A DNA stretch of 32,830 nt from a virus. The notes below the pieces were generated by a model. The model did not search any database. It saw only the letters and a list, made by a program, of their open reading frames with translations, and had not been told where the DNA came from. Of this stretch, positions 1 through 32,830 are shown piece by piece. The stretch covers positions 1-32,830 of the IMG/VR virus record IMGVR_UViG_3300042731_004793, one strand, 5' to 3'. Both the position numbers and the translations under genes were made by a program. Within the stretch, counting starts at the first letter, position 1, and every line of letters starts with the position of its first letter.

Positions 1-98
1 TGTCGGCCCGTATGAACACGCGAGTGATCGCGATGCTGACTGCTGATTACGCAGTACGGCATCCGGTGTCGTTCGCGTTCAACAACGATGGCGTCTAA
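1..98 (+). CDS. 3' end of a gene in the capsid region (possibly major capsid protein)
   Basis: Only the last 31 codons are present, in the frame whose first full codon is at 3-5, ending at TAA 96-98. The tail of the protein reads ...ADYAVRHPVSFAFNNDGV. The next genes are head-tail joining, tail terminator and tail tube proteins in lambda-like order, so the preceding gene is expected to encode the major capsid or a head decoration protein. The residues visible are too few to assign a family from sequence alone. A hairpin directly after the stop could separate this gene's transcript from the next one, as often seen after highly expressed capsid genes. Confidence 0.6.
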   Translation, partial: SARMNTRVIAMLTADYAVRHPVSFAFNNDGV

Positions 99-124
99 TC
101 CTGACGTTATCGGCTAAATGGGGT

Positions 125-150
125 GGCCCCGTTATTCGGGGCCGCTCTTT
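125..150 (+). terminator. Hairpin after capsid-region gene, weak terminator
   Basis: A perfect 7-bp stem GGCCCCG (125-131) / CGGGGCC (137-143) encloses the loop TTATT and is followed by GCTCTTT. The U-tract is poor, so termination would be partial. It lies between the stop at 98 and the SD (AAGGAG) of the next gene. Confidence 0.5.
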
Positions 151-163
151 CGAAGGAGCAGAA

Positions 164-400
164 ATGGCGAACGAAGTCGAAGTACCAGAAGAGCCGCCGG
201 TTTACGTGCAGCCCCATCACCTCAAGACCATGAAAAAGGTAGAGGGCAAATGGATCAACACGGAAGATAAAAAGGCGCGAGTATCGAAAGAGGACCGAGA
301 GGCACACCGCTACCGTATGGAAGCGCAAGGGCTGGACCCGGAAAAGTACCCACAGGCTGTGCCGAAGAAAAGCGCCGGCGCGAGTAAGTCGAGCGCATGA
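164..400 (+). CDS. Small hydrophilic protein between capsid and head-tail joining genes
   Basis: A 78-residue protein with a good SD (AAGGAG, about 7 nt before ATG 164). It is highly charged, with an acidic N-terminus (ANEVEVPEEPP), a Lys/Arg-rich centre and a Ser/Ala/Lys tail; no membrane segment or cysteine is seen. Its place between the capsid-region gene and an FII-like gene is where lambda carries FI, a small head-assembly/packaging accessory protein, but there is no recognisable sequence similarity to FI, so that parallel is only positional. The stop overlaps the next start (ATGA at 397-400), suggesting translational coupling. Confidence 0.75.
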   Translation: MANEVEVPEEPPVYVQPHHLKTMKKVEGKWINTEDKKARVSKEDREAHRYRMEAQGLDPEKYPQAVPKKSAGASKSSA

Positions 401-711
401 CCGCGGGCAACGCCGAGTCGGAAAGCGACCTTTCCGGGTATTTCGACCCCGGAGATTTCGGCAGAAAGATCCTGCTGCTGTCAGTGAACCGCTCGGCGTG
501 GGCCCTTTTCGACAATGAAGACGAAGAAGTGCAGCCGGAGGTCGGAGACAACCCGGTAATTGCACCGCGAACTCGAGTAACCATGATGACCTCGGATTTA
601 TCGGGCGTTGAACTCGGTGACCGAGTTGAGGTGAATGGCACAGAGTTCGAGATTACAACACGGCTCGATTCCGGCGATGGCCTGACCGTTTTGCGTCTTG
701 TCGAGGTCTGA
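397..711 (+). CDS. Head-tail joining protein, lambda gpFII-like
   Basis: A 104-residue protein resembling the FII/Phage_attach group: a variable acidic N-terminus, then a small beta-rich domain (about residues 35-104) with the pattern 'RTRVTMMTSDLSGVELGDRV' leading into 'VNGTEFEIT...DGLTVLRL'. That layout (allowed-value strand, 'L.xGD.V.V.G..Y.I', final hydrophobic strand) is typical of the protein that closes the filled capsid and forms the tail attachment surface. It is ATGA-coupled to the gene before and lies 3 nt ahead of the tail terminator candidate. The family call rests on pattern and context. Confidence 0.65.
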   Translation: MTAGNAESESDLSGYFDPGDFGRKILLLSVNRSAWALFDNEDEEVQPEVGDNPVIAPRTRVTMMTSDLSGVELGDRVEVNGTEFEITTRLDSGDGLTVLRLVEV

Positions 712-714
712 CCG

Positions 715-1152
715 ATGCATGTCCGGAACCAGATACGCGATGCCGTCGTCGCGTTGCTGACAGGGTTGCCGGAAACCGGCTCGCGAGTTTACAAGGCGCG
801 CGTATACCCGCTGCATCAGGTGCAACTGCCGGGCCTGTTGGTCTTTACCAAAGAAGAGGATTCACAACGCCTGAATCAGAACGGCGACCTTGTGCGCGAT
901 TTGGTGATTCTGGTGCAGGCGTATGTTCGAGCCACAGCGGCGATGGACGATGACATTGACCAGATTGCCGTGGAGTGCGAGGAAGCCTTAGAATCGGACC
1001 CGACGCTTTCCGGGCTGGTAAAGAATTACGCGGGAATCGGAGCCACGCGCATTTCGACCGGAGTGCAGAACGAGATGCCATACGGCGTTGGCGAATTCGA
1101 GTTTTTGTACACATACGTAACGGGCAGAACGGATAGTCAGACAGCCCTTTAA
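715..1152 (+). CDS. Tail terminator / minor tail protein U-like
   Basis: A 145-residue protein. Its first 60 residues follow the usual tail-terminator (gpU-like) plan: an N-terminal helix (RNQIRDAVVALLTGL), then 'RVY..RVYPLHQVQLPGLLVF', a strand-loop-strand in which the Pro-Gly-Leu motif is common, followed by 'RDLVILVQAYVRA' and a helix listing Asp/Glu residues. In siphoviruses this protein caps the finished tail tube and sets where polymerisation stops, and it sits between the joining protein and the tail tube gene, exactly as here. It starts 3 nt after the previous stop. Confidence 0.65.
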   Translation: MHVRNQIRDAVVALLTGLPETGSRVYKARVYPLHQVQLPGLLVFTKEEDSQRLNQNGDLVRDLVILVQAYVRATAAMDDDIDQIAVECEEALESDPTLSGLVKNYAGIGATRISTGVQNEMPYGVGEFEFLYTYVTGRTDSQTAL

Positions 1153-1167
1153 GCTGGAGAAACAGGC

Positions 1168-1575
1168 ATGACAACCTATGTGGGAAACGACGGTTACGTT
1201 GAGATCGCAGGAACCAACAATATCGGAGAGTTGAAAGCGTGGACGCTGAACCTTAGCCGAGAGTTAAAAGAGGACTCGGCGCAGGGAGACACGTTCAAGA
1301 CGTACAAGCCCGGCAAGATGGAAATCTCCGGCACGATTTCGGTGCATTTCGATCCGGGCGATGCCAATGGGCAGGAAGCGTTACAGGACGCATTGCTGAA
1401 TGGCACGTCGGTCGCGTTGAAACTGTACCCGGATGGTCAGAGCAGCGGGGACACGGAATACGACATTCCCACAGCGTTCATTACGCAGCTCACCGCGGAG
1501 TTGCCGGAAGACGAAATAATCCCGCGCGAATTTTCCTTTACGGGCCAGACGATAACTGTCGGGACCGTCGTGTAA
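1168..1575 (+). CDS. Major tail tube protein
   Basis: A 135-residue beta-rich protein with 'GNDGYVEIAGTNNIGELKAW' near the start, then 'PGKMEISGTISVHFDPGDAN' in the middle and 'PREFSFTGQTITV' near the end. This matches the tail tube fold of long-tailed phages, which polymerises into stacked hexameric rings around the tape measure. Size, the SD (CTGGAGA) and its position just before the frameshifted chaperone genes fit the lambda V position. The specific subfamily is not resolved by eye. Confidence 0.75.
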   Translation: MTTYVGNDGYVEIAGTNNIGELKAWTLNLSRELKEDSAQGDTFKTYKPGKMEISGTISVHFDPGDANGQEALQDALLNGTSVALKLYPDGQSSGDTEYDIPTAFITQLTAELPEDEIIPREFSFTGQTITVGTVV

Positions 1576-1596
1576 GCAACAAACCAAGGGTGGTAT

Positions 1597-1944
1597 ATGG
1601 CGAACAAGGAGCAGGAGAGGGTAGTACCGGACAGACCGTCAGCGGAGCAGATTCTGGTCGGGAAGTGGAAGGCACGAAAGATCCACTCTGCCTCAAAGTA
1701 TCTCGGCATCGATGTTTTCGCGGAGCCGATTTCGCTCGGTGACGAACGAAAGCTCGATGACTCGGCGAAGGACCGCATGGAAAGGCTGGCGCGAACGATC
1801 GTCGAAAAGCTGCAATACGAGGACGGAACGAAGGTATTTCGGCGCGATGAGTTACCGACCGTCTTAAACAAGATCCCGAATGGAATTGCCGCAGACATCG
1901 TGATCGAGATCGCCGGAGGCTCACAGGACGAATTGGGAAACTAA
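1597..1944 (+). CDS. Tail assembly chaperone, upstream product (gpG-like)
   Basis: A 115-residue protein starting at ATG 1597. It is mostly helical and charged and ends ...GGSQDELGN. It is the non-shifted product of the tail chaperone pair that lies between tail tube and tape measure in most siphoviruses; this product binds the tape measure during tail assembly and is absent from the virion. The identification comes from position plus the frameshift signal just before its stop codon (see the separate feature); the sequence itself is too variable to classify. The gap to the tail tube gene is 21 nt. Confidence 0.75.
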   Translation: MANKEQERVVPDRPSAEQILVGKWKARKIHSASKYLGIDVFAEPISLGDERKLDDSAKDRMERLARTIVEKLQYEDGTKVFRRDELPTVLNKIPNGIAADIVIEIAGGSQDELGN

Positions 1945-2198
1945 AACGGGACGCGGACCTATTTGCACGATACTGGCTTGCGTCCCGGCTGAGTGTGCCG
2001 ATTCAGGCGATTGACGGTTATTCGAGGTCGGAGGCTTTCCGGCATCTCGCCTTCTTCGCGCTGATGGGCGAGAATTGGTACGAGGACTGGCAAAGGGTGA
2101 AAGATGGCGCGCAACCCCAAAGCGGAAATAATTCTTTCCGCGTCCGACAAGACACGAGGGGCTTTCACCAGTCTAAACAACCGCCTTTCGCGCCTTAG
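1597..2198 (+). CDS. Tail assembly chaperone frameshift fusion (gpGT-like)
   Basis: A programmed -1 slip at 1935-1941 lets ribosomes avoid the TAA at 1942-1944 and read on in the other frame to a stop at 2196-2198. The product is join(1597..1941,1941..2198), 200 residues. The T-like extension begins LKRDADLFARYWLASRLSVP and includes 'RSEAFRHLAFFALMGENWYE', aromatic-rich as usual in T domains. The downstream frame has only an internal GTG at 1995, without a good SD, so independent initiation is less likely. It overlaps the tape measure start (2104) by 95 nt, as GT often does. Confidence 0.75.
1935..1987 (+). promoter_or_regulatory. -1 ribosomal frameshift signal: slippery heptamer plus stem
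   Basis: The heptamer G-GGA-AAC (1935-1941) is in the X-XXY-YYZ register of the upstream gene and is followed at once by TAA. Five nucleotides downstream, CGGGACGC (1947-1954) can pair perfectly with GCGTCCCG (1980-1987), an 8-bp stem with a 25-nt loop at the spacing expected for a stimulator. Lambda uses GGGAAAG at the same gene pair. Both the signal and the open -1 frame are visible; the efficiency cannot be judged. Confidence 0.85.
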
Positions 2199-4272
2199 TT
2201 CGAGACTCACCACTGCGGGAGCGATAGCCGGTGGCGCGGTCGTCGCGGGATTCGCGGCGCTCACCGCATCGCAGTACAAAGCCATCGATTCGCTGGCCAA
2301 GACCAGCGACAAGCTCGGAGTCACCACAGAGAAGTTATCGGGGCTGCGGCTTGCGGCAGAACTGACCGGAGTCAGTAGCCGAAATCTCGATCTCGGATTG
2401 CAGCGACTGACGCGGAGGATCGCGGAGGTAGCAACGCTCGGGACCGGCGCCGCGAAACCGGCACTCGAAGCCCTGAACCTGTCGGCACAAGACCTTATCC
2501 GGTTATCACCGGACGAGCAGTTTCGGGAGATCTCGAAAGCCTTAGAGGGTGTCACCAACCAGAGCGAGAAAGTCGCTCTTGCCTTTAAGCTGTTCGACAC
2601 TGAGGGCGTAGACCTTATCCGGACACTCGACCTCGGTGTGGACGGACTCGACGAGATCCAACAGAAGGCATTGGATTTTGGCATCGCTCTGAACCGCGTG
2701 GACGCGGCGAAGATCGAGATAGCCAATGACCGAATCACCGAAGCCAAAGAAGTCGCGAAAGGTGCGGCCAATGTGTTCGCGGTCGCGTTCGCTCCGGCCG
2801 TCACCGCTATAGCAACAGCGTTCATCGATTCTGCCGATGCATCTAAGGGGTTCAAAGACGAAGCCGGGTCTGCTGTAGAAACAGTGGTTCGATTGTTCGG
2901 CCTGTTGGCCGATGTGACGCAACAGGTATATCGCGGCTTGTTGGTCGTGAAGGGTGCGACCGCGCGTGTTACGGAAGCCACTGCCGATGGTGTTATCGCG
3001 TTACTGGATTTTCTCGGGCGCGATGTACCGCAGGGCTTGCTCGATGTGTCGAGGGCGGCCACCGATTCTCTGAACGAGTCGGTGAACTCCCTGCGCGCCT
3101 CGCTTGAGGCAGGCGATATTTCTGAACGGATCGACCGTATATACGCGGAGACGGAAGCAAACGTCAAAGCAAGGGCGGATCGAATCGCGGAAGCGAACGA
3201 ACGTGCTGCCGGTTCGGCACCGACCGTCGATGCAGGAGCCGAAGAGCGCAGAGCCGCTGCAGAAAAAGAGGCAGAAGAAGAACAGGACCGCCAGCAGAAA
3301 GCATTGGCGAAGCTCGAAGAGTCGCTACGATCTGAATTGGAAGCCGAGCAAGCCGCGTATCAGGAACGGCTTGCGTTGGTCCGGAACAACCTTTCGGCAG
3401 AAGGGGAAGAGGCAACCCGGCGCGCGGAGTTGCTGGAGAAAATCGAGGCAGAGCATCAGGCGAGGCTGAAAGAGATTCGAGCCGGAACGCCGGAGGCCGA
3501 AAGAAAGGCCAAGACACAGGAAGCACTGGCACGGCTCGAAGAGTCCCTACTGACCGAGTATGAAGCCGAGAAATTGGCATACGAGCGCAAGCGTGCGCTG
3601 GTCGAAGAAAACATAGAGGCCGAAGGGGAGCAGGCGGAACGAAGAGCACGTTTGCTTGAGCGCATCGAGGCCGAGCATCAGGAAAACCTTGCAGAGATCG
3701 CGCGGCGCGGGGCGGAAGACCTTGCGAGTGCAGATCAGGATAAAGAACGAACACGATTGTCGATTGCCCTAAGTTACTCGAACCGACAGCTATCGGTCGG
3801 AAGGCAACAGGGCAAGAAAATGTTCGACCTTCAAAAGAAAGTGGCGCTGGCAGAGGGGCTTGTGGATTTCCACAAGAGCGTGATGTCAGCTTACCGGCAC
3901 GGTTCGGATATTGGTGGCCCGTATGTCGGGGCCGCGTTTGCCGCAGTCGCGGCAGCGGCGCAGTTGGCCAACCTCAACCAGATCAGGAGCGCATCCTTTG
4001 GAGGTGGAGCGACGGCTGGCGGTGGCGGTAGTGGGGGCGCGGCCACAACCGTATCTAACGCGACAACGAACCTCGGCTTCCAGGAGGAACCGCAGCAGCG
4101 AAGGGACGAGGGCCGGGTGTTGCAGATCACGATCAACGGAAACCTGTATGGCGGTCAGGAGGGGCTGGTGCGGCTTGTCGATGAGATCGCGGACAGGATC
4201 AACAATGCGGATCAGGTGGTAATAGAGCCTCGATCCGCGAATGGCCAGCTTCTCACAGCGGCGGTGCGGTAA
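2104..4272 (+). CDS. Tape measure protein
   Basis: A 722-residue protein following the chaperone pair. The N-terminus (residues about 1-60) has an Ala/Gly hydrophobic stretch (GAIAGGAVVAGFAALTA), followed by 'TSDKLGVTTEKLSGLRLAAE', common in tape measures. Residues about 370-545 are Glu/Arg/Ala coiled coil with an internal 74-residue duplication. A hydrophobic segment near residues 600-625 is followed by a Gly-rich linker (FGGGATAGGGGSGG) and a C-terminal 'ITINGNLYGGQEGLVRLVDE' domain seen in many tape measures. It sets tail length; using the known ~0.15 nm per residue rule, the tail would be about 108 nm. Its stop overlaps the next start by 1 nt (TAATG). Confidence 0.93.
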   Translation: MARNPKAEIILSASDKTRGAFTSLNNRLSRLSSRLTTAGAIAGGAVVAGFAALTASQYKAIDSLAKTSDKLGVTTEKLSGLRLAAELTGVSSRNLDLGLQRLTRRIAEVATLGTGAAKPALEALNLSAQDLIRLSPDEQFREISKALEGVTNQSEKVALAFKLFDTEGVDLIRTLDLGVDGLDEIQQKALDFGIALNRVDAAKIEIANDRITEAKEVAKGAANVFAVAFAPAVTAIATAFIDSADASKGFKDEAGSAVETVVRLFGLLADVTQQVYRGLLVVKGATARVTEATADGVIALLDFLGRDVPQGLLDVSRAATDSLNESVNSLRASLEAGDISERIDRIYAETEANVKARADRIAEANERAAGSAPTVDAGAEERRAAAEKEAEEEQDRQQKALAKLEESLRSELEAEQAAYQERLALVRNNLSAEGEEATRRAELLEKIEAEHQARLKEIRAGTPEAERKAKTQEALARLEESLLTEYEAEKLAYERKRALVEENIEAEGEQAERRARLLERIEAEHQENLAEIARRGAEDLASADQDKERTRLSIALSYSNRQLSVGRQQGKKMFDLQKKVALAEGLVDFHKSVMSAYRHGSDIGGPYVGAAFAAVAAAAQLANLNQIRSASFGGGATAGGGGSGGAATTVSNATTNLGFQEEPQQRRDEGRVLQITINGNLYGGQEGLVRLVDEIADRINNADQVVIEPRSANGQLLTAAVR
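3301..3699 (+). repeat. Internal 222-bp duplication in the tape measure coiled coil
   Basis: Two in-frame copies start at 3301 and 3523. Each begins ALA(K/R)LEESL and ends near IEAEHQ; shared landmarks are 'SL..E.EAE..AY..R.AL', 'AEGE.A.RR..LLE.IEAEHQ'. The period is 74 residues. The copies have diverged at many silent and replacement sites, so the duplication is not recent. Confidence 0.85.
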
Positions 4273-4670
4273 TGGCATACGTTCAATACACGGCACAACG
4301 AAGCATCAAAGCGGGGCACTCGCAGGGGAACTCGTACAGCATTAACTTTCGTTGGGTGACGCACCAGAGGCAGCGAAGGGTGATTTCCAGCGAGAATGTA
4401 AGCCTCGGGGGGCAGGCCGAAACAATCGTGAGTCGAAGCGAAAACATTTTCGAGATCGTGACAGAGATACTTGCGGCCTCGGTAGTATCGGATTGGCGCG
4501 AGTTTATCGACAGTGTGGAAGGGGGCGAGGGGTTTGTTGTCGATCCGGATGGCACAAGCGGTTCACCTGTGTCGCCTGTTAATTGCGTGATGGTGAAAGG
4601 CTCGGGCAGCGAGGTTCGGGAAGCGGACGACACGTACCGCTACAGGTGGCTGTACCGTGAGACAGGATAA
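4272..4670 (+). CDS. Distal tail protein, small
   Basis: A 132-residue protein directly after the tape measure (1-nt overlap) and before the hub/fibre protein (14-nt overlap), the position of lambda M/L or of distal-tail adaptor genes. It contains 'NSYSINFRWVTHQRQRRVIS' followed by 'SLGGQAETIVSRSENIFEIV', then an acidic 'DSVEGGEGFVVDPDG' and 'YRYRWLYRETG' at the end. A mixed beta pattern ending in aromatic/Arg residues fits a ring-forming tail-tip component, but no family is recognised with certainty. Function is inferred from context. Confidence 0.7.
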   Translation: MAYVQYTAQRSIKAGHSQGNSYSINFRWVTHQRQRRVISSENVSLGGQAETIVSRSENIFEIVTEILAASVVSDWREFIDSVEGGEGFVVDPDGTSGSPVSPVNCVMVKGSGSEVREADDTYRYRWLYRETG

Positions 4671-7600
4671 CGCGGCCTTTTCAGAGGCGAATGCGCGGCG
4701 CACCAAAGACATTCGTTTTGTTATCGCTATCGATTGGGATGGCGGAACCACAGTAGACCGATTCACATCGCACGATGACATCTCGGGCGTTCCGGGCACG
4801 CCTATCGATGACGTAGTGCGCGGGGTGTCGGTGCTGTCCCAAAGAATACAGCCCGATAAGGCCGTAAACAGCATCGGCTCCCTGTCGTTCGAGTTGATCG
4901 ACGCAGCGGAAGCGATAACCGACCTATTCCGCACCAGACTGTCGAACCTCGATGGACTCTACGGGCGAACATGCTCGGTTTATGTCGGATATAGCGACCT
5001 TTCGTTTTCGGACTTCGTGCTGTTTCAAACACAGGTGGTCGAAGAAGCCGAATACCAGGATGGCACTTACTCGGTGCAGTGTCGAGATCGGCAGAGAGAG
5101 ACGCGCAGCGATATTCTGTCGCCTGTTACGACCACTCTGTTGCAGAGCATCACCGAGTCGAGCACAACCCTTTATCTGGCCGACACGACAGACCTTGAGG
5201 CGGTTACGCATACCGCGTCGTTTTCGGATGAAACAAGCGGGGCATGGCTTTATCTGAGGCTTTCGACCGGGGAGATCGTAAAAGTAGCCGCGGCTGACAT
5301 CGGCAGTGGTCAGGTGGACAACGTGGAGCGTGGCGCGTTGAACACTATACCGATGGAGATCGAGGTAGACACCGGCCTTGGCGCGGATCGTCGGCCAAAG
5401 GTAGAGGAATACATCTACATCGAGTTGCCGGGGCCGCAAATGGCTCTTGCCTTGATGACGGGCGCGTATGGAGGCAACACGCTGCCTGCCCATTGGCATC
5501 TCGGTATCGATCCGAGTTACGTAGCGACGACCGATTTTTCGAGTCTTGGCGATGACCTGTGGGACGGCTCGACGGGTGGTCGGATTCTGCGATTCGAGGG
5601 GCTTAAGAAGATCTCGGGCAAGAGATTTATCGAGGGGGAGATTTACCAGCTTCTCGGACTGATACCGATAATTTACGCGGACGGCACAATCGGGGTGAAG
5701 CGGCAGAATGTCGTGCTGGCCAATGCCCCGTATCAGGCATTGCTTGATTCCCGAAACGTGACGCGAGTATCCGGCCTAAAGCACGACATGACCGCGATAA
5801 TCAATCGGGTGTCGGTGCTGTGGAACTGGAACGGAGAGGACTACACACGCGAGACGTTTTTTGCCGATCAGGAAAGTGCGGCGATTCACCAGCCGCAACC
5901 CGTCCGCGAACTGAAGTTTAAGGGGCTGCATGGATCTCGGCATACCGTCGCGATAGTCACAGACCTGATTCACAACGTAGTGGACAGGTGGTCAGGGCCA
6001 CCACTTCGTTGCAGCGTTGATGTGCATCACCTGTTTAATGTGATCGAGCCGGGTGACATTGTTCGCCTCCGGATCGACGAATTACGCGACTTCTCGAACA
6101 CGAGTCAGTCGAGCGGGGGAATCGACCGATCGTTCGAGGTGCAACAGGTCACGGTCGATCACATTACCGGGCGAGTAACGCTGGAGTTATTCGGCAGTTC
6201 GAGGCTTTCCACCTTCGAAGCACCGACCGACGCGACATCGGTGCTGCCAACCGGATCTTATTCGCCGGGAGGGGCAACAGACATATCGACGTTGACCGGG
6301 TATCAGACCAGCCCGGCACGCCTGACCTCTGCGATAACGCTGACCGGCAATGCAGATATGGGCAATGCCGGGTCGATCTTTTATCACGATGGCGATTTGC
6401 AGATTGATGCAGACATCACCATTGAGGAAAACGTACAGCTTCGGATCGATGGCTACCTGACGATCAACCAGAGCGTAAGCGGGGTCGGCAATGGGCCGGT
6501 CGGTGAAGATTCGAGCACCTTCACCAATGACCTCACCGGCTGGAATAGCTATTACGCATCGCGAAACGCGGCGAACCCCGGATATTTCGGAACCACGCAG
6601 AATGATGGCGGCATCGATGTCGTGACCGCGATTACTTATCCGGCGAGATCGTTCGAAGCGCATGACGGTGGCTACGAAGAGATCACACAGGTGCCGCTGT
6701 TTAACATCGATGTGGATTCGAGTACTGGCGGTATCACCGGACTGCCGAGTGATCTGCGCGGTATCGCGGGGAGTGCGGGAGGATTCGGGAAAGAGGACTC
6801 GACCTACCAACGCGGCGGTGATGGCGGGAACGGTGGAGCCGGTCTGCTAATCATTTGTAAAGGACTCGGGTTTGGCGCGTCCGGTAACATCGACCTCGGG
6901 GGTGGCGACGGTTCAGCCGGTACTAAATTCGGCTCATACGACATTTGGAGTGGCGCGGGTGGCGGTGGAGCTCCGGGCGCGTTGCTGGTGCTTCTCGATG
7001 GCGCCGGGGTGTCGGTGCCGCAGATTCTCGGCAACTTTCAGGCGGTGCAGGGGAGCAACCCGAGATCCGGCACGCCGATGTCGGCACCGACGGTGGTCAA
7101 CGATTACGTCACCGAGATTCAGGGCAATCAACCGGCGGGCACGCGGTCGTACTTCGATGGTCAGAGCGCGGAGGATTTCACGCAGTCGGCTTACCGGGTG
7201 CAGTATCTGGTCGAGGACGTAACGCCGGAGGAAGATGACCCATACGACCCGACGCAGCCACAGGTGGTCGAGTGGACGACCTACCATGACAACGGAATCC
7301 TGTCACCGCCGTCTACACCGACCGGAGATGGAACGACCGGGGGGTGGCAGAGAGATCCGTCGCTTTTGGCTGGAGTACCCAACTGGTTTTCAATCAAAAG
7401 CTCGATCTCGGTTACGAGTGGCGTTTGGGGCACTCCGGCGCTTATTGGCGGCGAGGGTGACATCAACGCGGCATCGATCATATTTAGGCAGGCCGATCCG
7501 CCAGCCTCGCCAGAAGAGGGCTGGATTTGGATCGATACCGACGACACTTTTGTGTATCGGTACAACGGTGCCACGTGGGACCCGGTTGCTGCGCTCGATG

Positions 7601-10600
7601 CACTGATCTTGACGAATGGCCCTGCGGAGTCGGGTGCCGATGTTACCGGCAACAATGCCGACGATATGGTGTTTCGACAGTCGTCGGCTCCGAGTTCACC
7701 AAACGTCGGGTGGGTGTGGATCGACACCGACGACCTGAATGTATATCGATACAACGGAACATCTTGGGATCTGCTTACATCGCTCGATGCGTTATTGCTG
7801 AATAACGCTCCTGCAGAATCGGGAGCCGATGTCACCGAGAACAACGCAGACCGAATTATCTTTTATCAGTCGAGCGCACCAACGTCGCCGCAGGATGGCT
7901 GGTTGTGGGTCGATACCGACAACGACAATGTGTTTCAGCGTCGGTCGGGCGTGTGGCAGTTTATTGGATCTGCCGATGCCCTGAATTTGACCAATGCTCC
8001 GGCAGAAGCCGGGGCGGACGTGACCTCGAACAACGCGGACACGATCATCTTTGCCCAGTCGGCCCCGCCGTCTGCACAAGAGGGATACATTTGGATCGAC
8101 ACGGACGACTCGCTTGTTTATCGGTACAACGGGGCGACGTGGGATGAGATAACCGCACTCGATGCGCTGTTGTTGACGAACGCGGCAGCAGAGGCCGGAG
8201 CCGATGTTACAGGGAACAACGCGAACGACATCATCTTCCGGCAGAGTAGTGCGCCCGGTTCGCCGCAGACAGGCTGGATCTGGGTCGATACCGATGACTC
8301 TTTGGTTTACCGATATAACGGCGCAACGTGGGATGAAATAAGCGCACTCGATGCACTTCTGCTTACCAACGCGCCGTCGGAAGCCGGAGCCGATGTAACC
8401 CAAAACAATGCAGACACGATTGTCTATTCGCAGTCGGCACCACCGGGCACCCCGCAACAGGGCTGGATATGGGTCGACACGGACGACAGTCTCGTTTATC
8501 GGCACAACGGTTCGGTGTGGGAGGAAATCACTGCACTTGATGCGCTGTTGCTCACCAATGCAGCGGCGGAAGCCGGAGCCGATGTTACGGGGAACAATGC
8601 GGACGATGTAATTTTCGCTCAAGGCACGGCACCTGTAAGCCCACAGACCGGGTGGGTGTGGGTCGATACAGATGACTCACAGGTATACCGATACAACGGT
8701 GTCTCGTGGGATGCCATCACCGCGCTTGATGCTTTATTGCTGACCAATGCTCCAGCCGAGGCCGGTGCCGATGTCACCGCAAGTAACGCGGATACGATCA
8801 TCTTTTATCAGTCGGGCCAGCCGGGGTCGGCACAGACCGGGTGGCTTTGGGTCGATACCGATAACGATAACGTCTATCGGTACAACGGTGCGTCGTGGGA
8901 TTTCATTGGCTCCGGGGATGCGCTCAACCTCACGAATGGCCCGAGTGAGTCGGGAGCCGACGTTACCTCGAACAACGCACAGAACATCATCTTTCGGCAG
9001 AGCACTGAACCGGGGTCTGCACAGATCGGCTGGATTTGGGTCGATACCGATGACAGTTTGGTGTACCGCTATAACGGCGCGACGTGGGACGAGATAACCG
9101 CGCTTGATGCATTGCTGTTGACGAACGCACCAGCCGAAGCGGGAGCCGATGTCACCGCGAGTAATTCGCAGGACATCATCTTTCGACAGAGCACAGCGCC
9201 GGTCGGTGCATACGAGGGCTGGATTTGGGTCGATACCGATGACAGTCGCGTATATCGGTTCAATGGGTCGACGTGGGATCAGATCACAGCGTTAGATGCT
9301 CTCGAACTGACAAATGCACCAGCGGAAGCTGGAGCCGATCAGACTGCGAATCAGGCGAGCACGATCATCTATCGGCAGGCGAGCGCGCCATCGTCACCGC
9401 AGACAGGTTGGATTTGGGTCGATACCGACGACTCGCTGGTGTATCGATACAACGGCAGCACATGGGATGAGATCAGCGCGCTCGATGCATTGCTGTTGAC
9501 GAATGGTCCCGCCGAAGCCGATGCCGACGTGACGGGCGCGCATCCGAGCGAGTCATTCAACGAAGAACTGGTTTTAGATCGGGACATGGAACTGACCGGG
9601 CTGGATTACTGGCACGGCGCCGGGTCGCTTACGAAATCCGCGACGAACCCCGCTTTCGGTTCGCAATCGCTACAGGTGACCAATGTGGTCAGCGGCGGAA
9701 ACGCCGACGTTTACCAGGCAAAAAAGGGAACAAGCAGCGATCAGCTAATCGCGGTCGAGCCCGGCCAACGGCTGTTTTTTTCGGGGTGGGTCTATACGAC
9801 GGCAGGCGCGAGCTATGCCGATATTGGTGTTCGGACGTTTGATGCGAGCGAGTCACCGATCACATGGCTGGTGGCCTGCACTAATTCGCTGACCAGCACG
9901 TGGCAATACATTTCCGGCGAGCTGGTGATTCCAAGCGGCACGTATTTTGTCGTGCTTTGGCTGCGCGGCAGAGTCGGTGCAGCCGGGACCACACGGTGGG
10001 ACCGTGTGTCGATGCGAAAAACATCGGTCGGCGCAGACGTAACCGGCGACCAGATCACAGGCTTCCAATCGCTGTTGCCGAATTGGAATTTTGAAGTCAG
10101 CGATGGGGCCGGACGACCGGCAGCGATTTGGCCGGCGGAGGGCATTAACGATCTAAGCCAGATCGCTTATGGCGATATTGGAATCGAGATCAGCACGTCG
10201 CCGGATGCGTCGGTGGCTTACGGATTCCCGGCGATCCCTATCGACGATAACAAGCAATACATTGTGACGGTGCGGCACCGTTCGAGTGGGGCGGACGCCG
10301 ACGGTTTGTATCTGCGGTTTAACGAAATCGGCGGCTATCTTGTGACCGGCAAAACGCACATTGGAAATGGCGTTTCATGGCCGACGACACAGGACCGCGA
10401 TTCGTTCAAGGATCTGGTCGCAAACGGTCCTATGCCGGGAACGACGACGACCGAAGATTCTTATACATACACACCGACACCGGGCACTCGGTATGCCAGC
10501 TTGTGCTTTTATAACTGGGATGGTTCGGCGGTTGATTATTACGTTGAGCGCGTCAACATGGTGCCGCGTTTTAATGCGGCGGCGTCGATTTTTTATCAAA

Positions 10601-11322
10601 GTGCCGCGCCGAGTTCGCCGCGAGCAGGCTGGCTGTGGATCGATACGGACGACTCTGTTGTTTACCGATACAACGGATCGACGTGGAGCCAGATAGGCGC
10701 GAACGATCTGGCCGAGATCGGTGGGCTGTTGGTCGCCAACCAACTCGCGAGCCAGATGGTGTTTACGCAGGACTTGGTGATAAGTACAGGCGGACACCTG
10801 AGATCGGGGCAAAGCGCCTACAACACGGGTGTTGGCTATTTCCTCGAATACAACGGGGGATTCCCGCGTCTATCGATGCGCGCGGCCAGTGGTCAGGAGT
10901 TACAGCTTGATTCGGCTAACGACGTTCTCGATATTTCGCAACTCGATGCCGGATCGTTCAGTGCGAACATTTATGGCGTAAACAGTTCGCCGGTTTCGCG
11001 TACTGTGTATTACCGACGCGAGGGCAGGCTTGTCACGTTGTACGTGACGAGTGCTGTGCATCTGCAAAGCAACTCCGGGCTGTTTTATCTGACCGGGATA
11101 CCGTCGGAGCTAATTCCGACAACGGCGCAGACTGAGGTCGGTGGCACCTACGAGAACAACAATTATTCGTTCAACATTGCCTCGGCGCGGGTCAGCGGCA
11201 ACCGAATAGATTTTTATCGGCACTATGCGTCAGCGAACGAGTTGCAGGATGTGCTCTGGACCGGGGGCAGCAACTACAAAGGATTCACCAGTAACTGGAC
11301 GTTTCGATATTTTCTCGATTGA
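4657..11322 (+). CDS. Tail hub / central fibre protein, 2221 residues, with 11 tandem repeats
   Basis: The start is GTG 4657, inside the previous gene. Residues about 1-515 look like a gpJ-type/Prophage-tail hub: 'FELIDAAEAITDLF', 'NVERGALNT', 'GDIVRLRIDELRDF' and 'GRVTLELFGSS' are typical landmarks. Residues about 560-800 contain beta-strand blocks and a Gly-rich stretch (GGDGGNGGAGLLI, IDLGGGDGSAG). Residues 940-1631 are 11 tandem ~63-residue repeats with the core WIWVDTDDSLVYRYNGATWD. Two different carbohydrate-binding-like beta-sandwich segments follow (about 1640-1785 and 1800-1975), then a twelfth single repeat (from residue 1977) and a C-terminal tip whose 'GLFYLTGIPSELIPTT' and 'NYKGFTSNWTFRYFLD' resemble phage receptor-binding tips. 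It probably binds the host at the tail tip. Confidence 0.88.
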   Translation: MRQDNAAFSEANARRTKDIRFVIAIDWDGGTTVDRFTSHDDISGVPGTPIDDVVRGVSVLSQRIQPDKAVNSIGSLSFELIDAAEAITDLFRTRLSNLDGLYGRTCSVYVGYSDLSFSDFVLFQTQVVEEAEYQDGTYSVQCRDRQRETRSDILSPVTTTLLQSITESSTTLYLADTTDLEAVTHTASFSDETSGAWLYLRLSTGEIVKVAAADIGSGQVDNVERGALNTIPMEIEVDTGLGADRRPKVEEYIYIELPGPQMALALMTGAYGGNTLPAHWHLGIDPSYVATTDFSSLGDDLWDGSTGGRILRFEGLKKISGKRFIEGEIYQLLGLIPIIYADGTIGVKRQNVVLANAPYQALLDSRNVTRVSGLKHDMTAIINRVSVLWNWNGEDYTRETFFADQESAAIHQPQPVRELKFKGLHGSRHTVAIVTDLIHNVVDRWSGPPLRCSVDVHHLFNVIEPGDIVRLRIDELRDFSNTSQSSGGIDRSFEVQQVTVDHITGRVTLELFGSSRLSTFEAPTDATSVLPTGSYSPGGATDISTLTGYQTSPARLTSAITLTGNADMGNAGSIFYHDGDLQIDADITIEENVQLRIDGYLTINQSVSGVGNGPVGEDSSTFTNDLTGWNSYYASRNAANPGYFGTTQNDGGIDVVTAITYPARSFEAHDGGYEEITQVPLFNIDVDSSTGGITGLPSDLRGIAGSAGGFGKEDSTYQRGGDGGNGGAGLLIICKGLGFGASGNIDLGGGDGSAGTKFGSYDIWSGAGGGGAPGALLVLLDGAGVSVPQILGNFQAVQGSNPRSGTPMSAPTVVNDYVTEIQGNQPAGTRSYFDGQSAEDFTQSAYRVQYLVEDVTPEEDDPYDPTQPQVVEWTTYHDNGILSPPSTPTGDGTTGGWQRDPSLLAGVPNWFSIKSSISVTSGVWGTPALIGGEGDINAASIIFRQADPPASPEEGWIWIDTDDTFVYRYNGATWDPVAALDALILTNGPAESGADVTGNNADDMVFRQSSAPSSPNVGWVWIDTDDLNVYRYNGTSWDLLTSLDALLLNNAPAESGADVTENNADRIIFYQSSAPTSPQDGWLWVDTDNDNVFQRRSGVWQFIGSADALNLTNAPAEAGADVTSNNADTIIFAQSAPPSAQEGYIWIDTDDSLVYRYNGATWDEITALDALLLTNAAAEAGADVTGNNANDIIFRQSSAPGSPQTGWIWVDTDDSLVYRYNGATWDEISALDALLLTNAPSEAGADVTQNNADTIVYSQSAPPGTPQQGWIWVDTDDSLVYRHNGSVWEEITALDALLLTNAAAEAGADVTGNNADDVIFAQGTAPVSPQTGWVWVDTDDSQVYRYNGVSWDAITALDALLLTNAPAEAGADVTASNADTIIFYQSGQPGSAQTGWLWVDTDNDNVYRYNGASWDFIGSGDALNLTNGPSESGADVTSNNAQNIIFRQSTEPGSAQIGWIWVDTDDSLVYRYNGATWDEITALDALLLTNAPAEAGADVTASNSQDIIFRQSTAPVGAYEGWIWVDTDDSRVYRFNGSTWDQITALDALELTNAPAEAGADQTANQASTIIYRQASAPSSPQTGWIWVDTDDSLVYRYNGSTWDEISALDALLLTNGPAEADADVTGAHPSESFNEELVLDRDMELTGLDYWHGAGSLTKSATNPAFGSQSLQVTNVVSGGNADVYQAKKGTSSDQLIAVEPGQRLFFSGWVYTTAGASYADIGVRTFDASESPITWLVACTNSLTSTWQYISGELVIPSGTYFVVLWLRGRVGAAGTTRWDRVSMRKTSVGADVTGDQITGFQSLLPNWNFEVSDGAGRPAAIWPAEGINDLSQIAYGDIGIEISTSPDASVAYGFPAIPIDDNKQYIVTVRHRSSGADADGLYLRFNEIGGYLVTGKTHIGNGVSWPTTQDRDSFKDLVANGPMPGTTTTEDSYTYTPTPGTRYASLCFYNWDGSAVDYYVERVNMVPRFNAAASIFYQSAAPSSPRAGWLWIDTDDSVVYRYNGSTWSQIGANDLAEIGGLLVANQLASQMVFTQDLVISTGGHLRSGQSAYNTGVGYFLEYNGGFPRLSMRAASGQELQLDSANDVLDISQLDAGSFSANIYGVNSSPVSRTVYYRREGRLVTLYVTSAVHLQSNSGLFYLTGIPSELIPTTAQTEVGGTYENNNYSFNIASARVSGNRIDFYRHYASANELQDVLWTGGSNYKGFTSNWTFRYFLD
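7474..9549 (+). repeat. 11 tandem in-frame repeats (10 x 189 bp, 1 x 186 bp) in the fibre gene
   Basis: Unit starts are 7474, 7663, 7852, 8041, 8227, 8416, 8605, 8794, 8983, 9172 and 9361. Each unit encodes: IIFRQS.AP.SPQ.GWIWVD, then TDDSLVYRYNGATWDEI, then ALDALLLTNAPAEAGADVT and a short NNAD link. Copy 4 lacks one residue. Copies 3 and 8 form a variant pair (TDNDNV..., then FIGS.DALNLTN), five units apart, hinting at block duplication. Silent differences between copies are numerous. Confidence 0.95.
10585..10707 (+). repeat. Separated twelfth copy of the 63-residue fibre repeat
   Basis: After about 1 kb of unrelated sequence the motif returns once: 'SIFYQSAAPSSPRAGWLWID' then 'TDDSVVYRYNGSTWSQIG'. 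It lacks the DALLLTNAPAEAGADVT part and runs straight into the C-terminal tip domain, so it probably caps the fibre shaft. Confidence 0.85.
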
Positions 11323-11331
11323 GGGGCATGC

Positions 11332-12054
11332 ATGAAGTTTGCGATATACAGAAGCACCGGGGCGATCATTGCCGCTATCGACGCGGACGTGTTGTCGGAG
11401 GCCGAATTGCCAACACTGGCTGATGGGGGATACCTGACGATTGACGACCCGACTTATACCTCCCTGTCGGACGGCATGTTTGATTCTTACGGAATCCCGC
11501 TTTACCGAAACAACGCCGGCACGGTCGATAACCGAGTGCCACAATCGCGCTGGTGGATTGTGGTCGATCAAGGCGATAACGTCGTCGGCGGCGTGTGGTC
11601 ATACAGAGGTCGCACACCAAAGACACCGGCCAATCTACGGCTGGTCGAAGTCGATCAGGCGACACACGATATGGTCGAGTCGGGGCAGTATTTTGAAGAC
11701 AGCACGATCCCGCGCTGGTCGGTCGATGGCAACGACAATCTGGTCGAGAATGTCGATACGCGATTCGTGCTCGAGGTCGCGGCGAGTGCCACCGACATTG
11801 CGAGTGGAAGCCCGGTAGACCTGACTCTGACCTTGAAGGACTCCGGCGATCAGGTAGTGAACTATTCGGGCACGCGACAGATCTCGCTGCAACATGATGG
11901 CGCAATGAAGCAGGCACGCGTCACGTTCAACGCGGGTGTTGCCCAGGTGCTCGGGCGCGTGTTGGCCGAGGGCCTGTGGTCGGTCATAAGCATAGAGCCG
12001 GACCAATACCGGGTATCCGGAGACACGGTGCTTCGCGTTAGCGAAGCGTGGTAA
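11332..12054 (+). CDS. Accessory tail/fibre protein with C-terminal Ig-like segment
   Basis: A 240-residue protein, 9 nt after the fibre gene. The N-terminus (KFAIYRSTGAIIAAIDADVL) and a Trp-rich middle (QSRWWIVVDQGDNVVGGVWS) resemble proteins placed behind siphovirus receptor-binding proteins. Residues about 140-240 look like an Ig-type beta sandwich: 'TRFVLEVAASATDI', 'VDLTLTLKDSGDQVVNYSG', 'RVTFNAGVAQVLGRVLAEGL'. It may be a virion appendage or fibre chaperone. The family is not recognised; the structural role rests on position and beta content. Confidence 0.65.
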   Translation: MKFAIYRSTGAIIAAIDADVLSEAELPTLADGGYLTIDDPTYTSLSDGMFDSYGIPLYRNNAGTVDNRVPQSRWWIVVDQGDNVVGGVWSYRGRTPKTPANLRLVEVDQATHDMVESGQYFEDSTIPRWSVDGNDNLVENVDTRFVLEVAASATDIASGSPVDLTLTLKDSGDQVVNYSGTRQISLQHDGAMKQARVTFNAGVAQVLGRVLAEGLWSVISIEPDQYRVSGDTVLRVSEAW

Positions 12055-12082
12055 ATTCGTTTTTTATTTGGAGGCAGAACAA

Positions 12083-12307
12083 ATGGAATGTGCAATAGAT
12101 GGTTGCACCAACGATGCGACGATGACACCGCGCGTGAAGCTCGGGCCGAAATCTTGGTCTGCGTTTATCGACAGATCGGTGTGCGGTGGGCATACGAAAG
12201 AAGTCGCGGACCTGTTTGCTCAGGAAAAAGCCGACGCCGAAGCAGCCGACAGCGAGTTGTGCATACAGATGATTACGTTGCAAGTGGCGCTACGTCAGGC
12301 CGGGTGA
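12083..12307 (+). CDS. Small Cys/His protein, possible zinc knuckle
   Basis: The ATG at 12083 is chosen because TTGGAGG lies 8-13 nt upstream; a TTG 15 nt earlier is in frame but would start inside the SD. The product has 74 residues with C3-x4-C8 and C34-x2-H37, spacing suited to one zinc site, followed by a charged helix (EVADLFAQEKADAEAADSEL). It opens the lysis/envelope block. No family is recognised. Confidence 0.7.
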   Translation: MECAIDGCTNDATMTPRVKLGPKSWSAFIDRSVCGGHTKEVADLFAQEKADAEAADSELCIQMITLQVALRQAG

Positions 12308-12314
12308 TCGGGTA

Positions 12315-12860
12315 ATGGGGATCACAGGCAACAGCAAGGGTGTCCGTGCAGCCATTGTGGTTCTCGTTTTGTTGTTTATCGCGGCAGGGGCATGGTGTTC
12401 GAAGGCGGAGGCGCGCGACCGAACAACCGTAAGTTATGGGAACCTCGCCTTTGGTGGAGACTTTTGCACGGATTCGCTTGTGATCGGTCGAGAGTTCGGC
12501 GCGGAGAAATGGCTTGCCGGATTGGTCACGCATGGCACCGGGAATTGTCGCGGCGAATTCACCTCGGCAAATATCGGTGGATTTGTGCTCCACCAGTTAC
12601 ATTTTGGCGACAGGTTTAGTATCGGATTCGGGGCTGGCATATTCGAGCATGGCGATATCGGTATCGGGAAAGAAAGCATCTTGCTCGATACCACGGAACC
12701 GAGAAAGTCGGAACAGATGCAGTTCGCGGCGGTGATCTCGGTACGCGCGTACGCGCTCAATCGGAAACTGGTGATCGATATGCCCTTGCATTTTTCATCC
12801 GGGAAGGCGACCCGGTTCAATCCCGGAAAAAACCTGATTGCGGTCGGATACCGCTTTTGA
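12315..12860 (+). CDS. Secreted outer-membrane beta-barrel protein, PagL-like C-terminus
   Basis: A 181-residue protein. Residues 1-34 form a signal peptide: basic N-region, hydrophobic AAIVVLVLLFIAAGAW, likely cleavage after AEA. The rest alternates hydrophobic and polar residues as in a small barrel and ends in ...GYRF, the C-terminal aromatic signature of outer-membrane proteins. The end, 'LHFSSGKATRFNPGKNLIAV', resembles the acyloxyacyl hydrolase (PagL) region with His-x-Ser (H159, S161) before an NPG motif; a catalytic Glu was not identified, so enzymatic activity is unproven. In lambda the small barrel protein Lom likewise follows J. Possible roles: LPS modification, adhesion or superinfection exclusion. 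Confidence 0.65.
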   Translation: MGITGNSKGVRAAIVVLVLLFIAAGAWCSKAEARDRTTVSYGNLAFGGDFCTDSLVIGREFGAEKWLAGLVTHGTGNCRGEFTSANIGGFVLHQLHFGDRFSIGFGAGIFEHGDIGIGKESILLDTTEPRKSEQMQFAAVISVRAYALNRKLVIDMPLHFSSGKATRFNPGKNLIAVGYRF

Positions 12861-13157
12861 ATGATGGACCCCAGCTTTTGGAAGTGGCTGGCGGGTCTGG
12901 CGGCTACCGCGTGGGCGGCGATCATCTCCTGGAATTGGAGACGAGTTGTGGCCACATTAGACCGAGTACAGAAAGAGAAAGCCAACAAGGAATCGACTGA
13001 CGCTCGGTTTGCCGAGTTGAGGGGCGACATATCCGTATTGCTGGCGAAGGTCGAAGCTCACGACCTGAGAGATCGCGCGGCACACGAAGAGTTGCAAAGC
13101 GAGATCGCTAAGACCAATATCACCCTTGCTCGGATCGAGGGGAAACTGGACGGTTGA
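12861..13157 (+). CDS. Small membrane protein with coiled-coil tail
   Basis: A 98-residue protein starting at ATG 12861 (or 12864), touching the previous stop. One transmembrane segment (about residues 6-26, FWKWLAGLAATAWAAIISW) is followed by a long charged helix, 'RRVVATLDRVQKEKANKEST' and onward to 'ARIEGKLDG', predicted coiled coil. The layout is that of XhlA-like lysis accessory proteins or phage inner-membrane lysis regulators, with the order of helix and anchor reversed from XhlA. It probably works with the holin candidates downstream. Confidence 0.7.
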   Translation: MMDPSFWKWLAGLAATAWAAIISWNWRRVVATLDRVQKEKANKESTDARFAELRGDISVLLAKVEAHDLRDRAAHEELQSEIAKTNITLARIEGKLDG

Positions 13158-13177
13158 ATCTTCCACAGGGAAAAACC

Positions 13178-13510
13178 ATGCTGATTACTGTTGCCGGGAT
13201 CATCACCGCGGCCTATGGTGTGATCACAGAGGGGCCGACCGTGTGGCAGAGCGTAGGGTGGACATCACCGGCGCACCACGCGACCGACATTGCCGGAGCT
13301 TATGCGAGAGCCGATGAGATCGAGCAGGCATTGGCGGGGGAGATCAAGGGCGTATCCGATTACTTGCGCTGTCGGGACTTTCGAGAAGAGCTCACCGAGC
13401 TTCTGAAACAGCAGAGAGCCGGTGACACGTCGGTTGAGACATCAGAACGAATTGCCACATTGCGCCGACTCATGGAACAGAAGTACGAGTGCGATCGATT
13501 CGACGAATGA
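13178..13510 (+). CDS. Small membrane protein, lysis region
   Basis: ATG 13178 is preferred to an in-frame TTG at 13154 because AGGGAA lies 5-10 nt before it and the protein then begins with its membrane segment (MLITVAGIITAAYGVI). The remaining residues are soluble and helical with two Cys (YLRCRDF and KYECDRF). At 110 residues with an N-terminal anchor and a periplasm-sized helical domain it could be an inner-membrane spanin, but no embedded outer-spanin frame with a lipobox was found. It precedes the parS site and endolysin. Confidence 0.65.
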   Translation: MLITVAGIITAAYGVITEGPTVWQSVGWTSPAHHATDIAGAYARADEIEQALAGEIKGVSDYLRCRDFREELTELLKQQRAGDTSVETSERIATLRRLMEQKYECDRFDE

Positions 13511-13513
13511 GAG

Positions 13514-13529
13514 TGTTTCACGTGGAACA
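13514..13529. promoter_or_regulatory. Exact chromosomal-type parS site
   Basis: TGTTTCACGTGGAACA matches all 16 positions of the reverse complement of the Bacillus subtilis parS TGTTCCACGTGAAACA, the ParB-binding site conserved across bacterial phyla. It fills 16 of the 22 bases between the stop at 13510 and the endolysin ATG at 13533. The GTGGAA half also lies where the endolysin SD would be. A random exact match in this window on either strand is expected about 1.5 times in 100,000. Binding by host or phage ParB is inferred. Confidence 0.75.
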
Positions 13530-13532
13530 TGC

Positions 13533-13991
13533 ATGAACAGAATTGAAACAAGCACTTACGAGTTGGCGCAGCGATATGTCGGCACAAAAGAGGTCGCGGG
13601 AACAGTCAACAATCCGCTGATTATGGCGATGCTTCGGCTTGATGCCGGATGGCCGGAGGCGGACGAAGTGCCCTGGTGTAGCGCGTTCGCGAATTGGATC
13701 GCATGGAACCTACGGGTGTGTCGGTCGAAGAGCTTACGAGCGAGGTCGTGGCTTCTCGTCGGTGAGTGCGTGGATTTGCAGCCCGACGTTGGCATGGACG
13801 TAGTGATTTTGCAGAGAGGTGGGGGCGACCAGCCGGGGGCCGATGTAATTGAGGCTCCAGGGCACGTGGGTTTTTTCGGTGGGTTTAACGATCATTCTGT
13901 GATGGTGCTCGGGGGGAATCAGGGCGATACCGTTTCGCTGCGACCGTTCCCTATCGAGCGAGTTTTGGGATTCAGACGATTAGGGAGATAG
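13533..13991 (+). CDS. Endolysin, TIGR02594-type CHAP/NlpC-P60-like peptidase
   Basis: A 152-residue protein. The start at 13533 is chosen because the family begins close to 'TYELAQRYVGTKEVAG'; longer in-frame reading upstream overlaps the previous gene and is not protein-like. The catalytic Cys is C49 in 'EVPWCSAFANWIAW' and the His is H111 in 'APGHVGFFGGF', followed by 'VLGGNQGDTVSLRPFP', all hallmarks of TIGR02594 lysins. These cleave peptidoglycan peptides (amidase/endopeptidase). There is no signal peptide or SAR helix, so release to the periplasm should depend on a holin encoded nearby. The parS site sits directly upstream. Confidence 0.85.
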   Translation: MNRIETSTYELAQRYVGTKEVAGTVNNPLIMAMLRLDAGWPEADEVPWCSAFANWIAWNLRVCRSKSLRARSWLLVGECVDLQPDVGMDVVILQRGGGDQPGADVIEAPGHVGFFGGFNDHSVMVLGGNQGDTVSLRPFPIERVLGFRRLGR

Positions 13992-13994
13992 ACC

Positions 13995-14285
13995 ATGCTG
14001 GAAACACTCTTAACCGTGGTCATACCGGGCGCTGTGTCGTGGCTTGTGGCCATGTTTCGGCAACACGTCACGCCGTTGATACCGAATCACATGATGCCGT
14101 TCGCGATGGCATTTGGCGGAGCACTGATTACGTCACTCGCGGCGATATTCAACATCGACATACCGAATCTCGATCTGATTAGCAGCGACAAGATCGTTGC
14201 AGGATTTCAGGGGCTGGTGGGTGGCCTGTCGTCGGTCGGTCTGCATCAGCTCTACACGAAGCTGACAGGTCCGGACGAATCTTAG
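13995..14285 (+). CDS. Holin or antiholin candidate
   Basis: A 96-residue protein, 3 nt after the endolysin. It has two to three hydrophobic segments: residues about 4-20 ([17 protein letters not shown]), 34-52 ([19 protein letters not shown]) and 67-84 ([18 protein letters not shown]). Size, membrane topology and neighbours fit a holin. A second, more recognisable 3TM-type holin lies at 14948, so this could be the antiholin or a pinholin partner. Confidence 0.65.
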
Positions 14286-14310
14286 ATTCAACCAACCACA
14301 GGGAAGTCAC

Positions 14311-14946
14311 ATGAAAGACCTGATGATTTTTGCCTTCTTGTATTGCCTGTGCATTGGCGCGGCGCACGCGGGAACGAAACATTACGGAGATCTCGACGAT
14401 GACGATGTTGTGATCGTTCAGGGACCAGCCGGCGAACCGGGTCCACCGGGACCACAGGGAGAGGCAGGGCCACCCGGAGAAACAGGCCCACAGGGGCCAC
14501 CGGGCCTCGATGGTGCTCCCGGCCCACAGGGTCCGAAGGGTGATACAGGGGCACAGGGGCCAGAAGGCCCACAGGGGCCACAGGGGCCGCAGGGAGAGCC
14601 GGGAACCGACGGAGCCATCGGGCCACAAGGCCCACAGGGAGAAGTCGGCCCACAGGGAGCCACAGGACCGCAGGGAGAGCGTGGACCGCAGGGCATGCTC
14701 GATTTGCAGCAGTTCGACGAGATGCGCGATTACATGAGCGCAGTGAACGCTTTACAGGTTCACATGCCGAGTGCGCCCGGTAAGAGTCGAGTTACCGTTG
14801 GGACGGGCAACGCATATCGACGTACCGCTGTTGCGATTGGTTACAGTCGCATGTTCGACAATCCGGAGAAACCCATACTGACGCTCGGTGTGTCGAAGTC
14901 CGGCAGCGAGAAAGTCTGGCAGGCCGGTTTATCGTTCGAGTTCTGA
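14311..14946 (+). CDS. Collagen-stalk, YadA-anchored surface protein (trimeric autotransporter-like)
   Basis: A 211-residue protein in four parts. Residues 1-20 are a signal peptide ([17 protein letters not shown]). Residues 21-37 are a short acidic head ([10 protein letters not shown]). Residues 38-127 are 30 uninterrupted Gly-X-Y triplets, rich in GPQ, GPP and GE(P/A/T), a collagen-like triple-helix stalk. Residues 128-211 are a coiled-coil neck then a YadA-type anchor: '[20 protein letters not shown]', '[11 protein letters not shown]', '[10 protein letters not shown]', ending 'WQAGLSFEF' with a C-terminal Phe. YadA anchors trimerise as a 12-stranded outer-membrane barrel that exports the stalk, and collagen stalks also trimerise, so the parts agree. 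It lies between two holin-like genes. Probable roles: lysogenic-conversion adhesin or receptor masking. Confidence 0.85.
14422..14691 (+). repeat. Collagen-like 9-bp codon-triplet repeat (30 units)
   Basis: This 270-bp stretch encodes 30 Gly-X-Y triplets without a break. At DNA level GGCCCACAGGG-like blocks recur, giving a low-complexity stretch prone to unequal exchange. The antisense strand is also open here, which is a by-product of the GPQ codons. Confidence 0.9.
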
Positions 14947-14947
14947 C

Positions 14948-15367
14948 GTGGGCTTTTTTCGCAACCTTGTCGGGGCGGGACCAGAAGTGGCCGATGTGGT
15001 CGGCGCAGCCGGAAAAGCACTTGACGGCTTGTTCACCTCGAAGGACGAAAAACTTTCACATCAGGAAATTCTCGAACGAATACAGCAGAACCCGCAGAAG
15101 TGGCAGACGCAGATCAACCTTGCGGAAGCCACCCATCGCAGTGTTTTCGTTGCCGGGTGGCGACCTTTTATCGGTTGGGTTTGTGGGGTCGCGTTGGCTT
15201 ACCACTTCATTGCGAGAGATCTGCTGGAATGGGCCTTTGCCGTGTGGTCTGCCGACGTGACGCCGCCACCAAAGCTCGACATCGGAGATCTGCTTACCCT
15301 GTTGGGTGGCCTCTTGGGACTCGGTGCGCTACGCACGTCCGAGAAGAAATCCGGAGTCGCAAAGTGA
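14948..15367 (+). CDS. Holin of the GTA_holin_3TM type
   Basis: The start is GTG 14948 (MGFFRNLVGAGPEVADVVGA), one base after the previous stop; upstream in-frame ATGs overlap the YadA-type gene. The 139-residue protein has 'THRSVFVAGWRPFIGWVCGV' leading into transmembrane segments (VCGVALAYHFIARDLLEWAF, then LLTLLGGLLGLGALR), ending 'RTSEKKSGVAK'. WRPFIGW, the ALAYHF segment and the final LGLGALRT..K are typical of the 3TM holin family found in gene transfer agents and phages. It would permeabilise the inner membrane to release the endolysin. A strong terminator follows. Confidence 0.82.
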   Translation: MGFFRNLVGAGPEVADVVGAAGKALDGLFTSKDEKLSHQEILERIQQNPQKWQTQINLAEATHRSVFVAGWRPFIGWVCGVALAYHFIARDLLEWAFAVWSADVTPPPKLDIGDLLTLLGGLLGLGALRTSEKKSGVAK

Positions 15368-15441
15368 CGCGCAAAAACTGATTTACATTTCCCCTGTCTG
15401 GAGGGTGTGAGCAGATCGGCGCCCGCACCCCCAGCAAATTC

Positions 15442-15468
15442 AGCGGTTCGAGAGGACCGCTTTTTTTT
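15442..15468 (+). terminator. Rho-independent terminator after the lysis block
   Basis: AGCGGTTC (15442-15449), GAGA tetraloop, GGACCGCT (15454-15461): an 8-bp stem with one G-U pair, followed by a run of T from 15461 to 15468. It closes the tail/lysis operon and separates it from the early-looking block. Confidence 0.92.
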
Positions 15469-15489
15469 GTCCGGAGCATGGTTAAAAAC

Positions 15490-15522
15490 TTGGACAATAA
15501 CTGGTGCGTTTGGGACTATATT
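15490..15522 (+). promoter_or_regulatory. Possible promoter for the early block
   Basis: TGGACA (15491-15496) and TATATT (15517-15522) each match sigma-70 hexamers at 5 of 6 bases, just after the lysis terminator and before the first small early gene. The spacer is 20 bp, longer than ideal, so the call is tentative. Confidence 0.3.
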
Positions 15523-15760
15523 GACTGCCCCGCGAGGGGCGGCAGGGGTCGGTGAAAGCCCACGAGAAAAGATCTCAACCCCCCGGTACAAATCCGGCGC
15601 ACCCGAAAGGCGGAAGGCGATACACCAAGTTGGCGACCGGCCAAATTCTCTTTTCGAGATCCCTTGTTTATCGGTTCAAGTCGAACACTGTTAGTTGATG
15701 TCTTGTTTCTGATCTCGCGGAACGGATTGAGAGAAACGGTAAAGAATTTTTGCAGTCGAA

Positions 15761-15792
15761 ATCCCGCGGACGGGTGGAACCGTTCGCGGGAT
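15761..15792 (+). promoter_or_regulatory. 13-bp leader hairpin upstream of the first early gene
   Basis: ATCCCGCGGACGG (15761-15773) pairs with CCGTTCGCGGGAT (15780-15792), with one G-U pair and loop GTGGAA. No T-run follows, so it is not a terminator. Directly after it CTGTC (15793-15797) can pair with GACAG (15821-15825), which overlaps the SD AGGAG (15824-15828) of the gene at 15836; translation control is plausible. Confidence 0.5.
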
Positions 15793-15835
15793 CTGTCGGG
15801 TTTCCTTCCGGCACTGATGAGACAGGAGCACGCAG

Positions 15836-16012
15836 ATGTTTTACCGAGATCAGGTGGATACGCTAACAACGAAAGTGGAGTGCAAGAGCAACCCCGCTGA
15901 CGAGGGTAAGAAATTTTACCTTGTCACGGTCGGTGATATTCGCACCGTTTCGTTTTGGATCGTCGCTGAGTCCGAAGCAGATGCGGTGGCACAGGTCACT
16001 CAGAACTTTTAA
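15836..16012 (+). CDS. 58-residue protein at the head of the early block
   Basis: ATG 15836 follows CAGGAGCACGCAG, the SD style of this phage. The protein begins MFYRDQVDTLTTKVECK and ends VAESEADAVAQVTQNF. The pattern 'GKKFYLVTVGDIRTVSFWIV' then 'AESEADAVAQ' is a short beta-beta-alpha layout like small phage proteins that relay a residue pattern 'V.A.s...A...v'. It is shorter than many gene-calling cut-offs. The next gene starts 16 nt later behind the same kind of SD. Function unknown. Confidence 0.75.
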   Translation: MFYRDQVDTLTTKVECKSNPADEGKKFYLVTVGDIRTVSFWIVAESEADAVAQVTQNF

Positions 16013-16028
16013 TCAGGAGCACACGAAA

Positions 16029-16364
16029 ATGAGCAACATGAGTTATTGCAAATTCCAAAACACGCTTTCCGATCTTCGCGACTGTCTGAACACGATGCGC
16101 GACATTGCTGTTGAGGGTGGACCGGAAGCTGTACAGGACGAAGTGGGCGAGGTCGAGTCGTACCGAGATGAGATGGAAGCGGCCTACGACAACGAAACGG
16201 ACCCTGTTACGAAACAGGAATTTTTCCGGGAGTTGCAATCTGCATGTGAGCGATACCGCGAACTCGACGAACTGGTGTTGTCGGACGAAGAGGCCCGAGC
16301 CTTTTTCGACCTGATCGCCGTTTGTCGGGAGATCGCGGACGAGTTCGAAGGGGTGGACGCATGA
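16029..16364 (+). CDS. Conserved phage protein, 'SYC(K/R)FQNTLSDL' type
   Basis: The 111-residue product from ATG 16029 (SD CAGGAGCACACG) begins MSNMSYCKFQNTLSDLRDCL, a start I recognise from many phage hypothetical proteins. The body is an acidic helical protein: 'EAVQDEVGEVESYRDEMEAA' and 'ARAFFDLIAVCREIADEF'. Its role is not known in the family. In-frame sequence upstream of 16029 lies in the previous gene and is not part of it. It is ATGA-coupled to the next gene. Confidence 0.82.
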   Translation: MSNMSYCKFQNTLSDLRDCLNTMRDIAVEGGPEAVQDEVGEVESYRDEMEAAYDNETDPVTKQEFFRELQSACERYRELDELVLSDEEARAFFDLIAVCREIADEFEGVDA

Positions 16365-16525
16365 ACAATCACGAGGACGAATTGAGGCATCTGTTGGAAG
16401 AGATCGAGAGTGACATCGCCATCGCAAAGATGCTGCGAACATCGGTCGATCTCCGGACGCTGGAAAGAACAGCGCAGGATATTCGCGAAGAGTTGGACGG
16501 GATGCAGAAAACGGAGACGACATGA
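16361..16525 (+). CDS. 54-residue helical protein
   Basis: ATG 16361 overlaps the previous stop (ATGA) and its own stop overlaps the next start. The product is almost entirely charged helix (NNHEDELRHLLEEIESDIAI, then RTAQDIREELDGMQK) and may form a small coiled-coil dimer. The function is unknown; tight coupling on both sides supports it as a real gene. Confidence 0.68.
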   Translation: MNNHEDELRHLLEEIESDIAIAKMLRTSVDLRTLERTAQDIREELDGMQKTETT

Positions 16526-16809
16526 GAACGATTTACGTATCAGACAAGAGCGAGCACTCGACGGTGGTTCGGGTGGTTGGGGAGGACCGGGACTTTGAGG
16601 GATCGGCCTGCGAGGGCTTTTGGGTCGTGATCGATAGCACACCGAGAGGTGAGCACGATTGGAACCTAAGCATCGAAGAACAAGACGCTCGCCAACATTG
16701 GGTCGAGGGTGCTTACCCGGCGCGCGATTCGTTCGGGCTTGCCTACGCGATGACGCAGTGCCTTGACGACGTACAAGTATTTCATAACGGAGAGAGGGTG
16801 GAAGGATGA
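16522..16809 (+). CDS. Unknown 95-residue early protein
   Basis: It is ATGA-coupled on both sides. It begins MRTIYVSDKSEHSTVVRVVG and has an acidic, Trp-containing middle (EGFWVVIDSTPRGEHDWNLS). No catalytic or metal-binding motif is seen. Part of the small-gene run 15836-17817 whose members could be host-takeover or anti-defence factors, but nothing in the sequence assigns one. Confidence 0.7.
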   Translation: MRTIYVSDKSEHSTVVRVVGEDRDFEGSACEGFWVVIDSTPRGEHDWNLSIEEQDARQHWVEGAYPARDSFGLAYAMTQCLDDVQVFHNGERVEG

Positions 16810-17045
16810 ACACGAGACAAGAATGGGCCGCGCTACTCGCGGAAGAGTACCGACGAGACATCGAGGGATACCTACCGGACCTCGAAGCAGCGGCGGGTGT
16901 CGGTTTCGGTCGGAGAAACATGCAGGCGGTAGTGGAGGAGTTCGCTGCCGGCTTCATACACGGCAAGGTCGCCCCGGATCGGGAACTGATGGACGCCTGT
17001 CGGGAGGCAGGCACCATTCTCGCGAAAGACTACTACCCGGATTAG
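16806..17045 (+). CDS. Unknown 79-residue early protein
   Basis: ATGA-coupled to the gene before. Mostly helical: 'RQEWAALLAEEYRRDIEGYL', then 'MQAVVEEFAAGFIHGKVAPD' and a C-terminal 'AGTILAKDYYPD'. No family recognised. Confidence 0.7.
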   Translation: MNTRQEWAALLAEEYRRDIEGYLPDLEAAAGVGFGRRNMQAVVEEFAAGFIHGKVAPDRELMDACREAGTILAKDYYPD

Positions 17046-17087
17046 GAGCACGACCACATGAAAAGCATTGTGATTGGAGGTAAGAAC

Positions 17088-17393
17088 ATGCACACGAGAA
17101 CAGACTACCTGGAGGGCCGATGCAGCCATCGAGAGTATTACGCACAGTTTGTGGTCGCGTCGGTTGTCGCGCGGGTGCTTCGAAATATCGGATTGGCCGC
17201 TTTACGGGCATCGACCGACGAGCACTTCAATGACATTCCGCTGGCGAAGTGGGATGCCATCTTGTTTCCGTTTCCAAGTTACTTAGGGGACATGATGCGG
17301 GAACGCGGCGATTACCCGACGATGGCTGGAGCGGTGTCGATCTGCAAAGAGGCGGCACGGATGCTGATGGACGCAGAACAGATAGGGGCATAG
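17088..17393 (+). CDS. Conserved phage protein, 'YLEGRCSHREYYAQFV' type
   Basis: Two starts are possible. ATG 17088 has a strong SD (GGAGG, 7 nt upstream) and gives a protein beginning MHTRTDYLEGRCSHREYYAQ, where similar phage proteins usually begin. ATG 17058 has the phage's usual AGGAGCAC at a longer spacing and would add ten residues (MKSIVIGGKN). I chose 17088 (101 residues); dual initiation cannot be excluded. The rest is helical with 'DIPLAKWDAILFPFPSYLGD'. Function unknown. Confidence 0.75.
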   Translation: MHTRTDYLEGRCSHREYYAQFVVASVVARVLRNIGLAALRASTDEHFNDIPLAKWDAILFPFPSYLGDMMRERGDYPTMAGAVSICKEAARMLMDAEQIGA

Positions 17394-17395
17394 CA

Positions 17396-17653
17396 ATGAA
17401 TATGACGAAGAGTTACAGCGCGATCCGGGCATGGGGCCACATGATGCAGTCGTTTGGTTATTACATCGAGGACGAGGTACGCCGAGCGCGACGCGATGAT
17501 GCGCCAGCCGATGCGATCTACAAAGGCTTCGACGGAGAGGGCAAATGGACGCGTCTCAGCGACGTAACGTCGCCTGACACGCGTTGGTATTTTCAGGTTA
17601 ACCACCCGGATCTACTGAAAGAGCACGGCATCGACTGGAATGACGGAGAGTGA
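17396..17653 (+). CDS. Unknown 85-residue early protein
   Basis: ATG 17396 lies 2 nt after the previous stop; the reading frame is open further upstream but only across the previous gene. It begins MNMTKSYSAIRAWGHMMQSF and has a mix of basic helix (EDEVRRARRDDAPADAIYKG) and Trp/Tyr-rich end (DTRWYFQVNHPDLLKEHGID). No motif assigns a function. Confidence 0.68.
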   Translation: MNMTKSYSAIRAWGHMMQSFGYYIEDEVRRARRDDAPADAIYKGFDGEGKWTRLSDVTSPDTRWYFQVNHPDLLKEHGIDWNDGE

Positions 17654-17655
17654 CA

Positions 17656-17817
17656 GTGGCCAAAATTGATGACCGTCACATGTGGCTGATGATGATCGAG
17701 GACATACGTTCGCAGAGGTGTCACCACTGCCACACTATCCGGCGCAAAGATGATCGGGGCCGGTGGGTTTATTGGATAGACGGGGCTTGGAGATTGAACA
17801 GGCCCGTTTGTTATTAG
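17656..17817 (+). CDS. 53-residue basic protein with CxxC
   Basis: GTG 17656, two bases after the previous stop, with GGAG 8-12 nt upstream. The product MAKIDDRHMWLMMIEDIRSQ... contains C22-H-H-C25-H and a Trp-rich end (GRWVYWIDGAWRLNRPVCY). The CHHCH cluster could hold a metal ion. It is below common length cut-offs, and the GTG start makes it less certain than its neighbours. Confidence 0.55.
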   Translation: MAKIDDRHMWLMMIEDIRSQRCHHCHTIRRKDDRGRWVYWIDGAWRLNRPVCY

Positions 17818-17831
17818 GGGGTAGTCAGCAG

Positions 17832-17877
17832 GGAGCCACTTCAATCGAGGTGGCTCCGTGATGGCAATACCGCCATC
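17832..17877 (+). promoter_or_regulatory. Tandem leader hairpins before the DUF932 gene
   Basis: GGAGCCACTTC (17832-17842) pairs with GAGGTGGCTCC (17847-17857) around the loop AATC: 11 bp with one G-U. GATGGC/GCCATC (17860-17877, loop AATACC) follows at once. There is no U-run, so these are leader structures rather than a terminator; they end 20 nt before the ATG at 17898. Confidence 0.5.
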
Positions 17878-17897
17878 TATTAAGTGGAGCTAATCAC

Positions 17898-19031
17898 ATG
17901 AAAGCAGGAATGAACCTCGAAGAGTTGCTAATTGAAGCCCAACGCCAGAGCAAGGCGAAGCGGGACTTTGTGGCATCGACTGACGAGGCTATCCGAATGG
18001 TGCCGATGCCGGAGTTTAAGCCGGAGGGTGTGGCGATAGTTTTGAAGAGAGAGGACAGCACCGAATTGGAGCGGTTCCGGATCTCGGAGAATTGTCACCG
18101 GCAGATTGCCGGTCGGTTACAGATACCGTGGAAGTATTACCACCGTTTGTTGACCGACCATACCGACCTTGTGATGGATCAGGTTAACGCACTGTTCGAG
18201 CGCGAACCGAAACGTCGGCTTCTCCGGACTCTGGACGGAGTGGCACGCGGGTTTCTGAGTGACATATATAAGCGAATCGACAACGATTACATTCTCGCGA
18301 ACACGCTGGAGCCTATCGTCAAAGGTGAAGTCGAGACAGCGTTGCTGTCGAGCTACATCGATCCGGAGGGGCAGCTTTCGATGAAAGTTATGCTCACCGA
18401 TGACAGTCTTGCGATCGATCTCGGGAAAACAGCCCGAGGTGATGCACAGGACATCGTTCGCCCCGGATTCAGGATGCGTAACAGCGAAGTTGGAAAAGGA
18501 AAGACCCGCATTAATGGCTTCTTTTATCGGGACTTTTGTTACAACGGCTGCATTTTCGGTATGGAGTCGGCCTTTGACTTCGAGCGAGTGCATCTTGGTG
18601 GTCGATTGCTCGATGGTGTCGATTACGAGGTGCTGTCGGATGAGAGCAAGAAGCTCGAAGACGCGGCAATCGTTTCACAGATTCGCGACGTAATGTCAGC
18701 GATTGCTGATCCGAAGTTTCAAAACCAAATAGCCGAGAAGCTGAAGGCAGCGAAAGAGACACCGCAACTCGAGCGCCCGGTAGATGCGATGGCGCATCTC
18801 GCTCGGGAGGTCGGGCTGACGGAGAACGAGAGCAACAACGCGTTGGTCAATCTGCTGTCCGATTCGGATCTGACGAAGTGGGGCGCGGTGAACGCGGTCA
18901 CGAAGTTGGCTAACGATGTGGATCAGTACGAGCGTGCGAATGAGTTGGAAGAGATCGGCGCACAGATCCTCGCGATGAACAACCGCCAGTGGACTGCGGT
19001 AGCAAATTACAAGGTGCAGGAAGCAGCTTAA
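17898..19031 (+). CDS. DUF932 family protein
   Basis: A 377-residue protein. 'RFRISENCHRQIAGRLQIPW', 'RRLLRTLDGVARGFLSDIYK' and 'IDNDYIL' in the first half, then 'FRMRNSEVGKGKTRINGFFY' and a helical C-terminus are characteristic of the DUF932/phage-plasmid TIGR03299-like group. The molecular function of that family is not established; members occur in phages and plasmids near recombination genes, as here, directly upstream of recT. It is bounded by leader hairpins and a terminator, so it may be the most strongly expressed gene of the block. Confidence 0.82.
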   Translation: MKAGMNLEELLIEAQRQSKAKRDFVASTDEAIRMVPMPEFKPEGVAIVLKREDSTELERFRISENCHRQIAGRLQIPWKYYHRLLTDHTDLVMDQVNALFEREPKRRLLRTLDGVARGFLSDIYKRIDNDYILANTLEPIVKGEVETALLSSYIDPEGQLSMKVMLTDDSLAIDLGKTARGDAQDIVRPGFRMRNSEVGKGKTRINGFFYRDFCYNGCIFGMESAFDFERVHLGGRLLDGVDYEVLSDESKKLEDAAIVSQIRDVMSAIADPKFQNQIAEKLKAAKETPQLERPVDAMAHLAREVGLTENESNNALVNLLSDSDLTKWGAVNAVTKLANDVDQYERANELEEIGAQILAMNNRQWTAVANYKVQEAA

Positions 19032-19042
19032 CCGAGAGAGTG

Positions 19043-19073
19043 GGCGGGGCCGCGAAAGCGGCCCTGCCTTTTT
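19043..19073 (+). terminator. Terminator or attenuator between DUF932 and recT
   Basis: GGCGGGGCCGC (19043-19053), GAAA tetraloop, GCGGCCCTGCC (19058-19068): 11 bp with one G-U, then five T. It lies 12 nt after the DUF932 stop and 25 nt before recT, so it would reduce rather than abolish recT expression. Confidence 0.85.
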
Positions 19074-19098
19074 CTGCTTAACAAGAGGACGAAAACAG

Positions 19099-19986
19099 AT
19101 GTCTGGAACACATACCGGGTCGATGACCCATTCACTGGCCGATTACAAGGCTTTGCTGACAGAGAAATCGTTTGCATCGAAATTCGCGAGGTACGGTCAC
19201 GGATTGAAGGTGGCCGCCGAAAGAACCTTCGCGTTGCAGATCATTCAGAAAAACCCCAGGTTGCGAGAGTGTACGCCGCAGTCGGTGCAGAACGCGTTGA
19301 TGGACGTGGCGTATATGGGGCTGTCGCTGTCACCATCGTTGGCGCATGTTTACCTTGTGCCTTACAAGAATCATTGCGACGCGCTGATCTCTTATCTTGG
19401 CCTGCTTCACCTCGCCTTTAAGGCAGGCACCGTGAAATCGGTACAGACAGTATTGGTCCGGGAAAAAGACGAGTTTCACGTGGGAACGGATAAGGGTGGC
19501 CGATTCGTCATTCACCGAGAGGCGCGAATGGATCGAGGGGAAGTCACCAACGTTTATTGCATCGCGGAGTTCACCAACGGGGGCCGTCATATCGAGGTGA
19601 TGGACCGCGAAGAATTGGCCGCGGTCGAGAGGGCTGCAAGTGCGAGAAACGAAAAGGGTGGCGCAGTGTGGCGTGGGCCGTTTCGCGGGGAGATGATGAA
19701 AAAAGCCTGCATCCGGAGAGCATGGAAGAGTTGGCCGAAGGACGCGGCGCTCGAACATGCAGCAGAGGTAATGAACCGCGTGGAACCAATGGACTTCACC
19801 ATCGAGGGTGAGGCGGTGCCGGTGATTAGTCCGGAACAGGTTTCGACACTGGTCGATCTCTGCAACGATCTCGGGATTGACGAGGGCAAGTTTGCGAGAG
19901 CCTTCAACGTGAGCAGCATCGAGTCGATACCGGCTTCTCACTGGGAAGAGGCGCGGCATATTCTGACCAAGAGGGCCGAGAGATGA
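19099..19986 (+). CDS. recT: RecT-family single-strand annealing protein
   Basis: A 295-residue protein, the usual RecT length. Landmarks are 'NALMDVAYMGLSLSPSLAHV' then 'YLVPYKNHCDALISYLGLLH', 'LVREKDEFHVGTDKG' and 'RRAWKSWPK', the conserved RecT/Redbeta core. It anneals complementary single strands produced by the partner exonuclease encoded 460 nt downstream, promoting phage recombination and concatemer formation. The SD is AAGAGGA. Its stop is ATGA-coupled to a small membrane protein gene. Confidence 0.93.
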   Translation: MSGTHTGSMTHSLADYKALLTEKSFASKFARYGHGLKVAAERTFALQIIQKNPRLRECTPQSVQNALMDVAYMGLSLSPSLAHVYLVPYKNHCDALISYLGLLHLAFKAGTVKSVQTVLVREKDEFHVGTDKGGRFVIHREARMDRGEVTNVYCIAEFTNGGRHIEVMDREELAAVERAASARNEKGGAVWRGPFRGEMMKKACIRRAWKSWPKDAALEHAAEVMNRVEPMDFTIEGEAVPVISPEQVSTLVDLCNDLGIDEGKFARAFNVSSIESIPASHWEEARHILTKRAER

Positions 19987-20315
19987 TCGACACGAAGTTT
20001 TGGCTGTTGTCCGGTGTGGTAGGGCTACTTACCTGTATCGCGGTGCTAATCGGCAAATGGCTCGGCCTGAGACGGGAACAGGATTCTACTGAGATCGAGC
20101 CGCCGGAGGGCGAAGTGCTGCCGGTTTGGGAGGAATTGCCCGGCGTGCTTTTCGAGATGGCACCGAGCGGCGAGTTCTCGGTGATCTTGCCGAGGGGGTT
20201 TGCGGTCGATGGTCCCGAAACGATTATCGTGACCGAGGACAGAATGGTTTGGGTGAAGCGGTACAGGAACCCGGAGGTTAGTCGCAATGGCGATCAGATA
20301 CACCGTGACGTATGA
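19983..20315 (+). CDS. Small membrane-anchored protein
   Basis: A 110-residue protein, ATGA-coupled to recT. Residues about 6-26 (FWLLSGVVGLLTCIAVLIGK) form one transmembrane segment; the rest is an acidic cytoplasmic domain (EIEPPEGEVLPVWEELPGVL) ending in basic residues. The presence of a membrane protein between annealase and exonuclease is unusual, and the function is unknown. Its last 29 nt overlap the next ORF. Confidence 0.68.
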   Translation: MIDTKFWLLSGVVGLLTCIAVLIGKWLGLRREQDSTEIEPPEGEVLPVWEELPGVLFEMAPSGEFSVILPRGFAVDGPETIIVTEDRMVWVKRYRNPEVSRNGDQIHRDV

Positions 20316-20817
20316 AACAAAGGGCGGCAGTGTGTTCGAACATGCCTTCGAAAGCATGACTGCCGTGAAAGAGTGGCAGGACAGTTTCGGTTTCGATTCG
20401 CTGGTGCGAAAAGGAATCATTGCAGCTTACGAATTACAGGTGAACGATGGAGCAACGAAGCGAACAGTGGTACAGGTCGAGAATCGGGAAGCTCACAGCA
20501 AGTCGGGCCGCGCCTTTAATGTTGGGGGGTCCGGTGTCGTGGAATCGGCTTCTGCAGGAGTTGAGGCACGAAAAGAAAAACGCGGACGCAGTAGTGGCAG
20601 AGCTTATGTCGGTCGGGACTGTAAAACCGAGGCCGATGCAGCATGGTATCGATTGGGAGCAGGCTATGGTGGCGCAGTACGAATTGGCTACCGGATTTTG
20701 CGTCGAGCCTGTCGGTTTTTTGGAGTGTCCGGACTTCCCGGCAGACGTTGGGGCAAGCCCGGATTGGCTGTTGCCGGATCGGGTGGGCGAAGGCAAGGTG
20801 AGGGTGAGCACGGATGA
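20287..20817 (+). CDS. ORF overlapping the exonuclease gene; only the N-terminal part looks natural
   Basis: ATG 20287 opens a 176-residue frame. Residues 1-70 look like an ordinary small protein (MAIRYTVTYETKGGSVFEHA, 'FESMTAVKEWQDSFGFDSLV'). From about residue 75 the composition becomes Gly/Arg/Ser-rich because the frame runs 371 nt inside the exonuclease gene in another register. Either the protein lost its original stop and reads through, or it is a real dual-coding overlap. It is not in frame with the exonuclease, so it is not a simple N-terminal extension. Confidence 0.5.
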   Translation: MAIRYTVTYETKGGSVFEHAFESMTAVKEWQDSFGFDSLVRKGIIAAYELQVNDGATKRTVVQVENREAHSKSGRAFNVGGSGVVESASAGVEARKEKRGRSSGRAYVGRDCKTEADAAWYRLGAGYGGAVRIGYRILRRACRFFGVSGLPGRRWGKPGLAVAGSGGRRQGEGEHG

Positions 20818-21094
20818 ACATCGACGATGCATTTTGTATGGAGTGCCCCCGGATCATTACGTGCAGATACACATGCAGATGTGGTCGGCGGGTAAGGACC
20901 GTGCGGACTACGTAAGTTACTGCCCGGCATACCCCGATGTTCAGGACCGGCTCTACATACAGACGGTGGAGTTGGACCGAGATTACATGGGGAAGCTAAA
21001 GGCAGCGGTCGCTGAGTTTTTGGACGTTTTGAAATCGGGCGGCACCTATGCGGTTGCATGGGAAGAGTCGGACGATGTACCGAAGTTTTTTTAG
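20447..21094 (+). CDS. YqaJ / lambda-exonuclease-like recombinase nuclease
   Basis: A 215-residue protein beginning MEQRSEQWYRSRIGKLTASR, the standard YqaJ start. Active-site landmarks are G67-x3-E71 (MQHGIDWEQAMVAQYE), D106 in 'GASPDWLLPD', and E115-G-K117 in 'RVGEGKVRV', where the usual hydrophobic residue between E and K is Gly. 'YVQIHMQMW' with the Gln/Met-Trp helix completes the fold. It digests one strand of double-stranded DNA ends and is the partner of RecT. It is complete despite the overlapping ORF upstream. RBS: AGGTGA. Confidence 0.87.
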   Translation: MEQRSEQWYRSRIGKLTASRAAPLMLGGPVSWNRLLQELRHEKKNADAVVAELMSVGTVKPRPMQHGIDWEQAMVAQYELATGFCVEPVGFLECPDFPADVGASPDWLLPDRVGEGKVRVSTDEHRRCILYGVPPDHYVQIHMQMWSAGKDRADYVSYCPAYPDVQDRLYIQTVELDRDYMGKLKAAVAEFLDVLKSGGTYAVAWEESDDVPKFF

Positions 21095-21104
21095 GAGAAA
21101 CAAC

Positions 21105-21752
21105 ATGGCAAATTCGATGGTGGAAATTAGCAAGGCGATGACGCCGTTAACGCAACGTCTTGAGCAGATCGAGGTACAGGTGCAAACCGCGGAGATCGCG
21201 ACCGACGAAGATCTCGGAAAGGCCGCAGACCTGACTAAGTACATACAGACCCAACTCAAAGTCGGTGACGAGAAACGATTGGAGTTCACGCGACCGCTGG
21301 ACGAACAAAAGGCGACCGTGATGAACTTTTGGAACCCGATAAAAAAGCGGCTCGAAAAAGCGAAGGCCGATCTCGGGAAGAAAATTACCGCGTACCAGGT
21401 GGAGGCCGAGAAGAGGAAACGCGAAGAAGAGGCCGAGCGCCGCCGTATCGAAGAGGAACAGGCACTCGAAAGAGCCGAGCAGCTTGAGTCGGAAGGAAAG
21501 ACCGAGGCTGCGAGCGCGGTAATGGACATCGCGACGAAAGAGGCACCGAAAAAGAAGACCGCACCGAAGCGCGGTGCGATGGCTTCGAGTTCGATTCGGA
21601 CCCGTTGGGTGTTCGAGGTCGAGGACGAGAGCAAGGTGCCACGCGAGTACCTGATCGTCGACAGTGCTCTTGTACGAAAAGCAGTGGACGCGGGTGCAAG
21701 GGAAATACCGGGCATCCGGATATACGAGGAACACAAAGCGATAGTGAGATGA
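21105..21752 (+). CDS. Conserved coiled-coil phage protein of recombination modules
   Basis: ATG 21105 follows TTAGGAG; the frame is open 57 nt further upstream only inside the exonuclease gene. The 215-residue protein has a long central coiled coil (EAEKRKREEEAERRRIEEEQ), a Lys/Ala/Pro linker and a C-terminal domain 'IRTRWVFEVEDESKVPREYL' with 'IVDSALVRKAVDAG...IPGI', a sequence pattern I know from phage proteins beside RecT/exonuclease genes. The exact role is not established. Confidence 0.8.
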   Translation: MANSMVEISKAMTPLTQRLEQIEVQVQTAEIATDEDLGKAADLTKYIQTQLKVGDEKRLEFTRPLDEQKATVMNFWNPIKKRLEKAKADLGKKITAYQVEAEKRKREEEAERRRIEEEQALERAEQLESEGKTEAASAVMDIATKEAPKKKTAPKRGAMASSSIRTRWVFEVEDESKVPREYLIVDSALVRKAVDAGAREIPGIRIYEEHKAIVR

Positions 21753-22012
21753 ACGAGAAACTGACAAACGAGGAAATCAAGGTGCTGCACGCGCTATTTC
21801 GGTGCGGTGGAGTCGGAGGACCTACGGACGTGGCAAGGGCTGCGAGATCGGCCACAAAAACACGTCGGGCGGCGATGATGCGAAAGCTAAAAGAGTGCGG
21901 ATACGTCGTGATCGAGCGAGCGAGTCCATACACGCCACAGGGTGGCCGACCGAGAACCGAGATTACGCTGACTGAGGAAGGCCGAAAGGTCGTGGCAGCG
22001 ACAACCGTTTGA
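21749..22012 (+). CDS. Winged-helix DNA-binding protein
   Basis: The 87-residue protein from ATG 21749 is ATGA-coupled. It reads as one winged helix: 'EIKVLHALFRCGGVGGPTDV', 'KTRRAAMMRKLKECGYVVIE' (helix-turn-helix and recognition helix) and 'GRPRTEITLTEEGRKVV' (wing and last helix), as in MarR/PadR-like regulators. It may repress or activate phage promoters; the structured non-coding segment just downstream (22013-22392) is a candidate neighbour. In-frame sequence further upstream is not protein-like. Confidence 0.75.
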   Translation: MNEKLTNEEIKVLHALFRCGGVGGPTDVARAARSATKTRRAAMMRKLKECGYVVIERASPYTPQGGRPRTEITLTEEGRKVVAATTV

Positions 22013-22392
22013 TCTGGTGGGGTGAGTCAGGATAGATTCTGCCGAAGAGAGCGGGGGCTTTCGCCCCCGCCTCAGCCATCACCGAGGACGAATCGGAGAG
22101 AGCTGCCCGTGACAGGCAACGTCGATTCTAAAGACCGGACGGTGGCTGAGCAAGTCGGCCTTGTGCGTCCGTTTGTCACGGCTGGAGCCGATTCTGTCTT
22201 AGGTGCGATCAGTGGGATGCCTCACAGCGCCGATGCCCGATGCGAACCGGAGACAGGGCGAGGCAAAGAACTCCGGGCGCCGATGCCGAGGACTCACCCG
22301 AGCGTTGGATAGCAGCAGATTCCGTGCTGGTCGCGGGGTCTTGCTGCGCCTTTCCGCCTTAGATCTACCCAAACGTTAGAAGAGAGAGAGAC
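22013..22392 (+). ncRNA. Highly structured 380-nt non-coding segment, possible phage ncRNA
   Basis: No convincing gene is present. Visible helices: GCGGGGGC/GCCCCCGC with loop TTTC (22051-22070); CTCAGCC+ACCG (22071-22077, 22081-22084) with CGGT+GGCTGAG (22140-22150), a 3-nt bulge; inside it GAATCG/CGATTC (22090-22095, 22123-22128) and TGCC/GGCA (22104-22107, 22115-22118); CTGTCT/AGACAG (22194-22199, 22251-22256) enclosing GGTGC/GCGCC (22202-22206, 22227-22231); GCAGCA/TGCTGC (22312-22317, 22342-22347). The nested layout suggests a folded RNA. No terminator with a T-run and no known RNA family is recognised. Confidence 0.45.
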
Positions 22393-22659
22393 ATGACAGA
22401 AACCACGAGAAACGTACTCGGGGAGGTCGCACTGTGGCCAAACCGCAAACAGAATGAACGCCAGCCCGACGTGACGGGCAAGGTGGTCGTGAACGGCAGC
22501 GAGTATCGCTGTGCTCTGTGGAAACAGAGTGACACGTCCGGAGGAAAGCCGAGTTACAAGGGGCAGATATTCGAGTTACTGCGCCCGGAAGACGTGGCAC
22601 ATGGTCGGGATCAGACCGAGACTGCGCCGCAGGACTTCGACGACGACATACCGTTTTAG
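22393..22659 (+). CDS. Small protein with an SSB-type acidic C-terminal tail
   Basis: An 88-residue protein, SD AGAGAGAG upstream of ATG 22393. The last residues, QDFDDDIPF, match the E. coli SSB tip (DFDDDIPF), the peptide that recruits RecO, PriA, RecQ, Exo I and other host repair factors. The body (LGEVALWPNRKQNERQPDVT, 'GKVVVNGSEYRCALWKQSD') is short and beta-rich, resembling small phage proteins of the DUF736-like type rather than a full SSB OB-fold. It may bind single strands or act as an SSB-tip mimic supporting the RecT/exonuclease pathway. Confidence 0.75.
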   Translation: MTETTRNVLGEVALWPNRKQNERQPDVTGKVVVNGSEYRCALWKQSDTSGGKPSYKGQIFELLRPEDVAHGRDQTETAPQDFDDDIPF

Positions 22660-22672
22660 TGGAGCGCGGAAC

Positions 22673-22933
22673 ATGGAGTTAGGAACGAATGACCTTTCGA
22701 TTGAAATCTGCAAATCAGTGGACGAAGCCCCGAATTATGAGAAGCCGGAATATCGGGCGGCGAATCTGCAAGTTGCGCGTATCGTCGCGGGAGGGACGCA
22801 ACTCGGCAACCCGACCGTAGATCTGATTTTCTCGGATGAGAACGGGCAGAAATATATCGCGATGATGACCGGGCATTTGCTTGAACAGTTAGGGCAGGTA
22901 ATTGCCAACGTACGGGAGGGGTGGGACCGATGA
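22673..22933 (+). CDS. Unknown 86-residue protein
   Basis: The start is ATG 22673, with GTGGAGCGCGG upstream; longer in-frame reading overlaps the previous gene and is Arg-rich noise. It begins MELGTNDLSIEICKSVDEAP and contains 'PTVDLIFSDENGQKYIAMMT', 'HLLEQLGQVIANVREGW', a small alpha/beta layout seen in phage proteins near SSB genes. No function is assigned. ATGA overlap with the next gene. Confidence 0.7.
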   Translation: MELGTNDLSIEICKSVDEAPNYEKPEYRAANLQVARIVAGGTQLGNPTVDLIFSDENGQKYIAMMTGHLLEQLGQVIANVREGWDR

Positions 22934-23154
22934 CAACGCACAAGCCGCAGGCTCAATTAAACGAGTGCCTATCGATGCTGAGACGGGTGGCGGCAAGGCT
23001 CGATCCTTATTGGGAACCAGAGTTAATTGCAGAAGTAGAAGATTTTTTAACAGCGCAGGCGCGCGAAGGAGCAGAGAGAGATGGCAACGAAGAAAACCCC
23101 AACGAAGAAGAAGACCGCGAGAAAGAAAACAGCGCAGCCAAAGGTGAGTGCTGA
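22930..23154 (+). CDS. Unknown 74-residue acidic protein
   Basis: ATG 22930 is ATGA-coupled. The first 45 residues are helical (NECLSMLRRVAARLDPYWEP, ELIAEVEDFLTAQ) and the last 25 are low-complexity Glu/Asn/Lys (GNEENPNEEEDREKEN). Its last 74 nt overlap the next gene in another frame, and the low-complexity end is forced by that gene's Lys/Thr codons. Confidence 0.6.
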   Translation: MTTHKPQAQLNECLSMLRRVAARLDPYWEPELIAEVEDFLTAQAREGAERDGNEENPNEEEDREKENSAAKGEC

Positions 23155-23542
23155 AAAGGCGGCTCAGAGTCTGGCGATGGTGTGCATTAACAGCATCAAA
23201 GGGATGCGGGCGCAGTGGTCGAAGCTGACCGAGGCAGAGCAGGAGATGTACCTGGAGAGCTTGCGCAGTGCCGCCAGCCAATGCGTGGAGGAAATCTGCC
23301 GCACGGTTGCGGCAAATAACTTTCCTGCAGTGCTCGGATCGGTGCAGCAGATCACCGTCACCGATGGGTCTGTGAAGGTGAGTTACAAGGTGGAGACTCA
23401 CGCGAAGCATTTGCACAAGCTGGTCGATCATGGAGGGAAGCAGGCTGTGTTGGTGTTGGTCGATCCGGAAGGCATGAACGAAGGGCTTTACGACATCAAA
23501 CCCGACCCGGATCAGAAACCGCTACTGGAGGACAAGCAGTGA
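23081..23542 (+). CDS. Phage protein with Lys-rich N-terminal tail
   Basis: A 153-residue protein, SD GAAGGAG about 13 nt before ATG 23081, with GAGAGAG closer. Residues 1-22 (MATKKTPTKKKTARKKTAQP) are histone-H1-like and suited to binding nucleic acid. The rest is folded: 'VCINSIKGMRAQWSKLTEAE', 'VQQITVTDGSVKVSYKVETH', 'QAVLVLVDPEGMNEGL'. Similar proteins occur in phages without a known role. Its stop overlaps the next start (GTGA). Confidence 0.78.
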   Translation: MATKKTPTKKKTARKKTAQPKVSAEKAAQSLAMVCINSIKGMRAQWSKLTEAEQEMYLESLRSAASQCVEEICRTVAANNFPAVLGSVQQITVTDGSVKVSYKVETHAKHLHKLVDHGGKQAVLVLVDPEGMNEGLYDIKPDPDQKPLLEDKQ

Positions 23543-23787
23543 AAATCACGATAAACCTTGAGAGGGAACAGGTGGCAGAAGCCGTAACCGAATGGCTGAA
23601 CCGGACGGTGTTTTCGGAATTGGTCAGGCTGGAAACCATGACGACTCACCGGAATGGTGGAGTGACCTGCACAGTGTCCGATGATCCGGACCCGGAGGGC
23701 ATGACAGTGACGGAGCTCAACGGGGGCGATACCGTCAATCTGAAATCACCGACCTTTGGCGATCCGGGTGATCCGGACCGGACTTAA
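23539..23787 (+). CDS. Unknown 82-residue protein
   Basis: GTG 23539 overlaps the previous stop; SD CTGGAGGA. It begins MKITINLEREQVAEAVTEWL, a strand-helix start, and ends in a low-complexity 'GDPGDPDRT'. No family recognised. Confidence 0.68.
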   Translation: MKITINLEREQVAEAVTEWLNRTVFSELVRLETMTTHRNGGVTCTVSDDPDPEGMTVTELNGGDTVNLKSPTFGDPGDPDRT

Positions 23788-23802
23788 GAGGAAAACGGGA
23801 GC

Positions 23803-24159
23803 ATGAACGATCTGAGCGCGCCCGATTCGGGGCATATATCTAAGATGATTGCGTACCTTGCAGAGCTTTGGCCTGCATACGATTGGTCGGGCATCAACCA
23901 TGAGCTTTGGCTGAGAGAGGCAAAGCGGAATTGTCTGTTGGTGTGTGACCTCCGGGCCGGGTGCGCTCGGGCGAAAGTAGTCTCAAAGCATGGCGGAAGT
24001 GCGCCGGCACTGCCGGTGTTTATTTACTGGTGCATGAGATCGAGAGAGCAACGAGAGTTATCAAAGGAGCCAGAAAAATGGGTGGCAAAACTAAGAGAGA
24101 CGATACGAAAGACGGACGGGACGAAATCACCGAATTGCGAGACAGGATCGGAAAAGTAG
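23803..24159 (+). CDS. Unknown 118-residue protein
   Basis: ATG 23803 with GAAAACGGGAG upstream. The N-terminal half 'MIAYLAELWPAYDWSGINHE' and 'LREAKRNCLLVCDLRAGCAR' reads like a folded domain with three Cys; the C-terminus is basic and becomes low in complexity where it overlaps the next gene by 82 nt in another frame. Function unknown. Confidence 0.65.
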   Translation: MNDLSAPDSGHISKMIAYLAELWPAYDWSGINHELWLREAKRNCLLVCDLRAGCARAKVVSKHGGSAPALPVFIYWCMRSREQRELSKEPEKWVAKLRETIRKTDGTKSPNCETGSEK

Positions 24160-24479
24160 AGGACCTTTTGCTCGCCTTCGCCTATCTCGTGGGAGACATG
24201 CAAGACAACAAAGAGGTCAACGAAATGCTGAACGGTACGGAAAAGCCGCTATTACCCCGCAAGGTCGAGGTCTACCGAGCCAACGAAGAGGTGCCTGCGG
24301 ACGACATGTTTGTGCTGGTGTTCTCGGAGTCCGGCGGAGACGCCGGCCTGTGGTCGGTGGCTTGGTGGGATGCTCGGACGAATGTGTTTCGGATCGGCGG
24401 GCTGGAAATTCGCGGAGTCATTTGGTGGACATATCTGCCGAATAACCCGGTGGACGTGCCGCAATGGATCGAGCGATAG
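24078..24479 (+). CDS. Unknown 133-residue protein
   Basis: ATG 24078 has the SD AAAGGAG and lies inside the 3' end of the previous gene. Residues 1-60 are a charged coiled coil (DEITELRDRIGKVEDLLLAF); residues about 85-133 are a small Trp-rich beta domain (SGGDAGLWSVAWWDARTNVF). No family recognised. Confidence 0.7.
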   Translation: MGGKTKRDDTKDGRDEITELRDRIGKVEDLLLAFAYLVGDMQDNKEVNEMLNGTEKPLLPRKVEVYRANEEVPADDMFVLVFSESGGDAGLWSVAWWDARTNVFRIGGLEIRGVIWWTYLPNNPVDVPQWIER

Positions 24480-24497
24480 GGAAACAGGAGCAGACTA

Positions 24498-24698
24498 ATG
24501 GAAGGCGTATATGTTTTGATCGTGTGCTGGTTCAACAACGGGGACTTTTTTCCCGACCATTGTTTTGTGGTCGAGCAGTTTTCGAGGCACGCCTGTGTCG
24601 AGACAGCACAGTTATTCGCAGAGCGAGGCGCAGAAGTCGATTGCATACATGGTGGTAATGGCAATCGACTGGACGAAACAGGGGAGCGAGTCAAATGA
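24498..24698 (+). CDS. Unknown 66-residue protein
   Basis: ATG 24498 follows AGGAGCAGACTA. It begins MEGVYVLIVCWFNNGDFFPD, with a short beta-rich core, 'FVVEQFSRHACVETAQLFAE' and two Cys. The stop overlaps the next start (ATGA). Confidence 0.68.
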   Translation: MEGVYVLIVCWFNNGDFFPDHCFVVEQFSRHACVETAQLFAERGAEVDCIHGGNGNRLDETGERVK

Positions 24699-25183
24699 CG
24701 ATGGCTAAATCGGTGGAGTTACATCGAAACGAGATTGAGTCGGCGTTAATGTCCGGGGGTCGGCAGTGCGAGTGCTGCGGCAGATGGGCCGAGGCACACC
24801 GATACACGATTGGCGCGAGCATGGCGACGGCACTGATGTGGCTGACTCGTATGTACGAACGAACGGGCGATTGGGTCGATGTGCAACAGAAGGGCACGCG
24901 AACGGTGCTCAGGGGCAACACACACGGAAAGCTCAGGCATTGGGGATTGGTGGAGAGACAGCCGTGCGGTCGTGACAAGTATCGGTCGGGCATATATCGA
25001 CCGACCTTGCGCGGGATGCGGTTTGCTCACGGCGAGTTGTCTGTGACCAAATACCTTTGGATTTACAACGATACGGTCGTTCGGGCAGAGGGCGGTTTGA
25101 TCTCGATTCGGGAGTGCTTCCCGCTTCGGTTCGATTTCGCGGAGCTTATGCAAAACATTTGGGGGCACGCCACCGATGAGTGA
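24695..25183 (+). CDS. Conserved phage protein with CxCC zinc-like motif
   Basis: A 162-residue protein. It has a C25-x-C27-C28-G motif (GRQCECCGRWAEAHRY) followed by 'MATALMWLTRMYERTGDWVD', 'KLRHWGLVE', 'SGIYRPTLRGMRFAHGELSV' and 'IYNDTVV'. I recognise this order from a widespread phage hypothetical family in replication/recombination blocks; the middle reads like a winged helix. The biochemical role is unknown. It overlaps the next gene by 8 nt. Confidence 0.78.
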   Translation: MTMAKSVELHRNEIESALMSGGRQCECCGRWAEAHRYTIGASMATALMWLTRMYERTGDWVDVQQKGTRTVLRGNTHGKLRHWGLVERQPCGRDKYRSGIYRPTLRGMRFAHGELSVTKYLWIYNDTVVRAEGGLISIRECFPLRFDFAELMQNIWGHATDE

Positions 25184-25607
25184 GGTTGCACCGTTTCGTT
25201 CAGATCTCGAATACGACTACGCGAACACGTGGAACACGTATGAAGGGATGACGGACGAGGAATTACAGCATCGTGCGGTTCCGATTTCCCGGCAGACAGC
25301 GGAAGCGTGTCTGGCTTTTTTGCGCGACACTGCCGGGCCGCTGGCGTCGTGGCGGTCGCGTCGGGTGTGGTTGTCCAAGTACGAAAAGACGGTCTTTGCG
25401 AGGGCATACAAAGGGGCTAAGGGGTCGTCGCAGAAAGAACGGGATTACGAGGCACAGGTACATCCGGATTACGTGCAGATCCAGAAAGACATCGAAGAGG
25501 CCGAATACCATGTAACGCTGTTGTCGGCGTTGCGGGATGCGGCACACTCGAAAGTGTCAGGATGGCAGACGCTGAACGCGAACGCGCGGCAGGGATTGGT
25601 CACATAA
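25176..25607 (+). CDS. Conserved phage protein, 143 residues
   Basis: Overlaps the gene before by 8 nt. The C-terminal half, 'DYVQIQKDIEEAEYHVTLLS' then 'ALRDAAHSKVSGWQTLNANA', matches a pattern common in phage proteins near RecT/exonuclease genes ('LRDA....V..WRT..AN.R'). The N-terminal half has 'RRVWLSKYEKTVFARAYKGA', basic and helical. No enzymatic motif is seen. Confidence 0.72.
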   Translation: MSEVAPFRSDLEYDYANTWNTYEGMTDEELQHRAVPISRQTAEACLAFLRDTAGPLASWRSRRVWLSKYEKTVFARAYKGAKGSSQKERDYEAQVHPDYVQIQKDIEEAEYHVTLLSALRDAAHSKVSGWQTLNANARQGLVT

Positions 25608-25619
25608 CGGGGGTTTGTC

Positions 25620-25994
25620 ATGGACAGTCACCGATGGATCACGAGGCAGATTTGGGGTCCGGTGTGGAAGGGGGAAGGGATGAAAAAGTACGGAGCAGTC
25701 CGGATACCCCGATTCGCTTTGCCGGACCCGTTGCCGACCATCGATAACAGGAAAGACATTGTGCACCTTATGGACGTCCATCACGTTCCGGATGACGTGC
25801 CGGAGGGTACGCCAGCGCGGCGCGTGATGGTGTTCTGCAGAATGGTTCCGGATTGGGATGGCTTGAGAGAGGTGTTGTGGCTTCGCAATCCGACCGACGA
25901 AATGCCTATCATTCAGAGGTGGGGCATACGCCTGTCGGATCTGGAGACACATAGCAATGCAGAGCAGGAGGGGAAAGGCGGCGACCGCAAGTGA
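25620..25994 (+). CDS. Unknown 124-residue protein
   Basis: ATG 25620 gives 124 residues; ATG 25680, behind GGAAGGG, gives 104 and is a serious alternative (MKKYGAVRIPRFALPDPLPT). The body has 'GTPARRVMVFCRMVPDWDGL' and 'IIQRWGIRLSDLETHSNAEQ'. No family is recognised. The last 38 nt overlap the Ref-like gene. Confidence 0.65.
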   Translation: MDSHRWITRQIWGPVWKGEGMKKYGAVRIPRFALPDPLPTIDNRKDIVHLMDVHHVPDDVPEGTPARRVMVFCRMVPDWDGLREVLWLRNPTDEMPIIQRWGIRLSDLETHSNAEQEGKGGDRK

Positions 25995-26331
25995 GCGCCG
26001 TCGCTTTCAGATAATCGCGAGCGAGGTGGGGTGCGTTTGTTGTCGGACGGAGGGGCATTTCCGCCCGGCAGAGGTAAACCATTTGCTCAACGGATACCGG
26101 ATCGGGCATGCGGCGACCGTTCCGGAGTGCGAGTGGCATCACAGGGGGATATTTCCTGCGCCATTCACCAGCGCGAAAGCCGCGGAGCTTGTGCTCGGGC
26201 CATCTCGGGCACGAAACAAGAGGGCCTTTCACCGAAGATATGGAACGGACAAAGAGTTACTGTCGCTGACAAATGTATTGGTGGATAGGTTCGAGGCAAC
26301 CACAGTAGGAGCGAGACATGGAGACGAATAA
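25957..26331 (+). CDS. Ref-like RecA-dependent HNH nuclease
   Basis: A 124-residue protein. 'IIASEVGCVCCRTEG' (C26/C28/C29), 'VNHLLNGYRIGHAATVPEC' (H42, H51, C58), 'EWHHRGIF' (H61-H62) and 'LGPSRARNKRAFHRRYG' then 'ELLSLTN' are the hallmarks of the phage P1 Ref family, HNH nucleases that cut DNA within RecA D-loops and stimulate recombination. Its presence beside RecT and exonuclease extends the recombination set. The Lys/Arg-rich N-terminus (SRRGKAATASERRRF) suits DNA binding, as in Ref. Confidence 0.85.
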   Translation: MQSRRGKAATASERRRFQIIASEVGCVCCRTEGHFRPAEVNHLLNGYRIGHAATVPECEWHHRGIFPAPFTSAKAAELVLGPSRARNKRAFHRRYGTDKELLSLTNVLVDRFEATTVGARHGDE

Positions 26332-26542
26332 GGCAGGGAGTGGAAGTGCGGCAACAGCCGGAACGGGGAAGGTGCTCAAGCCATATGTCGTGACGATCAA
26401 GGCCGCGATTGAGGTGAAGGCCGAGAACTCGGAAGAGGCACGACGGCTGGTGTCGGACAGATTGCTCGAGATCGGGGATTGCGAGGCCGCGAGCTTGGCG
26501 ACGATGCTGAAACCGGACCATTCGCTGGTCAGTAACCGCTGA
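26318..26542 (+). CDS. Unknown 74-residue protein
   Basis: ATG 26318, SD TAGGAGCGAGAC, overlapping the Ref-like gene by 14 nt. A low-complexity Ala/Gly start (NKAGSGSAATAGTG) precedes a small domain 'YVVTIKAAIEVKAENSEEAR' then 'RLVSDRLLEIG', a strand-strand-helix pattern. Function unknown. Confidence 0.65.
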   Translation: METNKAGSGSAATAGTGKVLKPYVVTIKAAIEVKAENSEEARRLVSDRLLEIGDCEAASLATMLKPDHSLVSNR

Positions 26543-26543
26543 C

Positions 26544-26855
26544 GTGGCGGAGGGGAAGTACCGAGAATTGCCTGCGATACAACAGGGTCCGGGTGTTCTC
26601 GACTTTCGGTTTCCGGACGAGGTGGTAATCGGTCGGGAAGAGTTGGCGCGGAGGACCGAGGCATATCTGGCGAGGTGGGGGCCACCGTCGATCCGATACG
26701 GGCAGCGAAAATGGGAGCATTACTATGGCGGGACTGTCACCTACACAACTAAGTCTGAAAGAGATGCGGAAGCGCGGGATGGTCGCGGAGGTGGTCGAGA
26801 AATGGGTGCCGATGCAGACCGGGGGTTTTCGCAAAGATCTATTTGGGGTGATTGA
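26544..26855 (+). CDS. Unknown 103-residue protein overlapping the next gene
   Basis: GTG 26544 lies 1 nt after the previous stop. The first ~75 residues (AEGKYRELPAIQQGPGVLDF, 'EVVIGREELARRTEAYLARW') look natural, and the rest turns Gly/Arg/Asp-rich where the frame runs 131 nt into the PD-(D/E)XK-like gene. A shorter functional product is possible but no earlier stop exists. Confidence 0.58.
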   Translation: MAEGKYRELPAIQQGPGVLDFRFPDEVVIGREELARRTEAYLARWGPPSIRYGQRKWEHYYGGTVTYTTKSERDAEARDGRGGGREMGADADRGFSQRSIWGD

Positions 26856-27048
26856 TGTTGTTGCGATAGCCGAGAACGAGATTGTTTTTGTGCAGAGCAC
26901 CAGTGCTTCGAATCTTTCCAGCCGCAGAACGAAACTCCGAGACAGTGAGCATTACGAGGTATTGCTGGCGTGCGGAGCGAGGTTTGAGTTGCATGGCTGG
27001 AAGAAGGTAAAGGGGCGTTGGTGTCTGAAACAGGAGCACATTTGCTAA
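26725..27048 (+). CDS. PD-(D/E)XK-like / VRR-NUC-like phage protein
   Basis: A 107-residue protein. 'GLSPTQLSLKEMRKRGMVAE', E25, 'GFRKDLFGVIDVVAI' (D38, D44) and 'IVFVQSTSASNLSSR' (Q57) fit the conserved phage family in which an Asp is followed by a hydrophobic strand ending Q-x-(S/T), a variant of the PD-(D/E)XK nuclease core. The usual Lys after the second acidic/Gln residue is missing, so it may bind DNA without cutting or use another residue. It follows the Ref-like nuclease block. Confidence 0.7.
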   Translation: MAGLSPTQLSLKEMRKRGMVAEVVEKWVPMQTGGFRKDLFGVIDVVAIAENEIVFVQSTSASNLSSRRTKLRDSEHYEVLLACGARFELHGWKKVKGRWCLKQEHIC

Positions 27049-27160
27049 GATCGGCGCGAGCGGCCCCGGAGGGCGCTGTGCTCCACGCCTGCGATCAAAG
27101 CTGGACCACCCTGGCGTTGATCGTGCCGGGGTCGCTCACTGAGGGGATTTCCGCTAAGAT
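27046..27160 (+). promoter_or_regulatory. Two GCTAAGAT promoter-like motifs between blocks
   Basis: The 154-nt gap before the second structural block holds TTTGCTAAGATCGG at 27042-27055 and TTTCCGCTAAGATTCG about 109 nt later. TAAGAT at 27046-27051 and 27155-27160 resembles an extended -10 element; a related GCTATGATCGG stands at 32411-32421 before the ParB-domain gene. No good -35 hexamers are seen, so another sigma factor or an activator would be needed. Confidence 0.35.
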
Positions 27161-27202
27161 TCGAGCGAATCAGCCACCCAGCACAATCGGAGGCCGTCAG
27201 GC

Positions 27203-27754
27203 ATGAAATCTTACAAAGGCGCGATTATTCGGGGCGAGGGCCGGGTTATTCGGAAAGACGGCTCGGTGCAGCATTTTGAACTGACGGGCGAACCCACTGA
27301 AAACCTGTTGCGTCGTGCTTATCGCAAGGTATTCGGACTCGGTGCGCTTTTCCCGTCACAGATGGGGGCCGTAACGCATCCCGTCGCAGTGAGAAATTCG
27401 TTGTGCGATCTGGTCGTGGACCTGATCGATGCCGGAGCCGGGGCGGGAACGTTGCAGTTGCAGACTTCGGGTGCTGCGGCAGTCGCAACGCTGACTTTCA
27501 GCGATCCGGCTTTTGATGATGCAGGCAGCGCCGGCGGCAACTCCGATGGTGTCGCGACCGCCAATACGATCACCGATGATGCTGACGCAGCCGGAGGCAC
27601 GACGGATCGTTTTGTTGCGCGGGATTCGGATACGAACTCGGTGTTTCTCGGGTCGGTCGGCACGACGGGTGAGGACATCAACCTGTCGTCGGTCGTGATT
27701 GGCAACGGCGATACTGTGCAGATTTCTTCGCTGACATACGAAGCTGCCCCGTAA
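27203..27754 (+). CDS. Virion-like structural protein
   Basis: A 183-residue protein with GGAGG 10-14 nt upstream of ATG 27203. Residues about 45-100 include 'THPVAVRNSLCDLVVDLIDA', followed by a beta-rich Asp/Gly/Thr part 'VATLTFSDPAFDDAGSAGGN', 'NSVFLGSVGTTGEDINLSSV' and 'IGNGDTVQISSLTYEAAP'. This layout (helix, then repeated short strands ending 'GDTV.IS') is common in phage capsid- or tail-associated proteins of unknown role. A very strong terminator follows. Confidence 0.65.
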   Translation: MKSYKGAIIRGEGRVIRKDGSVQHFELTGEPTENLLRRAYRKVFGLGALFPSQMGAVTHPVAVRNSLCDLVVDLIDAGAGAGTLQLQTSGAAAVATLTFSDPAFDDAGSAGGNSDGVATANTITDDADAAGGTTDRFVARDSDTNSVFLGSVGTTGEDINLSSVVIGNGDTVQISSLTYEAAP

Positions 27755-27781
27755 CAGGACCGAATGATCGAACGATAAGAT

Positions 27782-27816
27782 GGGGCCGAGGCCGAAAGCC
27801 TCGGCCCCTTTTTTTT
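27782..27816 (+). terminator. Strong Rho-independent terminator
   Basis: GGGGCCGAGGC (27782-27792), loop CGAAA, GCCTCGGCCCC (27798-27808): a perfect 11-bp stem followed by eight T. It separates the virion-like gene from the repeat-protein operon. Confidence 0.95.
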
Positions 27817-27837
27817 TGCGTTAGCGGAGGCGGTTCA

Positions 27838-28227
27838 ATGTTTCGCGTCTATTGGGATGATTGGACATTCGCGGATTACGAACAGCCAGAAGAGCTGACA
27901 AAGCGAAGCCTGATTATGGGCTTTGTTTTCGCGGACCCGATCAAAGCCCCCGATCCTCGCACACGCGGTCGCATCGTTCTGACAATGGCAGAGTGGTACA
28001 TCTGGCCGACAGGTTGGGATGCCTGGTATCCGGTACGCAGCGAGCACGACGTTATTATCGATTGGCTTTTATGGAAGGGGCCGCAATCGTTACGCAATGC
28101 GGTGAAGGGCGTCACGATGATGAACCAAGAATACGACCGCCTGTGGAGGCACATGTGCGAGGTGGAGATACCGGGGGTGCCGCCGAAGTCGGCACGATTG
28201 CCTAACGTCGAGCAGGGCAAGCGTTAA
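27838..28227 (+). CDS. Unknown 129-residue protein
   Basis: ATG 27838 with SD CGGAGG. Trp/Tyr-rich: 'MFRVYWDDWTFADYEQPEEL', 'MAEWYIWPTGWDAWYPVRSE'. The rest is helical. No membrane segment or motif recognised. It is transcribed with the long repeat protein that starts 3 nt later. Confidence 0.7.
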   Translation: MFRVYWDDWTFADYEQPEELTKRSLIMGFVFADPIKAPDPRTRGRIVLTMAEWYIWPTGWDAWYPVRSEHDVIIDWLLWKGPQSLRNAVKGVTMMNQEYDRLWRHMCEVEIPGVPPKSARLPNVEQGKR

Positions 28228-28230
28228 GCC

Positions 28231-30381
28231 GTGGCACACGCAGCCAATAATCACGTTGCTCACTACCGGTGGGAGAATCCGGGAAGTGACATTGACGCGA
28301 CGACGTTTGCGGAAGCAGAGGACACGTCGTTTGCAATCGACATCAGCGGCGGCAATGTCGGTCTGTTTCTGCGGCTCAAGGTCTACAACGATGGCACCGC
28401 AGACACGAGTGGAACCGAGGACCACGATTTACAGGTAGACGTTGACGGCGGCGGTTACAACTCGATTACGAGCAGCTCCAGTTACGTCCAGCAATACGAT
28501 GGGCCACCAGCAGATGGCGCCAGCGGGACCTCTGAGCGGCTAACCGCAGTCGCGGGTATGACGTGGGATGCGTCCGACTATTTCGAGGTCTGGACGTTTA
28601 CCGGCTATACGCACCCCGCGGTAAGCGAGTCTAACGAGATCGTTTGGGCCGTTCAGATTATCGCTGCCGATTTCACAGGCGGCGAGACACTTACTTTTCG
28701 ACAGACGCTCAACGGGACCGCAATCGAGCACCTTGTAACGGTTCAGGCGACGATTGCGGCAGGGGGAACCTCATCCGGGAGTGGTACGCCGGCAAGCCAG
28801 TCGGCAACCGTTTCCGGATCTGGAACAGTCGTAAAAACCGGGACCGGTGCGGCGCAGGCGCAGGCATCGACCGTTGCGGGTGTCGGGGAAAGGGTAATTA
28901 CCGGCACGGGTGCGGCACAGGCACAGGCATCGACCGTTTCCGGCGCTGGAACGACCTTCACCGCGCACTCAGGTACAGGGGCGGCGGCGAGTCAGTCTGC
29001 AACCGTCGATGGTGTCGGGGCCATCGTAAAGACCGGCTCGGGTGCCGCCCTTTCTCAGTCGGCACAGGTATCGGGCACCGGGGAGGTCGTGAAGACCGGC
29101 ACCGGTGCGGTGCAGTCGCAGTCGGCGGTGGTCGTCGGGACGGGCGATGTAATCGGGCCGGTAACCGGATCGGGTGCGGTGCAGGCGCAATCCGCGACCG
29201 TTGCCGGAGTCGGTGAGAGGGTCATCACCGGAACGGGGGCGGTGCAGTCGCAGGCCGCAGTTGCCGTGGGTGTCGGTGAGGACGTGCACACCGGATCGGG
29301 TGTGCTGGTGGCTCAGGCCGCTGCCGTTGTCGGGTCGGGCGTTCGAATCGTCACCGGATCGGGGTCTGCGCAGTCGCAGGCGGCTTCGGTGTCGGGCGCG
29401 GGGGAGATTGTCCATACCGGCACCGGATCGGCTCAGGCCGGTTCTGCCTCGGTCGCAGGCGTCGGCAAGAGGGAAATCCCCGGCAGCGGCTCAGCAGCGT
29501 CTCAGAGCGCGACGGTCGTCGGAACCGGGACCGCTGGAGCCTTTGTAGCCGGAACGGGCGCTGCGGCCTCTCAGAGCGCACAGGTGGCCGCGTCGGGCGT
29601 AGTGGTCCGGAAGGGCACCGGATCGGCTCAGAGCGCGTCCGCCTCAGTGTCGGGCGCAGGGGAGCGCATTGTGCCCGGATCGGGCGCGGCGCAGGCTCAG
29701 ACAGCCTCTGTTGTCGGTGTAGGCCGTCGAGTAATCACCGGATCGGGCACGGTCGCGGCGCAGTCGGCGCAAGTCTCAGGAACGGGGGAAATTCTTAACA
29801 CAGGCTCCGGGGCAGCGATTTCGGGGTCTGCGTCGGTCGTCGGGTCCGGCAAGGTGGTCAGGATCGGGGCAGGGACGGCTCAGAGTGGCAGCGCGACGGT
29901 GGTCGGCCTCGGGTCTGTTGGTGGGGTGACGTTCGGCACCGGTGCGGCTCAGTCGCAGTCTGCCGTCGTGGCAGGAACCGGAACTCGGGTGATTACCGGC
30001 ACCGGATCGGTGCAAGCACAGTCGAGCCAGGTGGCGGGGGCCGGTAAGCGGGGCGCGGTCGGGTCCGGCTCGATCGTTAGCGGGTCGGCACAGGTAGCGG
30101 GGACGGGTGACACATGGTCAGTGCTGACGGGCACCGGGGATATTGTGGCTCGACCGGCCGCTGTGGTCGGTGTCGGCACTGTCGGGAGATCGGGCACAGG
30201 CATATTGGTGTCGCAGTCGGCGTCGGTCGTGGGTGTCGGTGTGCTCGGGGAGGTGATCGAATACCGCGACGTGATATTGGCTGAGGGACAAATTGCAGGG
30301 GTTTCGACTAAGGTACAGGTGGACGTGGGTGCCGTGGGTGTCGATGATTCACAGAGAACGGTGAAGGTTTACGGAGATTAG
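28231..30381 (+). CDS. 716-residue protein with 23 tandem 21-residue Gly/Ala/Ser/Gln repeats
   Basis: GTG 28231. Residues 1-182 form a beta-rich head (HYRWENPGSDIDATTFAEAE, 'GLFLRLKVYNDGTADTSG', 'WAVQIIAADFTGGETLTFRQ'). Residues 183-675 are exactly 23 repeats: 18 of 21 residues and 5 of 23 (copies 3, 6, 12, 18, 21), consensus G(S/T)GAAQSQSA.V.G.GE.VxT. Residues 676-716 are a short beta end (EGQIAGVSTKVQVDVGAVG). The regular spacing suggests a beta-helix or fibrous shaft, possibly a side fibre, decoration or spacer. No homologue is known to me. It lies between an unknown and a beta-sandwich-like gene in a structural-looking block. Confidence 0.82.
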   Translation: MAHAANNHVAHYRWENPGSDIDATTFAEAEDTSFAIDISGGNVGLFLRLKVYNDGTADTSGTEDHDLQVDVDGGGYNSITSSSSYVQQYDGPPADGASGTSERLTAVAGMTWDASDYFEVWTFTGYTHPAVSESNEIVWAVQIIAADFTGGETLTFRQTLNGTAIEHLVTVQATIAAGGTSSGSGTPASQSATVSGSGTVVKTGTGAAQAQASTVAGVGERVITGTGAAQAQASTVSGAGTTFTAHSGTGAAASQSATVDGVGAIVKTGSGAALSQSAQVSGTGEVVKTGTGAVQSQSAVVVGTGDVIGPVTGSGAVQAQSATVAGVGERVITGTGAVQSQAAVAVGVGEDVHTGSGVLVAQAAAVVGSGVRIVTGSGSAQSQAASVSGAGEIVHTGTGSAQAGSASVAGVGKREIPGSGSAASQSATVVGTGTAGAFVAGTGAAASQSAQVAASGVVVRKGTGSAQSASASVSGAGERIVPGSGAAQAQTASVVGVGRRVITGSGTVAAQSAQVSGTGEILNTGSGAAISGSASVVGSGKVVRIGAGTAQSGSATVVGLGSVGGVTFGTGAAQSQSAVVAGTGTRVITGTGSVQAQSSQVAGAGKRGAVGSGSIVSGSAQVAGTGDTWSVLTGTGDIVARPAAVVGVGTVGRSGTGILVSQSASVVGVGVLGEVIEYRDVILAEGQIAGVSTKVQVDVGAVGVDDSQRTVKVYGD
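28777..30255 (+). repeat. 23-unit tandem repeat (63/69 bp) within the 716-residue protein gene
   Basis: The 1479-bp array divides exactly into 18 units of 63 bp and 5 of 69 bp. Units begin GG-(T/A)-C/G-GG-encoding GTG or GSG and share GCGCAG- and GTGTCGGG-like blocks. Silent sites differ widely between units, so it is an old array that is kept in frame rather than a fresh expansion. Confidence 0.93.
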
Positions 30382-30383
30382 CC

Positions 30384-30767
30384 ATGCGCAGGCTCGACTT
30401 TGAGATTTTCGACGGGAACAACCCGGTGATCGAGTTAACAGTGCTCGATCTGGCCGGAGTCGCGAAAGATCTCACAGGATTGCAGGAGGCCAAGTTTGAG
30501 GTATCGAAACTTCAGCAGTACATGGTGACAGGCGACCTTGAGATCAAACCGGCAGGGTCGGCGCTGGTGTCTCATTCAATGACGGGTGACGGGTTTGTAT
30601 CGATCAACGATGCCCCGGCAGGCCGACTCGATGTCGAGGTGCAGGCTACCGATTTTCAAAACCGATTCGGGCGGCACTATTACGAAGTGCAGATCACCGA
30701 TGGGAACAGCCGGAAATCGACAGTGCTATATGGGGTCGTATACGTTCGAAAGGGGCTGATTGACTGA
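30384..30767 (+). CDS. Beta-sandwich phage protein, BppU-like or Ig-like
   Basis: A 127-residue protein, 2 nt after the repeat protein gene. 'VIELTVLDLAGVAKDLTGLQ', 'AKFEVSK', 'APAGRLDVEVQATDF' and 'RHYYEVQITDGNSRKSTVLY' then 'GVVYVRKG' follow the pattern of small phage structural proteins with one Ig/BppU-like domain. It could connect the repetitive protein to the virion. The tight linkage suggests co-expression. Family identity is uncertain. Confidence 0.68.
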   Translation: MRRLDFEIFDGNNPVIELTVLDLAGVAKDLTGLQEAKFEVSKLQQYMVTGDLEIKPAGSALVSHSMTGDGFVSINDAPAGRLDVEVQATDFQNRFGRHYYEVQITDGNSRKSTVLYGVVYVRKGLID

Positions 30768-30774
30768 GGCTGAC

Positions 30775-31386
30775 ATGCAGATCTCGATCAAAGCGGACCT
30801 AAAACAAGCCACCCGGTTTCTGGCAATCGCGAAGCGGGAAATCCCGTTTGCTGCGGCCCGGGCAATCACGCAGACCGTGGCTGTAGCGCGCCGTGACCTT
30901 ATTCAGCAGATGGATACGGACCTTGACCGGCCTACGTCGTTCACAAAACGAGGTGTGCGATTCGAGAAAGCCACAAAACGGACCTTGACGGGCCGTGTTT
31001 TCCTTGCGCCGATTCAGGACGAATACCTCGAACGGCAGATATTCGGGGGAGTCGGGAAACCGAAGGGGATCGCATGGGCAATTCCGCCAGTAAAGAATCC
31101 GAAGCCGGGATTACGGGATGCGCATGGCAACGTGAAACGTGGCCAGAGGGCACGGAAGTTATTGCGGAAGAACAACCACTTTTCGGCTGAGATCAACGGG
31201 ATACCGGGCGTTTGGAAAAGGGGAAGAAAAAAGGGCAGCGTGGAGCTCGTGCTGGCCTACGCGCAGCAGGGTCGATACAAACCGAGATACCGATTCTTTG
31301 AGGCGGGACAGGATTCGATCCGCAGGAACCTACCGCGATTGATGAGAGAGAGCCTGCTCAAAGCCATACGAGAGAGCACGAGATAG
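30775..31386 (+). CDS. Tail completion protein, gpZ / HK97-gp10-like
   Basis: The start is ATG 30775; an in-frame TTG at 30760 is less likely. The 203-residue basic protein reads 'FLAIAKREIPFAAARAITQT', 'VAVARRDLIQQMDTDLDRP', then 'RVFLAPIQDEYLERQIFGG', then a Lys/Arg-rich middle and 'GRYKPRYRFFEAGQDSIRRN'. This matches minor tail protein Z-like proteins, which make finished tails able to join heads. In lambda Z sits between FII and U; here no such gene is found there, and this displaced copy would fill the role. Confidence 0.7.
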   Translation: MQISIKADLKQATRFLAIAKREIPFAAARAITQTVAVARRDLIQQMDTDLDRPTSFTKRGVRFEKATKRTLTGRVFLAPIQDEYLERQIFGGVGKPKGIAWAIPPVKNPKPGLRDAHGNVKRGQRARKLLRKNNHFSAEINGIPGVWKRGRKKGSVELVLAYAQQGRYKPRYRFFEAGQDSIRRNLPRLMRESLLKAIRESTR

Positions 31387-31387
31387 T

Positions 31388-31573
31388 GTGGCCTATCAGT
31401 CAGACCCGTACAGGGAAATAGCCGACCTTCGCGCCAAAATAAAAGATCTGGAAGAGATCAGAAGAACGCAGGCCAGTGTGATTGTCGAGTACGGCCAGTA
31501 CATCGATTTCCTCGAACGAAAGCTGAAGAACGCAGGGGCATGGCGCCCGGAGTGGTCGAAGCGCAGGCGATAG
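31388..31573 (+). CDS. 61-residue coiled-coil protein
   Basis: GTG 31388 lies 1 nt after the previous stop. The product is a single charged heptad-repeat helix, 'YREIADLRAKIKDLEEIRRT' to 'YIDFLERKLKNAGAW', ending with basic residues (RPEWSKRRR). It may be a scaffold or assembly chaperone for the tail completion protein. Function unknown. Confidence 0.7.
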   Translation: MAYQSDPYREIADLRAKIKDLEEIRRTQASVIVEYGQYIDFLERKLKNAGAWRPEWSKRRR

Positions 31574-32070
31574 GCAAAAGCCATGTGTAGGCAAAAGGCC
31601 CCAACATGTGCAAAAGGCCCCAACATGCGAGAAAGGCCCCAACATGCGAAAAAGGCCGAACATCTGCAAAAGGCCAAACATGAGGCAAAAGGCGAATTGC
31701 TTAGATACATCGATGTGAGGCAAAGGCCCCAACATAAGGCAAAAGGCAAATAGCACGGATACATGTGACATAGGCAAAAAGGCCCCAACATGTAGGAAAG
31801 GCAAAAGGCAATGCCCCGAAAAGGCAAAAGGCCAAATGCACAGATACATGTGCAGATAGGCAAAAAGCTCCAACATCGCAAAAAGGCAAAGGCAAAGGCA
31901 AAGGCCCCATAAAGGCAAAAGGCGAGGGGGGGTCGGGTCTGTGCACATGTGGCCAAAGGCAAAGGCAAAGGCAAAGGCAAAAGCGAGGCGGGGGGCGGTA
32001 GCTCCGGCCTCTCGATCAGTCAAAAGGCCCCAACATCAGGCAAAAGGCCGTGTGCTGTGGGGCAATCCAA
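31574..32070. repeat. Iteron-like repeat array
   Basis: GGCCCCAACAT occurs exactly six times (31597, 31616, 31635, 31725, 31781, 32026), with degenerate copies at 31654, 31672 and 31867. The first five copies have a period of 18-19 bp, near two helical turns, separated by A-rich linkers. GGCAAAA blocks, GATACAT (31704, 31758, 31843) and two GGCAAA runs (31885-31902 and 31958-31981) are interspersed. There is no plausible gene on the + strand. The layout resembles plasmid iterons or centromere-like arrays. Confidence 0.85.
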
Positions 32071-32347
32071 GAGAGTAGATAAGGGAAGGCGAGCAAGCGT
32101 GCGCGCTGCAGGCCCTATGCACATGCGGAATCGTCGGGGATCGAGGGAGCGGACGGACGGGGCGGTACGGACGGACGGGACGGGTGATGCACGAGAGGAT
32201 GGTACGGACGGGGGGGGGGTGAGAAAAAAAAACGAAAACAGGTTCTTTCTGGAACGTGAAGCCGACGGGTATTTCGCGACGCCGGTGCTCCACCAGTTTG
32301 CAGATCCCGGTTTACATTTCGTTTCGCCGTAAAGTTGGGGCCGGGGC
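32070..32347. repeat. G-rich repeats and homopolymer tracts
   Basis: ACGGACGG and GGTACGGACGG repeats (about 32149-32210) run into a G10 tract (32210-32219), then TGAG and an A9 tract (32224-32232). An open frame crosses the segment but its product is low-complexity and no SD is present, so I do not call a gene. Apart from these repeats nothing else is visible before the promoter region at 32348. Confidence 0.7.
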
Positions 32348-32418
32348 CATGACTCGCCGTGACGCGCCTTACCCGGCATGACTTGTCGGTGACTCGCCTT
32401 CCGACGCGATGCTATGAT
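32348..32418 (+). promoter_or_regulatory. Direct-repeat operator and promoter before the ParB-domain gene
   Basis: Two imperfect direct repeats (32348-32370 and 32377-32400) share CATGACT....(G)GTGAC.CGCCTT. They are followed by TATGAT (32413-32418), an almost perfect -10 with the GC before it, and GTGACT (32389-32394) 18 bp upstream as a possible -35 within the second repeat. Autoregulation by the ParB-domain protein or another DNA-binding protein is conceivable. Confidence 0.5.
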
Positions 32419-32448
32419 CGGGCGCGGAGCTTTCTGGACGGGTGGAGC

Positions 32449-32830
32449 ATGGCGGTACGGAAACGGACGGCAAAGAAAAAGGCATCTACGGCAGGGAAAT
32501 TGAACAAGACGGTTTTCGAGGTAAAACCACGGAAACTCGCGTCAATTAAGCCTTACGAAAACAACCCGAGATCGAACGAGAAAGCCATCGCGCGGGTGGC
32601 TGAATCCCTGACAGAGTTCGGGTGGCAACAGCCGATAGTTGTCGATGGTCGGGGAGTGATTATTGCCGGGCATACCCGGTACGAGGCAGCGAAACTTCTC
32701 GGCATGGAAGTAGTGCCGGTACACGTTGCCCGAGGTCTGAGCAAGGCGCAGATTCGAGCGTATCGGATTGCGGATAACGCGACAGCGGATTATTCCGATT
32801 TCGATCTGGCAAAGCTGCGGGAAGAAGTCG
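32449..32830 (+). CDS. ParB/Srx-domain protein (N-terminal part)
   Basis: ATG 32449, SD GGTGGAG; no stop before the window end, so at least 127 residues. After a Lys-rich tail (MAVRKRTAKKKAS) come 'KLASIKPYENNPRSNEKAIA', 'ESLTEFGWQQPIVVD', 'GVIIAGHTRYEAAKLLGMEV' and 'LSKAQIRAYRIADNATAD', a clear ParB N-terminal domain with the GxIIAGHxR phosphate/CTP-binding-type motif. The IADN segment is typical of phage/ICE proteins where this domain is fused to a DNA methyltransferase, which would lie beyond the window. It is either that or a stand-alone ParB-like protein. Confidence 0.85.
   Translation, partial: MAVRKRTAKKKASTAGKLNKTVFEVKPRKLASIKPYENNPRSNEKAIARVAESLTEFGWQQPIVVDGRGVIIAGHTRYEAAKLLGMEVVPVHVARGLSKAQIRAYRIADNATADYSDFDLAKLREEV

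Follow-up and report, generated by a model that had tools for sequence, protein, structure and literature searches.

A chromosomal-type parS site in the endolysin leader

The stretch of viral DNA analyzed here, which we call the window, is a 32,830-base IMG/VR record. Among its lysis genes it carries an exact parS site, TGTTTCACGTGGAACA, at positions 13514-13529, with no mismatches. A preliminary description of this DNA had placed an exact parS before the endolysin gene, and this is borne out: the gap that holds the site is 22 nt long and runs from the TGA at 13508-13510 to the endolysin ATG at 13533. Allowing up to three mismatches from TGTTYCACGTGRAACA, we found no second candidate parS in the window. 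The features used in the analysis are as follows:

12861-13157, plus strand: 98-aa ORF with a hydrophobic N-terminus followed by a coiled-coil-like stretch (by eye)
13154-13510, plus strand: 118-aa ORF immediately 5' of the parS gap, with no family match
13514-13529, plus strand: near-palindromic chromosomal-type parS, TGTTTCACGTGGAACA, its letters identical to all four phi29 parS sites
13524-13526, plus strand: GGA in the right half of parS, a probable (weak) Shine-Dalgarno core, judged from the sequence
13533-13991, plus strand: endolysin, CHAP-like/TIGR02594, 152 aa (family match; start codon supported by the alignment of relatives)
13995-14285, plus strand: holin (phrog_1129)
32359-32829, plus strand: ParB_N-domain protein, cut by the end of the record (profile match)

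The endolysin matches TIGR02594 above the cut-off, CHAP below the cut-off, and phrog_1259, and its start codon is backed by relatives (e.g., MNKLEISAYELAQRF in Marinobacter). The GGA at 13524-13526 lies 6 nt from this ATG, and GGA-type sites are found at comparable distance in several endolysin relatives. The probable ribosome-binding site of the endolysin gene, with this GGA as its possible core, shares bases with the right half of parS. Upstream, the 98-aa ORF is a possible lysis-cassette protein. A collagen-like (GPQGPQ) tail-fibre protein at 14311-14946 adjoins the lysis genes, and a single ORF of 2221 aa at 4657-11322 matches structural phage proteins in scattered low-complexity segments.

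It could be argued that the element works in the transcript, as a hairpin (UGUUUC-ACGU-GGAACA) that masks the ribosome-binding site of the endolysin gene and so controls its translation. The predicted minimum-energy fold does pair the two halves of parS and covers both the GGA and the AUG, but its stability is not clearly above that of shuffled sequences (z = -1.40; 20 of 200 were at least as stable), and the leaders of the endolysin relatives, inspected by eye, have no such hairpin motif. This explanation would also leave the exact letters of parS unaccounted for, and we give it hardly any credence.

Exact parS matches in viral DNA exceed chance

Exact matches to one 16-mer are expected 1.5e-5 times in the window, and 3e-5 times when the four usual Y/R variants are allowed; the former value is the one given in the preliminary description, and it is correct for one exact sequence. 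A single match chosen after reading the sequence is open to selection, and we therefore turned to an empirical comparison with control motifs. In IMG/VR, exact TGTTTCACGTGGAACA was found in at least 120 stretches, as was the degenerate parS motif (also at least 120), versus one match for the letter-reversed 16-mer and four for a scramble preserving the CACGTG core. Of 50,697 GenBank phage records, 286 contain the canonical palindrome, 147 contain TGTTTCACGTGGAACA, and 58 contain TGTTCCACGTGGAACA, with both reversed controls at zero. Exact matches in viral DNA are thus at least 30- to 120-fold more numerous than controls, so that, at face value, chance would contribute no more than about 1-3% of them. 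When linked by their proteins at E 1e-20, the listed members of the set of at least 120 loci with TGTTTCACGTGGAACA form 59 groups, of which the largest has 48; since a few big lineages hold many of the viral sites, chance may account for more of the isolated cases, the site in the window among them, than this overall figure suggests. Viral parS sites are intergenic in 80 of 239 distinct cases, compared with 9% of random positions (crude gene calls; p = 3e-26), and for the TGTTTCACGTGGAACA variant the share is 35 of 127 sites.

Could the match in the window still be a coincidence of 16 bp, with three of the bases already set by a Shine-Dalgarno GGA? The placement of the GGA suits a ribosome-binding site, the window has one site only, and the endolysin relatives have no parS at the same place. 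Against these points stand the very small expectation for the window and the excess of viral matches over controls, and we consider that parS at 13514-13529 is very unlikely to be a coincidence.

Phage carriers and fixed positions of parS

Among GenBank phages, the canonical form was found in those of Listeria (87 records), Microbacterium (49), Arthrobacter (29), and Gordonia (25), and also in phages of Bacillus, Lactobacillus, Ruegeria, and others. The form present in the window, TGTTTCACGTGGAACA, occurs in phages of Pseudomonas (36), Arthrobacter (28), Bacillus (24), Listeria (10), and Stenotrophomonas (7), and in microviruses. Escherichia and Salmonella are absent from every top-ten host list and from the matches listed, these being raw record counts without denominators. 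RaK2-like Klebsiella phages are an exception and have one parS form, located within coding sequence; their Klebsiella host is not known to have ParABS. Viral parS sites are located in terminal repeats, gaps, and genes, and several viral lineages hold parS at one fixed place (among loci chosen by the motif). Sites inside direct terminal repeats are found in phiPsa374 (L372:389-404) and Vibrio phage phi 3 (L377:821-836). Some viral contigs carry clusters of exact parS (11 in L182, 12 in the record G046 (L061), and also L031). Exact parS is also recurrent in the microviruses of INPHARED (ssDNA, about 5 kb), several times within replication initiator genes.

One fixed place lies upstream of terL. 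Adjacency to terL may be in part due to chance, because terL is universal, and we therefore repeated the test with loci picked by terL alone: 80 loci were chosen by the terminase protein only, and 74 of them had at least 160 nt upstream. Exact parS is found within 160 nt upstream of terL in 57 of these 74 loci, nearly always 107-152 nt before the gene, and in 19 of 24 representatives whose terL DNA is less than 90% identical. An inverted repeat, TTGCCTA...TAGGCAA, mostly follows this parS (L274-L352, e.g., L282:9893-9908). Three loci (L297, L334, and L338) lack both parS and the inverted repeat, with a single clean gap in their place; the two behave as one insertion/deletion unit. The nearest cultured relatives of this family are the Pelagibacter phages HTVC027P and HTVC023P. 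HTVC027P carries CGTTTCACGTGAAACA (one mismatch) between terS and terL, and parS was not found in the parts read of six other relatives. These marine podoviruses near HTVC027P and the window phage have in common an exact chromosomal-type parS and no HTH_ParB; in the terL family, however, the site is fixed at 107-152 nt before terL and usually accompanied by the inverted repeat, whereas the window phage is unrelated and carries it at another position.

No phage-encoded reader of parS found

We searched for the protein that would read the site. HTH_ParB (PF17762) was above the cut-off in none of the 71 parS-bearing or parS-family phage records tested, namely 50 large parS-bearing viral records, 11 GenBank phages (ten with an exact site and HTVC027P with its one-mismatch site), and 10 terL-family records. 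Contamination by host chromosome was considered as the source of viral parS and appears unlikely, because HTH_ParB is above the cut-off in none of the 50 large records and terL, terS, or portal genes are the neighbors of many sites. The window itself shows no HTH_ParB within the 32.8 kb of this incomplete record, and no HTH_ParB gene was found beside parS in the manner of a phage-plasmid-type ParABS; a ParB gene may lie in the remainder of the genome.

The window does encode one ParB_N-domain protein, at 32359-32829. ParB proteins carry the signature motifs GERR and ENxxR. In this protein, GHTRYEAA replaces the former and DNATADYSDFD the latter; it scores below the TIGR00180 cut-off (33.7 versus 58.45 bits), and no HTH_ParB was found in the portion inside the record. 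It is nearest to phrog_620 and to the ParB_N-methyltransferase fusion phrog_498, and such fusions are common in phages (PMC12704722). From its sequence, it looks like a phage protein of the ParB_N/methyltransferase type and would not be expected to read parS. Since this is the sole ParB_N protein, has no HTH_ParB, and shows GHTRYEAA in place of GERR, we reject a phage-encoded ParB as the reader for now. Just 5' of its gene lies a long repetitive purine-rich stretch at 31900-32330 (aaaggcaaaggc, gggacggacggg).

Endolysin relatives and a possible control of lysis

The preliminary description had proposed to look for the site at the same position in related phages. It is absent there, among relatives that are distant: of the loci that encode an endolysin relative, 30 viral and 13 bacterial, none was found to have parS at the endolysin start, and the leaders of eight relatives (53-65% endolysin identity) carry no parS motif. 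One of these eight, G004, carries TGTTCCACGTGGAACA at a distance of 3.1 kb upstream of the endolysin. At E 1e-5, the eight share no other gene with the window, except for a weak recombination-exonuclease match in G007 (the Marinobacter locus was compared with the window genes at E 1e-3). As they share little else with the window, they test the endolysin module and not the phage. Searches with the tape-measure protein and a 716-aa protein gave just distant partial matches and no close relative of the whole phage, and none of the parS-bearing loci that share single genes with the window is a true relative. The tape-measure protein resembles those of Alteromonas, Vibrio, and Marinomonas phages. 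The best endolysin relative, 65% identical, comes from Marinobacter zhejiangensis, where we found a single HTH_ParB and a single exact TGTTCCACGTGGAACA; the link of the window phage to a Marinobacter host rests on this one mosaic gene. The host is probably a non-sporulating gammaproteobacterium.

The location of parS within the lysis cassette invites another explanation, in which ParB spreads over the holin-endolysin region and lowers its transcription until diluted or withdrawn, delaying lysis. There is precedent for such an effect in Pseudomonas aeruginosa, where ParB represses the genes adjoining parS3 and parS4 (PMC5521831). No sigma-70-like promoter, however, was seen within 1.5 kb of the site, and therefore ParB would need to act on elongating polymerase. 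Moreover, no other phage examined here has parS at the endolysin start, the sites elsewhere being at terL, terminal repeats, structural genes, and small ORFs, and three of the four phi29 sites are outside the endolysin gene. Silencing of the lysis genes, as envisaged in the preliminary description, thus found no support beyond the position of parS: no relative found has parS before the endolysin, no promoter was seen, and the site overlaps the probable ribosome-binding site. We regard the control of lysis as an unlikely role.

A probable orphan parS for the host ParB

The explanation we favor is that the 16-mer is an orphan parS, on which host ParB would load to tie the phage genome to the segregating nucleoid. 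The sequences show the identity of the 16-mer, its enrichment in phages, the absence of HTH_ParB, and the positional conservation of parS in other phages, whereas ParB binding and tethering are inferred from ParB biology and from phi29. We consider this reading reasonably likely as a whole. Taken separately, binding of host ParB to parS at 13514-13529 appears highly probable, and a tether or segregation role for the site is about an even proposition. Since parS is far above chance in phages, it is probably a handle for the host segregation protein. In the mechanism we propose, host ParB-CTP would load on the phage parS and slide onto flanking phage DNA; ParA/SMC, together with ParB bridging, would keep the phage genome attached to the nucleoid as this segregates, and the genome might in this way be positioned, retained, or passed on along with the host chromosome during slow or paused infection. 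The position in the endolysin leader would be incidental, this being one of few non-coding gaps, with the GGA of parS doubling as the ribosome-binding site. That the window phage has one parS, compared with four in phi29, counts against the orphan-parS reading, as do the sites of the RaK2-like Klebsiella phages. The motif is genuine and very likely functional as a ParB site. What the preliminary description had said of host ParB stands in part: a genuine host-type parS is very probable, given the enrichment, the lack of HTH_ParB, and the positional conservation elsewhere, and of the functions listed there, tethering is plausible and lysis silencing found no specific support.

The closest parallel is phi29, which has four exact copies of TGTTTCACGTGGAACA and nothing at one or two mismatches; one copy is inside the endolysin gene and the other three are elsewhere. 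Trapping of the phi29 genome in spores depends on Spo0J (ParB), according to Meijer et al. 2005 as cited in PMC9437464. The two phages share the same TGTTTCACGTGGAACA, the absence of HTH_ParB, and host ParB as the (predicted) reader. They differ in the number of sites, four in phi29 and one, in the endolysin leader, in the window phage, and in the host, which forms spores in the case of phi29 and is probably gammaproteobacterial and non-sporing in that of the window phage. Hence the statement that phages have no described use for such a site is wrong in general, in view of the four identical 16-mers of phi29 and the spore trapping, as cited; for this position, we found no report of parS before an endolysin gene. 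Likewise, a search of mainly freely accessible literature returned no report on pelagiphage parS or on orphan phage parS other than in phi29. Such sites, known in kind from phi29, seem under-described. Compared with chromosomal ParABS, the window site exactly matches a common chromosomal form of parS, but it is on a phage, with no adjacent parAB and away from the host origin. The parS-like elements of SGI1 hijack the ParABS of IncC plasmids, borrowing the ParB of another replicon (PMC10954446). SGI1 and the window phage are both mobile elements with a parS mimic and a borrowed ParB (proposed here for the phage); SGI1 mimics a plasmid parS, in two copies, and this is experimentally shown, whereas the site in the window is of chromosomal type and known from sequence.

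The SGI1 case also bears on the possibility that parS is a ParB sink or SMC-loading decoy, in which ParB would be diverted from the host origin to the replicating phage DNA, to the detriment of host segregation or division. The SGI1 mimics destabilize the helper plasmid (PMC10954446), every replicated phage genome adds one parS, and several phages have many sites (12 exact in one 169-kb record). One site per genome would nevertheless make a weak sink, and the observations made here fail to separate a sink from tethering; we find a sink role improbable.

If host ParB does load on phage genomes in this way, many phages beyond phi29 would exploit the host segregation machinery through a borrowed parS, including phages of the non-sporing hosts Listeria, Pseudomonas, Arthrobacter, Microbacterium, and probably Pelagibacter relatives, and would have a simple route to position, hold, or inherit their DNA without lysogeny. 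Our survey suggests a broader pattern of parS in phages, to which the window adds one member. It is a further and rather improbable step that orphan parS is general in phages of ParB-bearing non-sporulating hosts, fastening the incoming genome to the host segrosome, and that ParB loading at the endolysin leader couples lysis to the segregation state. Use of host ParB can be put to a direct test in cultured phages with parS. In two phages, Arthrobacter DrRobert and Gordonia Orchid, parS is 1-2 kb from a genome end, and near-end sites, those in the terminal repeats included, may act early after entry.
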